64,000 nucleotides of DNA from contig NZ_CP036433.1 in assembly GCF_007751035.1 (NCBI RefSeq), positions 7,855,001 through 7,919,000 on the forward strand, written 5' to 3'. The stretch is from Lignipirellula cremea. GTDB taxonomy: Bacteria; Planctomycetota; Planctomycetia; Pirellulales; Pirellulaceae. The notes below the pieces were generated by a model, which saw nothing but the letters and a program-made list of their open reading frames with translations, was not told the origin of the DNA and made no database searches. Each line of letters begins with the position of its first letter. Position 1 is the first letter of the stretch. Position numbers and translations under genes: made by a program. Positions 1 to 64,000 of this stretch are shown one piece after another.

Positions 1-672
1 TTCGCGGACCTGTTTGATCACATCGGAAATCGACGCGTTTACTTCCATCACGCCGTTATTGATGATGCCGATCTTGTTACAAATATCGGCCAGCTCCGGC
101 AGAATATGGCTGGAAACGATGATCGTTTTCCCCATTTTCCCCAGCCGCCGCAGCAGGTTCCGCATTTCAATACGGGCCCGCGGATCCAGCCCGCTCAGCG
201 GTTCATCCAGCAGTAGCACCTGCGGATCGTGCAGCAGCACGCGGGCCAGACCCAGTCGCTGCGTCTGTCCGCGACTGAGCGTGTTGGCGAACGCGTTCCG
301 CTTGAAATCGAGGTCGACCACCTCCAGCATTTCGTTACACCGGCGGCGGCGTTCTTCCCCGCGGATCCGATAGGCGGCGGCGAAGAACTCCAGGTACTCA
401 ATGACCTTCATGTCATCGTACACGCCAAAAAAGTCAGGCATATAGCCGACCAGGCGGCGGATCTCTTTTGGCTTTTGGTACGAAATCCCGCACACGTACG
501 CCTCGCCCCAGGAAGGCTCCAGCAGCGTGGCGATGATCCGCATGGTCGTGGTTTTGCCGGCGCCGTTGGGGCCGATGAACCCGAACAGGTCGCCCTGTTC
601 CAGCTTCAGATCGATCGAACGGATCGCGTACAGCTCGCCGTATTTTTTGGTCAGGTCGTGCGTTTCAATCAC
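1..672 (-). CDS. ABC transporter ATP-binding protein (3' end cut off by window edge)
   Basis: Nucleotide-binding subunit of an ABC-2 type transporter, expected to hydrolyse ATP at the cytoplasmic membrane. Reading from a GTG at 672, 224 codons stay open to the window edge. Walker A GPNGAGKT is at residues 34-41, the signature LSRGQ at 132-136, Walker B VLLLDEP at 152-158, and the H-loop His at 189 (SSH). The first Gly of the signature is replaced by Arg, which is common in the ABC-2 exporter branch. The gene starts 13 bp after the stop of the 766-residue membrane protein upstream, so the two are very likely co-transcribed and work together. The start lacks a clear Shine-Dalgarno site. Substrate unknown. 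Confidence 0.93.
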   Translation of the reverse strand, partial: MIETHDLTKKYGELYAIRSIDLKLEQGDLFGFIGPNGAGKTTTMRIIATLLEPSWGEAYVCGISYQKPKEIRRLVGYMPDFFGVYDDMKVIEYLEFFAAAYRIRGEERRRRCNEMLEVVDLDFKRNAFANTLSRGQTQRLGLARVLLHDPQVLLLDEPLSGLDPRARIEMRNLLRRLGKMGKTIIVSSHILPELADICNKIGIINNGVMEVNASISDVIKQVRE

Positions 673-685
673 AAGCGGGATCTCG

Positions 686-2986
686 CTAGTCGGCGTTGTT
701 TTTCACGGGCAAGACAAAGCGATAAAACGTCCAGTGCCGATCATAGCGGTCGGTCAGCGGAGCGCCCGTCAGATGCAAGGTAGCAGCCCGGTTCTCGGCC
801 CGCGCTACAAACACGGCGCGGCCCATTTCCAGCTCGCGAGTGATATCGATGAAGCCCTGGTAACGGTTCCGCAATTCCGTATAGGTGCGGCCGCCGGCCG
901 CGTCGTGCAGCATCATGATTTCCATAATGCGGGCGACGTTCAGGTCGCCTTTGTCCCAGGGCGTCACCACGTCGCGATTATCCAGATCGACCGTTTTCCG
1001 CGTCAAGTGCCAGTCCAGCGTGCGCTCAAAGGCGCCCTCCGACAGATCCACCACCGCCCGCGGAGGCAGCGGCCGCTTCAAACGATACGCGGAGCGGCCA
1101 TAAAACAGTACGCCGTCGGTCAGCTCTTCGTCGAACGGGTTGGTAATCTGGCCCTCGACCTGGCTGCGAGAGGAGATCCGCAACCGGGGCGGCGAACGCA
1201 ATTCGCTCTCTCCCCGCCATCGCGCCACCAGGGTCCGCGTGGACGAGGTTTGAATCGGCAGCCCTTCCAGCCGGCCATCGCCGCCCGTTTCCGGCGGCAT
1301 GTCGATCCGGTAGGCGTCGCTCAAGGAAACGCCCAGCGTACTGGCGTTCATGCCGCCCAAAGCGTCGCCCGGCAACCCTTGCCAGGAAAGCAGTTGCGTG
1401 GCGCCGGGCTGCATCCGCTGGGAGGCTTCGACCGGCAAGGTCAGATCCAGCGATTGTGCGGCCGGACTGTAGATCGAACACCAGGAAGTGCCGCGCACCA
1501 GATCGGCGTCGCCGTCTTCGTTCACCACCAGATCGACGACATCGACCTGGTTGATCCAGGTCTGATCCCCTTTCCAGCGACTGGCCAGCAACACGGCCAG
1601 ACCGCAAAACAGCAGCACCGCCAGCGGGAAGGTGACCCAGGTCCAGTGCATTCTTTTCCCCAGCCACTTCAGCAGGAAATAGTCGCCGGGCCCAATGATC
1701 AGAATGTACAGTCCGATCAGCCCCGCCACCCAGGAAAACGGCGTCAACTTCACATGGCGGAACTGGTCCAGTGCGGCCCGCAACTGGCCCGACATGTCGT
1801 CGTAGCCGACATGCGTGACTTCGTCGAACTGTCGCTGACGGCTGCGTTCGCCCAGTTTCTGGTCGCCATAGAGCAGCTTCTGGACCAGCTCGGCGCGGCC
1901 CTCCCAGGCGGACAGCGGCGGACGATCCAGGTCGAAGGCGACAAACGTAATCGAACCGAAACCGCGGCTCGACCGCACCACCGTCGCCTGGCGCCGGGAG
2001 ACGCCGCCTTCGCTGGCCAGCACCTGGCCAATCGGTTCTTCCAGCACGGCGACCGACAGCGGTTCGACTTCGACGCTGCCGCGGCTTTCCAGCGAAACGG
2101 CGCTGCCGGCAAACGCTTCCAGCCCGGCCGTACGGCGCAGCGACGCCACCCGATCGACCCGTCCCGGCGCCCACTGGCGAAAGCGTCCGTCGAGTACCGT
2201 CGCGCCGCCCGCGAGCAGCCGTTCGCCCGCCTGGCCGACGCAGAACACCAGGCGCCCTCCCATCTGCAGCCAGCCGTCGAGCGCCTCAAACTGGGCGATC
2301 GAAAGCTGCTCCGGCAAGCCCTGTTCGGCCGTTGAAAACAGGACCTGATCGACGCCTTCGTAACCGAACCAGCGGTCCGGCAGTCCGGCCGCATCGGCCA
2401 GCGCCACGTGCGCATACTGGATGCCGTCGTCGTCCTGGCGGCGCCGGCGTTTCTGGGCGAGTTCAATGCCAACGTCGCCGCCCAGGCTGACGATCAATTC
2501 CTGATCGGCGGGCGACGCTTCCGGGAACAACGCGCGCGGCGGTTCCGCATCGCTGGCCGGGTAACCGCCGCTGGCGCGGAACGACTCCCGCAGCACGACT
2601 TCCCCCGCTTGCCGCACGATCACTGTCAGCCGGCTGCGACGCCTGCCGAATTTCACGTAGCGCAGCAGGACCTTGCCGTCGGGGGAGAGTTCCAGCGGAG
2701 ACAGATAGCGGGCCGGATCGCCGTCGCCGTCGGGGGCGATCAGCTCCAGTTCCAGTGACGTCGGCGTGTTCGGTGTGGCGAACGTGAGGGCGATCGGCGT
2801 CCAGTAGCCCACCTTGTATCGTCCTTCAAAGCCAACCGTCAGCCGCTCCAGCGTGATAGAACCGCTCGTGACGGGCGCTGCGGTTTCCACCGGGGAGGAC
2901 GTTGACGGGTCTGCAGTCTGGGCAGCGCAGGGAACGGCCAGGGAGACTGCGCAGATCGCAACGACTAAAGGGAAAACTCGCAGCAC
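686..2986 (-). CDS. Large secreted/membrane protein, partner of ABC ATPase
   Basis: A 766-residue protein with a signal peptide (about residues 1-22, ending CAAQ), a long extracytoplasmic domain, then membrane segments in the middle of the chain around the motif IIGPGDYFLLKWLGKR and a second hydrophobic stretch ending LLASRW, followed by a second soluble domain of about 280 residues. I recognise no enzymatic motif. Proteins of this architecture commonly sit beside ABC-2 ATPases in planctomycetes, and here only 13 bp separate it from the downstream ATPase, so a role as an auxiliary or gliding/exporter-type subunit is inferred from context. The start is GTG, chosen because the signal peptide begins there; no clear ribosome binding site is seen. 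Confidence 0.85.
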   Translation of the reverse strand: MLRVFPLVVAICAVSLAVPCAAQTADPSTSSPVETAAPVTSGSITLERLTVGFEGRYKVGYWTPIALTFATPNTPTSLELELIAPDGDGDPARYLSPLELSPDGKVLLRYVKFGRRRSRLTVIVRQAGEVVLRESFRASGGYPASDAEPPRALFPEASPADQELIVSLGGDVGIELAQKRRRRQDDDGIQYAHVALADAAGLPDRWFGYEGVDQVLFSTAEQGLPEQLSIAQFEALDGWLQMGGRLVFCVGQAGERLLAGGATVLDGRFRQWAPGRVDRVASLRRTAGLEAFAGSAVSLESRGSVEVEPLSVAVLEEPIGQVLASEGGVSRRQATVVRSSRGFGSITFVAFDLDRPPLSAWEGRAELVQKLLYGDQKLGERSRQRQFDEVTHVGYDDMSGQLRAALDQFRHVKLTPFSWVAGLIGLYILIIGPGDYFLLKWLGKRMHWTWVTFPLAVLLFCGLAVLLASRWKGDQTWINQVDVVDLVVNEDGDADLVRGTSWCSIYSPAAQSLDLTLPVEASQRMQPGATQLLSWQGLPGDALGGMNASTLGVSLSDAYRIDMPPETGGDGRLEGLPIQTSSTRTLVARWRGESELRSPPRLRISSRSQVEGQITNPFDEELTDGVLFYGRSAYRLKRPLPPRAVVDLSEGAFERTLDWHLTRKTVDLDNRDVVTPWDKGDLNVARIMEIMMLHDAAGGRTYTELRNRYQGFIDITRELEMGRAVFVARAENRAATLHLTGAPLTDRYDRHWTFYRFVLPVKNNAD

Positions 2987-3205
2987 GGAGACGCCAAGGT
3001 TGAAAAGCGGTGTAAACAGTCCGTTAACATTAACTGGTTACGCACCGCCGCCGGGCCGCCAGGAGCCGGCTGCCAGGCCGACGTCCCGCGAATCCCCAAC
3101 CGTCCCGCGAAACCACCATTGTTCCTACCCGTTATAAGGCTCCCTGCGGAGGTCGGCTAGAACGGGCTGCTGCTGTAGTATCGTCGCCAGCAGCAAAAGG
3201 TTCGC

Positions 3206-3229
3206 GCGGGGGCGAAAAAAATCCCCCGC
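3206..3229 (-). terminator. Hairpin downstream of the actP-like gene
   Basis: A 7-bp GC stem (GCGGGGG / CCCCCGC) encloses an A-rich 10-nt loop and lies just past the stop of the symporter gene on the minus strand. There is no T-tract after it, so it is only a possible terminator. Confidence 0.35.
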
Positions 3230-3238
3230 CGGCAAGCC

Positions 3239-5176
3239 TTACTCGGCCCGTTTCTTCGTCAACAGGGAGACCACGATCAGCGTGAGGAACCCCAGCGGAA
3301 TCGTGACCAGGCCGGGCTGGCTAAAGGGAGTGATCGCCAGTTCCGGGTCGATCTTGTAGACCTTGGAAAAGGTGTCCGCACTGAGCAGAATCCAGCCGAG
3401 CGACGTCGTCATACCGACCGTCACGGCGGCGATCACCCCCTGTTTGGTGACGCCCTTCCAGAACAGCAGCATCACCAGCGACGGCAGGTTGGCGGAAGCC
3501 GCCACGCTGAACGCCCAGCCGACCAGGTACGTCACATTGAACTCTTTGAACACAATGCCCAGCACAATGGCGACCACGCCGACCACGACCGAAGAAATCT
3601 TCGCCACCCGGACCTGCTCGGAGTCGTTAAACTCCATCTGGCCGAATTCTTTCAACAGGTCATGCGCCACCGCGCCGGCCGAAGCCAGAATCAGTCCGCT
3701 CACCGTACCCAGCACGGTCGTAAAGGCGATCGCCGAGATCACCGCAAAGAGCCATTCCGCCAGGCTGCGGGCCAGCAGCGGCGCCGCCATGTTGTTATTG
3801 GTGACGTCCAGCGCGCCGCTCGTCATGGCTCCCAGACCAATGTACAGGCTCAACACATAAAAGAAGCCGATCGTACCGATGCCGACAATCGTACTTTTCC
3901 GGGCACTGCTTTCATCTTTCACCGTGTAATACCGGATCAGAATGTGCGGCAGCGAAGCCGTGCCGCAGAACAGAGCCAGCATCAGCGATAGAAAATTCAG
4001 CTTGTCGGAGAAGAGCTTGGTGCGAATCCCTGTAAAATACTGCCCCGGCAGCAGCAGCTTGGAGCCGAGCGTCGGCGTTTCAAAGTAGACATCGATCGTG
4101 TCGGTTTCGAATTTCAGCGTTTTCTTGGACGAAATCATCATGGTGCTTTGCTGCAGCGTGCTGAAAAACTTCAGCGGCCCGATCGGACCCGTTGAGGTTT
4201 CGCCGTCGGGCAGTTTCAGGATGCGACCCACGGGACGCAGGTCGTGCCGCACGCCGTCTTCTCCCGCGACGTTTTCCTGCTCGCGGCCGTTGACGAACTT
4301 TTTGCCGTCGACCATCTCGACCGTTTGCGCTTCGAACAGCGTGATGGCGCCTGATGCACTCATGGAGACGCTGTACACCAAAGGCGCCGCATCCGGTCCG
4401 GCGCTCAGCCGGACGAAATCCGGGGTGTCCCACAGGCCTGTAGCCGGCAGTACGGTCAGCGAGTGTTTCTCCAGTTCAGCAGCAAGCTCGGTTTCATAGG
4501 ACCCTCCGCTGTACGGTCCCAGCACGGCCAGTTCGGGCATGTCCTCGATCGGCGTGGCGGTAAAGCCCCGCATCAGCACCATGCCGACCATCACCGTGCT
4601 GAACACCACCAGCAGGCCGCCTTTGAGGAACTGCACCCAGGTGGTCGACACCATACCGGCGGTCACCACGATCAGAATGACCGCGGCCCCCACCATGATC
4701 ACCCCCACATAATGCGGCAAACCCAGCAGCGGCTCGACCAGCACCCCGGCCCCGACCATCTGCGGGATCAGATAAAAAACGCTCACCGCCAGCGTACTGA
4801 TACCCGCCACCAGTTTGATGCCGCGGGATTGAAAGGTCGAATCCAGCGCGTCGGCGAAAGTAAATTTCCCCAGCCGCTTCATCGGCTCAGCGACCACAAA
4901 CAGGGCCACCACCCAGCCGGCCAGGTAGCCGATCGAGTACAGAAAGCCGTCGTATCCAAAAAAGGCAATCATGCCGCAAATGCCCAGGAACGAGGCCGCC
5001 GACAGGTAATCGCCTGCGAACGCGACCCCATTGATGAACCAGGGAATCTCCCCTTCGGCCGCAAAATACCCCTTGGCCGACTTCGCCTTGCCGCCCAGGT
5101 AAAAGCTCAAACCCAGGGTGAACGCCACAAACGCGGCAAACACGGCGATGGCGCCGAACGATTGTTCATGGTTCAT
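3239..5176 (-). CDS. actP: Sodium:solute symporter, cation/acetate symporter (ActP) type
   Basis: Sodium-coupled uptake of acetate or another small carboxylate across the inner membrane. The ActP-like signatures are clear: GDYLSAASFLGICG at residues 55-68 and GTASLPHILIRYYTVKD at about 405-421, with multiple hydrophobic helices. At 645 residues it is about 100 longer than typical ActP (near 550). The extra length is a hydrophilic insertion at roughly residues 205-390 between two transmembrane segments, predicted to be outside the membrane. Its ATG overlaps the stop of the upstream DUF485 gene by 4 bp (ATGA), the usual symporter/DUF485 pairing. The exact substrate is not proven. Confidence 0.88.
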   Translation of the reverse strand: MNHEQSFGAIAVFAAFVAFTLGLSFYLGGKAKSAKGYFAAEGEIPWFINGVAFAGDYLSAASFLGICGMIAFFGYDGFLYSIGYLAGWVVALFVVAEPMKRLGKFTFADALDSTFQSRGIKLVAGISTLAVSVFYLIPQMVGAGVLVEPLLGLPHYVGVIMVGAAVILIVVTAGMVSTTWVQFLKGGLLVVFSTVMVGMVLMRGFTATPIEDMPELAVLGPYSGGSYETELAAELEKHSLTVLPATGLWDTPDFVRLSAGPDAAPLVYSVSMSASGAITLFEAQTVEMVDGKKFVNGREQENVAGEDGVRHDLRPVGRILKLPDGETSTGPIGPLKFFSTLQQSTMMISSKKTLKFETDTIDVYFETPTLGSKLLLPGQYFTGIRTKLFSDKLNFLSLMLALFCGTASLPHILIRYYTVKDESSARKSTIVGIGTIGFFYVLSLYIGLGAMTSGALDVTNNNMAAPLLARSLAEWLFAVISAIAFTTVLGTVSGLILASAGAVAHDLLKEFGQMEFNDSEQVRVAKISSVVVGVVAIVLGIVFKEFNVTYLVGWAFSVAASANLPSLVMLLFWKGVTKQGVIAAVTVGMTTSLGWILLSADTFSKVYKIDPELAITPFSQPGLVTIPLGFLTLIVVSLLTKKRAE

Positions 5177-5409
5177 GCTTCACCCCCTTTGCTGCTGTTT
5201 TCATCCCGGCAGGTCAGACCGTACAGGATCGCCAGGGCAAACGCCGCGATGATCAGGGCAAAGCCATACAGAATCGCCAGATTCACTCCGGCCCAGGGCG
5301 TCGTCGCCAGAATCCCCGGCGCAAACACCGCCAGTCCTACAAACCCGGAATACAGCGCCAGGTAAATGAAGAAGAGCAACAGCCCCAGACGGGCGTTAAA
5401 CGTGTTCAT
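5173..5409 (-). CDS. Small membrane protein, DUF485/YjcH type
   Basis: A 78-residue protein with two hydrophobic helices (about residues 8-30 and 41-64) and a short hydrophilic tail. Small DUF485-type proteins are encoded immediately upstream of ActP-type symporters, as yjcH is before actP in Escherichia coli, and here the stop and the symporter start overlap by 4 bp. It is probably an accessory subunit or stabiliser of the symporter. Family assignment rests on size, topology and position; sequence motifs are weak. Confidence 0.75.
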   Translation of the reverse strand: MNTFNARLGLLLFFIYLALYSGFVGLAVFAPGILATTPWAGVNLAILYGFALIIAAFALAILYGLTCRDENSSKGGEA

Positions 5410-5754
5410 GAAAAATCGTCCTGCAGATCAGACGGGCCGCACTCGCAAAAAACGTCGAGCGACAGCAGCGCGGCAAAGGAAACGGCGAGCGAAGAAGGAA
5501 GAATAATCGGCCCACTGGTCGCCTGCAAGCCAGCCGAGCAACCCCAGTCGGGTCAGCCGTCCCCTTAACCGACCACCCGCCAGACGCTCCCCGGTCCTGA
5601 AAAAGAAAATCAGAGACTTCTGCAGACAGCTGTCCGCGCCGACGGCGTTTCAGGGATGAAGTAGTAACGGCGGATGTAAAACACACGCCGCAAACGACTT
5701 GAAACGGCGATCATCGCTGCAAAATCTTCTCTCAAACGTACGAAAGTGAATCCC
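5410..5754. other. Non-coding divergent region
   Basis: 345 bp between the DUF485 gene on the minus strand and the small secreted protein gene on the plus strand, so it should hold both promoters. I see no convincing -35/-10 pair, repeat or RNA. Short ORFs here are not supported. Confidence 0.5.
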
Positions 5755-6096
5755 ATGAACGCTTGCAAAAAGATCCTCCTGTCGGTTGCTGTCCTCGGTC
5801 TCCTCGGTATGGTCAGCGAAGCCAAAGCCCAGTATTACAGCGGTTCCAGCTCCAGCTGGAGCAGCAGCTCGTCCAGCAGCTACGGTTATGGTCCGAACGG
5901 CTCCTATAACAACAACACCAGCAACTCGTCCTCGCAACACTCGCAGTACGGCGGCGGACCCGGCGGCAGCTACGTACACAACAGCGGACAGAGCCAGTCC
6001 AACCAGTGGGGATCCAGCAGCAACCGTTACGGCTACAACCGCTACAACAGCCAGCAGAACAGCGGCTACAACAACTTCCGCCGCTACTACCCGTAA
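5755..6096 (+). CDS. Small secreted low-complexity Ser/Asn/Tyr/Gly-rich protein
   Basis: A 113-residue protein with a signal peptide (MNACKK followed by a hydrophobic core, cleavage after AKA) and a mature part made almost entirely of Ser, Asn, Tyr, Gly and Gln, ending in FRRYYP. It contains Ser runs and NNN/SSS blocks but no Cys and almost no charged residues except Arg and His near the end. The composition is like prion-like or amyloid-forming cell-surface proteins; that is inference only. The ATG at 5755 is preferred over a GTG at 5746 because it starts the signal peptide directly. A strong terminator follows 63 bp downstream. It is monocistronic. Confidence 0.8.
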   Translation: MNACKKILLSVAVLGLLGMVSEAKAQYYSGSSSSWSSSSSSSYGYGPNGSYNNNTSNSSSQHSQYGGGPGGSYVHNSGQSQSNQWGSSSNRYGYNRYNSQQNSGYNNFRRYYP

Positions 6097-6124
6097 GACG
6101 AAAGAACGCAGACAAAAGACGCTA

Positions 6125-6141
6125 CTTTCGCGGAGCGAAAG
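6125..6141 (+). repeat. Variant of the intergenic repeat hairpin 2
   Basis: CTTTCGCGGAGCGAAAG, a 7-bp stem with GGA loop. It matches hairpin 2 of the repeat family found at 11620, 33476, 48860, 51166 and 54583, but one stem pair is changed on both sides (T-A to C-G), and it is followed by GCGAC where the others have ACGAC. Confidence 0.55.
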
Positions 6142-6158
6142 GCGACATACCAGAAACA

Positions 6159-6197
6159 AAGCCGGCCCAGGCGTGAACTACGCTGGCCGGCTTTTTT
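6159..6197 (+). terminator. Intrinsic terminator, probably bidirectional
   Basis: A perfect 9-bp stem AAGCCGGCC / GGCCGGCTT is followed on the plus strand by TTTTTT (6192-6197). It lies between the convergent small secreted protein gene and the LptD-like gene, and the minus strand also shows a short T-rich tail. Confidence 0.85.
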
Positions 6198-6212
6198 CGT
6201 GCGCGGACGGGG

Positions 6213-9197
6213 CTATTCCAGGCCCATCACGCCGGCGGGCGGGATCTGCACGCCGCCGATATTCCCCAGACGACTGCTGGGCAGGAATCGCGGCTCAACC
6301 GCAAACGCCAGGCCGACATTGCCGCGGCTGACGTCGACATTCAGCCCCAGTCGCAACAGGTACGATTCACCGATGCGGGTGAATGCCAGCGTCTGTCCGA
6401 TATTCCCGGTCGGACCAAAGTCGTAAGATCCGCCGGCCGTCGCGATCCACTTCTCGCTCATCCGATAACTGAACGAGCCACTGAGAATACTGCTGCTGAT
6501 CGGTCCTTCAATCGACCGGGCGCCCACATAGATCCGGCCCACCCCCGGCCGGTTCAACAGGCCGCCGATGCTGATGGTGCGCAGGCCGTCGTCAAACGTA
6601 TCCATGTAGCCGTCGGACAGGATCGTCAGGCGATCGCCCACATGCCATTTGAAGTCGTAGTCGATCATACCGACGCTGGCGCCAAAGTTGTCGCGGTCCG
6701 GCTTGGGGTAAAAGATGGCGTCGATATCGAGCACGATCCAGTCGACCACCCGCTCCTGGCCCGGCAAACCGCGGCGGGTCTGCCAGCGCTGTCGCACGCC
6801 AAACTTGGCGAGGAACAGATCGTCGGCAATTTCCGCACTGGGCGCCGTGACGTTCCCTTGCATACCCGACCGCAGGGCAAAATACCGCTCGTCGAATTTA
6901 ATCGGAATGTTCCCCGGTCCGCCGCCAAAGTCGTCGAAAAAGTAACGACGCCGGAATGCTTCCTGCGAATCGTCGTCCAGCGGGTCGTACAGTGGAAAAC
7001 GGGAGATGTCCTGGTCGGCCTCGGCAAAAAAGATGTCGCTCTCAAACACCACTTTATGCGCCAGCCCGTTGAGATTGTACAGTTCACTCCGGACGGTCGG
7101 ATCCGACTTCCACATCGAAATACTCGAACGCAAGCCAACCTGACCATAAAGGCGGGCGACATCGGTCCCGGTCAGATCGTCGCCCCAGTAGGAGGCGTCG
7201 CCCAGGGCGTACGGCGTGAGCTTGACCGGTCCGGCTTCCAATGGCGCGTTAATCTCTTGCCGCGTGCCAGCGACCAGCCCTTCGCGGTCGGCCTCCCAGG
7301 CCAGCAGACGAAACTTGGCTGCGTCGACCGGATCGGTCGGCGTGGAAGGGACCCGCATCTGTTCATAGCCCGCGTAGGTGTGCGCGTTCCAGGTCAGGCT
7401 ATTATTCAGCAGCGGTTGTCCCAGCAGGTAGTGATCCACCCGGGGCGTGGATTGCGTCTGGTTAAAGAACCCGCTGGTGTGGGCGTTGGCGTACAGGCTG
7501 AGCGACTGGTTATCCAGAAACTGCTTGATCTCAATCGCGTTGACGTGGTCCTTTTGCTGATCCCATTCCTGTTCGTAATATTGCTCCAGAAAGTTCCGGT
7601 CGGTAATCAGACCGACTTCGGCGCTGATCTGCAGTCCGCTGGGCAGGACCTGGCGATGCTGGCCGAACACGCGGCCGCGGTTGGTCGCTTCCGGCACCAG
7701 CGCCCGGCGATCGGCGCCAAGGTTATCCAGGCCATGATCGATAACCCCCCAGGCTTCGATTTGTCCTTCGAACGGTCCCTGCAGCCCAAACAACTGCGAC
7801 CCCTTGTAGGAGAAATCCGTTCCCCCCGCCGGGCCTCGCAAACTCAGGTAATCCAGCGACAGCCCCCAGTCGGAATCCGGCAGGGGATCGCGAATGCCAA
7901 ACAGCTGGTACGCATCAACATCCAGCATGAACTGCGTGCCAAACACGCTGTCGCTACGGACGCGGACGCTATCCACATAGAACGTCGGCTTGGTGAGATC
8001 GGTCTCCAGGACCGGCCAGTACAGCACGGGCACGCCGCCCAGGTACAAAAAGTTGTTACGGCTGCTGGCCCGCAGTTTGTGCTCCACCCGTACGTCGCCC
8101 GTTTCCGGGTCGATCGCCGGCTGTCCCGTAAAGGGATCCAGCTGCGGAAACTGCAGGTCTTCAAACTCGACCGTATCGGACTGGAACCAGTACTGCGGCA
8201 CGCCCAGACGGCTGCTGGTCACGGCGCCGCCGGAAGCGATGAAATGATTCGCATCCAGTTGCTGCAGGACGTCCGCCTTCAAGCGCAGCAGGCCCTGGTA
8301 TTCGGGCACCGGCGTCAGCACTTCGGCGTCGAGCACCACGCCGCGCCGCTCGGCCACGTTGTAGTACATCCGCTGGGCGTAAATGACGCGATCGCCCTGG
8401 CGGAACACAATGTTTCCTTCCAGGTAAAACTCCAGCGGCAGGTCGTCGCTCTGGCGGCTTTCGCCGTTGGCGACCGCTTCGCTCAGACCGGCTGCCGCCC
8501 AGATGACAATCCGATCGGTTTCAATATCCAGCTTGCCCAGGGCGTCAGCCCCTTCGACCACCACCCGTACGCCAGTGGTGATCACGGCAATCTGCTCGCC
8601 CGTTTGCGGATTGGGGAAAACGCGTCCCTGCACCCGCACGTTGCTGCGTGGACGGACAATAATCCGGCGGGCCGGAGGCCCTTCGCCAGCGGGCGTGGTG
8701 AACTGAGCCTGCTGCACCGGCGACCGGGCGTCGACCCCACGCTGGTAGATCGCAGGAATCACGGCCGGACGACCCAGGCTAACGGGCGTACGGATCTCCA
8801 CGGCGTCAAATGAGTGCAGCCGTCCCAGCCAGGACGGCCCTTTCCAGGTGCGCGGGCCGGCATCGGCCTGGGTTCCCTGGGGCACGCCGGAATCAATCAC
8901 CACATTCTGTTCCAGGTACAGGATCGCCCGGGAAGGACGACCGCTGTGCGCTTCGGCCCGATCGATCCAGATTACCGCCTGGTCCGCGGTCGCAACGAAG
9001 CCGCCCTGTTTGATCACGCAGTCGCCCTGCAGGCGCCACACTTCGTAACCGCCCTGGCGCCAGTGCTCGCCGTGTTCGGCCTTGATGGCGATCGCAAACC
9101 GCGGGTCGGCGGCCAGGCGATCAATCTGCTGACCCTGCACGGAATCCGCAACACCCCCAGCCAGAATCGCGGGCGCCAGGCAGACCAGCGTACGCAA
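6213..9197 (-). CDS. lptD: OstA/LptD-like outer-membrane protein
   Basis: Likely outer-membrane beta-barrel for lipopolysaccharide-type lipid assembly. The 994-residue protein has a signal peptide (to about residue 23, ...VQG-QQ), an N-terminal OstA/LptA-like region with repeated short strands (motifs such as EGNIVFRQGDRVIYAQRMYY), and a long C-terminal barrel region of alternating aromatic/hydrophobic strands. A planctomycete LptD is usually around this size and larger than the E. coli protein (784). The start used is TTG at 9197; the frame stays open upstream to 9320 without ATG or GTG, so the true start is uncertain. It follows truA and a glycosyltransferase on the same strand but after a 335-bp gap. 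Confidence 0.72.
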   Translation of the reverse strand: MRTLVCLAPAILAGGVADSVQGQQIDRLAADPRFAIAIKAEHGEHWRQGGYEVWRLQGDCVIKQGGFVATADQAVIWIDRAEAHSGRPSRAILYLEQNVVIDSGVPQGTQADAGPRTWKGPSWLGRLHSFDAVEIRTPVSLGRPAVIPAIYQRGVDARSPVQQAQFTTPAGEGPPARRIIVRPRSNVRVQGRVFPNPQTGEQIAVITTGVRVVVEGADALGKLDIETDRIVIWAAAGLSEAVANGESRQSDDLPLEFYLEGNIVFRQGDRVIYAQRMYYNVAERRGVVLDAEVLTPVPEYQGLLRLKADVLQQLDANHFIASGGAVTSSRLGVPQYWFQSDTVEFEDLQFPQLDPFTGQPAIDPETGDVRVEHKLRASSRNNFLYLGGVPVLYWPVLETDLTKPTFYVDSVRVRSDSVFGTQFMLDVDAYQLFGIRDPLPDSDWGLSLDYLSLRGPAGGTDFSYKGSQLFGLQGPFEGQIEAWGVIDHGLDNLGADRRALVPEATNRGRVFGQHRQVLPSGLQISAEVGLITDRNFLEQYYEQEWDQQKDHVNAIEIKQFLDNQSLSLYANAHTSGFFNQTQSTPRVDHYLLGQPLLNNSLTWNAHTYAGYEQMRVPSTPTDPVDAAKFRLLAWEADREGLVAGTRQEINAPLEAGPVKLTPYALGDASYWGDDLTGTDVARLYGQVGLRSSISMWKSDPTVRSELYNLNGLAHKVVFESDIFFAEADQDISRFPLYDPLDDDSQEAFRRRYFFDDFGGGPGNIPIKFDERYFALRSGMQGNVTAPSAEIADDLFLAKFGVRQRWQTRRGLPGQERVVDWIVLDIDAIFYPKPDRDNFGASVGMIDYDFKWHVGDRLTILSDGYMDTFDDGLRTISIGGLLNRPGVGRIYVGARSIEGPISSSILSGSFSYRMSEKWIATAGGSYDFGPTGNIGQTLAFTRIGESYLLRLGLNVDVSRGNVGLAFAVEPRFLPSSRLGNIGGVQIPPAGVMGLE

Positions 9198-9532
9198 CAG
9201 CCCCCAGGCAACGGCGCGGAATCCGCCCCGTACGATCGCAGAATGCGTCGTCTTTTCGGGTTGTCGGTAATGCCAGGGGCTAGGAGTCAGCGTCGGCTTC
9301 CTTGCCAGCTGAGGTTGCGTTCATTTCGGAGCGACGGCCGAACAGGGATAAGGATGTCGCTAAAAAACCGAGGAAAAGCCGTCCCTTCCTGGGTCCGGCA
9401 GGCGACGTTTTTCAACGCGCGCCGCGTGGTCAAAATTCCCCGGTCCAAATAAAAACAGGCGGCGGATTATAGGAACAGGGCCCAGGCAGTGCAACCCGCT
9501 TTTAACCGGGAGAAAAGCCTTGCCGCAATGGT
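9198..9532. other. Non-coding region upstream of the lptD-like gene
   Basis: 335 bp between the glycosyltransferase stop and the lptD-like start, both minus strand. It probably contains the lptD promoter. I see no terminator or repeat. The first part (to 9320) is open in the lptD frame but has no usual start codon. Confidence 0.45.
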
Positions 9533-10717
9533 TTAACGCGAATCCGAATCGCCAGCGGTCGCCCCGCCCAGCAGTCGCTGATAGATCTCGCGCAGGCGAC
9601 GTGTCATGGTTTCATGGCGAAACTGGTCCGTGAACCGCCGTTGACCGTTCCCCCCCAGACGTTGCCGCAACGAGGCGTCGGCGGCCAGCCTGATCAGCGC
9701 TTCCGCCAGCGGAGCCACGCTTTGCGGAGGCAGCAGAAAGCCCGTTTCGCCGTCGAGGACGACTTCCCGGGCGCCATCGATATCGTAGCTGACTGCCGGC
9801 TTGCCAGCGATCAATGCTTGCGGCAAAGCCCGCGCCAGCCCCTCGCGCAGGCTGGCATGCACCAGCACGTCCATCGCCCCCACCAGCCGCGGGATCGCAC
9901 TCGGCGGAACCAGCCCGGTAAATCGGAAATGGTCCGTCAATCCGGCGTCCGCGATTCGCCGCTCGAACTCGTCCCGCAAGATGCCGTCGCCAATGAACAG
10001 GAACCGCACCTGCGGCTGCTCCCGGATCACTTGCTCCGCCGCCTCGATCACATACGTGTGGCCCTTCAGGTGGAACAGTCGGGCGATCTTGCCGATCACC
10101 ACGTGTTCGTCGGTAAAGCCCAGCTCGGCCCGCACCTCCGCCCGGGTGGCGCCAGCGGCCAGCAGCGGTTCGACTTCCATGCCGCTGGATACGGTTGTGA
10201 ACTTTTCCCGCGGGGCGACGCCGGCATCCACCAGCATGTCGGTCATGGCATCGGCCACGCTCACCAGAACATGACACTTCCCGGCCGCATATCGCTCCAG
10301 CTGGCAAAACAGCTGCCGGGCGACCGCCGACTGGTACGGATGAAACGGAGCCCCATGCACCGTATGCACGATCGCCGGAACCCGCAACGCATGGGCCGCC
10401 AGGCGCCCCAGGAATCCGCCTTTAGCGCTATGCGTATGGACGACGTCGGGCTGGAACGCCGTCAGCTCGCGCTGCACCGCCCATCGCGCCTGCCAGTCGC
10501 GCCAGGGATGGATCTCCCGGCGAAGCGAGGGAATTTCGACCACCGACAGGCCGGTCGTATCGTTCTGCCGCAGCAGATCCCCTTCGGGCCCCAGGGCCGG
10601 GCCGGTGATTAGCAGGACGTCATCGCCGTAAAGTCGCAACAGGTCCAGGCAATTGAACAGAGTGTTCTCCTGGGCGCCGCCCACGATCATGCGCGTGATT
10701 ACGTGGGCGATTCGCAT
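9533..10717 (-). CDS. Glycosyltransferase, GT4 family
   Basis: Transfers a sugar from a nucleotide-sugar donor, probably onto a surface polysaccharide, glycolipid or O-antigen-like chain. At 394 residues it has the normal GT-B length. The N-terminal domain begins MRIAHVITRMIVGGAQENT with the glycine-rich acceptor loop and HTHSAKGG. The C-terminal donor domain carries GKIARLFHLKGH, FIGDG, VLVHASLREGL and the E-x7-E type region where EGLARALPQALIAGKPAV occurs. The ATG is 2 bp after the truA stop, so it is translationally coupled to truA. No signal or membrane segment, so it is cytoplasmic. Confidence 0.92.
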   Translation of the reverse strand: MRIAHVITRMIVGGAQENTLFNCLDLLRLYGDDVLLITGPALGPEGDLLRQNDTTGLSVVEIPSLRREIHPWRDWQARWAVQRELTAFQPDVVHTHSAKGGFLGRLAAHALRVPAIVHTVHGAPFHPYQSAVARQLFCQLERYAAGKCHVLVSVADAMTDMLVDAGVAPREKFTTVSSGMEVEPLLAAGATRAEVRAELGFTDEHVVIGKIARLFHLKGHTYVIEAAEQVIREQPQVRFLFIGDGILRDEFERRIADAGLTDHFRFTGLVPPSAIPRLVGAMDVLVHASLREGLARALPQALIAGKPAVSYDIDGAREVVLDGETGFLLPPQSVAPLAEALIRLAADASLRQRLGGNGQRRFTDQFRHETMTRRLREIYQRLLGGATAGDSDSR

Positions 10718-10719
10718 GG

Positions 10720-11466
10720 CTAGTAGTCGACTTTCACCAGGAACAAGCCCTGGGGCGGGGCAGTGGCGGCGCCGGCCCGTCGATCCATCGCGGCGAGCAC
10801 TTCGCCTGGCCAGGATTCGGGCTGGGCTCCGCGGCCCACTTCCAGCAATACGCCGGCGATGTTGCGCACCATATTATAAAGGAAGCCGTTCGCCTCGACC
10901 TCCAGCACGACCCGATCCAGCAGGCAGGTCGGCTGCCGCTCAATGGTCAGTTCGTAAATGGTCCGCACGCGGGTTCTAACTTCCGCTTTGACCGAAGCGT
11001 AACTGGTGAAGTCGTGCTTGCCCACCAGCGCCTGGGCGGCCCGGTGCATCGCCTCGGCGTCAAGCCGGTGCGGAATGAACCAGGCGGAACGCTCCCCGAA
11101 TGGGTCAGCGATGCGTCCGTCCTGATAGAAATAACGGTAACGCTTCCGGCGAGCATCACGAATAGCGTGAAAGCCGGGCGGCGCCTCGACCGCATCCAGG
11201 ACCGTAATATCAAACGGCGTTTCCGCATTGAGGGCCCGCACAAATACCTCGGGCGACAGCTCCGATTCCGTCTCAAAACTGACGACCTGCCCCAGCGCAT
11301 GCACGCCGGCGTCGGTCCGTCCGCTGGCGATCACGCGCATCGACTCGCCGGTGATTTTCAGCAGGGCCCGTTCCATCATCTCCTGTATGGTGCGACCGTT
11401 CGGCTGCACCTGCCAGCCCGCGTATGCAGTTCCGTCATAAGCGATAGTGAGCTTCAGAAATCGCAT
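10720..11466 (-). CDS. truA: tRNA pseudouridine(38-40) synthase
   Basis: Isomerises uridine to pseudouridine at positions 38-40 in the anticodon arm of many tRNAs, as a cytoplasmic homodimer. The 248-residue length is typical. The catalytic Asp52 sits in the hallmark motif GRTDAGVHA (residues 49-57). Other family blocks are AYDGTAYAGWQ near the start, RRKRYRYFY in the middle and NGFLYNMVRNIAGVLLEVG near the end. It is the first gene of a minus-strand pair with the GT4 gene (2-bp gap). Confidence 0.97.
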   Translation of the reverse strand: MRFLKLTIAYDGTAYAGWQVQPNGRTIQEMMERALLKITGESMRVIASGRTDAGVHALGQVVSFETESELSPEVFVRALNAETPFDITVLDAVEAPPGFHAIRDARRKRYRYFYQDGRIADPFGERSAWFIPHRLDAEAMHRAAQALVGKHDFTSYASVKAEVRTRVRTIYELTIERQPTCLLDRVVLEVEANGFLYNMVRNIAGVLLEVGRGAQPESWPGEVLAAMDRRAGAATAPPQGLFLVKVDY

Positions 11467-11805
11467 AAATCACGGAGACCAGGTCGCGGAGACTAGATCA
11501 CGAAAAAAAGAGTCGCCGGACGTGCGTCGCTTCGCACCGCAAAGAGACGCGTGCTTTCGCGGGGGACGTCGACTACATGACTGCCGGATTCTGCTTCCTC
11601 GTTTCAACGAAGAACAAGCGCCGGAAAGTCGACTTTCACTCCGTGAAAGATCGCGTTCTTTTGCGGAGCAAAAGACGACTGACCGTCGACTTCCGTCAGT
11701 TAAAGGTTTCTCGTTCCGAGCAAAAGACGACCGACCGTCGACGCTCACCGACCGGCCCGCGCGGCCGTGTCGGCATGGAGAGTAAGGCGAAATTCGACCA
11801 ACCGC
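11467..11805. other. Non-coding region carrying intergenic repeat copy A
   Basis: 339 bp between the asd stop and the truA start. More than a third of it is the hairpin repeat described separately at 11620-11736. The rest shows no gene. Confidence 0.55.
11620..11736 (+). repeat. Intergenic hairpin repeat, copy A
   Basis: Full-length copy of a family found five times in this window. Hairpin 1 is CTTTCACTCCGTGAAAG (7-bp stem, 3-nt loop), hairpin 2 CTTTTGCGGAGCAAAAG (7-bp stem, GGA loop), then ACGACTGACC, a TTCCGTCAGTTAAA block, and CCGAGCAAAAGACGAC. No coding capacity. Confidence 0.85.
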
Positions 11806-12819
11806 TTAGACGGCGGCCTGGCTGGCGACCAGCAGCTCGGCGATCTGGACGGCGTTGGTCGCGGCCCCTTTGCGGAGGTTGTCGCTGACACACCAGAAGG
11901 TGATGCCGTTGTCGCTCGACAGATCCTCGCGGATGCGGCCGATGAATACATCGTCTTTCTGGTTGCAGTTTTTCGGCATCGGGTACTGGCCGGAAGCCAG
12001 ATCGTCGATCACTGTAATGCCGGGCGCCGCTTCAAACAGTTTGCGAGCTTCGGCGGCGGTAAGCTTTGTTTCCGTTTCCACCAGGATGCTCTCGCTGTGG
12101 CAGTTGCTGACCGGCACGCGGATGCAGGTGGGGCAAACGCGGATCGTATCGTCGCCGAAGATCTTATGCGTCTCCCAGACCATCTTCATTTCTTCCGATG
12201 TGTACTGCTCGTGCTTCGGTCCGCCAATCTGCGGGATCAGATTGAAGGCCAACGGGTGGGCGAACGTTTCGTACTTGTACGCATCGCCCGACAAGGCGGC
12301 CTGGGCGCCCTGCTTGAGATCGCGTTCGCCGGCCAGGCCAGCGCCGGAAGCCGCCTGGTAGGTGCTGACGACAACCCGTTTAATACGGGCGGCCGCGTGC
12401 AGCGGAGCCATCGCCACGACCATTTGCGTGGTCGAACAGTTGGGGCTGGCGATGATGCCTTTGTGCTGGTGGATCGCTTCCGGATTGACTTCGGGCACGA
12501 CCAGGGGGACGTCTTTCTGCATGCGGTGGAAGCCGCTTTCATCGACCACCACAGCGCCGCGTGCTACGGCCCAGGGGCAGAATTCGGCCGCGACTTCGTC
12601 GGGCGTGCTGGCAATCACCAGATCCACGTCGTCAAATGCTTCGGGGCACAGTTCTTCCACCGTGTACGTTTTTCCGGCGAAGTCAAGCGTCGTCCCTGCC
12701 GAACGCTTCGACGCGAGGAACTTGATCTTTTTGAAGGGGAATTTTCGTTCTTCCAGCAGCTGCCGAACGATCGTTCCCACCGCGCCTGTGGCGCCCACTA
12801 AAGCCAAGCTCTCGTACAC
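11806..12819 (-). CDS. asd: Aspartate-semialdehyde dehydrogenase
   Basis: NADPH-dependent reduction of aspartyl phosphate to aspartate semialdehyde, on the path to lysine, diaminopimelate, threonine and methionine. The NADP loop VGATGAVG is at residues 8-15, the catalytic Cys128 lies in SPNCST, and GPKHEQYTSEEMKMVWE-type substrate-binding segments follow. The 337-residue length is normal. I start at GTG 12819 because GGAGGA (12828-12833) lies 8 nt upstream; a longer reading from 12879 adds 20 residues ahead of the NADP loop with no support. It is monocistronic or nearly so, followed by the repeat-bearing gap. Confidence 0.95.
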   Translation of the reverse strand: MYESLALVGATGAVGTIVRQLLEERKFPFKKIKFLASKRSAGTTLDFAGKTYTVEELCPEAFDDVDLVIASTPDEVAAEFCPWAVARGAVVVDESGFHRMQKDVPLVVPEVNPEAIHQHKGIIASPNCSTTQMVVAMAPLHAAARIKRVVVSTYQAASGAGLAGERDLKQGAQAALSGDAYKYETFAHPLAFNLIPQIGGPKHEQYTSEEMKMVWETHKIFGDDTIRVCPTCIRVPVSNCHSESILVETETKLTAAEARKLFEAAPGITVIDDLASGQYPMPKNCNQKDDVFIGRIREDLSSDNGITFWCVSDNLRKGAATNAVQIAELLVASQAAV

Positions 12820-13021
12820 CGAAATGGTCCTCCACAAGGTCGAAGAAGCGTTCCGCCCCTTCCAGAAGTTCGCCGCCAAAACCAGAAGGAATTCCTGGCC
12901 CCATCGACACGATTTAACCTACTAATCTAGTCCGCGCCCGGCTGATCGACAATGCGTAATGAGAAAAGCGATACGAAAACCGACGCCGACGCCAAACGAC
13001 GAATGCGAGCGACGCAAAGCA

Positions 13022-13052
13022 AACGGCCGGCAGAAAATGTCTGCCGGCCGTT
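13022..13052 (-). terminator. Perfect 13-bp hairpin after the VWA gene
   Basis: AACGGCCGGCAGA and its exact complement flank a 5-nt loop. It lies 42 bp past the VWA stop on the minus strand and is followed there by TTTGC, a weak T-tract. It is likely a terminator between VWA and asd. Confidence 0.65.
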
Positions 13053-13093
13053 CGTGACTGTTTGCAAATCCTGGCCCTCAGGAGCCGTGAGGA

Positions 13094-15112
13094 TTACAGC
13101 TTGGGCAGCTTCTTCTTCGGTCCTTCACGCTCCAAACGACGGGCTTCGTCGTTTTTGGCGGCGGCGTTGTTGTTGCCGCCTCCACCCATGCCGGGTTTCA
13201 TCGGGGCAGGGGGGGCCGTGTAGGATTCCACCAGCTTCCAGCCGATCGGTTTTTCCAGTTCCTGCGAGGCGATCAGGGCCCAGGGGGTGCCCGGGTGATC
13301 TTCGACCACGCGGGTCAGATACTCGAGGGCCCTTTGCTGCATTTTCTCAGTACGGCTGTCGAGGACCATTTCGTTGTCGCCTTCGAGCTTCCAGGTATTG
13401 CTCTTGGGATTCTCGAACTTTTTGCCCGACTTCAGCTGGGCCAGCATGGCGTTGTAGGACTGGGTGCGAACGTAAACGGCCAGCACCTGCCCCATCGCCA
13501 GGTCGTAACCGGCCTGCCAGCGGGGAGCGATTTCTTTCTCGCGATCGCCTTCGCCTTCGGCCAGGATGCTGTACAACTGGACCGCTTTGGGCATCAGTTT
13601 GGCGGCGTCTTTCTGGGATTCCGTCAGAGAGTTGACAAAGGCAGCTTCGTCGCGGCGTTCAAAGGTCAGCTGCGGGTTTTCCAGCTCTCCCACCCAGGTG
13701 GAGTTGGCAGCCATGACCAGCGAGGCGCGGGCCTTGTTGGCCATCAGCCGTTTCTTGTACTCGTTTGCCGAGACATAGTCGGGCTTGTAACGCCGCATCA
13801 CTTCCGGGTCAAAAAAGTGACTCAGGTGCGAAGAGAAGTTGCCGATCTCGCCGCGGCGGACTTCGCGGTTGACGTTGCGGTTGGGATGCACGGTGAAAAA
13901 GATGCCGCTCGTTTCATAACACAAGCGGGTCAGGGCGAACGGTCCAAAACCGGAGTCGATCGGCGACCGCATTTCGGACTGGGCCGAGAAACCAATCTTC
14001 ACCCGTTCAGGGGCCAACGATTCCGGACCCTGGCTGACAACGCCCCAGTCCTGGTCGTAACCCAGCGACGGGTCGATCTTTACCTGGGTCTCTTCCTGAC
14101 CGAACGGAGCCGGCACGCCGACCACGTAAACGGGCATCTGGTACTTGCGGCAGAGCGCCACGGTTTGATCCAGGCCTTCGGTATCGTCGCCCCGTTCGTC
14201 GGTGATGCAAATGATCATAACGTTCCGTTCCGGCTCGCCGGTGAGCGGGTTCGGGGAACGCAGGTGCTTGTATTTGGTGGCGGCCATGTGGACCGCGGTG
14301 AAAACGCGTTCGGTGCCGGCTTCCAGCGGCAGGCCAGCGACCGCTTCTTTGATTTCCGCGAGGTTATCCACGCCGTCCTCATTTTCCAGTGCGACGGTGA
14401 TCTTTTCGCCAAAACCGATAACCTGGGTCAACAGGGGCTTGTCGGCATGCTTGGTAAAGGCCGAGTTTTCCGAAGCCTCAAGCACGCCCAGTTCTTCGTA
14501 AATCCGGTCAAAACGGGAAGAAATGTCCTGCCGCTGCTGCGCCAGGCTGAGCGACTGGTCAAACAACCAGACCACCAGCGTTTTCCGCTCTTCCAGCGAC
14601 AGCAGAATCTCGTGGGTGATGCGATCCACGGCGCCGACCGCCCCGGTGGCGCCTTCGCCCGAGGCGCCCGTCACCGCGAGGTTCTCGTTGAAATGCAGGC
14701 CTGTGGCGATCGCGACGGTTTCGTTGATTTCAATCTTGGCGTGGTCTTGAATTTCGAGATCCAGCGGGCTCGGCACATCGGAAATGTCCGACAGCACGGC
14801 AGCCATCGACATCGCTTCGGTGATGCCCTGCTCGCTGTTGGCGCCGATTTCTTCCTGGGGACGCTCGTTCGAGAACACGTTCTCGATCGGGTCCACGGAT
14901 TCATCAATCAGCTCTTCCGGCTCCGGCGGCGTCACAATGGCGATCTGCTCCGGGTCCAGATGCTGGGCCAACGGCGTCAGCGCCAGCGCGAACATCAGGC
15001 ACAGATGGAACACCATGCTCACGAGCCAGTAGGGAGCGTCGCCATCGAAGGGAGTTTCCTCTTCGCCGGTGCGTTGCTGCCACCAGGTTCGAAGCATTTT
15101 CAGAGGATTCAC
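13094..15112 (-). CDS. Membrane-anchored VWA domain protein
   Basis: A 672-residue protein with one transmembrane segment near the N-terminus (about residues 28-50, after WLVSMVFHLCL), an acidic Glu/Pro linker, and a von Willebrand factor A domain beginning LVVWLFDQSLSLAQQ. The MIDAS DxSxS (DQSLS) is intact, followed by GTERVFTAV and ITDERGDD, so metal-dependent adhesion is possible. A C-terminal region of about 200 residues ends in a Gly/Asn-rich linker and a basic tail (GPKKKLPKL). Proteins of this type are common in planctomycetes with unknown partners. A hairpin terminator follows. No neighbour is co-directional and close, so function is not clear. Confidence 0.85.
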   Translation of the reverse strand: MNPLKMLRTWWQQRTGEEETPFDGDAPYWLVSMVFHLCLMFALALTPLAQHLDPEQIAIVTPPEPEELIDESVDPIENVFSNERPQEEIGANSEQGITEAMSMAAVLSDISDVPSPLDLEIQDHAKIEINETVAIATGLHFNENLAVTGASGEGATGAVGAVDRITHEILLSLEERKTLVVWLFDQSLSLAQQRQDISSRFDRIYEELGVLEASENSAFTKHADKPLLTQVIGFGEKITVALENEDGVDNLAEIKEAVAGLPLEAGTERVFTAVHMAATKYKHLRSPNPLTGEPERNVMIICITDERGDDTEGLDQTVALCRKYQMPVYVVGVPAPFGQEETQVKIDPSLGYDQDWGVVSQGPESLAPERVKIGFSAQSEMRSPIDSGFGPFALTRLCYETSGIFFTVHPNRNVNREVRRGEIGNFSSHLSHFFDPEVMRRYKPDYVSANEYKKRLMANKARASLVMAANSTWVGELENPQLTFERRDEAAFVNSLTESQKDAAKLMPKAVQLYSILAEGEGDREKEIAPRWQAGYDLAMGQVLAVYVRTQSYNAMLAQLKSGKKFENPKSNTWKLEGDNEMVLDSRTEKMQQRALEYLTRVVEDHPGTPWALIASQELEKPIGWKLVESYTAPPAPMKPGMGGGGNNNAAAKNDEARRLEREGPKKKLPKL

Positions 15113-15394
15113 GAAGAGTCTCCTGCGAGGGACAATCGAAAAGCTGTAATCTTAACGGCAATACTTGCCAGCGCTGCCGAGCGAACGCTCTGCCAAACGC
15201 CATTGGCGCCCCGGAACGGACCGCCTTTATACCTTACAAAATCTATCGTTATCTAGCGTTTACCCGTTTCCCCCGCCTGATCGACAGCGAAAACAAGCCA
15301 CATGGTTGTTCTGGAACGGGGTGGAAAAGACGCACAGATGGTCGTCTGGGAGCCACCCCCATGCCAATGTATCAAAAAGTTCGATCGATTGTTA

Positions 15395-15414
15395 CAAGAA
15401 TTTTCGAATTCTTG
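15395..15414. other. Perfect hairpin with TTCG loop
   Basis: CAAGAATT-TTCG-AATTCTTG forms an 8-bp perfect stem. No T-tract follows, so it is not a standard terminator; it may be a protein-binding palindrome or an RNA hairpin. Confidence 0.4.
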
Positions 15415-15673
15415 CCCCGCCCTGGAAGGGGAATCGTCCAGGAAGGATTTCGATCTTTAAACTAGCGGGCCAGAGGCGGAAAAGTACTCTCGCGATTTTT
15501 GAACCCTGCCGAAAACGTCGGTTATTCGTCCCTTTCGCCTGCCGAGCCTTCTTCACCGCGGTCGCTTGCCAGGCGACCTTCGCGCCCCGCCGAGCATTTC
15601 ACTCCCGCCTCCAACCCACAAGAGGGGGCGTTTTCCTGGCTGACCGCAGGGAGGGGAAAACAGTTCCGCCAGC

Positions 15674-15779
15674 CACTGACCAGAAACCCTGACCAGGAAC
15701 CCTGACCAGGAACCGAACCTTCCCCCTCTCTTGCTGGCAAACCCTCCTCGCTGGCAAACCCTCCTCGCTGGCAAACCCT
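15674..15779. repeat. Two adjacent short tandem repeat blocks
   Basis: Block 1 (15674-15714) has about three copies of a 13-14-bp unit CCTGACCAGGAAC. Block 2 (15731-15779) has 2.9 copies of a 17-bp unit TCGCTGGCAAACCCTCC. They are non-coding and the units are unlike each other. Confidence 0.8.
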
Positions 15780-16058
15780 AGTGCATCAGGAGAGATGTCG
15801 GTTTTCATTGACCTGGAACCCCATTCGTTTTACGATAACGGGGTGGTGTCGAGGGGCTTCTTCCTGGCAGGCAGCAGGGCGGCGACTTGCGGACCGCTTT
15901 GAAATTGCGCCGGAGATCCTTCGCCTTGCGGAAATCTGCCGCCCTCGAACGACCACAATCAGGGAAATCTGGGCCACGACAGCTTTTCAAATCACGATCC
16001 ATACACGCAAGCGGGGCTTTCGAACGGCTGCTTGCGACTTACTCAATTGAGGTGGGAA

Positions 16059-17015
16059 ATGCGGAATCCATATCGCGTCGGCGCCAGACTGTCGACCTGG
16101 GTAGTCATGCTGCTCGTCGCTCTGGCGCTCGGCGCACCGGTCACGGCCCAGGCACAAGAAGAAAAAGAGAAGAAGATCCCTGCCCCAGAAACGCTCGTCC
16201 TGCCCACCAAGGACGGCGTGCTGCTCGCCTGCACCTGGTACGGTAGCATCGAAGGGAAAAAGGCAGTGCCGATCATCCTCATGCATGGGGAAGGCGGAAA
16301 CCGGAAGCAGTTCGACGCCCTGGCCAGCAAGCTCCAGGGACTGGGTTTCGCCGTCATCTCCTTCGACATGCGCGGCCATGGCGACAGCAACCGGATGCAG
16401 AATAACCGGGAACTCCCCGCGCCGGAGCGCATGAATCGCCTGCAGTGGGAAGCGGTGGTGGGATTCGACCTGCAGACGGTCAAGCAGTTCCTGCTGGACA
16501 AGAACGATAACGAAGAGCTGAATATCGATGCGCTCGGCATGGTGGCGGCCGATATGAGCGCGATCCTGGCCGTGAACTGGGTGCTGCTGGATTACAGCTG
16601 GACAGACCTGCCGGGACGGCGCCAGGGAAAAGACATCAAAGCCCTGGTGCTGCTCTCCCCGCAACGCAGTTTCAAAGGAATGTCGCTCGTTCCGCGAACC
16701 TTGCTAAGCGGACCGATGGCGGTGCAATCGGTGCTGATCACGAACGGCTCGCAAGAACCCGGGCCCCATGCTGACGCCCTGAAAATCTATGAAACCTTGC
16801 GACAAACCCACCCAGAGGCCCCCGCGGCTCAAAAGCGAGCCAACGAGATGCTCTTCATGGTGGAGAAGACAACGAAGCTCCAGAGCGTCGCCCTGCTCGA
16901 CCCGAAACTCAGCCTGGGCGTCGACAATATGATCGCCGCTTTCCTGAAATGGCGGCTGGTCGATCGCCAGGAGAATTTCCTCTGGGCGTCACGCAAGCCG
17001 GCCGCTGGCAATTAG
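16059..17015 (+). CDS. Alpha/beta hydrolase-fold protein, probably catalytically dead
   Basis: A 318-residue secreted protein (signal peptide to about residue 32) with the alpha/beta-hydrolase start: oxyanion HG in ILMHGEGGNRKQF (74-84) and SFDMRGHGDS (101-110). The nucleophile elbow that should read G-x-S-x-G is GMVAA (160-164), so Ser is Val162 and the last Gly is Ala. The region of the acidic residue (VLITNGSQEPGPHAD) also lacks the usual G-x-x-D. Start: ATG 16059 has GAGGTGG close upstream; a TTG at 16032 is possible. The stop overlaps the convergent LysM gene by 4 bp. Likely a binding or structural protein, not a hydrolase. Confidence 0.8.
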   Translation: MRNPYRVGARLSTWVVMLLVALALGAPVTAQAQEEKEKKIPAPETLVLPTKDGVLLACTWYGSIEGKKAVPIILMHGEGGNRKQFDALASKLQGLGFAVISFDMRGHGDSNRMQNNRELPAPERMNRLQWEAVVGFDLQTVKQFLLDKNDNEELNIDALGMVAADMSAILAVNWVLLDYSWTDLPGRRQGKDIKALVLLSPQRSFKGMSLVPRTLLSGPMAVQSVLITNGSQEPGPHADALKIYETLRQTHPEAPAAQKRANEMLFMVEKTTKLQSVALLDPKLSLGVDNMIAAFLKWRLVDRQENFLWASRKPAAGN

Positions 17016-17677
17016 TTGGCCGTATCGGAACGCAGCGGAATGACAATCCTGATCCCCAGACGCAGCACCTGGGGATCGTCGATCTTGTCCCGATTGGCGG
17101 CCAGGATCTCGCCGGCCAGGGCCGGATTGCCCAGGTATTCAAACGCCAGCCCCTCCAGCGTATCGCCATCGACAATGCGGTGCTCGAGCGTTGTTGGCGC
17201 CTCTTCCGCCGGGGCTTCCTCTCCCAGGCCCGACCAGCGATCGCGGGAACCTTCGCGTTCGCCCACGGCAGGGCGATAATCGCGGGCATCCAGCAGCGAC
17301 GCCTCGGCGGAATCCGAAGGCGATAATAGCGATTCGTACGCATTCCCCATCGCCGGCGGAGCGGCCGAACGCTGCTGGCTGGGCGGCAACGGGGCCGCCA
17401 GGGCGGCGTCGGTGTTCGCTTTTTCCGGATCGGCCAGGGCGGCCGTCTCTGAGCGCTGCTCCAATCCCACCGCAGGCGATTCGTACGATTCCAGCGGAGC
17501 CTGCAGCGGAGTGAAATTCTCCACCTTGTTGCCGCCGACCAGTCGTCCTACGCCAATCCCCAGCGCGGGCGCCACCGCGGTGTCGTTGCTATCGCGAGAA
17601 CGTAAAAAGGGCAAAGCGCCCACACAGGCGACGGCGACCGCCAATGCGGCATACGCCAGTCGATGTACGATCGGCAT
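17012..17677 (-). CDS. LysM domain protein, membrane-anchored
   Basis: A 221-residue protein starting at ATG 17677, which has GGAGGA 5 nt upstream. An N-terminal hydrophobic segment (residues 5-24, AYAALAVAVACVGALPF) anchors or exports it. A long Ala/Glu/Ser-rich linker follows, then one LysM domain at the C-terminus (HRIVDGDTLEGLAFEYLGNP ... ILAANRDKIDDPQVLRLG). LysM binds N-acetylglucosamine polymers such as peptidoglycan or chitin. Its stop overlaps the alpha/beta hydrolase gene on the opposite strand by 4 bp. An extended reading to 17890 has no support. Confidence 0.88.
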   Translation of the reverse strand: MPIVHRLAYAALAVAVACVGALPFLRSRDSNDTAVAPALGIGVGRLVGGNKVENFTPLQAPLESYESPAVGLEQRSETAALADPEKANTDAALAAPLPPSQQRSAAPPAMGNAYESLLSPSDSAEASLLDARDYRPAVGEREGSRDRWSGLGEEAPAEEAPTTLEHRIVDGDTLEGLAFEYLGNPALAGEILAANRDKIDDPQVLRLGIRIVIPLRSDTAN

Positions 17678-17900
17678 CGAATCCTCCCCAAAGCCCCGCC
17701 AGTGCACATAGCAGGGCGACAAATGGTCGGCACGAACGTATCCCGCCAGCGCGCAGCAAGGGCAGGGCGGCAACTGCGGGATTTGTCCGTAGTCATCTTC
17801 GACGAAGAGTGGGCGGGTCCTTGAGCATTTTTTCAATTTGCCAGAAAAAGACGGCAAAAAGACCGCAAAAAATGGGCGAAAACACCGCAAAAAACTCTGC

Positions 17901-18536
17901 TCAGCGGATGCCCAGAATCTTATGCGTTTGCAGACTCAACCGCCAATGAGGATGGCGCCGGCAGTATTCCATCGCCTGCTCCGTGTTCTGCTCGGCAGTG
18001 GGACTATCCAGCGGCTGCAGATAAAAGTGGCGAAAATCCAGCCCCACAAAGTCGGCCGGATCCAGGTTCGCCTGGGGGTACACCAGTTTGAGTTCGTCCC
18101 CCTGGGTAATCGCCAGGCGGGCGCCCGCTTTGGGACTGACGCACACCCAGTCAAAGGCGGCGGGCAAGGGCAGGGTGCCGTTGGTTTCCAGCGCGACTTC
18201 CAGCCCTGCGTGGTGCAACGCCTCCAGCAAAGCGGCGTCCGCCTGAAGTAACGGCTCGCCGCCGGTCAGCACGACAAACGGTCGTTCGGCGTGATCCTGC
18301 GGCCAGTGCTGCAGCACGGCCTCGGCCAGATTGGCCGCCGTTTCAAATCGACCTCCGCCGGGGCCATCGATGCCGACGAAATCGGTGTCGCAGAAACCAC
18401 AAACGGCCCTCGCGCGATCGGCTTCCCGACCCGTCCACAGATTGCAGCCTGTCAGACGGCAGAAGACCGCCGGTCGACCGGTCTGGGCCCCTTCCCCCTG
18501 GAGGGTGAAGTAGATTTCTTTCACAGAGTACGCCAT
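17901..18536 (-). CDS. queE: 7-carboxy-7-deazaguanine synthase, radical SAM
   Basis: Converts 6-carboxy-5,6,7,8-tetrahydropterin to 7-carboxy-7-deazaguanine, the step before PreQ0 in queuosine synthesis. The 211-residue length is normal for QueE. Iron-sulfur ligands follow the QueE pattern C31-x14-C46-x2-C49 (CNLW...CGFCD), with the substrate-binding LQGEG near residue 12 and the SAM-binding LTGGEPLL at about 90. No other queuosine gene lies nearby. The gene is preceded by about 220 bp of non-coding DNA before the LysM gene. Confidence 0.96.
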   Translation of the reverse strand: MAYSVKEIYFTLQGEGAQTGRPAVFCRLTGCNLWTGREADRARAVCGFCDTDFVGIDGPGGGRFETAANLAEAVLQHWPQDHAERPFVVLTGGEPLLQADAALLEALHHAGLEVALETNGTLPLPAAFDWVCVSPKAGARLAITQGDELKLVYPQANLDPADFVGLDFRHFYLQPLDSPTAEQNTEQAMEYCRRHPHWRLSLQTHKILGIR

Positions 18537-18734
18537 TTCCCAATCCTAAGCAGAACGCCGCTTGCTGTTAAGACCCTGTCGCTCCGTCATCTGGCTGCCG
18601 TATTGGCGCTTTCCTTAGCCCTTGCATCAACGGCCCCTTATTGAATTACTGGAGCCATCCCGGCGACCGGGCCGATGGTAGGGAAACAGGCAATGCCCCA
18701 GCCCCAACTGCCCCTTATGCAGGAGGATCATCTC

Positions 18735-19139
18735 GTGGGCTCTGGACTTTTGTTACTGGCGTTACTTTCCACGTATGCGGCCGCTCCCGTCGAAACGGTC
18801 ATTGGCGAATCCGTCGATCTGATTGAGATCAATCATTTCTACGATGAACAAGGCCGCCTGGTCTTTGACCAGGTCATCTTTTACGACTGGTCGGAAGAAC
18901 GGTCCTGTTACGCGGTTCGCGCCTGGCGCCTGCTGAAAAAGCGGGAACAGGCCCCCACCCGCGACTGGCGAACAGGCGATTATCGAGCGATGTGGCGCGA
19001 CGGCGAAACGCTTCGCGAAATCCGCTCTCCCGCCATGCGGATCAGCTGGACGCAGTACGACCCCGAACTGCGCAACCGGGAGATTCTGCCCAAAGAAGAC
19101 CGCCGCGACTTCGTCAAGGTTCACCCCAAACCTCGCTGA
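18735..19139 (+). CDS. Small secreted hypothetical protein
   Basis: A 134-residue protein with a signal peptide (MGSGLLLLALLSTYAAAPVET) and a compact charged domain rich in Trp, Asp and Arg (FYDWSEERSCYAVRAWRLLKK, MWRDGETLREI). The start is GTG 18735, set by AGGAGGA at 18721-18727 seven nt upstream; an upstream ATG at 18675 in the same frame lacks this. I do not recognise the family. It converges with the next gene at a distance of 55 bp. Confidence 0.75.
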   Translation: MGSGLLLLALLSTYAAAPVETVIGESVDLIEINHFYDEQGRLVFDQVIFYDWSEERSCYAVRAWRLLKKREQAPTRDWRTGDYRAMWRDGETLREIRSPAMRISWTQYDPELRNREILPKEDRRDFVKVHPKPR

Positions 19140-19194
19140 CGAAGCAGCCAACACGAACCGGCGGGCCTGGCCCCTGCCTTTACTGCCCGGCGCG

Positions 19195-19743
19195 TCAGCG
19201 CTGGGCGTCGTAGGCCGGGTTCAGCTGGTAATGGATCGTCCCTTTGATGGCGTACGGCTGGCCGTCGTATTCGGCCTCGATCGTAACCGGTTCATCGGCA
19301 GGCAGCGTTTTGTCCAGTCCTTTTTCGCGACCCGCATAAATACGCTCCGGATCGCGCGGCAGCGTCAGCAGGGTCTCTTCGATATCGCCAAACGGCGCCT
19401 GCCAGCCTTTCAAATGCTGCTTGCCGGCCATCGGCACGCCACTGGGGAACCAGCCGTACACCTTGCCGCCGAGCAGCTTCTTCCCGCTGACCAGCCGGTC
19501 GTTGCTGTAAATCATGGCGAGGACCAGCGGTTTGTCGCTGCTGTTTTTGACAAAGTGACGCACGCCCAGGTCGTCGCTGACCTTCCGGACCGTCACGCCC
19601 GGCGGCAGGGATTTGGCGTCAATCGAGAGCGTATAGCTGTAGCGGGAAGGCGGCGGCGCCGGTTTCCCGGGCCGCTGCGCCGCGGCCGCCGCTGCGAAGA
19701 ACGTCGACGCCAGGACGGCGGAGCAAAGCAGTACCAATCGCAT
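19195..19743 (-). CDS. Small secreted hypothetical protein downstream of cstA
   Basis: A 182-residue protein with a signal peptide (MRLVLLCSAVLASTFFAAAAAAQ) and a beta-rich domain of unknown family, with WFPSGVPMAGKQHLKGW and DRLVSGKKLLGG as distinctive blocks. ATG 19743 has GGGAGAA upstream. It begins 31 bp after the cstA stop on the same strand, so it is likely co-transcribed with cstA. Its role is unknown; a periplasmic partner of the transporter is only inference from position. Confidence 0.72.
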   Translation of the reverse strand: MRLVLLCSAVLASTFFAAAAAAQRPGKPAPPPSRYSYTLSIDAKSLPPGVTVRKVSDDLGVRHFVKNSSDKPLVLAMIYSNDRLVSGKKLLGGKVYGWFPSGVPMAGKQHLKGWQAPFGDIEETLLTLPRDPERIYAGREKGLDKTLPADEPVTIEAEYDGQPYAIKGTIHYQLNPAYDAQR

Positions 19744-19774
19744 GGAGTTCTCCCAGCAGGAAACAGGCGGACAA

Positions 19775-21664
19775 TCAGGTCGTGGCGGGGATCTTCTTCC
19801 CCTCCTTTTTTGGCGGCAACGGGGGCAACGCTTCTTCCAAAACGCCGGCCGCTTTCGGCCAGATGAGCACCGCCTCGACGACCATCCAGATCTGCAGGGC
19901 CAGCAGCAACACGCCAAAACTGAAGAGCAGGTACTTCCCCGTCGGCAGCCAGCCGGAATCGGCGTTGAACATCTGCCACAGCATGGCCCAGACCGGCGTC
20001 AGCAGCATCAACAGCATCGGAATCACAGCAAACAGCACCGGCTTGCTGCGGCGCCACAGGTAAAACACAATCACCATAAACGCCAGACCAGCCAGCAGCT
20101 GGTTCGTCGCCCCGAATAGCGGCCACAGAATCAGCCCCCCCGTTCCCCAGTCGCCGCCTTTACTGGCGGGCATCGCCGCCAAAGCCCCCGCCAGCACCAG
20201 GGCGAACGCGGTCGCCGCATACTTGTTGGTGAGCGGGCGAATGTGCAACGTCTCCGCCAGCTCCTGCACCACATACCGCTGCAGACGTGTCGCCGTATCA
20301 AGCGTGGTGGCGGCGAAACTGGCGACCAGCACCGCGATGATGCCCACGCCGAAGTCGATCGGAATCCGCAAGGCAGTCAGGAAGTTGGCGCCGCCGTCGA
20401 TGAACGCGGCCAGCATGTACGGCAACTTCTGCGACGCCCAGCCCTTCTGGACGGTCGTCTCGCCGGTGGTTGCATTAACCGTGGTCCGGGTGTTCGGATA
20501 ATAGGCCAGCCAGGCCGCGTGACCCACGACCGGAGCGCCGGCGGCGTCGACCGCGTACTCTCGCAGGTGCGTCGTTCCGACCCCCTGCAGCTGGCCCATC
20601 CCGACTCCGGCGCAACAGGCCAGAATCACGATCACCGCCAGCCCGCCTTCCAGCAGCATCGCCCCGTAACCGACATACTGGGCGTCTTTCTCATTGGCGA
20701 TCTGCTTGCTGGTCGTGCCGCTGGCCACCAGGCAATGGAAACCGCTCACGGCCCCGCAGGCAATCGTAATGAACAGCATCGGCCAGATCGGCGGAGTATC
20801 AGCCGGCGTGTCATAGTTATAAGCCGGAGCCGAAAAAATGTCGGCCGTATTGCTCCACCCGGCCACGACCAGCCCCAGCATCAGCAACCCCAGGGCGACC
20901 ACCAGCTCATGGCTGTTGATATAGTCCCGCGGCTGCAGCAGCGTCCAGACCGGCAGCACCGAAGCGAAAAAACAGTACACAAACAGGACCAGCGTCCAGA
21001 TCACCACCGCGTCAGCCGGGTTGACCGGCAAGGAAAGCGGCAAGTAATACGCCCCGACATAAATCGCGCCGTACATCACCGCCAAAGCCAGCAGCGAAGG
21101 AACCAGCAGCCCCCCGCCGCGGCGATAAACCCAGTAACCGATCGCCACCGCCAGCGGGATCTCGATCCAGACCGACAGCACCGACTGCGGATAGAGCTTG
21201 AAAATAATCGCAATCACCAGCCCAAAAATGGCCAGCACGATCGTCAAAGCAAAGAACAAAATCAGCAGGAACAGCACCTTCGCCCGGGGGTTGATCAGCC
21301 GACCAGCAACCTCGCCGATCGTTTGCCCGCGGTTCCGCAGCGATACGACCAGCGAACCCATATCATGCACGGCGCCGACAAAAATAGAGCCGAAAATCAC
21401 CCACAGCAGGGCCGGCAGCCAGCCCCAGAACACGGCGATGGCAGGCCCCACAATGGGCCCGGTGCCGGCGATGCTGGTAAAGTGATGGCCGAAGATGATC
21501 TCTTTTTTGGTCGGCACATAATCCACGTCGTCGCGCATTTCCTCCGCGGGAACAAGCGCCTCGCCATCCAGCGAAAACACCTTTTTCGCCAGCCAGCGGC
21601 CGTACGTATGGTAAGCCAGGATAAAGCCGAAAAACGATGCAACAGCAATGAGCAGCGTGCTCAT
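19775..21664 (-). CDS. cstA: Carbon starvation protein A (peptide/pyruvate transporter)
   Basis: Polytopic inner-membrane transporter of the CstA family, linked to uptake of peptides or pyruvate in carbon-starved cells. The 629-residue protein has many hydrophobic helices, and the family blocks GHHFTSIAGTGPIVGPAIA (about residues 58-76), GAVHDMGSLVVSLRNRGQTIG, FHCLVASGTTSKQI and FGATNQLLAGLA. ATG 21664 begins the first helix; a TTG at 21700 would add 12 residues. Next gene 31 bp downstream is a secreted protein. Substrate not proven by sequence. Confidence 0.94.
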   Translation of the reverse strand: MSTLLIAVASFFGFILAYHTYGRWLAKKVFSLDGEALVPAEEMRDDVDYVPTKKEIIFGHHFTSIAGTGPIVGPAIAVFWGWLPALLWVIFGSIFVGAVHDMGSLVVSLRNRGQTIGEVAGRLINPRAKVLFLLILFFALTIVLAIFGLVIAIIFKLYPQSVLSVWIEIPLAVAIGYWVYRRGGGLLVPSLLALAVMYGAIYVGAYYLPLSLPVNPADAVVIWTLVLFVYCFFASVLPVWTLLQPRDYINSHELVVALGLLMLGLVVAGWSNTADIFSAPAYNYDTPADTPPIWPMLFITIACGAVSGFHCLVASGTTSKQIANEKDAQYVGYGAMLLEGGLAVIVILACCAGVGMGQLQGVGTTHLREYAVDAAGAPVVGHAAWLAYYPNTRTTVNATTGETTVQKGWASQKLPYMLAAFIDGGANFLTALRIPIDFGVGIIAVLVASFAATTLDTATRLQRYVVQELAETLHIRPLTNKYAATAFALVLAGALAAMPASKGGDWGTGGLILWPLFGATNQLLAGLAFMVIVFYLWRRSKPVLFAVIPMLLMLLTPVWAMLWQMFNADSGWLPTGKYLLFSFGVLLLALQIWMVVEAVLIWPKAAGVLEEALPPLPPKKEGKKIPATT

Positions 21665-21912
21665 GGAGGGGGTGCTCTCAGCAAAGGTAGAGAAGGGCAA
21701 TTGGGGTAGCCCGTTAATTTACCACACCAGGCCCACGGTCAACAACAACGCGAGCCCAAGGAAGGCGGCGTCGCTTGCCCGAGCGCGCGGGAAATGCTAA
21801 ACCACATTCAGCGCAGGCGGCATTTCGATCATCGCTTCGTCTAACGGCGATCCTCGTTTCCTCTAAAGAAAATCAGGTCGAACCTGGCTGCGAACCTCGC
21901 GGGAGAGTTTCG

Positions 21913-23955
21913 ATGCAGCGGCGATATTTGCTGGCAAAGAATTGGCAGGCAGGCGGCCTGGTGCTGGTCTGTTTGCTCGGCTGGAGTTGCTCGAAAACAA
22001 GCTCCCCGCCGCCATCGGGTTTCCCCAATGCGCAGACCGCAACAGATCCGCCGGCCAGCAGCGCGCAGGCGCCGGCAAAGGTTGCTGGCGCGCCTTTGGA
22101 ATCCGCCGACGACGAATCTGTCGAGCCGAATCCCCCCCTCCCCGCCGCGGTGATCGAGAAGCTGGTCGTCCCGCCGGCGGGCGCCGCCCCCTATGCCGTG
22201 GCCGCGCTTCCCAGCGGGCGAATGGCGATCGGCTACAACGACGGCCAGACACGGATCTGGAATACCCAGTCCGCCCAGGTCGAACAAACGCTGCCCGGCA
22301 TCGAGGGCATCGTGCAGGCTATCGCCGCTGCAGCCGATGGCAAAGTCTTGGCCGTGGCGACGGACCAGCTGGTAGTGGTCTGGGATCTCTCCGACATGGA
22401 AAAGCCGCAGGAAAAGCTCCAGATCAAGGACCATGAAACCCCGGTGATGGCGGTCGCCGTTTCACGTGACGGACAACGCCTGGCAACGGGCGGCCTTGAT
22501 GGCTCCGTGAAGATCTGGAATGCCGCCGATGGCGCCGAACTGCACGCCCTGCAGCCCGACAACCAGGGTATTGGAGGGCTGGCGTTTAATCACGACGGCA
22601 AAATCCTTGCTACCGCAGGCGGTAGCAGCGTGATTCGCCTGTGGGATACGGACCAGGGCGAGGAGATCGGCCGTCTGCAGGGGCACGCAAAAACGGTGCA
22701 ATCGCTCCGTTTTTCGCACGACGGAAAATCACTGGCAAGTTGCGACTGGAACAGCCTGGTCATTCTATGGGATGTCGCTGAGCGAAAGCCGCGGCGCTGG
22801 TTGCGGGGCCATACCCAGATCGTGTTCGATGTCGATTTCTCGCCCGACGATCAGATCCTGGTTTCCGGCGGCAGGAACGACGGCACGGTGCGGCTTTGGC
22901 AGGTGAGCAACGGCGCACCACTGCGCACGATCGAACTGGGCGGCCCTGGAAACAAGAACTACGTCAGCATTTCCCATGTTGCATTCACCAGCGACGGCGA
23001 CAAGGTTTGTGCGGCCGCCACCTTCGAGGCGTACCTCCTGTCGCTGGAGAAAATGCTCGCGGCGCCGGCGCTCGAGAACACCCTCGCGCAGCGCCTCGGT
23101 AGCATCGGCGGGACGCTCGAAGAGGGCGAGGAAACCGCGGCGACTTTTAACTATCTGCCCGTCGATGACAACGTGTTCGAGCTGCTTCGCCAGGTCAAGG
23201 ACCTGCAACGGCTGCATCTTTCCAGCAGCAAGATTTCGGACGCGGCGTTTGATGACGTCGCCAGCTTCCGCGAACTGCGATCACTGAATTTAAGCAGCAC
23301 CGCCATCAGCGACGCCGGCGTGGCAAAGCTGGCCGCGTTGCCGCATCTCGAAACGCTTGATCTGGCGTTCACAGCCATCACCGACAAGGGGCTGCAGTCG
23401 ATTGCCCGCATGCCTGCCCTGATCCATCTCAATCTGCGCAGCGCCGACAACGTTACCGACGCCGGCGTCGCCCATTTGGCGCGTCTGTCGACGCTGCGTG
23501 TGTTGAATCTTGGCGGGACGGAGATCACCGACCAGGCCGTTGCCGAAGCAGCCAGCCTGGAACATCTGCAAGAGCTGTATCTGCTCGGCTGCAAAAAACT
23601 AACCAGCGCAGCGATGGCGCCTTTGGCGAAGCGACCGAGCCTGAAAACGCTGAATATCAACCTCACCCCCATCGGCGACGAAGGCCTGGCCTCCTTGGAA
23701 TCGCATCCTGGGTTAAGCGTGTTATCCCTGGCTGTCACGCCGGTAACCGACGCCGGCCTGGCGACTATCGCCACCGTCGAACAACTTACGCAGCTGAACC
23801 TGGACGGCTGCCAGAGCATCACCGACCAGGGCGTCGCGCAGCTGGCCCGTCTCAAGCAGTTAGAAACCTTATGGATCAGCGGCTGCCCTTTAGTCACCGC
23901 AGAAGCAATCGCCAAACTACAAACGGAGCTGCCCGAACTGCATATCAATCACTAA
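21913..23955 (+). CDS. WD40-repeat and leucine-rich-repeat fusion protein
   Basis: A 680-residue protein with a hydrophobic N-terminal signal and possible lipobox (LLGWSC), a Ser/Pro/Ala linker, about six WD40 blades (for example VAVSRDGQRLATGGLDGSVK and LRFSHDGKSLASCDWNSLVI), then a joining region and about 9-10 leucine-rich repeats of the 24-residue type seen in ribonuclease-inhibitor-like and AMN1-like proteins (LNLSSTAISDAGVAKLAALP). Both are binding scaffolds, probably outside the cytoplasm. ATG 21913 is chosen over the upstream in-frame start at 21775 because it begins the signal sequence. Partner is unknown. It is transcribed away from cstA. Confidence 0.88.
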   Translation: MQRRYLLAKNWQAGGLVLVCLLGWSCSKTSSPPPSGFPNAQTATDPPASSAQAPAKVAGAPLESADDESVEPNPPLPAAVIEKLVVPPAGAAPYAVAALPSGRMAIGYNDGQTRIWNTQSAQVEQTLPGIEGIVQAIAAAADGKVLAVATDQLVVVWDLSDMEKPQEKLQIKDHETPVMAVAVSRDGQRLATGGLDGSVKIWNAADGAELHALQPDNQGIGGLAFNHDGKILATAGGSSVIRLWDTDQGEEIGRLQGHAKTVQSLRFSHDGKSLASCDWNSLVILWDVAERKPRRWLRGHTQIVFDVDFSPDDQILVSGGRNDGTVRLWQVSNGAPLRTIELGGPGNKNYVSISHVAFTSDGDKVCAAATFEAYLLSLEKMLAAPALENTLAQRLGSIGGTLEEGEETAATFNYLPVDDNVFELLRQVKDLQRLHLSSSKISDAAFDDVASFRELRSLNLSSTAISDAGVAKLAALPHLETLDLAFTAITDKGLQSIARMPALIHLNLRSADNVTDAGVAHLARLSTLRVLNLGGTEITDQAVAEAASLEHLQELYLLGCKKLTSAAMAPLAKRPSLKTLNINLTPIGDEGLASLESHPGLSVLSLAVTPVTDAGLATIATVEQLTQLNLDGCQSITDQGVAQLARLKQLETLWISGCPLVTAEAIAKLQTELPELHINH

Positions 23956-24135
23956 CGGCATCGCCAAAACGGGCCCAGCGCCCGCCAGCTGCAGGCCTCC
24001 GAAAAAAGCCTACCCAATTTTTGACGATCAGCAGGTGCTGGCGTTCCAAGGTTTGGGCGGCCCCTTTTGATCCCAACAATTAATGGGTGGCCCCGCTTTC
24101 CTTGACATCGGACGAATAGGATGCTGGAGAAGATG

Positions 24136-24849
24136 ATGCCAACAGTTGTATTTAGCTTTTTGACACCAGCAAACATTCGAAGCTCAGAGATTGCGAAATC
24201 GTTCTTTGAATCCGTGAACACCGATCTCAACGGAGCTTCGTTGGGAAAGTACGGCGAAGTTGAGCCGTTGTCACGAGATTTTGCGAACGATTTGGATGGG
24301 GCGTGCAAATTGTGGGAGCAAAACCTATTCTGGAGCGAGACCCAGAGAAAAGGTTCGGGGGCGGTCCTTCATGGGACTTCACGTCGTCACACAAATCTAA
24401 GTTTCTACTTTGACACGCCAGCACCAGATGGTCCAGCCTGGATAAAATTCTTGACGTCAGTCAGCCATCTTCTCGCCGTTGATTATTCGTCGGTACACTT
24501 TTTTGATAAGAAGAGCCGAACGGAGGAAGACGAAGTGCTTGAGGGGATTACCTCCCATGACATTCAAGAGTCGCTGCCTACTATTGCCTGGGCTGGTTGC
24601 TTTGGAAAACCCTATGTCGAACTCATTGGAAAGGACGATTTTGAATCATCAGGTTTTGTGGTAGTCGAGCCAATTACGGAGAGTCTCATTTTCTGTCAAC
24701 TGACATCAGACCCTCTTGACTATATCGACAACTATGAGACGTTCCGATCACGACAGGATTCTGTGAAGTCAATCTTGGGGAAAGATTATTTTCTCGGTGC
24801 TCCGAATGCAACTGTTCCAGATTTCCAGTTTGAGCATGAGGTTGCATAA
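24136..24849 (+). CDS. Orphan protein in AT-richer DNA
   Basis: A 237-residue cytoplasmic protein (PTVVFSFLTPANIRSSEI...) with no signal, no membrane segment and no motif I recognise. Codon and base use are visibly more AT-rich than all neighbours (for example TTT, AAA, GAA codons), which suggests recent transfer. ATG 24136 has GGAG at 24126-24129 six nt upstream; in-frame ATGs at 24121 and 24133 are also possible. It could be an immunity- or defence-type orphan, but there is no adjacent toxin, so this is only a guess. Confidence 0.65.
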   Translation: MPTVVFSFLTPANIRSSEIAKSFFESVNTDLNGASLGKYGEVEPLSRDFANDLDGACKLWEQNLFWSETQRKGSGAVLHGTSRRHTNLSFYFDTPAPDGPAWIKFLTSVSHLLAVDYSSVHFFDKKSRTEEDEVLEGITSHDIQESLPTIAWAGCFGKPYVELIGKDDFESSGFVVVEPITESLIFCQLTSDPLDYIDNYETFRSRQDSVKSILGKDYFLGAPNATVPDFQFEHEVA

Positions 24850-25060
24850 CGCTGTGTTTCGAGAAGGGGGCCAGCCATAATCTGGCGATTCGAAGTCGGA
24901 TTGCAAGCCGGTTTGCGGCGTCATGCCGTGGAAATTCACTGCGGGCACAAGATGCAGGGCTTCTCGCCAGGACGGCGTTGCCACGATGACGTTGCCGCGA
25001 CCGGGAAGTTGCGGTCCGGTTGCCTGGCAGATGGCCTGCCTGGCAGATGTGGGACGCACG

Positions 25061-25089
25061 AAAAACGGCCCTTCCGAGAAAGGGCCGTT
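25061..25089 (-). terminator. Intrinsic terminator of the DUF1573 gene
   Basis: A perfect 10-bp stem AACGGCCCTT / AAGGGCCGTT with a 6-nt loop is followed on the minus strand by TTTTT. It lies 38 bp past the stop of the DUF1573 gene. Confidence 0.85.
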
Positions 25090-25126
25090 GGCGTGTTTTG
25101 TCTGGTGTGACCGCTGCGGGAGGCGA

Positions 25127-26110
25127 TTACTCTTCGATCTTGGCGGTCGCTTCGCAGACGACCGTCGCACTGCCGAGATCGGTTTCGATCACGATCTGGG
25201 CGGCCATTTCGCCCGGAGTGGCCGGAGCGGTAAAGGTGATCGGCACAAACTGCAGGGTCTTCGCTTCGCCGCTGGGCGGCTTGGCGGTGAAGCAGTCGCC
25301 GTTGCAGCGGACGTCGGTCACGCGGAAAGGTTTTTTGCCGCGAATGATCAGCTGTTTGTCGACCGTCTGGCCCGGTTTGACAACGCCGACGAACCAGGCG
25401 GCCGGGCTCAGGGTCAGCGGGCTGTTCACAATCGCTTCCACGCCAATCGGAATGGTCGGACGAGCGCGGTCGTTCGTCACCAGGTTCAGCTGGTCGCGGA
25501 GATAGCCGGCCGGGGCGTCCCCTTTGAGGGTGACGTGCATGTCGTAAACCACGCGCGATCCGCCGCGGCTGACTTCGTCCAGGCGAACCAAAAGGTTCGG
25601 GTTGGCGCTGCGCACATCGTTGATCTTCCAGTCCGTGCGGCCAGTAAAATTGACCTGCACGCGACGAGCCACTTCCGCACCCTGGTCGACCGAGCCAAAA
25701 TCGACCAGCCCGGGCTGGAAGACCACATCGCTATGGATGTAACCCTTTACGCTCAACTGGACTTCGGCGTAATACGGCTTGTCGATCGTCACCGTCAGGG
25801 TGGCGCCGCGCTGGCCGAGGAAGGTGTCGGTGTTGAAATGCGCGATCACGGCCCCTTTTTCCCACGTGTTGAGCGTGTCCTTGGTGACACGGGGCGTGGT
25901 GCAGCCGCAGCTGGTGCGGACGCCGGAAATGTGGATTGGTTCTTTGAAAATGTTCTGCAGCTCAAAGGCGTACTCGGTTTTGGCGCCGCGGGCCACATCG
26001 CCAAAATCATGCGAGGTGGCGGTGAACATTTTGCGGGCCCATTCCTGGGCGGTAGCCTGCTGGGTCAGGGCCAGAAGCAGACAGGGGGCAATCAGAAGAA
26101 AGCGAATCAT
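25127..26110 (-). CDS. DUF1573 domain protein, secreted
   Basis: A 327-residue protein with a signal peptide (MIRFLLIAPCLLLALTQQATAQ) followed by a DUF1573 domain marked by TSCGCT (residues 66-71, in GVRTSCGCTTP) and a second beta-sandwich. DUF1573 proteins are periplasmic or surface beta proteins of unknown function, widespread in Bacteroidetes and planctomycetes. ATG 26110 has GGGAG upstream. It is alone, with an intrinsic terminator after it, and divergent from the NHL gene. Function is not known. Confidence 0.88.
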   Translation of the reverse strand: MIRFLLIAPCLLLALTQQATAQEWARKMFTATSHDFGDVARGAKTEYAFELQNIFKEPIHISGVRTSCGCTTPRVTKDTLNTWEKGAVIAHFNTDTFLGQRGATLTVTIDKPYYAEVQLSVKGYIHSDVVFQPGLVDFGSVDQGAEVARRVQVNFTGRTDWKINDVRSANPNLLVRLDEVSRGGSRVVYDMHVTLKGDAPAGYLRDQLNLVTNDRARPTIPIGVEAIVNSPLTLSPAAWFVGVVKPGQTVDKQLIIRGKKPFRVTDVRCNGDCFTAKPPSGEAKTLQFVPITFTAPATPGEMAAQIVIETDLGSATVVCEATAKIEE

Positions 26111-26920
26111 GAGGTGGTCTCCCTATTGTTTCCGTCGATCAGTGAAGGCCTTGCTGCCAATGCAAGAATCGGGCCAAATGCCAGGCAGGCCCTCATTTCC
26201 TGAATCCGCGAAAGTGCGTCGAAGGAAGGTTGTAGCGTCAGGGACGTCGCACGGAACCCATTCCGAGCGACGGCGGCGGTAGCCAGTGCAGGTGGGAACA
26301 CTCGATTGGAGAATCGAGCGTTGAGGAACACTAGGTTCCATTCCGGCCTCCGTCAAAAAATCGGGTTCTGGCTTTCCCCGTTCAGGAAAAACGGGATTTC
26401 CCCGCCTGGCTCAACGGGGACCGCTACGCTCCTCAAGGATCCGGCAGGATAGTATGCCGGATACTTTGCATGATCTCACCCCCCGGTTTCCGGGTCGACC
26501 CGACGGTTCGCTGGCTATAATCGGAACATCCTATCGCACACCAAAACGCCAGGAACAGGGGGAAGAACCTGGCAGATCCGAGTGATTAATGGGTATTTAT
26601 AGGGTTCCCCAGGCGGGTGACGCTTCTTCCCTAGCTTACCGTTTTATTCCGGCTATTGTATGCTTCTGTCGGTTTTTAGGCAATTTCGTCTTGAATCGAT
26701 TTTTCGTCCCGTCCACATTGGGACTCGAATACAGTTTCTTTCGGGACAAATGCGCGATACCATAATCCAAAACATTCGTAGACACTTATGTTTTTTCGAC
26801 GCGTAGGGATTGTGTCGAATGCGTTGCGGCGGAAGGTCCGTCGCAAACTGTTTGGCGGTCGTATTTGAACACTTGTCGGCTGGAAGCATCGAGCCGTTCG
26901 CTTTTGGAGGAGTTCTCGAG
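26111..26920. other. Non-coding divergent region
   Basis: 810 bp between the DUF1573 gene and the NHLRC2-like gene. It contains one TATAAT at 26516-26521 on the plus strand, with only a weak -35 candidate upstream, and a purine-rich GGAGGAG close to the NHL start. I see no gene or repeat. Confidence 0.5.
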
Positions 26921-29212
26921 ATGTCGCCCCTTTCTTTTTTCCATGCGACCGACAGAGTCATCGCCCTGCTGCTGTTACTGTTGATCGCGACGATCGGCTG
27001 CACCCCTGGCAGCGCGGCGTCCCCGGTGCTGGCTGCGCTGCCAGGCCAAAGCGACGAGGCGGGATCCTCGGATTCGGTCGACGCAGAGGACGCCGCCGAA
27101 GAAGCGGTCGACGAAATGCGCACGCTGCCCGTCGCCGCCGACGCCGACCACCCGTTCCCCAACCGCGGTCCGGCCCCCGACTTTCCCAAAGGGCTCACCT
27201 GGCTGAATACGGCCAAACCGATCCACGTGAACGACCTGAAAGGGAAGTTCGTCCTGCTGGATTTCTGGACTTACTGCTGCATCAACTGCATTCATATTCT
27301 CCCGGAGCTGAAAAAGCTGGAACACGCTTACCCCAACAACCTGGTGGTGATCGGCGTGCACTCGGCCAAGTTCGAAACGGAAAAAGGGAGCGACAACATC
27401 GCCTCCGCCATCCTGCGTTATGAGATTGAACACCCGGTCGTCAACGACAAGGACCACCGCATCTGGAACTTGTATGGCGTGAACAGCTGGCCTTCGATTG
27501 TGCTGATCGATCCCGAGGGGAATTTCGTCGGTCGGGCCAGCGGCGAATTCAAGTTTGAAACGATCGATCGCCTGCTCAAACAGGTGGTGCCGTACTACCG
27601 CAAAAAGAAAACCCTGGACGAAACGCCCGTGCGGTTTGAGCGGCTGGCGTATGACGCCAAGGAAACCCCGCTGCAGTTCCCGGGCAAAGTGCTGGCCGAC
27701 GAAGCCAGCAACCGCCTGTTCATCGCGGACAGCAACCACAACCGGATCGTGGTCACCGACCTGGCCGGCAAACTGATCAACACCATCGGGTCAGGCGAGA
27801 TTGGCGAAAACGACGGCTCCTTCGCCGAAGCCACCTTCGACCACCCCCAGGGGATGGCGCTCCGCGGCAACCTTTTATATGTCGCCGACACGGAGAACCA
27901 CCGTCTGCGGAAGATCGACCTGGAAAATGGAACGGTCGCCACCATCGCCGGCACGGGCGAACAGGGCGGGCTGCCCTTTCCCGGTGCGGAAGAAATGCGA
28001 GCCGGCGGCGCCGCGCCCAAGCGGTTTGTCGGACTGCCCCGGCGGACCGCGTTGAACAGTCCCTGGGCGCTGCACATCCACGGCGAAGACCTGTATATCG
28101 CCATGGCCGGGCCGCACCAGATCTGGAAGATGCCTCTGGATGAATCTGAAATCGGCCCCTACGCCGGCAACGGTCGGGAAGATATCGTCGACGGCGCCTT
28201 GCTGCCCGATGAACCGTACCAGGCCGAAGGTCTGCGCGGCGGCGGACTGGTGACCTTTTCCGCCTTTGCCCAGCCCAGCGGCCTCGCTAGCGACGGCGAA
28301 TGGCTGTACGTGGCCGATAGCGAAGGCAGCTCCATCCGCGCCGTTCCGTTCGATATGAACAAGCCCGTGCAGACCCTCGTCGGCACCAGCAACCTGGTCG
28401 CCGGTCGCCTGTTTGAATTCGGCCTGGTCGACGGCGCCCGGGACAAAGCCAAGCTGCAGCATCCGCTGGGGGTCGCCTGGCACGATGGCAAGGTCTATGT
28501 GGCCGACACCTATAACAACGCCATCCGGGTCGTCGACTGCCGGACCGGCGCGGTGCAAACCGTGGCGGGAGTGAGAGCGCCCGACCCGGACTCCGGCATA
28601 CTGACCGGCCAGCCGGGCGACAGCGACGAAGACGGCTCGTTCGATGAACCGGCCGGTCTCAGCTACGCCGGCGGCAAACTGTATGTGGCCGACACCAACA
28701 ACCACGCCATCCGCGTGATCGATCTCGCGACGAAGAAAACGTCGACGCTGCAGATCGCCGGCCTGGCGGCGCCCGGTCCTGCCGAATCGGTCAAAAAGAA
28801 GCCCGACTTCACCAAAGCCCGCAAGCACTTGCTGCCCACGACCAAGGTCCGCCCTGTCGACGGCAAGGTCGTGCTGAAGGTGAAATTCCAGCTGCCTGCC
28901 GGCTGGAAGATCAACGAACTGGCGCCGATGCAGTACTATCCCGACTCGCCCGAAGCGACCGGCCCGATCGATCGGGAAGCGCTGGGCGATTTTGTCGAAG
29001 TCGAGAAACCGACCAGCGAGTTCACCGTCGCCCTGCCGGTCGCCGCCGACGGCGTCGACACGGTCACCATTGGCATGAACTATTACTACTGCCAGAAAGA
29101 CGGCGGCCTGTGTAAGATCGGCTCTGTCATCTGGACGGCGCCGCTGGAAATTTCCAGTACGGCCGCCGACACCGAGGTCGAGCTGGAACACAAGATCATC
29201 ACCTTCCCGTAA
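26921..29212 (+). CDS. NHLRC2-like thioredoxin/NHL-repeat lipoprotein
   Basis: A 763-residue protein. It has a lipoprotein-type signal (LLLLIATIGC), a thioredoxin-fold domain with the distinctive redox motif CCINC (in FWTYCCINCIHILPELK), and a six-bladed NHL propeller with repeated units such as LYVADTENHRLRKIDL and VYVADTYNNAIRVVD, then a C-terminal beta domain of the DsbD type. This is the same order as animal NHLRC2. It probably acts in the periplasm or on the surface as a thiol-dependent protein. ATG 26921 has GGAGGAG about 8 nt upstream. A strong terminator follows. Confidence 0.9.
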   Translation: MSPLSFFHATDRVIALLLLLLIATIGCTPGSAASPVLAALPGQSDEAGSSDSVDAEDAAEEAVDEMRTLPVAADADHPFPNRGPAPDFPKGLTWLNTAKPIHVNDLKGKFVLLDFWTYCCINCIHILPELKKLEHAYPNNLVVIGVHSAKFETEKGSDNIASAILRYEIEHPVVNDKDHRIWNLYGVNSWPSIVLIDPEGNFVGRASGEFKFETIDRLLKQVVPYYRKKKTLDETPVRFERLAYDAKETPLQFPGKVLADEASNRLFIADSNHNRIVVTDLAGKLINTIGSGEIGENDGSFAEATFDHPQGMALRGNLLYVADTENHRLRKIDLENGTVATIAGTGEQGGLPFPGAEEMRAGGAAPKRFVGLPRRTALNSPWALHIHGEDLYIAMAGPHQIWKMPLDESEIGPYAGNGREDIVDGALLPDEPYQAEGLRGGGLVTFSAFAQPSGLASDGEWLYVADSEGSSIRAVPFDMNKPVQTLVGTSNLVAGRLFEFGLVDGARDKAKLQHPLGVAWHDGKVYVADTYNNAIRVVDCRTGAVQTVAGVRAPDPDSGILTGQPGDSDEDGSFDEPAGLSYAGGKLYVADTNNHAIRVIDLATKKTSTLQIAGLAAPGPAESVKKKPDFTKARKHLLPTTKVRPVDGKVVLKVKFQLPAGWKINELAPMQYYPDSPEATGPIDREALGDFVEVEKPTSEFTVALPVAADGVDTVTIGMNYYYCQKDGGLCKIGSVIWTAPLEISSTAADTEVELEHKIITFP

Positions 29213-29651
29213 ACCGGGAAACGTCGATCCTGGAAATCCGGGAACCCGTGATCCTCGCGCAGCGTTCCCGGCGCGCGGGTCCGGCGCGACTCTCTCCCTT
29301 GGCGACGGGCGTTCTTGCCCGTCGCTTTTTTTCTGTCAGCCAGCGGCTATTTTTGCAATCGCACCTTCCGCTAGCGACCCAGGCTTTGCTTCGCTGCGTA
29401 TCTGATGGTAGCGGTTACAAAAGCCTTGCCGTCGTCCTCCACTGCCGGGGCGTACGGTTCCCTTTGCGGGTCAGGCAAAGTTTGCCAATCTCTTTCCAAA
29501 TCTTGGGAACGCGCACCTTGCGAAACGCGCGTTTTTAACGATAATGGGGAGATTGGGAAGTTCGCACTTTTCAGCACACTCCGTCCCTTCCGAAGAGGCG
29601 GCGCCGCTCGCTCGGCCCCAACCTGCGCCTCTTTCTCTTGTCCGATCTATT
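29213..29651. other. Non-coding region with terminator
   Basis: 439 bp between the NHL gene and the DoxX-like gene. It holds the terminator at 29302-29332; nothing else is recognised. The promoter of the DoxX/Gfo operon must lie in the second half. Confidence 0.5.
29302..29332 (+). terminator. Intrinsic terminator of the NHLRC2-like gene
   Basis: A perfect 9-bp stem GCGACGGGC / GCCCGTCGC with a 6-nt loop (GTTCTT) is followed by seven T residues (29326-29332). It is about 90 bp past the stop. Confidence 0.93.
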
Positions 29652-30710
29652 GTGAGGAGTAGTCCCCTGTATTCTGCACGATATCCCTTGGGCCTTTTTG
29701 CAGTGATCGCGCTGGTCGCGCTCCGCGTGGGAATCGGCTGGCAGTTCTTCTCCGAAGGCGCCGACAAACTCAACGACGGATTCGATGCGACCGGTTTTCT
29801 CTCCGCCGCAAAAGGACCCTTCGCCCCGTTCTATACCAGCATGGTATGGGATAAAGACGGTCTCATTCGCCTGAACTACGCCGGCGAAGAAACGGCCGAC
29901 GGCAAGCCGCTGGACAGCCGCGTCGACACCCAGCCAACCGAGCGCCACTGGGACCTGTATCGCCAGCGGGTCGTCAACCATTACGGCTTCACGGACAAGC
30001 TTCCGCAGGCCAAAGCCGAGAAGGCAAAAGGCGATAAGGCCGAAGCCAGCAAAGTCAAAACGACCGATGCAGAACCGGAATTGTCGCAAAAGGACCAGGC
30101 CCAGGAAGTCTTTGAGAACTACGTCGAACGGATGAATTACTTCTTTGCCGTCAACGCCGACGACATCGACCAGTACTTCAGCGGCCTGGGACGTCGCCAC
30201 GCCCTGCGGGAAGACCCCGTGCGGCACGAAGTGGCCTCGCTCAAAGGCCAGCGAATGACCATCGAAAGCGACCTGAAAAAAGCGGCCGGCCCCTGGCTGC
30301 GCGAAGTCGATACGCTGTGGAACGGCCTGGAGCGCGATCTGAACGACATCGCCACCGAGGACCAGAAACAGCGATTCGGTTTCCTGCCGATCCAGCGTCC
30401 CGGAGAAGCCTCGGTCGGCATCAGCACGATCAACCGCATTATCCCCTGGTTCGACACGATCATTGGCGGCCTGCTGATCGTCGGCCTGTTTACCCGTGCG
30501 GCCGCGATTGCGGGCGCCGCGTTCCTGCTGTCGGTCGTCCTGTCACAGTTCCCCCTGGCGTACGACGCCAGTTCCACTATTTATCAATTCAACCTGATGC
30601 TCGCCCTGCTCGTCCTGGCGGCGACGGGGGCTGGCCGGTACCTGGGTCTGGATTTCCTCCTGCATAGCCTGTGGGTAAAACGTCAACCTCGTCCCCAGCC
30701 TGCCACATAA
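29652..30710 (+). CDS. DoxX-like membrane protein with large insertion
   Basis: Membrane protein of DoxX type. The N-terminal helix (LGLFAVIALVALRVGIGWQFF) is followed by a hydrophilic insertion of about 220 residues, then three hydrophobic helices (IIPWFDTIIGGLLIVGLFTR, AAFLLSVVLSQFPLAY, LMLALLVLAATGAGRYLGLD). The usual DoxX is about 150 residues, so this is an extended relative. Start is uncertain: GTG at 29652 is in frame, but GAGGAG at 29654-29659 suits a CTG at 29667 better. The stop is 15 bp before the Gfo/Idh/MocA ATG, so the two form an operon. Function is unknown. Confidence 0.78.
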   Translation: MRSSPLYSARYPLGLFAVIALVALRVGIGWQFFSEGADKLNDGFDATGFLSAAKGPFAPFYTSMVWDKDGLIRLNYAGEETADGKPLDSRVDTQPTERHWDLYRQRVVNHYGFTDKLPQAKAEKAKGDKAEASKVKTTDAEPELSQKDQAQEVFENYVERMNYFFAVNADDIDQYFSGLGRRHALREDPVRHEVASLKGQRMTIESDLKKAAGPWLREVDTLWNGLERDLNDIATEDQKQRFGFLPIQRPGEASVGISTINRIIPWFDTIIGGLLIVGLFTRAAAIAGAAFLLSVVLSQFPLAYDASSTIYQFNLMLALLVLAATGAGRYLGLDFLLHSLWVKRQPRPQPAT

Positions 30711-30725
30711 TCCACGGAGTCCCGT

Positions 30726-32552
30726 ATGAATCTTAAGCCAGAAGAAAAAGAAGTCGGGCGCGAGAACTTCTACGACGCAGTCGGCGCCTACGACCGGATG
30801 AACAATCTGGGACGTCGCGACTTTCTTAAAGCAGTCGTGGGAGCGGGCGTTGTGTCGGGCGCCGGACTGGGCGCCATGTGGTTCGGCTACAGCCGTCCCA
30901 GCCGTCCGTTACGCATCGGCGTGATCGGCACCGGCGACGAAGGGGGCGTGCTCATTGGCGCGCTCAACCCCGACTACGTCGAAGTCAAAGCGATCGCCGA
31001 CATTCGCCCTTCCAGCGTGCACCGGGCCCTGCATGGCGATCACGCCAGCCCGGCCGCCTACGCGGCCCGCCGCGGCCTGATGAACGTGTACGGCTGGCAT
31101 AGCGAAAGCGAAGCCCGCAAGCATGTGACCATTTATGAAAACGGCTACGACGAGTTGCTCCGCGACCCCAACATTGAAGCGGTCATTATCGCGTTGCCGC
31201 TGCACCTGCACGCCCATGCAGCCGTCCAGGCGATGGTCCACGGCAAGCATGTACTGACCGAAAAACTGATGGCCCATAATGTGGCCCAGTGCAAGGTCAT
31301 GTCGCGCGTCGCCGACCAGGAAAACCTGCTCCTGGCGACCGGCCACCAGCGTCATTACAACATTCTGTACGATAACGCCGTCAACCTGATCCGCTGGGGC
31401 GTGCTGGGACAGATCCACTTCATTCGCGCCCAGTGGCACCGCGGCAACCTGCCCGGCAAAGACAGCTGGGCCCAGCCGATCCCCGGCGGAGAAATGGGTT
31501 ACAGCCGCAGCGGCAAACAGATTCCCATCGACCCGATCGCCGACCAGCTCCGCGCGTTCAAAGCGATGCTCGCCAGCGAAGGCGAACCGAGCAAGGCCGA
31601 ACTGCTCAAAAAGAAGGTCGCCCAGTGGGAAGCCTGGAACCAGGACCAGCAGATTCGCGACTCCCTGGTTAACTACGGCTACGGTCCGATCAATCTCCCC
31701 AACAACCAGCAGTTCGACGCCCTGCACGAACTGGTTCGCTGGCGCCTGTGGGAACGCACCGGCGGCGGCCTGATGGCCGAACTTGGCAGCCATCAGCTCG
31801 ACGCGGCCCAGATCTTTATCAGCGCCCTGCGAGCCGAAGGGAAGGCTTCGCACCCGCTGACCGTACACGCCGTCGGCGGCCGCCATATTTTCCCGCAGGA
31901 TCGCGACTCCGACGATCACGTGTACTGCACGCTTGAGTTCCCCGGTCCCCATTACGACCCGGGCTACGACCCGGGCTACTGGGATCCGGTCATGAACGTG
32001 CCCGATCCCAAAACGGGCATCCCGTCGTACGAGCACGATCCGAACAAAAAGATCGTCATGACCTATTCGTCGGTCAACGGCAACGGCTACGGCGGCTATG
32101 GCGAAACCGTCATGGGCACCAAAGGCACCCTGGTTCTCGAACGCGAGAAAGAGGTCATGCTCTACAAGAGCTCCGACACTTCGACCCGCGTGGGCGTGAA
32201 AAAAGGCGCCGGCGGTCCGACCATGGACACCCAGGAAAGCGGCGCCGGACCGGCCAAAGCAGCGGTCGAATCGGGCCCCGTCAGCCGCGGTTACACCGAG
32301 CAGATCGAGCACTGGGCCTGGTGCATTATGAACCCCGATCCGGCCAACCGGCCGAAGTGCCATCCCGAAGTGGCCGTGGCCGACGCCACCATCGCGTTGA
32401 CCTCCAAACATGCGATGGCGAACGGCCGCAGCGGCAAAAGCGGCTACATCAGGTTCAAGGAAGAGTGGTTCGACATTAACCGCGACGAAGTTCCGTACGG
32501 CCCCACCGTCAAGGAAGAATGGGCCAACCTGCACAAGCGGGACCTGAGCTAA
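30726..32552 (+). CDS. Gfo/Idh/MocA family oxidoreductase, Tat-exported
   Basis: NAD(P)-dependent oxidoreductase acting on a sugar or polyol, here with an export signal. The twin-arginine motif GRRDFLKAVVGAG is at residues 29-41, after an unusually long N-region of 28 residues. The Rossmann loop GVIGTGDEGG (65-74) follows, and EKLMAHN replaces the common EKP catalytic motif. The length of 608 is far above the typical 350-450 and includes extra C-terminal segments. ATG has GGAG about 6 nt upstream. Operon with the DoxX-like gene. Confidence 0.9.
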   Translation: MNLKPEEKEVGRENFYDAVGAYDRMNNLGRRDFLKAVVGAGVVSGAGLGAMWFGYSRPSRPLRIGVIGTGDEGGVLIGALNPDYVEVKAIADIRPSSVHRALHGDHASPAAYAARRGLMNVYGWHSESEARKHVTIYENGYDELLRDPNIEAVIIALPLHLHAHAAVQAMVHGKHVLTEKLMAHNVAQCKVMSRVADQENLLLATGHQRHYNILYDNAVNLIRWGVLGQIHFIRAQWHRGNLPGKDSWAQPIPGGEMGYSRSGKQIPIDPIADQLRAFKAMLASEGEPSKAELLKKKVAQWEAWNQDQQIRDSLVNYGYGPINLPNNQQFDALHELVRWRLWERTGGGLMAELGSHQLDAAQIFISALRAEGKASHPLTVHAVGGRHIFPQDRDSDDHVYCTLEFPGPHYDPGYDPGYWDPVMNVPDPKTGIPSYEHDPNKKIVMTYSSVNGNGYGGYGETVMGTKGTLVLEREKEVMLYKSSDTSTRVGVKKGAGGPTMDTQESGAGPAKAAVESGPVSRGYTEQIEHWAWCIMNPDPANRPKCHPEVAVADATIALTSKHAMANGRSGKSGYIRFKEEWFDINRDEVPYGPTVKEEWANLHKRDLS

Positions 32553-32594
32553 GCGGCCCACGGCTTTCGCCGTGCCTTCAGCGAAAATTCTCAC

Positions 32595-32629
32595 ACGCGT
32601 TCTCGATCTTTCGAGGACGCGTTTCTTTT
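32595..32629 (+). terminator. Intrinsic terminator of the DoxX-Gfo operon
   Basis: A 12-bp stem with one G-T wobble (ACGCGTTCTCGA / TCGAGGACGCGT) and 4-nt loop TCTT, followed by TTCTTTT. Confidence 0.85.
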
Positions 32630-32712
32630 GCCCCCTGGGTGGTTTACGCTTAAACTGCTCGTAGCCGTTTCCCCCTTTCGCACCTACATTCGCCACCACA
32701 GAGGTTACCTCC

Positions 32713-33399
32713 ATGATGATTCGCCCCGCCGCCTTGGCGCTGCTCACCCTGTTCTCTGTTTCGTTCGCCGCTTCCCTCCCCGCCGCCGAACCGCTGCCGG
32801 TTGTGCATACCGACAACTTTGAAGAGGGCGTCAAGCAGTGGAGCCCAACCGACCCCGAAGCCTGGAAGGTGACCGAGTCCGACGGCAACCACGTTTACAG
32901 CCAGTTCAAAAAGAAGAGCAACTACAATCCGCCGCACCGTAGCCCGTTCAACATCAGCCTGCTGCAGGATGTGAACGTCGGTGACTTTGACCTGACCGTC
33001 AAGGTTCTCAGCACGCATCCCGACTATGGCCACCGCGACGCCTGCCTGTTTTTCGGTTACCAGGACCCGGCCCACTTTTACTATGTGCACCTGGGGAAAA
33101 AGGCCGACGACCATGCGAACCAGATCTTCATTGTGAACGAGGCGGCCCGCAACAAAATCTCCGAGAAGTCGACCGACGGCACCGACTGGGACGACAACTG
33201 GCACACGCTGCGAATCAAACGCCGCGTCGAAACCGGCCTGATCGAAATCTTCTATGACAACATGGAAGAGCCCGTCATGGTCTCGCACGACAAAACGTTC
33301 GTCTGGGGCCGCGTGGGTCTGGGCAGCTTCGACGACACGACCGCCTGGGATGAGTTTGAACTGCGGGGCGTGAAAGTCACGCCGCCCGCTTCAAAGTAA
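32713..33399 (+). CDS. Secreted beta-sandwich protein, DUF1080/LamG-like
   Basis: A 228-residue protein with a signal peptide (to about residue 25, ending PAAE) and one beta-rich domain with NFEEGVKQWSP, HVYSQFKKKSNYN and CLFFGYQDPAHFYYVHLGKK. The fold resembles concanavalin-type or DUF1080 carbohydrate-binding domains. No catalytic residues are clear. ATG at 32713 and ATG at 32716 both fit; AGAGG lies upstream. It is monocistronic. Function not established. Confidence 0.75.
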   Translation: MMIRPAALALLTLFSVSFAASLPAAEPLPVVHTDNFEEGVKQWSPTDPEAWKVTESDGNHVYSQFKKKSNYNPPHRSPFNISLLQDVNVGDFDLTVKVLSTHPDYGHRDACLFFGYQDPAHFYYVHLGKKADDHANQIFIVNEAARNKISEKSTDGTDWDDNWHTLRIKRRVETGLIEIFYDNMEEPVMVSHDKTFVWGRVGLGSFDDTTAWDEFELRGVKVTPPASK

Positions 33400-33475
33400 C
33401 CGCCGGCCCGACGGGTAAACAACGCGAGGCGAATCAATACCGCATCGCGTTTCGTCGTTTTGCGAGAAAGCAGAC

Positions 33476-33734
33476 GCCGGACAGTCGCCTTTCACTCCGT
33501 GAAAGGACGCGTACTTTTGCGGAGAGGCTGTGAATTTATTCCGAAATTCAAGGGATGTTAACTTAGGATGCTTCAAAAACGAGCCATTTTCATCTCAGAG
33601 GCGAGGTTTGAGATCAAAACAGGGTCGTTTTTGAGAGCCATTTGCTAGAAGAACCCCTCCTCTGGTTAATAAATTCACAGCCTCGGAGCGAAAGACGACT
33701 GACCGTAGCCTTCCGTCAGTAAAAAGTTTCGCGG
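33476..33734 (+). repeat. Intergenic hairpin repeat, copy B, interrupted
   Basis: Hairpin 1 is intact (CTTTCACTCCGTGAAAG). Hairpin 2 is split after GCGGAG by a 159-bp element and resumes as CGGAGCGAAAGACGACTGACC. Removing the element and one copy of CGGAG restores the repeat. Confidence 0.85.
33525..33683. mobile_element. MITE-like non-autonomous insertion element
   Basis: A 159-bp element. Its ends are perfect 16-bp inverted repeats (AGGCTGTGAATTTATT at 33525-33540 and the complement at 33668-33683). It is flanked by a 5-bp direct repeat CGGAG (33520-33524 and 33684-33688), as expected for a target-site duplication. It has no ORF. Its interior carries further inverted pieces (TCAAAAACGA and TCGTTTTTGA; ATCTCA and TGAGAT), so the single strand can fold almost fully. 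The parent transposase is not in this window. Confidence 0.88.
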
Positions 33735-33767
33735 CCGTTTCGCCGTTCTTGTTCCTGGAGTCGACCG

Positions 33768-36425
33768 ATGAAGTCTTTGCGCCTGATCTGCTGCTGTCTT
33801 GCCGTCTGGGGAACCGTGTCGGCAATGCCGGCCCAGGCGGAGGACTGGCCCCAGTGGAAGCTCGACTCCCGGCATTCCGGCAACGCGCCGGATCGAAGTC
33901 TGGCGCCGTCGCTCGGCCTGGTCGGCGCCGTGCCGCTGACCGACGGCATATACGGCTCGCCGGTGATCGTAGGCGGCAAGATCTATCTGGTCGACGGGGC
34001 GGGGGTCGCCTTCTGCATCGACGCCGCGACGCTGACGGTCGACTGGCAAACGCCCACCGACGGCGGCCCGGCCAACTGCAACAATGTCAGCTCGCCCGCC
34101 GTCGCCGGTGATCATCTGCACTTCGGCGTGATGGCCGGCTTCTACTACGTGCTCGACCGGAAAACGGGCCAGGTGGTGCAGCGCATCGACACCCAGGATC
34201 CCATTTTCAGCACCCCGGTTGTCGGAGCCGACCGCGTCTACTTCGCCACACTGGGCGCCCAGGTGTATGCGGTCGACTTCGCGGGGAAACTCGCCTGGAG
34301 CTGGGACTTCGTGAAAGAGGTCATCGGCTTTGAAGGGAACCGCTGGTCCGGCGAGCAGTGGCACGCCTTCAAGAAGGGCCGGGTCACCTGGAAGGATCAC
34401 TTCTGCTGCTCGCGCAACCTGGCCCTGCATGAGAAAACGCTGGTGATTCCGGCCGGCGGACGCGTGGTTTTCCTCGACGACGCCGGCGATCACCCGACCC
34501 TGCGCGTGGTGGGCGAGATCCCCAACCAGAACGGCAGCGAGTACCCGGCCGCCTTTGGCCTGAGCCTGGGCGACGACGGGGCCGCCTACGTGCAGTGGCA
34601 TCGCCGCGATAACGTGGGCCGGGTCGAAATCCTTCGCCTGCAGGGCGACCAAGCAGTCGCCACGGCCGTTGCGGATACGCTCACCGCCATCGACCTGCCG
34701 GGGCTGATGAGCTTCGCCTCGGTCAGTATCCGCGGGGACGACATCTATCGCGTCCGGCCCGAACAAGGCCTGGGACTCTGTCGCCATGGCCTGGAAGAGA
34801 ACTCGATCCAGCCGATCGCGGCCGCCGCCTCGATCTGCTCACCCATCCTGCTGGCCCGGCATGCGGTCTACGGCGGTCTCGACGGCAAACTGGTCGTGGC
34901 TCCGCTCTCCGGCGACGAAGAGCCCTGGACGTTCGCTACGGCCTTTGGCAAGCCGATCACGGCGCCGGCCGCAGTCTGCGACGGCCGCATTTACTTCGGC
35001 TGCGAGGACGGCTACCTGTACGTACTGGGCCCTGATGGGAAAGCCCCGCTGCCGACCCGGGCGCTCGACCTGGAGCAGATTCGCAGCCCGCTGACCGGCA
35101 AGTTTACCGACGCCAAATACAACTGGTACACCAACTACGGCAACGTCGGTTGCACCAACGCCAACGACCAGGGGATCGAACCGCCGGTGCGGATGCGGTG
35201 GGTCCGCCGCGTGGAAGGCTCCGTCAAACATATCCCCGTCTGCGGCGGAGGGCGGATGTACACGCACACGGCCGAAGGGCAGATCATCGCCGTTGAACAA
35301 GAGACAGGCCGCCTGCTGTGGCGCCGATACTTCCCCGGCGTGTACCTGTCGTTCACCTCCCCGCTGTACCATCAGGATCGGCTGCTGGTGCCGCAGGCCG
35401 GCCTCAAGGGCTCGTTCCTGCGCTGCCTGGACGCGGCGACTGGGGAGCTGCTGTGGGAACAGCCGTTCAGCGGCTCGCCCAGCTGGAGCCGGCAGTTCCC
35501 GCCCGTCATGCACGGCAACCTGGCGATCTACGCCTCTGGTTCGGGCGAATACGCGGCGGCCGGAACGGAGAAGGCCTTCGCCTGGCGGCGTCTGCAGGAA
35601 CGGACCGACGGCAACGAGGTGATGAGCTTTCTCTACAGCCATAACAACCCGTTCTATCCGGCCGACAACCGGCCGCTGATCTGGGCCTGGAATATCGAAA
35701 CGGGCGAACTTGTCTGGCAGAAGGACTACTCCAAATACGGCTCCGGCGGCAACGACTGCGGACTCGCCATGATGGACGGCCAGCTGTACTACTCCACCTT
35801 TTTCGGTTACCAGGCCGATCAAAGGCGCCGCCGCGGCGAAACGGGCGGCGTCAACGGCCTGACCGTTTCCCTGGATCCCCTGACCGGCGAAGAAAAGTGG
35901 CTGTCGACCGATTACTATGTGACGGCCGGCTGCACTGTGACCGCCAAAGACGGCCGGCTGTACCTGGGCGGGTACAACCAGGCGAACGACAAAACCAAGG
36001 AGCGATTCATCTGGTGCCTCGACGCCCGCGACGGCGCTCTGGTGTGGAAATCCGACCCGGTCGCCTCTGCGGTCAACGTGGTGACGGTCGGCGAGCGGTT
36101 CATTTTTTCTAACGCCATCAGGGCGCAGTGCCATTTGTTCGACAAGAAAACGGGAGAGATCGTCTACCGTTTCGGCCTGGACTACAACTGCACGCGGTTC
36201 ACGCTTTCGGAACCGTACCTGATGGGCCCCAACATGGACATGCTCGACCTGACCGACGGGCACAAGCTGGTGGCGACCGGCCCGGCCGTTGACTCCCGCG
36301 AGTGCCTGGGCTCAGCCGTATCGAACGGGCGCATCTTCTACATTTCCCAGGCCAGCGGACTGGAGCTGTCGGCCGTGACGGGAGAAGACGCCCGGCGCCT
36401 GCCGCCCGTGTGGGAAAAAAGGTAA
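33768..36425 (+). CDS. PQQ-like beta-propeller protein, secreted
   Basis: An 885-residue protein with a signal peptide (to about residue 26, PAQA-ED) and many repeated propeller units (examples LVDGAGVAFCIDAATLTVDW, VQRIDTQDPIFSTPVVGADRV, QIIAVEQETGRLLWRRYFPG). The repeats resemble BamB or PQQ-dependent enzymes, but PQQ-binding residues are not evident. Length and repeats suggest two propellers. ATG 33768 has GGAG about 8 nt upstream. Likely periplasmic scaffold or polysaccharide-binding protein. Next gene is 73 bp downstream on the same strand. Confidence 0.85.
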   Translation: MKSLRLICCCLAVWGTVSAMPAQAEDWPQWKLDSRHSGNAPDRSLAPSLGLVGAVPLTDGIYGSPVIVGGKIYLVDGAGVAFCIDAATLTVDWQTPTDGGPANCNNVSSPAVAGDHLHFGVMAGFYYVLDRKTGQVVQRIDTQDPIFSTPVVGADRVYFATLGAQVYAVDFAGKLAWSWDFVKEVIGFEGNRWSGEQWHAFKKGRVTWKDHFCCSRNLALHEKTLVIPAGGRVVFLDDAGDHPTLRVVGEIPNQNGSEYPAAFGLSLGDDGAAYVQWHRRDNVGRVEILRLQGDQAVATAVADTLTAIDLPGLMSFASVSIRGDDIYRVRPEQGLGLCRHGLEENSIQPIAAAASICSPILLARHAVYGGLDGKLVVAPLSGDEEPWTFATAFGKPITAPAAVCDGRIYFGCEDGYLYVLGPDGKAPLPTRALDLEQIRSPLTGKFTDAKYNWYTNYGNVGCTNANDQGIEPPVRMRWVRRVEGSVKHIPVCGGGRMYTHTAEGQIIAVEQETGRLLWRRYFPGVYLSFTSPLYHQDRLLVPQAGLKGSFLRCLDAATGELLWEQPFSGSPSWSRQFPPVMHGNLAIYASGSGEYAAAGTEKAFAWRRLQERTDGNEVMSFLYSHNNPFYPADNRPLIWAWNIETGELVWQKDYSKYGSGGNDCGLAMMDGQLYYSTFFGYQADQRRRRGETGGVNGLTVSLDPLTGEEKWLSTDYYVTAGCTVTAKDGRLYLGGYNQANDKTKERFIWCLDARDGALVWKSDPVASAVNVVTVGERFIFSNAIRAQCHLFDKKTGEIVYRFGLDYNCTRFTLSEPYLMGPNMDMLDLTDGHKLVATGPAVDSRECLGSAVSNGRIFYISQASGLELSAVTGEDARRLPPVWEKR

Positions 36426-36498
36426 CCTGACGTCGGCGTTCCGCCTGTTGCTGAACGTCCCCTGAAGGAATTTTTGACCATTCGTGAATAGTATCGCA

Positions 36499-37017
36499 AT
36501 GACGGAAACCTGGCTGCGGCCTAACCGCCGGCTCCTGATTGGGGTCGGCTTGTTCAATCTCCTGTTTTTCAGCTTGCTGGCGGTGCTGAGCTGGTATTTC
36601 TTGTGGCCAACTCTCTCGTTTTTGCTGGTGGCGTTTGGGCTGTGGCGAGCGCTCCAGTCCTGGCTGGCCTGCCGGTCGCCGCGACTGGCGTACGGCGACG
36701 GGCATTTGATCGTCAACCTGGGACCAGCCGCCCCGATCCGCATTCCGATTGAAGTGGTCGAGGTGTTTTTCCTGGGCCAGGGCCCCAGCAAACTGCCGTC
36801 CTCGGGTCCCGATGCGGAAGCCTCCACCATCGTGGTGCGGCTGGCGGAAGCGGCCGAAGACTGGAAGCATCGGGATGTCGACCCCCGCTTTGGCGCCTGG
36901 TGCGACGGCTACATTACAATCCGCGGCGCCTGGTGCGAGCCGATCCGCCGGGAGGTGATGGGCCAGCTGAACACCCGCCTGGTCGAAGTCCGACGGGAGA
37001 GGAAACAGGCCGGATGA
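36499..37017 (+). CDS. Small membrane protein upstream of mfnB
   Basis: A 172-residue protein with two hydrophobic helices at the N-terminus (LLIGVGLFNLLFFSLLAVLSWYF region and FLLVAFGLWRALQSWLA) and a soluble C-terminal domain of about 110 residues containing FGAWCDGYITIRGAWCEPIRREV. I do not recognise the family. GTG at 36484 is an alternative start. Its stop overlaps the mfnB ATG (ATGA), so the pair is translationally coupled, though what the membrane protein does for the enzyme is unknown. Confidence 0.78.
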   Translation: MTETWLRPNRRLLIGVGLFNLLFFSLLAVLSWYFLWPTLSFLLVAFGLWRALQSWLACRSPRLAYGDGHLIVNLGPAAPIRIPIEVVEVFFLGQGPSKLPSSGPDAEASTIVVRLAEAAEDWKHRDVDPRFGAWCDGYITIRGAWCEPIRREVMGQLNTRLVEVRRERKQAG

Positions 37018-37700
37018 CATCGCTGCTGGTAAGCGTTCGCAACTCCGACGAAGCGGCCGCCGCCCTGCGGGGAGGAGCCGACTGGATCGATGTCAAAGAG
37101 CCCCGCAACGGAGCCCTGGGAGCCGCCGATCCGATCGTCTGGCGGGAAGTGGCCGCCGTGGTCGCCGGACGCACGCCGCTCAGCGCAGCCCTGGGCGAAT
37201 TGACCAGCCCGGGCGCCTTCACGGCCGCCGATCTGGCCGACGTGCAGTACGCCAAAGTCGGCCTGGCCGGCAGCAACGACAGCGACTGGCCCCAGCGCTG
37301 GCGCCGTTTGCTGCGACGCCTGCCGTCGCACGTGCAACCCGTGGCCGTGCTGTACGCCGACTGGGAAGCGGCCGCCGCGCCGCCACCGGCCGAGGTGCTG
37401 GCCGCCGCCTTGTCGCAGAGGTGCGCTGCGCTTCTGATTGACACCTGGTGCAAGGACGGGCGTCACGTGTTCGAAGTGCTGCCTGCCGCCACGATCGCCG
37501 CGCTGCTGGGGGCCGCCTCCGCCGCCGGGATGCGGGCTGTACTGGGCGGTTCGCTCACCGCCGACCGCCTGGCTGACGCCGTTGCGGCCGGCGCGCAACT
37601 GGTCGCCGTCCGCGGAGCCGCCTGCGACGGCGCGCGGGATAGCGCCGTCTGTGAAGGCCGGGTGTCAGAACTTGTCACCCGCCTGGCCGCCGTTTCCTGA
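37014..37700 (+). CDS. mfnB: (5-formylfuran-3-yl)methyl phosphate synthase
   Basis: Makes the furan ring precursor of methanofuran from two molecules of glyceraldehyde 3-phosphate, in C1-transfer metabolism. The 228-residue protein has the MfnB start LLVSVRNSDEAAAALRGGADWIDVKEP. By spacing with the Methanocaldococcus enzyme, Lys28 (in DVKEP), Lys81, Asp143 and Lys147 match the catalytic Lys27, Lys85, Asp151 and Lys155. ATG is at 37014, overlapping the upstream stop. A planctomycete copy of this archaeal-type pathway is known. No other pathway gene is in view. Confidence 0.93.
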   Translation: MTSLLVSVRNSDEAAAALRGGADWIDVKEPRNGALGAADPIVWREVAAVVAGRTPLSAALGELTSPGAFTAADLADVQYAKVGLAGSNDSDWPQRWRRLLRRLPSHVQPVAVLYADWEAAAAPPPAEVLAAALSQRCAALLIDTWCKDGRHVFEVLPAATIAALLGAASAAGMRAVLGGSLTADRLADAVAAGAQLVAVRGAACDGARDSAVCEGRVSELVTRLAAVS

Positions 37701-37718
37701 CCTCGCAACCGACAGGCT

Positions 37719-39458
37719 TCAAGGCTTGCGCCAGCGGTAGTAGCCGGCGCCGGCGAGAACAATGGCGGCGAACGCCAGCAGTAACAACGGCATTCGCGGA
37801 GCGGGCGGAGCAACCGTTGGAGCGTTCTCCGCCGACTCAGCTGCCGAACTGCCGGCCTCCCGCATGCTTTTGGCGCGCGTGCTGGCGATCGACTCGATTG
37901 CCGTGTCGTCAGGCAACGCTCCCAGATAAATGACGCCCTCTTTCAAAGGCGCCGGGCCGGCGACTTTGGCGTCGTACCGGGCGGCCGTGTTGAGCTCGTC
38001 CGGCAACTGATAAGGAACGAAGGTCACGTTCTGGTCCCGCAACACCTCGCGAGGAAAGTCGCCATCGATCACGGTCAGCGTCATCGAACGGATGGCATTC
38101 AGCGCCTCGCGGACGGCGCTTTCGTGGATGCTGGGCTCCGTCCGGCGGATCGCCCGGTCGATGGCATCACCGCGCATGCCCAGGCTTTCGGAAATGTTGA
38201 GCAACTGCTTTTCATCTTCCTCGCGCGGGCTGAGGAGATTGCCCGTGATGGCCGAAGCCACATCGCTGGCGAACAGGTCGGCCGCCTGGCGAGAGTGGGG
38301 CCGCGGATCGCGACTCCCCACTCGGCGCGCCAGGTCGCGACGCGTCGGCTTGCCGCCAATCACGCGCACCGGCAAGGGGCCTGTTAAATTCTCAACCAGT
38401 TTTGCGCCGGAAATCTGCCGCATGACAAAGGCCTCGGGCATGTTCTCAATCCGCATGGGTTTGTCGGTCAGCAGGAAAACCTGGTTGCGCAGATCGGTCG
38501 AATTGAACACCGACAGCCGCATGGGCACGACCAGCTTCTCGCTGGGAAAGCGGAACCCCATCGCCTGCACCGCGCCCTGGAACCGGGCGTCTTTTGGCAT
38601 GTCGTTTTTGATTTCCCGCTGGCCGGGCTGGGGGTCGGACTTCTCCTTGACGGCGACTTTGGTTTTCACGGCGACAAAGCACCAGCCGGCGGTGACATAT
38701 TCCTGGCAGACCGGCTCCATCCCCTGCGGGAAACGATACGCATGGTCGTCGACCCAGCGTTTGAGCGCGGCGGCGCTGCCGGCCTGCAGCACGGCCACTT
38801 CGTACATGCCGACCGCTTCCTGGCGGACCACGCGTACGGTGTCGATCGACAGTCCTCCGCCAAAAAAGCCGCCTCCACCGCCCATGCCGCCGCCGAAACC
38901 GCCTCCGCCGAAACCGCCAAAGAACCGTGGCTTTCGCAGGTCGAGCACCACCTCGGGCGGATCCACCGCCGCGGCGATCTGGTCGAACAGATCTTCCGGT
39001 GTCTTGCGAATGGCGGGCGGGGCAGGGAAGGGGATCAGCATGCCGAACTCGTCGACGTCCCCGTTAAAGGCAGGGCGCAGCACGATCGTTTCCATGCCGC
39101 GGTGATAAAACACGTACGTCGTCTGCAGACCCTGGCGACGAATCGAGTCGTCCCGGGCGAGCAACGGGGGCACCATCCCACACGGATCGGCCCACGCCGC
39201 AGGAGCGTGAAAGAGATGACCGCCAAGAACCAGGGCGACGACGGAAAGCCACAGCAGTCGGACGCCGCCAAAAGCCCGCGGCCTGGTGGTCGCCCGTAGC
39301 CGAACGCGAGAGAGTTTGGCCGCCGTTTCCCGGGCCGAGAATACTCCCTCCCAAGTCTGGCGACTTCGGCTACATGCTGGCGGCCTGATGGTTCTGCTTG
39401 ATGCAGTTCCGGTTGCCCCGGGCGCAGCCGCCCGCAGCATGGGATGCTGTAAACGCAT
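37719..39458 (-). CDS. DUF2330 domain protein, membrane-anchored
   Basis: A 579-residue protein of the DUF2330 family, secreted. An unusual basic N-region of about 65 residues precedes the signal helix (LWLSVVALVLGGHLFHAPAAWADPCGMV). The DUF2330 core includes FVMRQISGAKLVENLTG and a Gly/Phe-rich linker (FGGFGGGGFGGGMGGGGG). A C-terminal helix (LLLLAFAAIVLAGAGYYRW) should anchor it in the membrane. The ATG 39458 has AGAGGAA about 8 nt upstream; no other usual start lies between it and the signal helix. Role unknown. Confidence 0.85.
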   Translation of the reverse strand: MRLQHPMLRAAAPGATGTASSRTIRPPACSRSRQTWEGVFSARETAAKLSRVRLRATTRPRAFGGVRLLWLSVVALVLGGHLFHAPAAWADPCGMVPPLLARDDSIRRQGLQTTYVFYHRGMETIVLRPAFNGDVDEFGMLIPFPAPPAIRKTPEDLFDQIAAAVDPPEVVLDLRKPRFFGGFGGGGFGGGMGGGGGFFGGGLSIDTVRVVRQEAVGMYEVAVLQAGSAAALKRWVDDHAYRFPQGMEPVCQEYVTAGWCFVAVKTKVAVKEKSDPQPGQREIKNDMPKDARFQGAVQAMGFRFPSEKLVVPMRLSVFNSTDLRNQVFLLTDKPMRIENMPEAFVMRQISGAKLVENLTGPLPVRVIGGKPTRRDLARRVGSRDPRPHSRQAADLFASDVASAITGNLLSPREEDEKQLLNISESLGMRGDAIDRAIRRTEPSIHESAVREALNAIRSMTLTVIDGDFPREVLRDQNVTFVPYQLPDELNTAARYDAKVAGPAPLKEGVIYLGALPDDTAIESIASTRAKSMREAGSSAAESAENAPTVAPPAPRMPLLLLAFAAIVLAGAGYYRWRKP

Positions 39459-39623
39459 CGCTCGCTTTCCTCTCTGACAAACATGCCCCTGTTTGCAAAG
39501 CCGCGTCGGCGACCGCGCGTTTATTATCGGTCGCCGACAGGGGGCGTGTCAATCAGCAAGTTCGCCGCCTGCGGAATGGCCAGGCGGCAAAGGTTGCCGG
39601 CAGGAAACCGGCCGGGCGGCGCG

Positions 39624-40847
39624 TTACTTCTTCGGCTGGAAACCGTAGATCATGCCAAAGGCGTCGCTATAATAGACTTCGCCTTGCTCGTCTTCGCCGA
39701 AGGTGATCACGGGGCGATCGTTGTCGTCGATCAGATAGTTGGCGACGACCTTCTTTTTGGCCATGTCGTAATCCAGGGCCCAGATCTGGCCGCCTACATA
39801 ATCGGCGTACAGGTATTTGCCAGCCAGGGCGGGCACTTTCTTGCCGCGGTACACATACCCGCCGGTGATCGACTTGCCGACTTCGTGGTTGTATTCAAAA
39901 ACTGGCTCGATCAGCTTGTCGCCAAGCGGGCTGGGCGTGCCGGCCGGACCCTGCTTGGGGGTCGCCGGGTGCATCGCTTCGCGGACGCTCCAGCCGTAGT
40001 TGCCGCCTTTGACGACAATGTCGATCTCTTCCCAGAGATCCTGACCGACGTCGCCGGCCCACAACTGGCCCGTTTTCCGGTCGAAGCTCATCCGCCAGAT
40101 GTTGCGGAAGCCATAGGCGTAAATCTCGGGTTTGGCGCCTTTGACGTCGACAAACGGGTTATCCGTCGGGATCGAATACCTTTGCGTGGCGGTCGCTTTG
40201 TCGACATCGATCCGCAAAATAGAACCGAGCAGCTGCTTCAGATCCTGGGCCGATTTCAGCGGGTCATCGCGAGCGCCGCCGTCGCCGAGGGCGATGTACA
40301 GATAACCGTCGGGACCGAATGCGAGCGTCCCGCCGTTATGGTTCCAGAACGGCTGCTTGATCCGCATCAGCACTTCTTCCGATTCCGGATCGGCCTTGTT
40401 GGGGTCGTCTTTGGAGACGCGGAAGCGGGAAATGATCGACGTCCGCTCCGGATCGCGGGCCGTGTAATACAGAAAGAACTGGCCGTTCTCTTTGTACTGG
40501 GGATGGAAGGCCATGCCGAGCATGCCTTCTTCGTTCATTTTGTCGGCGTACTGCACCCGGGATTCCATGTCGAGAAACACCTGGGTGTCTTCCACCGTCT
40601 GGTCGTTCGGGAACACGCGGATCACGCCCTGTTCTTCACAGACGAAAATCCGGTTGGTGCCGTCGCCCGCGTTGCCAATCACGACCGGGCGGCGGATGCG
40701 CAGGTTGGGGAACATACGGACGGATTCCACCGCCAAACCGGTGGCGTCCTCGGCGGCGACCGTGGCGGGCATCGCCCACGCCAGACCGGCCGAAACCAGA
40801 CAAGCGCCGACGCTTGCCCAGGCAAAATGGCAAAGTTGCAGCTTCAT
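39624..40847 (-). CDS. Glucose/sorbosone dehydrogenase-type PQQ protein
   Basis: Secreted sugar dehydrogenase family protein. The 407-residue length is close to family size. After a signal (to about residue 30) it has the propeller motifs GVIRVFPND, EEGMLGMAFHPQY, NHNGGTLAFGPDGYLYIALG (the sugar/PQQ site region) and GDVGQDLWEEIDIVVKGGNYGW. These match the soluble aldose sugar dehydrogenase (Ylii) branch. ATG 40847 is the start of the signal; a longer reading from 40874 is not needed. Whether PQQ is bound cannot be told from sequence alone. Confidence 0.9.
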   Translation of the reverse strand: MKLQLCHFAWASVGACLVSAGLAWAMPATVAAEDATGLAVESVRMFPNLRIRRPVVIGNAGDGTNRIFVCEEQGVIRVFPNDQTVEDTQVFLDMESRVQYADKMNEEGMLGMAFHPQYKENGQFFLYYTARDPERTSIISRFRVSKDDPNKADPESEEVLMRIKQPFWNHNGGTLAFGPDGYLYIALGDGGARDDPLKSAQDLKQLLGSILRIDVDKATATQRYSIPTDNPFVDVKGAKPEIYAYGFRNIWRMSFDRKTGQLWAGDVGQDLWEEIDIVVKGGNYGWSVREAMHPATPKQGPAGTPSPLGDKLIEPVFEYNHEVGKSITGGYVYRGKKVPALAGKYLYADYVGGQIWALDYDMAKKKVVANYLIDDNDRPVITFGEDEQGEVYYSDAFGMIYGFQPKK

Positions 40848-41278
40848 AGAAGGCTCGTTTTCAAGGGGTTGCAAATAAAGGCAATCACAGCAGATCAGAT
40901 CAATAAAACCGCGGGACGCCAGCGGATACCGGATAAACAGGCAGACGCCTCCTCGGGCGATACTAGATTACGGCGCCCGACGTGGCAATTCAAACCCTGT
41001 CTTCGGGGCGCTCGCGGAAAACGGCCCCTCTTTCGTCGACTTCTGGCGTCGACTTCAGCCGTCGCACCTACCCGGGTAGTTCCCTGGCAGGACGAAAGTT
41101 AAGATACTCCTCAGACTCATCGGCCAGGCAGATCCTGCTCTTCGCAACAAAACGACGCGACCCGCACCCGACAGGGCGAAAGCGGGGGCTCGCGGAATCT
41201 GGTGCGCGGGATCTCCCCACGAGAAACCGGAAGCAGCCCTGGCCGTTCGATTAGGCGTCGCCATAGAGGATGGAATGC
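40848..41278. other. Non-coding divergent region
   Basis: 431 bp between the sugar dehydrogenase gene and moxR, which are divergent. It must contain both promoters. I see no repeat or RNA. Confidence 0.5.
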
Positions 41279-42220
41279 ATGGATTCTGAGCTCCACAGCC
41301 TGGTGCTGCAGTTGACGAACAACATGAGCCAGGTGGTGCTGGGCAAGCCCGACGTTGTGCGATCGTGCGCGATTGCCTTGCTGGCGGGCGAGCATATTCT
41401 GCTGGAAGACGTGCCAGGCGTCGGCAAAACGCTGGTCGCCAAATCGCTGGCCAAGAGCGTCGACGGCGACTTCTGTCGTCTGCAGTTCACCCCCGACCTG
41501 CTGCCCAGCGACATCGTCGGCAGCAGCGTGTTCAACTCCCAGACGAATGAATTTGTGTACACGCAGGGACCGATCTTTTCCAACATTGTGCTGGCGGACG
41601 AAATCAACCGCGCTCCCCCGCGGACCCAGAGCGCCCTGCTGGAAGCGATGAGCGATAACCAGGTCAGCGTCGACGGCAAAACCTATCCGCTGCCCAAGCC
41701 GTTCATGGTCATCGCCACGCAAAACCCGTTCGAGTTTGAAGGCACCTACCCGTTGCCGGAAAGCCAGCTGGACCGGTTCCTGCTGCGCATCTCCATGGGC
41801 TACCCCGAACGCGCCCAGGAACGCGAAGTCCTGCTCAGCCATCGCAAAGGGGAACCGGTCGACGAACTGCATTCCGTACTGACGGGAGAGCAGGTGCTGC
41901 AACTGCAGGCCGCCGTGCGGGATGTGAATGTCGAAGTCTCCGTCAGCGACTACCTGCTGGATATTGTGCACGCCACGCGCGAGTGCGACGAGCTGCATGT
42001 GGGCGTCAGCACCCGCGGCGCCCTGGCCCTGTATCGCGCGTCGCAAGCCGCCGCCCTGGTCGACGGCCGCGATTTTGTCACGCCCGACGATGTCAAAAAT
42101 CTGGCGGCCGGGGCCCTGTCGCATCGGGTCATCAGCAAAGGGTATCTCCACGGCGGGCAGCGTGAAGCTTCGCAGGCCGTGATCGTTCGTCTGCTGGAAG
42201 AGCTCCCCGTTCCGGAGTAA
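41279..42220 (+). CDS. moxR: MoxR family AAA+ ATPase
   Basis: AAA+ ATPase thought to act as a chaperone for assembly of metal-cofactor enzymes or complexes. The 313-residue protein has Walker A EDVPGVGKT (43-51), Walker B IVLADEIN, sensor-1 ATQNPFEFEGTYPLPESQLDRF and the MoxR arginine-finger region. ATG 41279 is preferred; an in-frame ATG at 41270 is closer to AGAGG but adds only 3 residues. The stop is 7 bp before the DUF58 gene; MoxR/DUF58 pairing is typical, normally with VWA proteins. Confidence 0.93.
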   Translation: MDSELHSLVLQLTNNMSQVVLGKPDVVRSCAIALLAGEHILLEDVPGVGKTLVAKSLAKSVDGDFCRLQFTPDLLPSDIVGSSVFNSQTNEFVYTQGPIFSNIVLADEINRAPPRTQSALLEAMSDNQVSVDGKTYPLPKPFMVIATQNPFEFEGTYPLPESQLDRFLLRISMGYPERAQEREVLLSHRKGEPVDELHSVLTGEQVLQLQAAVRDVNVEVSVSDYLLDIVHATRECDELHVGVSTRGALALYRASQAAALVDGRDFVTPDDVKNLAAGALSHRVISKGYLHGGQREASQAVIVRLLEELPVPE

Positions 42221-42227
42221 CCGAACG

Positions 42228-43418
42228 ATGGCGATGCAACGCCGGGTCCATTTACGCCGCGAAGGCTGGTACTACCTGCTGGTGCTGCTCTTCGTCATGA
42301 GCGGAGCCATTCTGCGGCAGGTCAACCTGCTGCAGTTGCTGGCCGGGCTGATGGTCGGCCCGTTGCTGCTGAACTGGCGGGTCGCCACGGTCTCCATTCG
42401 CCGGTTGCGCTTCCGCCGGACCCTGCCGCGCCGCGCCAGGGCAGGCGATTCGGTGCGGGTGAATCTGAACGTCGCCAACGAACGCCGCACCATGGCCGGC
42501 TGGGCGATCGTGCTGGAGGACCCCATCCAACGCGTCGGCTCGCACGATTCCATCGATCGCAGCCTGGGCGCCGTGATGGTTCCCCGCGTCAATCCAGGCG
42601 ACCAGGCCAACGCCAGCTATCGCTGCGAACTGCCCCGCCGCGGCAAGTACCAGTTTGGACCGCTGCACGCCTCGACCCGCTTCCCGCTGGGGCTGGTCGA
42701 AGCAATCGTGCGGTCCAGCTCCGTCGACGAACTGCTGGTCGCCCCGCGGCTGGGCCTGTTGTCGCCCCAGTGGCGTCGCCTGGCCAACGACGACCAGGCC
42801 GGTTCCCAGCGCACCCAGAACCGCCAGGGCGTGGCCGAAGGCGAGCTCTACGGCCTGCGGGAATGGCGCCGTGGCGACAGTCGCCGCTGGATCCACTGGC
42901 GAACCTCGGCCAAGCTGAATGAGCTGATCGTGCGTCAGTTTGAACAGCAACGCAACCTCGACCTGGCGATTGTGCTGGATCTCTGGCTGCCCGCAGATCC
43001 CTCGGCCGAACAGGAGGACCATCTGGAGCGCGTGATCAGCTTTGCCGCCACCGTCGTCGCGGAACGCTGTCGCCAGGGCGGCGGCTCTTTTACGGTCGCC
43101 ATCGCCGGCCAGCAGACCCAGACGTTCTCGGCCGCCGCTTCGCCCATGTTCCGACAGGATCTGTTTGACCGCCTTGCGGTCGTCCACGGCGGATCCGACG
43201 AGTTGCTGCCGCAAGCCCTCGACAGTGTGTTTGAAACGGCCTCCCGCGGCGCCCGGCTGATTGTGCTTTCCCCGCGCGAAGTCGATACAGAACAGCTGGC
43301 TCAGCACGCGCTCTGGGACAACGACGCCCACAAGCTGCACGCCTTTGGCCGCACCATCTGGATCGATGTCAGCAGCCCCCAGTCCAAAGCCTATTTCCGC
43401 TTCGACGAAGAAACCTGA
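42228..43418 (+). CDS. DUF58 domain protein
   Basis: A 396-residue protein with two N-terminal hydrophobic helices (about residues 11-45) and the DUF58 signature GLREWRRGDSRRWIHWRTSA, then a VWA-like C-terminal part (DLAIVLDLWLP). It is encoded 7 bp after moxR. DUF58 proteins are thought to be clients or partners of MoxR chaperones. The usual third member, a VWA or transglutaminase gene, is absent here; the VWA gene at 13094-15112 is unlinked. Confidence 0.92.
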   Translation: MAMQRRVHLRREGWYYLLVLLFVMSGAILRQVNLLQLLAGLMVGPLLLNWRVATVSIRRLRFRRTLPRRARAGDSVRVNLNVANERRTMAGWAIVLEDPIQRVGSHDSIDRSLGAVMVPRVNPGDQANASYRCELPRRGKYQFGPLHASTRFPLGLVEAIVRSSSVDELLVAPRLGLLSPQWRRLANDDQAGSQRTQNRQGVAEGELYGLREWRRGDSRRWIHWRTSAKLNELIVRQFEQQRNLDLAIVLDLWLPADPSAEQEDHLERVISFAATVVAERCRQGGGSFTVAIAGQQTQTFSAAASPMFRQDLFDRLAVVHGGSDELLPQALDSVFETASRGARLIVLSPREVDTEQLAQHALWDNDAHKLHAFGRTIWIDVSSPQSKAYFRFDEET

Positions 43419-43833
43419 TGGTTCCGCATGGAAGAGAAGAGCCGGCAAGAAGAAGGATTTTCCACGGAAGCCGCCGAGGAGAGGGGGCTTTTTATTTTAA
43501 TGGAAGACGGCTGCATGGGCCTTTGCCGCTCCCATCCCATCCCGTTCTTAATCTTAATCTTACTCCTAATCTTAATCTTAATCCTTTTTGGAGCGACGAA
43601 CGGAATGGCCTGCGCTCGATCGCGATCAGTCCGTTGGGCGGACCGGGGTTGCCTGATTCGGCCGTCCCGCTGGAGATTAAGATTAAGATTAAGATTTGAG
43701 GACGGCGACATTCTTCTTCTTTGCGAACCTCGGCGGTGCATCCTTTCTTGAGAGGCGCGCACAGCAGCACGCCCGCGACGGAGCGTGCTGCTTGTCTGTC
43801 TTTGAGATTGTCTCTCTTTGAAAACCGTTCGGC
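43419..43833. other. Non-coding region with inverted hexamer arrays
   Basis: 415 bp between convergent genes. It carries two hexanucleotide repeat blocks in inverted orientation (annotated separately). No gene is supported; apparent ORFs are the repeats themselves. Confidence 0.65.
43546..43697. repeat. Inverted hexanucleotide repeat arrays
   Basis: Left array 43546-43581 is six units of TCTTAA (two with one change). Right array 43674-43697 is AGATTA repeats, the reverse complement. They are 92 bp apart, so they can pair over at least 17 bp (GATTAAGATTAAGATTA). Confidence 0.85.
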
Positions 43834-44676
43834 TTAACCGATTTTGGCTTTCAGGTCGTTCAGCAGGTTCACGGCGTGGCCGATCTCTGCTTTCTGGCGG
43901 GCCGGTTCCTGGGGAATTTCCCGTTCGATGGTGAGCGGTCCGGTGTAGCCGATCTCTTCCAGCTTGCGGAGGTAGTTCTCCATCCCAACGTCGCCTTCGC
44001 CCAGCGGCACTTCACGGCCGAACGTCTTGCCGGGAGCATCCGACCAGACGCCATCCTTGCAATGCACGCTGCGCACGTACTGGCCGACTTTGCCGAGCGC
44101 TTCGATCGGTTCGCCGGTGCCGTAAATGATCATGTTGGCCGGGTCGAAGTTGACAAACAGGTTGTCGCAGCCGGAATCGTGAATGAACTTGAGCAACCCG
44201 TCGGCCGTTTCCTGGCCCGTTTCCAGGTGCAGGGTCTGGCCGTTTGTTTTGCAGTGGTCGCACACTTCGCGCGTGACGGCGATGACTTCGTCGTACAGGC
44301 CGTTGTCGCCGTCCTCGGGAATGTAGCCCAGGTGCAAGGCGACCGCGTCGCACTGCAGCTTTTTGGCGAAGTCGGCGATCTCCATCATTTCCTGGGTGCG
44401 GGCGTAGCGGAACTCGGGCGGAACCAGGCCGACGGTCTTTTCAACCAGCGACATTTCGCCGTAAGTTTCTCCTTCAAAGCCGCCAAAAACACAGGTCAGC
44501 GTGAGCCCCATGTCGGCGATTTTCTTCAGAAACTCGGCCGCTTTGGCGTCGCTGCGGCTGGCCTTGGCGGGTGCATGCAATTGAATCGTCGGCACTCCCA
44601 GTTCCTGGGCCACCTCAAGTTTGACGCCTAAACCTGCATCGATGCTGGCGAATACGCCAATGGGCCACTTTTCCAT
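43834..44676 (-). CDS. Sugar phosphate isomerase/epimerase, TIM barrel
   Basis: Xylose-isomerase-like TIM-barrel protein, probably acting on a keto-sugar or polyol. The 280-residue length is normal. Metal-binding positions are plausible in HLETGQE, FVNFDPANM, SVHCKDG and TIERE (near the end). ATG 44676 has GGAG about 10 nt upstream; an upstream in-frame start at 44700 adds 8 residues. There is no close neighbour, and the substrate is not determined. Confidence 0.87.
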   Translation of the reverse strand: MEKWPIGVFASIDAGLGVKLEVAQELGVPTIQLHAPAKASRSDAKAAEFLKKIADMGLTLTCVFGGFEGETYGEMSLVEKTVGLVPPEFRYARTQEMMEIADFAKKLQCDAVALHLGYIPEDGDNGLYDEVIAVTREVCDHCKTNGQTLHLETGQETADGLLKFIHDSGCDNLFVNFDPANMIIYGTGEPIEALGKVGQYVRSVHCKDGVWSDAPGKTFGREVPLGEGDVGMENYLRKLEEIGYTGPLTIEREIPQEPARQKAEIGHAVNLLNDLKAKIG

Positions 44677-44940
44677 CGTTTTGAAACTCCTGAGCTGCAC
44701 TCGAAAAAAGGTCAGACGAACTTCCCCACGGTTCGATCGGCCCGATTGCTATCGGCCCGTTCTCCCCCTGCGGCATTCGCCCGTTTTGAAATCCAGGAAG
44801 GACGCCGGCGGAAGCGACAACCTCCGACCAGGCAAGTTGCGGGGAGAGCACCGTCTCCCAGGACGAAATTTCTCCGCCAGCTTCCGCAATTAACGTGAAT
44901 GTAGAAGCCTCGCCGGTCCTGCACAAGTGACGCATGTCTG

Positions 44941-45999
44941 TCACTCCAGCACCGGACCGTCCTCACAGGCGACGGCCGCCCTAAGAAGCGCCTCCTGGTC
45001 GGGCGTCAGGGCCTCCAGGGCGGTCGCTTCCACTCGCGTGCCGGCGTCGAACCGGGCGATCGTTCCGGTCGCCCCGTCCCCAAACGTCACGGCCGTCAGC
45101 AAAGCCCCGCACAGGTTGGCCCCGCGCAGATCGGCGCCGGTAAAATCGGCCCCTTCCAGGTCGGCGTTCTGGAAATCGGCCCGCTGCAGATTGGCCCCGA
45201 TCAACCGGGCGTTGCTTAAATTAGCGCCGGTGAAATCGGCGTCGGTCAAATCGGCGCCGGAAAAGTTCGCATCCCGCAACAAGGCGCCCTGCGCCTGGAA
45301 GCCGCTTAATCCATGCTGCGACAGATCCAGGCTGACCAGGTTCTGGCCCGATACGTCCCGCTGCTGCAGCAGGTCGGCCATCTGCTGGCGGCTAAACCCG
45401 GCCGCCGCGTAGCGCTGTTCCTTCCAGGGGTCGGCCGTGTTGTGGTAGCCGGACTTTGCCTCCCAGTGACCCAGCCGATCCGCTGCCAGCAGGTCGATCC
45501 GCGCCAGCCACTTCAGACTTTTATAGAAGTACCGGCCGGGCGTGATCACCCTCAACGGCCCGCCATGCTCGACCGGCAACGGCTCGCCGGCGGCCTCCCA
45601 GGCCAGCAATACCCCCAGCTCCCGCGCCACAGGCAACGGCAGCGACGTGCTATGCGGATCCGAGCATTTCGGATCTTGACTATGGGCGACAAACGACAAA
45701 AAGCGGACATCCTGGCCGAGCGTTTCCTGCGGCAAAACATGGTCCAGCAGCGTCGCCAGCAGCACGCCGCGGAACCGCATGCCTGGCTTCGACCAGCGGG
45801 TAACGCAGTGGACGTCGATCGTATGCTCCCCCTGCGGCAGTTGCTGCAGTTCGTCCAGCGTCAGGCGGGCCAGCAGCCTGTCGGGCCAATGGATTTCGAG
45901 CGTCCAGGGTCCGACGGTCGGCAAGGGAGCGTCGTGATCGACGACCGGCCATTTGTGCGGAGCCGCCAGTTGCTGGCGGGGTGGTAATGGAGCGGGCAT
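44941..45999 (-). CDS. Sulfite-oxidase-fold molybdopterin protein fused to pentapeptide repeats
   Basis: N-terminal half (about residues 15-205) is a molybdopterin-binding oxidoreductase of the sulfite oxidase fold ([17 protein letters not shown]; the molybdenum-ligand Cys65). C-terminal half (about 210-320) is pentapeptide repeats with AxLxx pattern ([36 protein letters not shown]), which forms a right-handed quadrilateral beta helix. I have not seen this fusion. There is no signal peptide, so the protein may be cytoplasmic. ATG 45999. The 352-residue length compares with about 200 for the molybdopterin domain alone. Confidence 0.85.
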
Positions 46000-46087
46000 G
46001 CGACTCTCTTCCCCTCAAGAAAATGTCGTCCCTCAGAAGTGGCTCGCAGCAGTTGGCAATCGCCAAACGCCCAGTTACGATACACCC

Positions 46088-47356
46088 ATGAGCGACGTGC
46101 AACTGAATTGTCCGCTTTGTGCGGGCCTGTTTCAAATCGATTCCATGTACGCCGGCCAGCAGGTAGGTTGCCCTTTTTGCCAGCAGATGATCGGACTGCC
46201 CGATGATCTTGGCGCCCCAGGGGTACAGCTCGGCTGTCCGGTTTGTACAGGTATTTTCGAGATCCCGCCCGGATACGGCGGGCAGCAGGTTGCATGCCCT
46301 CACTGTAACACGATGGTGATCGCTCCGCCGGACGAACCGACGCCCGCTTCGCCGCCTGCGCACCAGCCGCCGTCGCCTCCTGCTGTGCAGCCGCCGGATC
46401 CTGGTCCGCCCGCATCGACGTTCAACTTCTCGCCCGTTTCGCCACCCTCAGGCCCCGAGCAACCGCTCACGCCGCCGGGGGGGAAATCGCCTGCGCCAGA
46501 GCGACCGATCGGTCCGCCGGGCGGGAGTGCTCCGCCGCGCCAGGAACGGCCGCTGGGTCCGCCCAGTGCTCCGGAACCAATGATGTTCCCGCCGGGTAGC
46601 CGCAAACCGCCCGCGAGTCCGCCCGTCAGCAGCAAGCCGGCGAGCCCTAAGCCGCCAGCGAGTCCCAAGCCGCCGGCTGTTCCCCCTGCGCCGCCGGTCA
46701 AATCGCCGTCAGCCGAACGTTCCGTATCGCCGCCGAAAACGGCTCCGGGTCGTTCGCCCGAGAAGCCCGTCTCGCCGCCGCGTTCGCCTGCCGATGTCGA
46801 CTCGATGCTGCCGCCTGGCGCCGCTCCACCCAAGACGCCGGCGTCCGCCCCCAAGTCGGGCAATCCCGCCCGCGACATGTCGCCGCCGGGCGCCTCCGCT
46901 GGTAGTCCCGCGCCGACCAGTCCCAAAATTCCGGTCGGTTCGGGTCCGTCCAAACCGAGCTCTCCGGCGAAGAGCAGTTCTCCCCGCGCCAAATCGGCAG
47001 CAGACGACCTGTTGCCGCCGGGAGCTGAAGCAGACGATCTCCTGCCGCCGGGAGCGGATGATAATATCGACGATCTGTTGCCGCCGGGCGCCGATGCGTC
47101 CGCGCCGGGCGAACGGGTCGCGGTGACCGAGAAACCGCAAGTGCTGGCCGACGGCACGGTGATCATCACCACCAACGACGGCGACCAGATCTCGCTGAAG
47201 GAACCGGTCCGCAAGGTCGTATCGGCCGGCGGCGAGGAGCGCGAGCTGCATACGCTCACGCCTGAAGAAAAAGCCCGACGCCGGCTGATCCGCAATGTGG
47301 TGGTGTTCTCGTTCTGCGTGATCGTCCTGATGCTGGCGGTTTACCTGCTGGTGTAG
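46088..47356 (+). CDS. Double zinc-ribbon, Pro-rich, tail-anchored protein
   Basis: A 422-residue protein. Two zinc ribbons at the N-terminus use C8-x2-C11/C28-x2-C31 and C50-x2-C53/C70-x2-C73. A long Pro/Ser/Ala-rich disordered region follows, containing repeats of LLPPGA (DDLLPPGAEADDLLPPGA). A single transmembrane helix at the C-terminus (VVVFSFCVIVLMLAVYLLV) anchors it. ATG 46088 is the start; the frame upstream is not supported. Topology suggests cytoplasmic zinc ribbons held at the membrane. Next gene on the same strand is 76 bp downstream. Confidence 0.83.
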   Translation: MSDVQLNCPLCAGLFQIDSMYAGQQVGCPFCQQMIGLPDDLGAPGVQLGCPVCTGIFEIPPGYGGQQVACPHCNTMVIAPPDEPTPASPPAHQPPSPPAVQPPDPGPPASTFNFSPVSPPSGPEQPLTPPGGKSPAPERPIGPPGGSAPPRQERPLGPPSAPEPMMFPPGSRKPPASPPVSSKPASPKPPASPKPPAVPPAPPVKSPSAERSVSPPKTAPGRSPEKPVSPPRSPADVDSMLPPGAAPPKTPASAPKSGNPARDMSPPGASAGSPAPTSPKIPVGSGPSKPSSPAKSSSPRAKSAADDLLPPGAEADDLLPPGADDNIDDLLPPGADASAPGERVAVTEKPQVLADGTVIITTNDGDQISLKEPVRKVVSAGGEERELHTLTPEEKARRRLIRNVVVFSFCVIVLMLAVYLLV

Positions 47357-47432
47357 CCATATCCTCCCTCTCTTCTGGTCGCGGCGCAGGCCGCTGGCGA
47401 CGTTCTGCGAAACTCGCCTTGCAAGGAGCCTC

Positions 47433-48701
47433 GTGATCGATCGTTCGTACGCCGCCGACACGTCCTCGCCCGCCGCGCCGGAACTGGGCTGGCGTATCCC
47501 GATTGAGGAACGACCGCCCGGCTTTCGGCGTGCGTTTCTCCGGGTGCTGCTCGCCAGCGTCGCAAGCCTGTGCGTACTCTGGTTCTTTGGGGACGATACG
47601 TTGCGGGTCTATGGTCTGGTCGCGGTCGGCCTGGCGGCGACGGGCACGCTGGTCTGGCTGTATCTGCGCACGCCGACCCCAGGCCCTCCGGAAGAGAATG
47701 TCTGGCTCACCCCGGCCGGCCTGCGCTGGAAGAATGAACACGGCGGACACGGCGAGCTTTCCCGGGAGACGATGCAATCGTATTTTCTGGGTCTGGATCC
47801 GGAAGCGATGCGGGGTCTGCCGGCCCTGTCGTTCCGGCTGGTCAGCGGTCTGGAAAGCCAGCCCATTCCGCTGGCGTCGCCTGCTTCGCCCGAGCGGGTG
47901 CGGCAGTATCTGGAAGAGCAGCTGGAACTGCCCGAACAACCGCTGGCGGAGGACGCCTTTCGCCAGCGACTAAAGATCGCACTCGATGCGGGCCTGTCCT
48001 GGCGGGGCGAATCTCTTGAGGCTGAACTGCTGCGACTGTCATTGATTGACCCGGTCCGCCAGCCAAATGGCGCCTGGCGGGTGTTCCGTGTGAGGGAACT
48101 GGGAGCGATCGACTTTCTGCCGCACTCCCTGCAGTTTGTGCTGGAGCCCGAACACGGCGAGCCCGTCGCCTTGCCCGTGCTGGACGACGCGGCCGATTAT
48201 GTCGCGGAGCATTGCCTGCCCGAGGACCCGCACGAGTTCCGCGAAATGCGCGGCCGGATTGATGAGGAACTGACCCATCGCCACCAGCAGGCGATGCGGT
48301 CCGACGCCCAGGCGGCTGGCTTTTTCACCCATTGTGACGACGTCCAGCAGACCTGGATTTTCAAAGGGACCGCCGACGCGCTCGGCCGCATCTGCGACGG
48401 ACTGGACGAAGCGGCCGCCACGCTCAAGCCAGCGGAAATGGGCGAACGTCCGCCCCGCCTGGAACTGGGCGGAGCCGCCATGCCGCTGACGATCCAGGTC
48501 GAGGACTTCACCTGGCAGGGCAGCGGCTCCTTCGCCGGCCCACCGCATCGGCACCGCGAGCTGGCCGCCGCCATCCGCAAGAAGCTGCAGGGGAAAAAGC
48601 CCGGCGACACGTTCCGCATCGAACCGCCCAACGACGCGGCCGAACGCTGGAAACTCCAGTTCCACGTCACCGACAGCAACTACGACCCAGGCGAAGAGTA
48701 G
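47433..48701 (+). CDS. Membrane protein of unknown function
   Basis: A 422-residue protein with two hydrophobic helices near the N-terminus (about residues 35-78: FLRVLLASVASLCVLWFF and LVAVGLAATGTLVWLYL) and a soluble C-terminal domain rich in Glu and His. GTG 47433 has AAGGAG 5 nt upstream. It lies 76 bp after the zinc-ribbon gene and could share its transcript. I do not recognise a family, and no catalytic motif is visible. Confidence 0.72.
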   Translation: MIDRSYAADTSSPAAPELGWRIPIEERPPGFRRAFLRVLLASVASLCVLWFFGDDTLRVYGLVAVGLAATGTLVWLYLRTPTPGPPEENVWLTPAGLRWKNEHGGHGELSRETMQSYFLGLDPEAMRGLPALSFRLVSGLESQPIPLASPASPERVRQYLEEQLELPEQPLAEDAFRQRLKIALDAGLSWRGESLEAELLRLSLIDPVRQPNGAWRVFRVRELGAIDFLPHSLQFVLEPEHGEPVALPVLDDAADYVAEHCLPEDPHEFREMRGRIDEELTHRHQQAMRSDAQAAGFFTHCDDVQQTWIFKGTADALGRICDGLDEAAATLKPAEMGERPPRLELGGAAMPLTIQVEDFTWQGSGSFAGPPHRHRELAAAIRKKLQGKKPGDTFRIEPPNDAAERWKLQFHVTDSNYDPGEE

Positions 48702-48800
48702 GCCGGGCAAAGGGAGTTTCCCTGCCAAAGCGACGGGAATCGTCGGCCGATTTGAAACCGACTTCCTGAGAGCTGACAGGCGCAGAAAGTCGTTTTTTGC

Positions 48801-48926
48801 TCGGACCGCGAAAAGAATAACCGCCGGATTCGGGTTCGTCTTTTGGAGCAAGCGAAGACGCCGGACAGTCGACTTTCACTCCGTGAAAGATCGCGTTCTT
48901 TTGCGGAGCAAAAGACGACTGACCTT
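48801..48926 (+). repeat. Intergenic hairpin repeat, copy C
   Basis: Core 48860-48926 is close to copies A and D (hairpins 1 and 2 and ACGACTGACC). Unlike A, B and E, it lacks the third block. Upstream sequence from 48801 (CGGACCGCGAAAAGAATAAC) is shared with copy D. Confidence 0.8.
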
Positions 48927-48963
48927 CTCGACGGCCCCCTTCATCAAAAACGTGCGATGCTGG

Positions 48964-49959
48964 CTATCCCGGATACCAGATCTTGCGTGGGTCGTCCGGC
49001 GCGCGTTCGTAGTCGAACGCTTCGTCGACCAGGCGGTGCATGTCGTACTCCGGCCGCCAGCCGAGCAGGAACTTTGCTTTGGCGTTGTCCAGCCAGGTGG
49101 AATGATACGGCGTGATGATCCCGACCGACGGCAGGCCCCGGGTCTCGTTCAGCCAGGCCGCCATCTTGCCGTAGTCGACCGGTTCGTCCATGCAAATGTT
49201 GAACGTCTGCCCGAACGCCTCGGGATGATCCAGGGCGCACAGCACGGCCTCGACCAGATCGTGTACGTGCACAAAGTTCCGCTGGACCGGCACGGAGTCG
49301 CTGTCGAGCATGATCGGCGCCGCCCCTTCGGCCTGCAGGCGATCGGCCTCTTCGGCCCCCACCAGATCCCGCCAGCGCGGACCGCCGAACACGTCGTCGC
49401 CAAAGGAGAGCTGGTATTTGAAGTCGTCCTTCTCCATGATCCATGGCGCCCTGAGGCAGCAGCCGTTGAGTTCATACTGGACGATATACTGTTCCAGCAG
49501 CACTTCCTCCAGCACTTTCGACAGCGCGTAACAGCCCGGGTAAGCTGAGTGCGGCTGGGTCTCTGTCACCGGAACCGGGTGCGGATATACGAAGTGGCCC
49601 ATGCTGGCGTCGCCCCCCAGCAGAATGAACTGCTGAAAGGTGGGACTCTGGCGGCATTCTTCCAGCACCCAGAACATCCCCTTCACGGCGACATCGATGA
49701 TGGTGTCGGGCGATTCCTTACAGGTCGCCAGATGCAATACGTGCGTGACGCCGACCAGCAACTTTTTCACCACCGCCTGGTCGGAGATATCGCCCTGGAC
49801 GACGTCGACCCGGTCGGTCGCCTCCAGCAAACGCTGGTGGCATAACACCCGCACCTGCCAGTCGCGGTACAGGTCGTCGTCGAGAAACGTACGCAGGAAG
49901 TGCTGGCCGACCTTCCCGGCGGCGCCGGTCACTAACAATAACGGAGGATGCTCGTTCAA
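48964..49959 (-). CDS. NAD-dependent epimerase/dehydratase
   Basis: Rossmann-fold SDR of the extended epimerase type. The 331-residue protein has the NAD loop TGAAGKVG (11-18) and YALSK (Tyr-x3-Lys active site), with HLATCKES between. The start is TTG 49959, with GGAAGGG close upstream; a longer reading to 50004 has no better support. No adjacent sugar gene, so the substrate is unknown; nucleotide-sugar or related epimerase is most likely. Confidence 0.88.
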   Translation of the reverse strand: MNEHPPLLLVTGAAGKVGQHFLRTFLDDDLYRDWQVRVLCHQRLLEATDRVDVVQGDISDQAVVKKLLVGVTHVLHLATCKESPDTIIDVAVKGMFWVLEECRQSPTFQQFILLGGDASMGHFVYPHPVPVTETQPHSAYPGCYALSKVLEEVLLEQYIVQYELNGCCLRAPWIMEKDDFKYQLSFGDDVFGGPRWRDLVGAEEADRLQAEGAAPIMLDSDSVPVQRNFVHVHDLVEAVLCALDHPEAFGQTFNICMDEPVDYGKMAAWLNETRGLPSVGIITPYHSTWLDNAKAKFLLGWRPEYDMHRLVDEAFDYERAPDDPRKIWYPG

Positions 49960-50121
49960 AACTTTCCCTTCCAGGGCGAACCGGGAGTCCCCCGGACGAA
50001 TCAAAACGGCTGCGGCGGACCGCGCGGACCGCCCTGCAGCGACTGGCCATTTTGCACCCTGGGGCCGCCCTTCAACAGAGGGCGGGCGGGAAAGAACGAT
50101 ACACGGCGACGCATCGCCTGT

Positions 50122-50940
50122 TTATTCCAGGCCGGGAATATTCTCTTCTCCTTCGCGGGTGGCGTAGGCGGAATAGACGACCTCGTCGATCGATTCGGAA
50201 ACAAAGTGCACAGAGCCGTCACAGCGAACGAACTGCGCTCCGCCGGGGTGCATGCTGCTGAAGTCGTCGAAGTGGGCGGCCGGATGGTTGGGGGCGTGGT
50301 CGACCGAACCGACGATCCGGGCCATTGCTTCCCCGGCTCCCGGGATCACGCCGACCCAGGTGCTGTTGTCCAGTTTGGCCGACCGCTCGCCGATCATAAA
50401 CGTGGTGCTGAGCCCGTCGGAGATATCCAGAAAGCGGGTGGCGCTGTTGTGGTACATCACGCCGTCGCCATGGCTGGGGGCGTCTTCGATCTCCTCCGTG
50501 CCGAACACGCCGACGTAGTTCGACTTGCCGACGGTCAGCCCGCCCAGCACAAACGACTCGTCGCCGGTCGCAGAAGGACAATGGAACGTATGCACGCTGG
50601 AAGCGAGCGCCGCCACGTTGACCGGATCGGCCACCGACAGCTTGAAGTTGATCAGATCTTCAATATTGTTCTGCTCCATGTACTTGAGCGAATGCGCCCC
50701 CCAGCCCCAGCCGGGCGAACCGCTGGGCGATACGCCCGTCCAGCCCGAAGGCAGATGGCCGAACGTGTCGTGGTGATTGTGCAGCGCGATGCCGATCTGT
50801 TTGAGATGATTCTCGCACTCGCTACGACGAGCCGCCTCCCGCGCCATCTGCACGGCCGGCAACAACAAAGCCAGCAGCACGCCGATCACGGCAATCACCA
50901 CCAGCAACTCCACCAAAGTAAAACCCTTACGAAGGGACAT
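50122..50940 (-). CDS. DUF1559 pseudopilin-like protein
   Basis: A 272-residue protein of the DUF1559 family, which is specific to planctomycetes and relatives. The type IV prepilin-like cleavage motif [20 protein letters not shown] is at the N-terminus (cleaved after Gly, then methylated Phe), followed by a helical stalk and a C-terminal domain with [22 protein letters not shown] 50940 has GGGAG upstream. Function of this family is unknown; it may build an extracellular fibre or secretion pseudopilus. Confidence 0.92.
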
Positions 50941-51353
50941 TGCATCACTCCCAAAAACAGGTGCGCACGCCAGCACGGCGACGCCCTGGTTGACTGTCGA
51001 AAAAAGAGATTACGCAAACAGATGTCGGCGGAAACAGCCAGCGCATGGCGATGCGGATACCGAGGTTGGCCGGAACGCCAGGCAGACGCCGAAAGTCAAC
51101 TTTCACTCGGACCGCGAAAAGAATAACTGCCGGATAGGAATTCGTCGTTTCCAGGAACGACGGACGCCGGAAAGTCGACTTTCACTCCGTGAAAGTACGC
51201 GTTATTTTGCGGAGCAAAAGACGACTGACCTTCGATTTCCCTTAGTTAAAAGATTCTCGTTCCGAGCAACAGACGACTGTCCCGCGAATGCCGTCAGCGA
51301 ATCGCTTGCGCAAAGGGAGCGCTAACGAACCGGCGGCAAACATCAGAAACGCG
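50941..51353. other. Non-coding region with repeat copy D
   Basis: 413 bp upstream of the pseudopilin gene. It contains repeat copy D and a second degenerate half-copy at about 51087-51110. The promoter of the pseudopilin gene must lie near its right... left end, close to 50941. Confidence 0.55.
51110..51282 (+). repeat. Intergenic hairpin repeat, copy D
   Basis: Core 51166-51282 is full length (hairpins 1 and 2, ACGACTGACC, third block, CCGAGCAACAGACGACT). It shares a longer upstream part with copy C (CGGACCGCGAAAAGAATAAC at 51108). Confidence 0.82.
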
Positions 51354-51842
51354 TTAGCTGCGACAGTCAGCCGGCGGAGCACGGCAGCGAGGCCGATCCA
51401 GACGATCGCCATCGACGGCGACAATATCCGCCACCTGCAGCGGTTCGACCGGGTCGACGCGAGGCGGAAGGGTGAACGGAACGACCCGAATCCAGGCCAG
51501 CGCCGCATACCGGCACGCCACGCAAGAATCGTCGCAAGGAGCCGGCCCATCGCCAGGGCAGGGCGGGGCGGTCGAAGCCGTTTGACCGGCATCGCCGTGC
51601 GCTGAGTGGTTATGCCCGGAATGGTCATGGCCCACATGGGAATGACCAGCATGGGAATGACCGGCATGCGCATGATTTGCATGATCAGGGGCAGCGTCCG
51701 TCGAACGGTTGCCAGGCGCCGGGCAGGATGCGCCGGTGCAGCAGCTCGCCCCATGGCGATGCGCAAGTTGCACCACAGCACCGTCGAGCAGATACACGAC
51801 GGCCAGGGCGACAGCGGCGATACGATAGCAGATTCGCTGCAT
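51354..51842 (-). CDS. Histidine-rich, Cys-containing secreted or membrane protein
   Basis: A 162-residue protein with a hydrophobic N-terminal segment (residues 8-20) and HRHGASCCTGASC, then a histidine-rich block of 12 His in residues 54-82 with a repeating GHxH pattern (HAGHSHAGHSHVGHDHSGH), a Cys-containing part (CPGDGPAPCDDSCVACR) and a Pro/Arg-rich tail. The His and Cys content suggests binding of zinc, nickel, copper or cobalt. ATG 51842 begins the hydrophobic segment. The GC-rich tail could partly be frame noise, so the 3' end is less sure. No metal transporter is adjacent. Confidence 0.6.
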   Translation of the reverse strand: MQRICYRIAAVALAVVYLLDGAVVQLAHRHGASCCTGASCPAPGNRSTDAAPDHANHAHAGHSHAGHSHVGHDHSGHNHSAHGDAGQTASTAPPCPGDGPAPCDDSCVACRYAALAWIRVVPFTLPPRVDPVEPLQVADIVAVDGDRLDRPRCRAPPADCRS

Positions 51843-51965
51843 GCGACAGGCAACACGAAAGGAAGAAACAATCCTTGCGTTACACTCTATCACAAACCTG
51901 CCTCCAAATGCAAGTGAGTTGCAAATGAAGAATCTGGGCGATTTTCATGAAGGGCCCCGCAAACC

Positions 51966-52006
51966 GCCGGGCCGCCGTCCCTGCGGCGAGGGAAACGGCG
52001 GCCGGC
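51966..52006 (-). terminator. GC-rich hairpin after ilvD
   Basis: GCCGG-GCCGCCGT / ACGGCGGCCGGC with one bulge plus a further inner stem TCCCT/AGGGA, 12 bp past the ilvD stop on the minus strand. No T-tract, so moderate support. Confidence 0.5.
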
Positions 52007-52018
52007 ATGCGGTTGTTG

Positions 52019-53698
<1,680 letters not shown>

Positions 53699-53917
53699 CG
53701 GGCTCAATCCTCCGCGAAAACACATTCGCCTTGGGGGGTAGTAAAATCAGTCCTTGGCCAAACGTGTATTGTACGGCTGGAGCGAAATCCCCGGGAGTGG
53801 TAACCCGCCAAGAGAATCCGCCAGGCTGCGCTACTTGCCAGGCCCGGTCGATTCGATGATAAAAGACCTTTGCGGAACCGGTTTTCTGCTGTCCCTTGCG
53901 TTGAAATGAGGTGTTGC

Positions 53918-54550
53918 GTGCGTTTGCTTCTATGTTTGTCCGTCTGCCTGATGCTGGCCCAGGCCGCCGCCGCAGCCGATGATTTCGCCCCGTTGTTCGA
54001 TGGAAAAACCCTGGCGGGATGGGAAGGAAACAAAGAAATTTTCCGGGTAGAGCAGGGGGCCGTCGTCGCCGGCTCGCTCAAAGAGAAGATCGCCCATAAC
54101 GAATTTCTCTGCACGACCGCCGAATACGGCGACTTTGAACTGCGACTGCAGGCGAAGCTGATCGGGCAGGGGACCAACGCCGGCGTACAGTTCCGCAGCC
54201 GTCGCATGCCGGACCATTTTGAGGTGATTGGCTACCAGTGCGATATCGGCAGTACGCCCGACCGCTCGATCTGGGGCTCCTTGTACGACGAATCCCGCCG
54301 CCGCAAATTCCTGGCCGACGGCGATAAAGAGAAGCTGGCCGAAATCGTCAAACAGGGGGAATGGAACGAACTGGTCGTCCGCTGCGAGGGGCCCCATATC
54401 CAGATCTGGGTCAACGGCCTGCAGACGGTCGACTATACGGAATCCGACGCACAGATTGAACAGAACGGGCTGATCGCCCTGCAGATCCACGGCGGCCTGC
54501 CCGCCGAGGCCTGGTACAAAGATATTCGCCTGAAACGGCTGGATCGGTAG
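53918..54550 (+). CDS. DUF1080 (3-keto-disaccharide hydrolase-type) secreted protein
   Basis: A 210-residue protein with a signal peptide (MRLLLCLSVCLMLAQAAAA-ADD) and one DUF1080 domain: FDGKTLAGWEGNKEIFRVEQGAV, NEFLCTTAEYGDFELRLQAKL, NAGVQFRSRR, WNELVVRCEGPHIQIWVNG and QIHGG. Recent work names members of this family 3-keto-disaccharide hydrolases; here the role is inferred. The start is GTG 53918 with a GAGG nearby; ATG 53906 is in frame and also possible. A repeat copy follows it. Confidence 0.88.
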   Translation: MRLLLCLSVCLMLAQAAAAADDFAPLFDGKTLAGWEGNKEIFRVEQGAVVAGSLKEKIAHNEFLCTTAEYGDFELRLQAKLIGQGTNAGVQFRSRRMPDHFEVIGYQCDIGSTPDRSIWGSLYDESRRRKFLADGDKEKLAEIVKQGEWNELVVRCEGPHIQIWVNGLQTVDYTESDAQIEQNGLIALQIHGGLPAEAWYKDIRLKRLDR

Positions 54551-54582
54551 CCGCGCTCGCGAAATTTCCGATGGAGTTCGAC

Positions 54583-54693
54583 AGGATTGTCGACTTTCAC
54601 TCCGTGAAAAATCGCGTTCTTTTGCGGAGCAAAAGACGACTGACCGTCGACTTCCGTCAGTTAAAAGTTTCACGTTCCGAGCAAGAGACGACT
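54583..54693 (+). repeat. Intergenic hairpin repeat, copy E
   Basis: Full copy with hairpins 1 and 2, ACGACTGACCGTCGAC, third block (CCGTCAGTTAAAAGTTT) and CCGAGCAAGAGACGACT. Confidence 0.82.
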
Positions 54694-54817
54694 TTCTGCG
54701 TCTAACTTTTTTGCAAGACGACAAAAACCGAATTTTGAGGTTTCAAGGTATTGATCCTCGCGATCTTTCGCTTGCCCTCCCGCCACTTTTTCGCCACCGG
54801 AAGAGAATCCGCCACGC

Positions 54818-55438
54818 ATGACGACTCCTTGTTATTTGTATTTCGATATCGGCAATGTGTTGCTGCACGTCTCGCACGAGCAGGCCAACCAGGCAATGGC
54901 CGACGTCGCGGGCATGGCGCCGGAAACGATGCGTCAGCTGGTGTTCAGCGACAGCGGCCTGGAATGGAAGTTCGAACGGGGCGACCTCGACGAGCCGGCT
55001 TTCCTGGCGGCGCTGAACCAGGCCGCTGGCTGCGAACTGGACCCGGCCGCCATCCGCAAGGCGAACAACGAGATTTTTCGCCTTAACACCGACATTCTGC
55101 CGCTGGTGACCAGCCTCCGCTGTTCCAATCATCGGCTGGGCGTATTCTCTAACACCTCCAGCTGGCACTGGGCCTATATGCGGCATCGGTTCTCGTTCTT
55201 CTCCTTTTTCGCCGGCGCCGCCTTGAGCTTTGAGATCGGCGCCATGAAGCCGGAACCGGCCGCCTACGCCGCCGCCGCTTCCCTGGCCGGCTGCGCCCCG
55301 GAGGAGATTTTCTTTGTTGACGATCGCCCCGAAAACGTCGCCGCCGCCATCGTCGCCGGCTTCCAGGCCGTGCAGTACACGACCGCCGTCGCCCTCCGCG
55401 ACGACCTCCGCAGCCGCGGCGTGCATTTCAATCTCTAA
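54818..55438 (+). CDS. HAD-superfamily phosphatase, YihX-like
   Basis: A 206-residue HAD hydrolase. Motif I reads FDIGNV (Asp10, with Gly12 where most HAD proteins have a second Asp), as in the YihX alpha-D-glucose-1-phosphatase group (FDLGNV). Motif II is in VFSNTSS, the conserved Lys in GAMKPEP and motif IV in FFVDDRPENV. ATG 54818. No neighbour hints at substrate; a sugar phosphate is most likely. Confidence 0.86.
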   Translation: MTTPCYLYFDIGNVLLHVSHEQANQAMADVAGMAPETMRQLVFSDSGLEWKFERGDLDEPAFLAALNQAAGCELDPAAIRKANNEIFRLNTDILPLVTSLRCSNHRLGVFSNTSSWHWAYMRHRFSFFSFFAGAALSFEIGAMKPEPAAYAAAASLAGCAPEEIFFVDDRPENVAAAIVAGFQAVQYTTAVALRDDLRSRGVHFNL

Positions 55439-55697
55439 CGCCCCTTCACCGCGGCCAACGCCTTTACGAAGTAAGTTCACTAAGGTTCGCACAGGAAGAG
55501 GAGAAGAAACCAGCGGAAGCAGAGTAGATCGCGGCAAAGAATGATGTCGTGACAAAAAAGAAGGAAAGAGGTCGTGAAACGGACGGCCCGCAACGACCAT
55601 CCCGCCAACCGAAACTCTCTCTTCCTCCTCTGGGTTTCCTCTGCGATCCTCCGCGTCCCCTGCGGTGAATCTCTTCTTTTCTCCCTGGCTGCTTCGC

Positions 55698-56540
55698 CTA
55701 CAGCACCATCGAGAGCTTCCGGCGATAGGCGACGACCTGCTGCGGATCGTCGATCACCAGGAACATCTCCAGCATCGCCGCGCGGGCCTGTTCGCCTACG
55801 CCGGAGCGATCCTGCTCCACCAGGGACAGGCAGATGTCCAGGGCGGCCTGGTACTGCTTCTGCCCCGCTAGCGCCCGGGCGTAGTCCAGCTGGGCCGCCA
55901 GATCGCTGGGATCCTGTTCGGCCGCACGCTTGACCGTTTCCAGGTCGCCCGACGAAGCCTGCAGGTCAAGCTCGGCTTTGATCCGTTCGGCGTCGGGTTC
56001 GAGGAAGCCGCGTTTCTCCAGCTCTTCCAGCATGGCGGTCGTTTCGTCCCGCTTGTTCTGGGCGAACAAACTACGCAGCAGGCCGAGCTGGGCGAATTCG
56101 CTTTCCGGCTCGGCGGCCAGCAGCTCCCGGTATTGCGTTTCCGCCTGGGCCGGATCCGTCTCTTCCAGGCCGACGATCGCCTGGTTATCGCCGAAGCCGA
56201 TCAGCCGTTCAATCCACTGGCGAACCTGCCCCTCGGGCATGGCGCCGGCGAAGAAGTCGACCACTTCGCCGCCGACCAGGCCGTAAACGGCCGGGATGCC
56301 TTCGACGTTGAAGTCCATCGCCGCCTGCTGGTTGTAGTCGGTTTCCGCTTTGACCAGCACGAACTTGCCGGCCAGCTCCTCGGCCAGACCTTCCAGAATG
56401 GGCGACAGCAAACGGCAAGGACCGCACCAGGACGCCCAAAAGTCGACCACCACTGGCACGCTTTTGGAACGCTCGATCACGTCGGCTTCAAACGTTTCCT
56501 GGCGCGTATCCACAACCCATTGGGAAGCATTCTCAGACAT
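55698..56540 (-). CDS. Thioredoxin-TPR co-chaperone, YbbN/CnoX-like
   Basis: A 280-residue cytoplasmic protein. N-terminal thioredoxin domain with DFWASWCGPCR (Cys39, Cys42), then TPR-like helical repeats (about residues 125-270). E. coli CnoX has a degenerate redox site (SxxC) but this one keeps both Cys, so it may be redox active. It sits between the DUF1080/HAD genes and the large cytochrome c fusion, but no operon is obvious (118-bp gap to the fusion). Confidence 0.92.
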   Translation of the reverse strand: MSENASQWVVDTRQETFEADVIERSKSVPVVVDFWASWCGPCRLLSPILEGLAEELAGKFVLVKAETDYNQQAAMDFNVEGIPAVYGLVGGEVVDFFAGAMPEGQVRQWIERLIGFGDNQAIVGLEETDPAQAETQYRELLAAEPESEFAQLGLLRSLFAQNKRDETTAMLEELEKRGFLEPDAERIKAELDLQASSGDLETVKRAAEQDPSDLAAQLDYARALAGQKQYQAALDICLSLVEQDRSGVGEQARAAMLEMFLVIDDPQQVVAYRRKLSMVL

Positions 56541-56658
56541 GGTTATTCAACAAATTCCTGTACGCCGGAGCAAAGCCTGGCCTCGCTCCGGCTGGTGAAG
56601 ATACAAAGGGAAGCAGACGGCCCCCGCGACAAACGGCAAGCGGCGCCCGATTCGCATG

Positions 56659-59600
56659 CTACTTTTTCTGGAACATCGGGTTCTGCGGATCGCCGCGCGA
56701 CAGCAGATACGCCATCAGATCCAGTAATTCTTCCCGCTCGAGCGTATCAAGCAACCCCTCAGGCATCAGCGACACCTTGGAAGGCAGAATCTCGTCGATC
56801 TGTTTCCGGTCCAGAGAGATCTGATTATTGGGGTCCAGCATGTTAGGGCTGAGGCGGATCGAGTCGCCGGCAAAGTTGACGATACGGCCTGTCACCACCC
56901 GCCCGTCCAGTGTGATGATGTTCACCGCCTGGTACTGGTCGCTGATCGCTTTGTTCGGCTCCAGCACGGATTCCAGAATGTCGCGCGGGCTGAAACGTCC
57001 CGATAAAGCCGTCAAATCGGGGCCGACGGCCCCGCCGCGATTGTCAAAGCGATGGCAGGCGAAACACTTGGCCGCCGCAAACATCTGCCGGCCGTGCTCA
57101 AAGTTGCGATCCTGCAGACCGGCTTCCACCAGCGGGGCCAGTTCCTGCATCGTGTACTTGTGGACAAACGGCCGCGGCTCGCTGGAAAACGGTTCATCGT
57201 TCGCCGGTTTGGCGTCGAGAATCGGCTGCAGTTCAGCCAGTTCGGCAGGCGACAGATGCGCGACTGCGTCCTTTTTGATGTTGTCGACGAACAGCGTGAA
57301 GCTGTTGCCGCCGCGGTAACTGGCCGCTTTGACGAACCACTGGAAGTACGTTTTCTGGAGCGACGGCGTCCAGCCCTGCCGCAAGTGACGCAGCGTTTTG
57401 GCATAGTAAATCTGCTCCTCCTGCGTCGGAGCCTGCTGCATCAGGGCGACCGCTTTCGCCGCCGTCTGCGGAGCCTGCAGATACACCAGCAGCTCGGACA
57501 GGGCAAAGTTCAAGTCGCTGGAAGTCGCGGGAAACCGCGCGTCGAACTGCTCGATCAAATGGGCCCGCTGCGCCGGGGTCGGCGGGCCGATCCGCAAAAA
57601 GGTCAGCGTCAGCACGCGCAAGTGCTCCAGCTGTTGCTGGGGCGAAAGTTTGTCCCAGTCCAGCCGATCCAGGGCGGCCAGAATCGAGGCCCGCGCCAGT
57701 GCCCGGTCCCCCTTGGCTTCCACCTGCAGCTCGTCCCACACGGGCGGCGGCGTGTCGATATCGTTGCCGGTCCCTTTGTCCTGTCGTTCGTACATGCGGG
57801 CCATCGCCATCAGGGCGGCCAGCAGGATCTGCGGCTCGGCTTCTTCCACCGCCAGGCTCCGCCATTCGGCCAGCGGGCGATGCTCGATCGCCGTGCGGGC
57901 GGCAAACCGCAGGAAGCGGTCCGACGATCCCAGGTGCGGCCAGGCGATCTTCACCGCATCGGGGTGATCGCCCACATGGAGCGCTTCCAGCTGCCGACGC
58001 AAGGCCCGGGCTTCCGCTTCTTCTGGCTGATGGGCGTCGACCGGGGCGGTCGACTCGGTTCCCTGGTAGGTCACCCGGTACAGGCCGGACTGCACCCGTC
58101 GTCCGCCAATGGCGAAGTACATGGCGCCGTCGTGCGGATTGATGACGACATCGGTCAGAGGCAACGGCACGCCGGTGACGAAATCTTCCGCCGCGGCCAG
58201 GTACGAGGCTCCCAAAGGCTGGGGCCGCACCGCATACATTTTGCCGTAGGTCCAGTCGCAAATGAACAGCGCGTTCTGATACGCGGCGGGGAATTTGGCG
58301 CCATAGCCGAATGTGACGCCTGTCGGCGAACCGGGGCCGATATTGATCATCGGCGGCACGCTGTCGGCATACGTGACGGGCCATTTGCCGCCGCCGTTAC
58401 GCCAGCCAAACTCAGCTCCGCTGACCACGTGACACACCCGCGTTGGCCGGTACCAGGGCGTATTCCAGTCCCATTCCATGTCGGCGTCGTAGGCGAACAG
58501 CTCGCCGTCGGCGTTAAAGGCCGCGTCAAATTCGTTGCGGAAGCCGACGGCCGCCAGCTCCCAGTTCTTCCCGTCGGGATCCATCCGGGCGATATAACCG
58601 CCTGGCGCCCGGGTGCCGATCATAAAGCCGCGTCCATAAGGACGGGGAAGCAGCAGGTCTTCGTCCCACACCTGCGGCACGCGCGAAGCATCGACTTTGG
58701 TCAGGTCGGTCTTGTTACCGCAGACGATGTACAGCCCTTTGCCGTCGGGAGCAAGCAGCACGGCGTGCGGGCCGTGTTCGGCGGCGCCGCCCGTCAGCTT
58801 GCGGAGCGTTTCCACCTGATCAAGGACGTCGTCGCCGTCGGTGTCGCGCACCCGATAGACGCCGGAGTCGTAGTTGCCGCCCGTGTTGACGACGACGTAC
58901 AGGCTATCGAACGCCCAGAGCAGACCTTGCGCGTCGCCGATCGGTACGTCGATCTTCTCAATCTTTGGTTCCTGCTGCACGCCAATGGGCGGCGGCGTTA
59001 CGCGATACAACGAGCCGTACTGGTCGGAAACAATCAGCCGACCTTTGGGGTCGACGCACATGTTGACCCAGGAGCCTTGCTCTGCTTTGGGGACCGAGTA
59101 CAGCAGCTCGGCGTGAAAGCCTGCGGGCAGCTTGAGCGAGTCGGCGGCAGTGGCGGTCGGCTCCCGCAGCGGAGCGACGGCGGCCAGGGCCACGGCGTCG
59201 ATCTTTTTCCAGGGAGCGTCGCCCAGCTGGGCGATTTCCTGGGGACGGGCCCAGCCGGAATCGTCAAAGCCGACCTGCTGCCAGCCGTCGGCCGGAGTGG
59301 TCGAGGCCCGCCAGGTGCGGTCAGTGACTTCAGTCCGCGACTCGCGCCAGCCGGAGTCCAGGTCGATCCGCAGCAGCACGCCGCCGGGGCCTTTCTTCCC
59401 TTTTTCGGCTTCCACGGCGACCGCCATTTTCGGCTCTTCGCGGATCTTGTCGTTCTGGGAAGTCAGGTTGATAAAGGCCGGTTTTTTTGGGTCGACATGC
59501 GTCAGCACCTGCTCGCCGTTGACCCAGACTTTGACCGCCTGGCTGGTCGCCGCGTAGATGTGGATAGAGCTGATCCCCGTCAGCGGGAACTCTTTCCGCA

Positions 59601-60387
59601 GGTAGACCTTGTCGGCTCCGTCCGGCAGCCAGACCCAGACCGGCTGGGCGTGTTCCGGACGGACGGCCGGCTTTCCTTTGGGCTTTACCGGCGCCTTGGA
59701 CTGCTTGTCGGCGGCGTCGAATTTTTTGAGACGGATGTTCTTGAACTGGGCTTTCATGGCCGGGCCGCGATGCACCTGCAGGCCGATCAGACCGTTCAGG
59801 TCGCGGGCCGATTCCTGCTCGTCGACCAGTTCGATGGTGGTTTCGTCGTCGATCTTGTGCACCAGGCGATTGCCGCGGGCGATGACCGTGAGGGTATGCC
59901 ACTGGGTGACATCGATCGGCTCGACTTTCTCTTTCGACAGCGGGGCGACTTTGGTTTTGCCGTCGGGCGTGACGATCACCTTGTGGCCGCGCTGGGCCAG
60001 GATGCCGCGGCCGCGTTCATCGTAGAGCATGCCGGTGTATTCGGGCTTGCCGTGGATATCGGCCTGGTAACCGCCCAGCGAGTGCTCGCCGACTTCTTTC
60101 ATCAGGGCGCTGCGATACTGCACGCCGGAGTTATTGGCTCCTTCGAGGCGGAACTCCAGCCGCAGTTCAAAGTCAGCCGCTTCCCCGTCCCAGACGAGGA
60201 ACTGGTTGTAGGACAGATGATCGGGGCCGTTGGTCTTCCCAGTGATGGCGCCGTCTTCAACGGACCAGAGTTCGGGGTTCCCTTTCCAGCCGGCTAGATC
60301 GCGGCCGTTAAACAGACGGACGAAGCCATCTTCGGCCGCCGCCGGGGCTGCCAGGGCAAGCAGTAATAAAATCGCCGTCGTTCGCAT
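56659..60387 (-). CDS. DUF1080, membrane-bound dehydrogenase and cytochrome c fusion
   Basis: A 1242-residue secreted protein. After the signal peptide (to about residue 18, AAPAAA-ED) comes a DUF1080 domain (about 20-215), a linker with GH-like jelly-roll piece ([18 protein letters not shown]), then a PVC-type membrane-bound dehydrogenase propeller region (about 400-750) and HEAT-like helices (about 780-1090). The C-terminus is a class I cytochrome c with heme motif CFACH (C1108-H1112; codons 57052-57066), MPEG for the Met axial ligand and a conserved [15 protein letters not shown] end. ATG 60387 has CAGGAG about 10 nt upstream. It probably oxidises a sugar or sugar derivative in the periplasm and passes electrons through its own heme. 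Substrate unknown. Confidence 0.92.
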
Positions 60388-60568
60388 CACGCCAACGCTC
60401 CTGTGGTAAACCAACGCTCGAACAGCTGCCACCGGCAAGAGGACCGCGACTGGCCAGGGATCCGATCGCCGATCAGATCGCTTCCGCCCAGGGCGAAAGG
60501 AAGCAGCAAGAACCAAAACGGGCATTGTACCGAAGAGAACGCCCGGTTGCCTGCCGCCGGAGACCTTT

Positions 60569-60612
60569 TTCACGCCGCCAGAAGTCGGGATTCACGCCGC
60601 CAGAAGTCGGGA
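60569..60612. repeat. 22-bp perfect tandem duplication
   Basis: The 22-bp unit starting TTCACGCCGCCAGAAGTCGG occurs twice in a row (60569-60590 and 60591-60612), just before the small protein gene stop. Confidence 0.9.
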
Positions 60613-60628
60613 CCGCGGGCCGGCCAGA

Positions 60629-60904
60629 TCACTCGTCGGAGGAGAAGTCGTCCATCAGGTCGTCAAAGAAGTCGTCGTTGCTGGCTTCGGTAGCGGCCGC
60701 TTCCTGCTTCTGATCGAACCGCTTGCGCGCCCGGCGCAGCGCTTCGTTAATGGCCGTTTCACTGGCGCCGTGCTTCTGGAAGAACTTGCGCACGGTTGCT
60801 TCCGAAACGTCTTTCGCCGTTACGACCTTCTGCGTTTTCGCGTCGACCAGCACGAACCGTTCCGCGCCCTCCGCGTCGGTCACTTTGTCAGGATAAAGGT
60901 CCAT
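60629..60904 (-). CDS. Small acidic-tailed hypothetical protein
   Basis: A 91-residue cytoplasmic protein (MDLYPDKVTDAEGAERFVLVDAK...) with a basic helical centre and an acidic C-terminus (DDFFDDLMDDFSSDE). I do not recognise it. ATG 60904 is taken; TTG 60919 is an alternative. It lies on the same strand between the kinase-fold protein and the cytochrome fusion, but gaps are more than 200 bp. The start has no clear ribosome binding site, so support is modest. Confidence 0.6.
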   Translation of the reverse strand: MDLYPDKVTDAEGAERFVLVDAKTQKVVTAKDVSEATVRKFFQKHGASETAINEALRRARKRFDQKQEAAATEASNDDFFDDLMDDFSSDE

Positions 60905-61218
60905 GCGTCGCCAGGGCAAAAGAAGTGTGCGTCAAGGTGCAGACTCCCCTATAATTCAAGCACCGCCCCACGGCAAGTTTTTGGACAAAACGGTGGGAAA
61001 AAGCGGCCGATCAGAAGGAACAATCGGCGGCGCCCCCTCTTCTGTCGCATGGGCGCTCCTGCCCGTTCCTGTTCGACGACGTCCCGCCAGCACTGCCGCG
61101 AATCCGGATAAACGGCCGCTCTGAACTTGCTGCCAGCTGTGACGCCTTTGGCCGCGCGACCGGGAATCCCGGACGGGCAGGAGCGCCCGATCCTACAGAA
61201 GAGGGAGCGCTTCGCAAG
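60905..61218. other. Non-coding region with inverted-repeat element
   Basis: 314 bp between the pseudokinase stop and the small protein start, both on the minus strand. It is mostly an inverted-repeat pair at 61035-61205. Confidence 0.6.
61035..61205. repeat. 171-bp element with 32-bp inverted ends
   Basis: Left end 61035-61066 and right end 61173-61205 are reverse complements with only a few differences, mainly one base and a small 2-bp change near the middle. The most conserved part is GGGCGCTCCTGCCCG. The 106 bp between have no ORF. This could be a MITE or a chromosomal hairpin. Confidence 0.75.
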
Positions 61219-64000
61219 CTATACCCGCTGTAACGCCAGGACGACTTCGTCCATGGACTGGAAGCGGTCGGCGGGGCGCTTGGCGAGCATTTTGCGGCAG
61301 ATCGTGTCGAGGCGATCGGGAATGTTCGGCCGGATGCTGCGGAGACTGGCGACCGGCGAGGTGCGATGGGCCTGGAGCTTTTCGCGGGAGTTCTGCATCG
61401 GGAACAGCGGACGTCCGGTCAGCAGCGTAAAGAGCGAACAGCCTAGCCCATAGATGTCGGCTCGATGGTCGATGCTTTCGCTGTCCTGCCCTTGCTCCGG
61501 CGCCATGTAATTGAGCGAGCCGACGATCTGGCGCCGGGGCGATTCGGCCTGCGGGTAGGCCGTGTCGCCGGCCAGCAGGGCGATTTCCAGGCCGATCACC
61601 CGGGTCAGTCCGGCGTTGTCGATCAGCAGGTTGGCCGGCTTCACGTTCCGATGGTAGATCCCTTTGGCGTGCAGGTACGACAGCCCAACCGCTGCGTGCA
61701 TCACATAACCGACCACATGCGTTATGGGGATCGGATGAAACTGCTTGAGCAGCGTCATCAGGTCAAAGCCCGGGGCGTGCTCCATGACCATATAACGGAT
61801 GCCGTCGTCTTCGCCGCAGCCCAGCATGCGGACCCAGTTGGGATGGCTGAAGTTCGACAGGATTTCAATCTTTCGCTGGAACTTGGGCATGGGCTCCAGC
61901 ACCCGCACCGTTTCCGGCGACAGGATCTGCACCGTGACCGTTTCGCCTGCCGCGGTACGGGCCTTGAACAGATGGTTCTTGCCGCCGCCCGACATCCGCT
62001 CGATCAGCGTAAAGTTGGCGAACCGCGTCGCCTTGGCGAGCGTGGTGAACCGCCGCGCCAGACGCTCGGTGGCCGGATTCACGGGCGGCAGTTTGTCGTC
62101 AGGCATCGTCGACCGCGGACTGTCTTCCGCCGGTAACGGCGGACCGGCAGGCGGCGTTTCGGATCGCGGCGGCAAGGACAATTGCGTGGTCCGGCCGACA
62201 ACGTGGGAGGGCGGGGCGCCAGCGGCAGGACCATTTCCGCTGACTGCTTTGGCGACGGCCGGCTGCGGGTCGGCGGCAGGGACAATCTCCGGCGCCGATT
62301 CATAATGCGTATCGTTGTCCGGCGGGGGACTGCTGAGCAACGAGGCGATCCGCGGCGGCGCATCAAACTCTTCTTCGAGCGACGCTTTCTGCGCGCGACG
62401 GGCCTCTTCCTCTTCCGATAGACGGGATTGCACCTGGGCCGACAGCGGGATTTCCGGAGAAGCAACGACCGGCAGCGGAGGAGCAACGTCGTCGGGCGCC
62501 GTTTGACGCACCAGCACGCCCTCGACCGGCGCCGCCGCGCGACTCGCTTCCCGCGCGCTGGCCTCAGACAGCTGCGATTCCGCCTGGGACAACAGCGACT
62601 CCAGCTGAATCTGGCGGGACTGCAGACGGTCGTTTTCCGCCTGGGCTGCGGCCGCCTCCTGGCGAACCTGGTCGAGCTGGGTCTGGGCCGCCTCCTGTTC
62701 CGCCAGCCGGGTCGTCTCCGCTGCGGCCAGTTTGCCTTCCTTCGTCTGCAGGCGAGCGTCGAGCGCGGCGTAAGCCGCCGACTGCTCCGAAAGTTCCTGC
62801 TGCAGGCGGGCCTGGGCGGCCGTCAGCTCTTTGTTCTGCTGTTCCAGCGATTGCCGTTGTTGCTGGCTGGCCGCGGTCGCTTCCTCCCAGGACTGCCGGG
62901 CCGTCGCCAGGTTTTGCTGATGCTCCTCACGAGCCGTTTCGGCCGTACGCTGGGCCGTTTCGGCCGCCTGACGGGAGGCTTCGGTCGCCTGCTGCCGCTC
63001 GTTTAACGCAGCCAGTTCCTGCTGCAGGGCGACCAGCTCCTGCTGTTGCGACACCTGCGCTTGCTGTTGCGATTCGCGCTCTTGTTGCTGGGTCGCAAGC
63101 TGCTGCTGGAGCGACTGGATCTCTTGCTGTTGCGAGGTGATCTCTTGCTGCTGGCGACGGTGCTGGTCGGTGGCGAACTGCTCCTGGCTGCCGGCCGCTT
63201 CCTCGAGCAGCTGGCTTGAGGCCGTGAGCTCGCGCGTCAGACGTTCCCGCTCCGCCTGCCAGGCGGCGGCCGCTTGCCGATGCTCTTCTTCCTGCGTCGC
63301 CCAGGTTTGTTCCCGGTGCGTCCAGCGCTGGGCGAGGTCGGCTTGTTCGGTCGCCTGGTCGGCCTGTTGCTGCAGCAGGGCCGCGTGCTGCTGTTTCAGC
63401 TCCTGCTGTTCCTGCTGCAGGGTTGCCAGTTCCTGCTGCAGCGACAGCTGCTCCTGTTCCGCCTGGGCCAGCTGGGCGGCGGCCTGCGTTTGTTCGGCTT
63501 GCCAGTTATCGTGCTGTTCCTGCAGGGCGACGGCCTGGGCGGCTTGCGGTTCCAGATCGGCCAGTCGCGACAGGAAGCCTTGCTGTTTCTGTTCCTGCTG
63601 CGACAGCGCGGCCTGCAGCTGTTCGACCTCCAACAGGGCCGACGTACAGCGTGCTTCGCTTTGCTCCTGGGCGGCGGCGGTAGCGGCCAGGGCCTCTTCC
63701 TGCTTTTTGATGTCGGCGGCCTGGACGGCCAGCTGCTTTTTGAGTTCCTGTTCCTGCTCGCGGAAGGACTGCTCTTCTGCCGCGGCCTGGTTGCGCTGGG
63801 AAGCCAGTTCGGCGGCGACTTTTTCGGCGTCAGCGGTCGCAGCGGCGGCCGCTTCCCGCAGCGGGACGAGAGCCTGCTCGTATTCGTCGGCCTGCAGCTG
63901 GAGCAGTTGCTCGGACTCGGCCTGGGCAGCGGCGGCCTGCTCCTTGGCTGCTTTCAGATCCTGCTGCAGGGATGCGAGCTGGGCCTGCTGGGCCGTCTGT
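61219..64000 (-). CDS. Coiled-coil pseudokinase (5' end outside window)
   Basis: Open across the right edge (no start within 927 codons). The N-terminal part seen is an extremely Gln/Glu/Ala-rich coiled coil of about 500 residues (repeats like QQQEL, EEQRQ). After a Pro-rich linker comes a Ser/Thr-kinase fold (about the last 270 residues), with GGGKNHLFKA for the Gly loop and APEQ and DIYGLGCSLFTLLTG intact. Three catalytic residues are missing: the VAIK Lys is Gln (61927-61929), HRD Asp is Asn in YHRNVKPANLL (61645-61647), and DFG reads GLE (61585-61593). It should therefore bind or scaffold, not phosphorylate. Confidence 0.9.
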   Translation of the reverse strand, partial: QTAQQAQLASLQQDLKAAKEQAAAAQAESEQLLQLQADEYEQALVPLREAAAAATADAEKVAAELASQRNQAAAEEQSFREQEQELKKQLAVQAADIKKQEEALAATAAAQEQSEARCTSALLEVEQLQAALSQQEQKQQGFLSRLADLEPQAAQAVALQEQHDNWQAEQTQAAAQLAQAEQEQLSLQQELATLQQEQQELKQQHAALLQQQADQATEQADLAQRWTHREQTWATQEEEHRQAAAAWQAERERLTRELTASSQLLEEAAGSQEQFATDQHRRQQQEITSQQQEIQSLQQQLATQQQERESQQQAQVSQQQELVALQQELAALNERQQATEASRQAAETAQRTAETAREEHQQNLATARQSWEEATAASQQQRQSLEQQNKELTAAQARLQQELSEQSAAYAALDARLQTKEGKLAAAETTRLAEQEAAQTQLDQVRQEAAAAQAENDRLQSRQIQLESLLSQAESQLSEASAREASRAAAPVEGVLVRQTAPDDVAPPLPVVASPEIPLSAQVQSRLSEEEEARRAQKASLEEEFDAPPRIASLLSSPPPDNDTHYESAPEIVPAADPQPAVAKAVSGNGPAAGAPPSHVVGRTTQLSLPPRSETPPAGPPLPAEDSPRSTMPDDKLPPVNPATERLARRFTTLAKATRFANFTLIERMSGGGKNHLFKARTAAGETVTVQILSPETVRVLEPMPKFQRKIEILSNFSHPNWVRMLGCGEDDGIRYMVMEHAPGFDLMTLLKQFHPIPITHVVGYVMHAAVGLSYLHAKGIYHRNVKPANLLIDNAGLTRVIGLEIALLAGDTAYPQAESPRRQIVGSLNYMAPEQGQDSESIDHRADIYGLGCSLFTLLTGRPLFPMQNSREKLQAHRTSPVASLRSIRPNIPDRLDTICRKMLAKRPADRFQSMDEVVLALQRV

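Follow-up and report, generated by a model that had tools for sequence, protein, structure and literature searches.

The 64,000-nucleotide stretch analysed here (the window; G000:C1:7855001-7919000, from a genome, G000, of 9.57 Mb in a single contig, whose relatives are planctomycetes, some of them Pirellulales) ends inside a long open reading frame on the minus strand. The in-window part of this gene (61219..64000, minus strand) encodes residues ~550-1475 and the stop codon; the frame then leaves the window at its edge, and the genome sequence completes it to position 65646. The full gene, which the preliminary description had proposed to recover from the flanking sequence, was obtained in this way (window-equivalent 61219-65646, minus strand; L001:2220-6647) and encodes a protein of 1475 aa with a GTG start codon that is preceded by GGAGAGG. 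GC3 is 0.72-0.82 across all sections of the gene, matching the neighbouring genes, and the codon-position GC is normal throughout.

The gene is flanked by DUS upstream and by a 96-aa ORF downstream, the latter giving no match in Pfam or NCBIfam. The downstream side also holds an inverted repeat (window positions ~61040-61195), made up of TCGGGCGCTCCTGCCCGTCC and its near complement. The repeat arm has 13 near copies in the genome vs. 0 for a reversed control, and is REP-like. Past the window, at L001:17141-19501, another kinase-like domain heads a longer protein; it is strongly degraded, with Ile for Lys, YGE for HRD and LFG for DFG, and its gene adjoins one for a CpaF/TadA-type ATPase.

From the N- to the C-terminus, the 1475-aa protein comprises an FHA domain, a Gln-rich heptad coiled coil of ~915 residues, a Pro-rich linker and a PknB-like kinase domain, whose last residue, 1475, is also the C-terminal end of the protein. 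The FHA domain (residues 1-98; window-equivalent 65353-65646, minus strand, past the window edge) is an addition to the preliminary description and is predicted to be of the phosphothreonine-reader type. It is detected by Pfam (PF00498, 24.6 bits vs. a cut-off of 20.7) and by profile matching: a profile built from three family members and compared with the PDB matches GarA (E 1.8e-4), FhaA and other FHA structures. Four residues typical of a phosphothreonine site, R29, S44, R45 and N67, are all kept.

The coiled coil spans residues 118-1034 (to window-equivalent 65295, minus strand), its in-window part being residues ~550-1034 (62545..64000, minus strand). It shows a hydrophobic periodicity at 3.5 residues (z = 15.8 vs. 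shuffles) with register shifts, and its composition is highly biased: 200 of the 917 residues are Gln (22%), Ala accounts for 20%, the net charge is -76 and there are 2 prolines in 900 residues. About 500 residues of coil had been described as visible in the window, which agrees with the ~485 found here. The coil had also been said to continue past the window; it does so as far as residue 118, for ~915 residues in total, but is capped on its N-terminal side by the FHA domain. Between coil and kinase domain lies a linker, Pro-rich and of low complexity by sequence (residues 1035-1208; 62023..62544, minus strand).

The kinase domain (residues 1209-1475; 61222..62022, minus strand) is identified by Pfam (PF00069, 119.9 bits vs. 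a cut-off of 31.7), AlphaFold2 (AF2) and Foldseek. Its residues were read from an alignment with 52 related kinases, and the near-invariant catalytic columns (98-100%) are all changed, namely: Q1240 replaces the ATP-binding beta3 Lys (61927..61929; Lys in 100% of the relatives); K1259 replaces the alphaC Glu (61870..61872; Glu in 100%); N1334 makes HRN (1332-1334; 61645..61653) of HRD, whose Asp is present in 100%; and G1352 and E1354 make GLE (1352-1354; 61585..61593) of DFG, whose Asp and Gly are present in 98% and 100%, respectively (all minus strand). The preliminary description had read VTVQIL for VAIK, HRN for HRD and GLE for DFG, and was correct on all three. To these we add K1259 and the Gly-rich loop, S1219-G-G-G-K1223-N1224 (61975..61992, minus strand), in which the first and third glycines of the canonical GxGxxG are lost, as S1219 and N1224, and a Lys is gained, K1223, in a column that holds Met in 90% of the relatives.

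The structural residues that are fully invariant in the alignment are, in contrast to the catalytic ones, kept in 14 of 14 cases, including F1256, H1332, R1333, N1339, the PEQ of the activation segment end (MAPEQ, 1381-1385; 61492..61506, minus strand), the alphaF Asp (D1397) and R1461. Modelling of the kinase domain, which had been called for, gave a confident kinase fold in AF2 (pLDDT 91.4, pTM 0.90), the activation loop being its least confident part. The best solved match to this model in Foldseek is PknB (E 4.7e-22, TM ~0.80), and PknB, StkP and Stk1 are the closest solved relatives of the domain by both sequence and fold. These three are active K/E/D/D enzymes, membrane-anchored and carrying PASTA domains. 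The domain thus has the protein kinase fold and does not have the residue set of active Ser/Thr kinases, the combination by which a pseudokinase is recognized. Alignment and model together support the view that the 1475-aa protein is a pseudokinase, with the fold predicted to be retained and the active-site residues not. Catalysis by this domain is unlikely, since the HRD Asp and the DFG Asp are both gone.

The genome has 72 Pkinase matches, and ~55-60 of the domains readable in full are K/D/D. Only seven full-length kinase domains are not, and the residue combination seen here occurs in only two of them, the second being in another FHA-coiled-coil-pseudokinase of 629 aa (G000:C1:831.9-833.8 kb; LLQVT, HRN, GLE). 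The residue losses are not due to chance, given the ~55-60 K/D/D domains alongside them in the genome and their recurrence in this paralog. A third HRN pseudokinase of the genome (L101:2519-4078; G000:C1:641-643 kb) has a J-like N-terminus, keeps the beta3 Lys, and carries HRNVNPTN and GWG. Further non-K/D/D domains of the genome lie at L267, L268 and L269 (Q/HGD; R/HRG/EYG; Y/HRG/NWQ, respectively), outside the clade described below.

To find relatives, we ran profile searches on the family (241 genomes) and on the order (397 genomes). The members fall into an FHA type (two in G000, plus G034, G001 and G023) and a type whose N-terminus is short and J-like (FDPYYxWLGIPPxxQPPNHYRLLG; G000, G441, G431, G381 and G003). 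HRN is found in all ten, so that Asn is invariant at the HRD Asp; in nine of the ten the alphaC Glu is replaced by Lys or Arg and the DFG Asp by Gly, and eight keep the beta3 Lys. In a tree with the catalytic columns masked, the members form one clade (SH-aLRT 95 for 9 rows without G003, 87 for 10 rows with it). When at least 33 nearby rows are added, the clade has an SH-aLRT of 93; 46 of the 48 added rows that were checked are K/D/D, and the sole Q/N/G row among those added is the G000 paralog represented a second time. The idea that the 1475-aa protein is a one-off gene was rejected on the basis of this paralog and the HRN clade.

A phylum-wide profile search at a strict cut-off gave no new member genome among the 6 candidates scored per genome, a limit that makes the rarity of the clade approximate. 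Candidates from a scan of genome contigs for more members were discarded: they are active HRD kinases wherever the motif is readable, because the second pattern of the scan is the common APE region. These active kinases served as the AF2 alignment and the reference set.

End branches inside the clade are 0.26-0.94, like those of active kinases. Together with the invariant Asn at the HRD Asp, these ordinary branch lengths argue for constraint and not decay. That the gene is a decaying, non-functional kinase, as the loss of five catalytic positions might suggest, is scarcely credible when its frame of 1475 codons is intact with normal codon-position GC, its structural invariants are kept, and its losses are shared with the paralog and are of old common origin across genera. 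The earlier description of a pseudokinase with a kept fold is therefore borne out by catalytic columns that are lost, structural columns that are kept and a clade that is evolutionarily stable. As read from the tree, the catalytic loss is old and appears stepwise, in an order that depends on the less well supported placement of G003: the HRD Asp first (G003), then the alphaC Glu and the DFG Asp, and finally the beta3 Lys and the DFG Gly. The last losses are confined to the two FHA proteins of G000.

The span between the two domains is 190-320 residues in the relatives, and the G023 member has no heptad signal between its domains; the long coil is thus not conserved. No part of the family varies more than the coil, whereas both ends are conserved. 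A rod can therefore not be essential to the function of the family, and the conserved pair would be the FHA domain and the pseudokinase, with the long rod an elaboration in the 1475-aa gene. This bears on whether the protein might be an intermediate-filament-like structural element, in which the coil does the work, passively capped by the FHA domain at one end and the kinase-like domain at the other. Cytoskeletal proteins built of coiled coil are known from bacteria (PMC2680258), and a very long, Gln-rich and acidic coil with register shifts would suit such a role. We nonetheless consider it improbable, given a coil that varies most in the family and is absent in G023 between ends that are conserved, and that resembles no named filament family. 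A relation of the coil to SMC proteins was likewise rejected, as the matches to SMC coils are weak and probably compositional.

The gene neighbourhood is not conserved between the locus described here, where DUS adjoins the gene, and that of G023, where a GAF-HlyD adaptor gene follows the FHA-pseudokinase gene by 30 bp (L097:3107-6816). The divergent neighbour of the G023 gene is another degenerate kinase (HGD, NLG).

The preliminary description had cautioned that catalytic residues might be replaced from elsewhere in the domain, as in WNK kinases. A candidate for such a replacement was indeed found, in the form of a Lys gained by the Gly-rich loop (K1223) and a Glu in place of the DFG Gly (E1354), but both catalytic Asp residues are absent. 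K1223 and E1354 are confined to the two G000 proteins lacking the beta3 Lys, and are absent from the 8 other members of the clade. K1223 lies two residues before beta2 in the AF2 model, and is one residue before the WNK position; in WNK1 the Lys of the Gly loop is that of GRGSFK (PMC2639636). A precedent is POMK (SgK196), which has Ser for the beta3 Lys and Gly for the alphaC Glu; its phosphate-binding Lys stands at the start of beta2 and forms an ion pair with an Asp that replaces the DFG Gly (PMC5142810). Both proteins have thus lost the beta3 Lys and the alphaC Glu and have a Lys near the start of beta2 and an acidic residue at the DFG Gly. The difference is that POMK is active, keeps its metal-binding Asp and phosphorylates a sugar, whereas here the HRD Asp and the DFG Asp are lost.

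Because K1223 and E1354 accompany the loss of the beta3 Lys in a manner that recalls the POMK pair, loss of ATP binding is not a given; the two residues are suggestive of ATP binding that may persist, and not of activity. The domain might then be a nucleotide-sensing pseudokinase, which would bind ATP without catalysis via K1223 and E1354 and whose occupancy would switch a scaffold. We regard this as possible, if rather doubtful. The restriction of both residues to the two proteins lacking the beta3 Lys is what one would expect of it, as are the POMK and WNK1 precedents. However, the three changes fall on a single branch, so that any coupling between them is conjectural; POMK retains the DFG-type metal Asp where Gly is found here; K1223 is one residue off the WNK position, and K1259 adds a further positive charge; and VRK3, whose Gly loop is likewise degraded and whose HRD Asp is also replaced by Asn, does not bind ATP.

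Cryptic kinase activity of the domain through a migrated active site, of the WNK, CASK or POMK type, is very unlikely. WNK has lost the Lys and CASK the DFG Asp (GFG) with activity kept (PMC2639636), yet both retain the HRD Asp, and the domain described here has lost the HRD Asp, the DFG Asp, the beta3 Lys and the alphaC Glu alike, with every member of the clade having Asn at HRD. Even HER3, which has HRN and no alphaC Glu but keeps the Lys and DFG, is only weakly active.

On balance, and with somewhat better than even confidence, we propose that this catalytically dead FHA-coiled-coil-pseudokinase is an elongated signalling scaffold or an allosteric adaptor or regulator. The FHA domain would dock on a phosphothreonine produced by any of the many active Ser/Thr kinases of the genome, for which the ~55-60 K/D/D kinases could be the suppliers. 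The ~915-residue coil would form a rod-like oligomer that spaces the two ends by up to ~135 nm when fully extended. At the C-terminus, the pseudokinase, locked in a kinase-like state, would bind and then position or regulate a protein partner, which might be a phosphatase, an active PknB-like kinase or the substrate of such a kinase. We infer phosphothreonine binding, oligomerisation, partner binding and lack of catalysis from the following: the FHA match is above the cut-off and keeps the Arg, Ser and Asn that usually contact phosphothreonine; the heptad periodicity is strong; and the catalytic positions are changed and 14 structural ones kept in a confidently predicted fold and a constrained clade. 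Against the scaffold stand the lack of conservation of the gene neighbourhood and of the long coil, and the nucleotide binding that K1223 and E1354 leave possible. A more specific form of the proposal, which we hold to be unlikely, is that this is a planctomycete-specific family in which the pocket was rebuilt in one lineage (K1223/E1354), giving a catalysis-free ATP-sensing head, a rod oligomer and a phosphothreonine-reading end, i.e. a nucleotide-gated, phosphorylation-targeted scaffold in a single chain.

The bacterial Ser/Thr pseudokinase families set out in a 2025 review are ActPs1-3, GLW, CP1, DYD and DLHK, with planctomycetes absent from it (PMC12599244), and a study of the planctomycete kinome sorts kinases by the presence of K/D/D, the word pseudokinase being absent (PMC11032199). 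We found no earlier description of the HRN planctomycete clade in a literature search that was thin on subscription papers. Among the reviewed families, ActPs2 of actinobacteria is alike in being a bacterial Ser/Thr pseudokinase in which HRD has become HRN and all three catalytic motifs are altered (PMC12599244). In ActPs2, however, Lys has become Arg, DFG is deleted, there are long insertions in the beta3-alphaC region and the activation loop, and a TM segment is common; the 1475-aa protein has Gln for Lys, GLE for DFG, an FHA domain and a coiled coil, and a 280-residue domain without such insertions. MviN/FhaA of M. tuberculosis (ActPs3, PMC12599244) is likewise a bacterial pseudokinase that works with an FHA domain, but there the FHA domain is on a separate protein that binds the phosphorylated tail of the membrane protein MviN, and here both are in one chain. 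Eukaryotic parallels exist for individual residues, namely: HGN or HRN for HRD (VRK3, HER3), VAIQ (EphB6) and GLR for DFG (STRAD) (PMC2639636). These proteins have no architecture in common with the 1475-aa protein, and the changes are convergent only. What the planctomycete clade offers is a defined group in which ordered losses can be read on a tree and a phospho-reader is present in the same chain, making the role of non-catalytic kinase folds in bacteria testable in a single-gene system.

The FHA subtype itself is not confined to these proteins. It is matched in 178 of the 397 genomes of the order, usually once per genome, and was rejected as a marker of the kinase family, the members inspected being FHA-cyclase proteins; the FHA domain is accordingly shared or recombined. 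The role of the subtype at the head of cyclase proteins looks worth a separate study. One such protein (L065:3378-5153), of ~600 aa, has the same FHA subtype at its head and a class III cyclase domain. A 961-aa protein of the same genome, with 4Fe-4S motifs (L066:2911-6877), is likewise headed by the subtype, and its gene adjoins one with three cyclic-nucleotide-binding matches.
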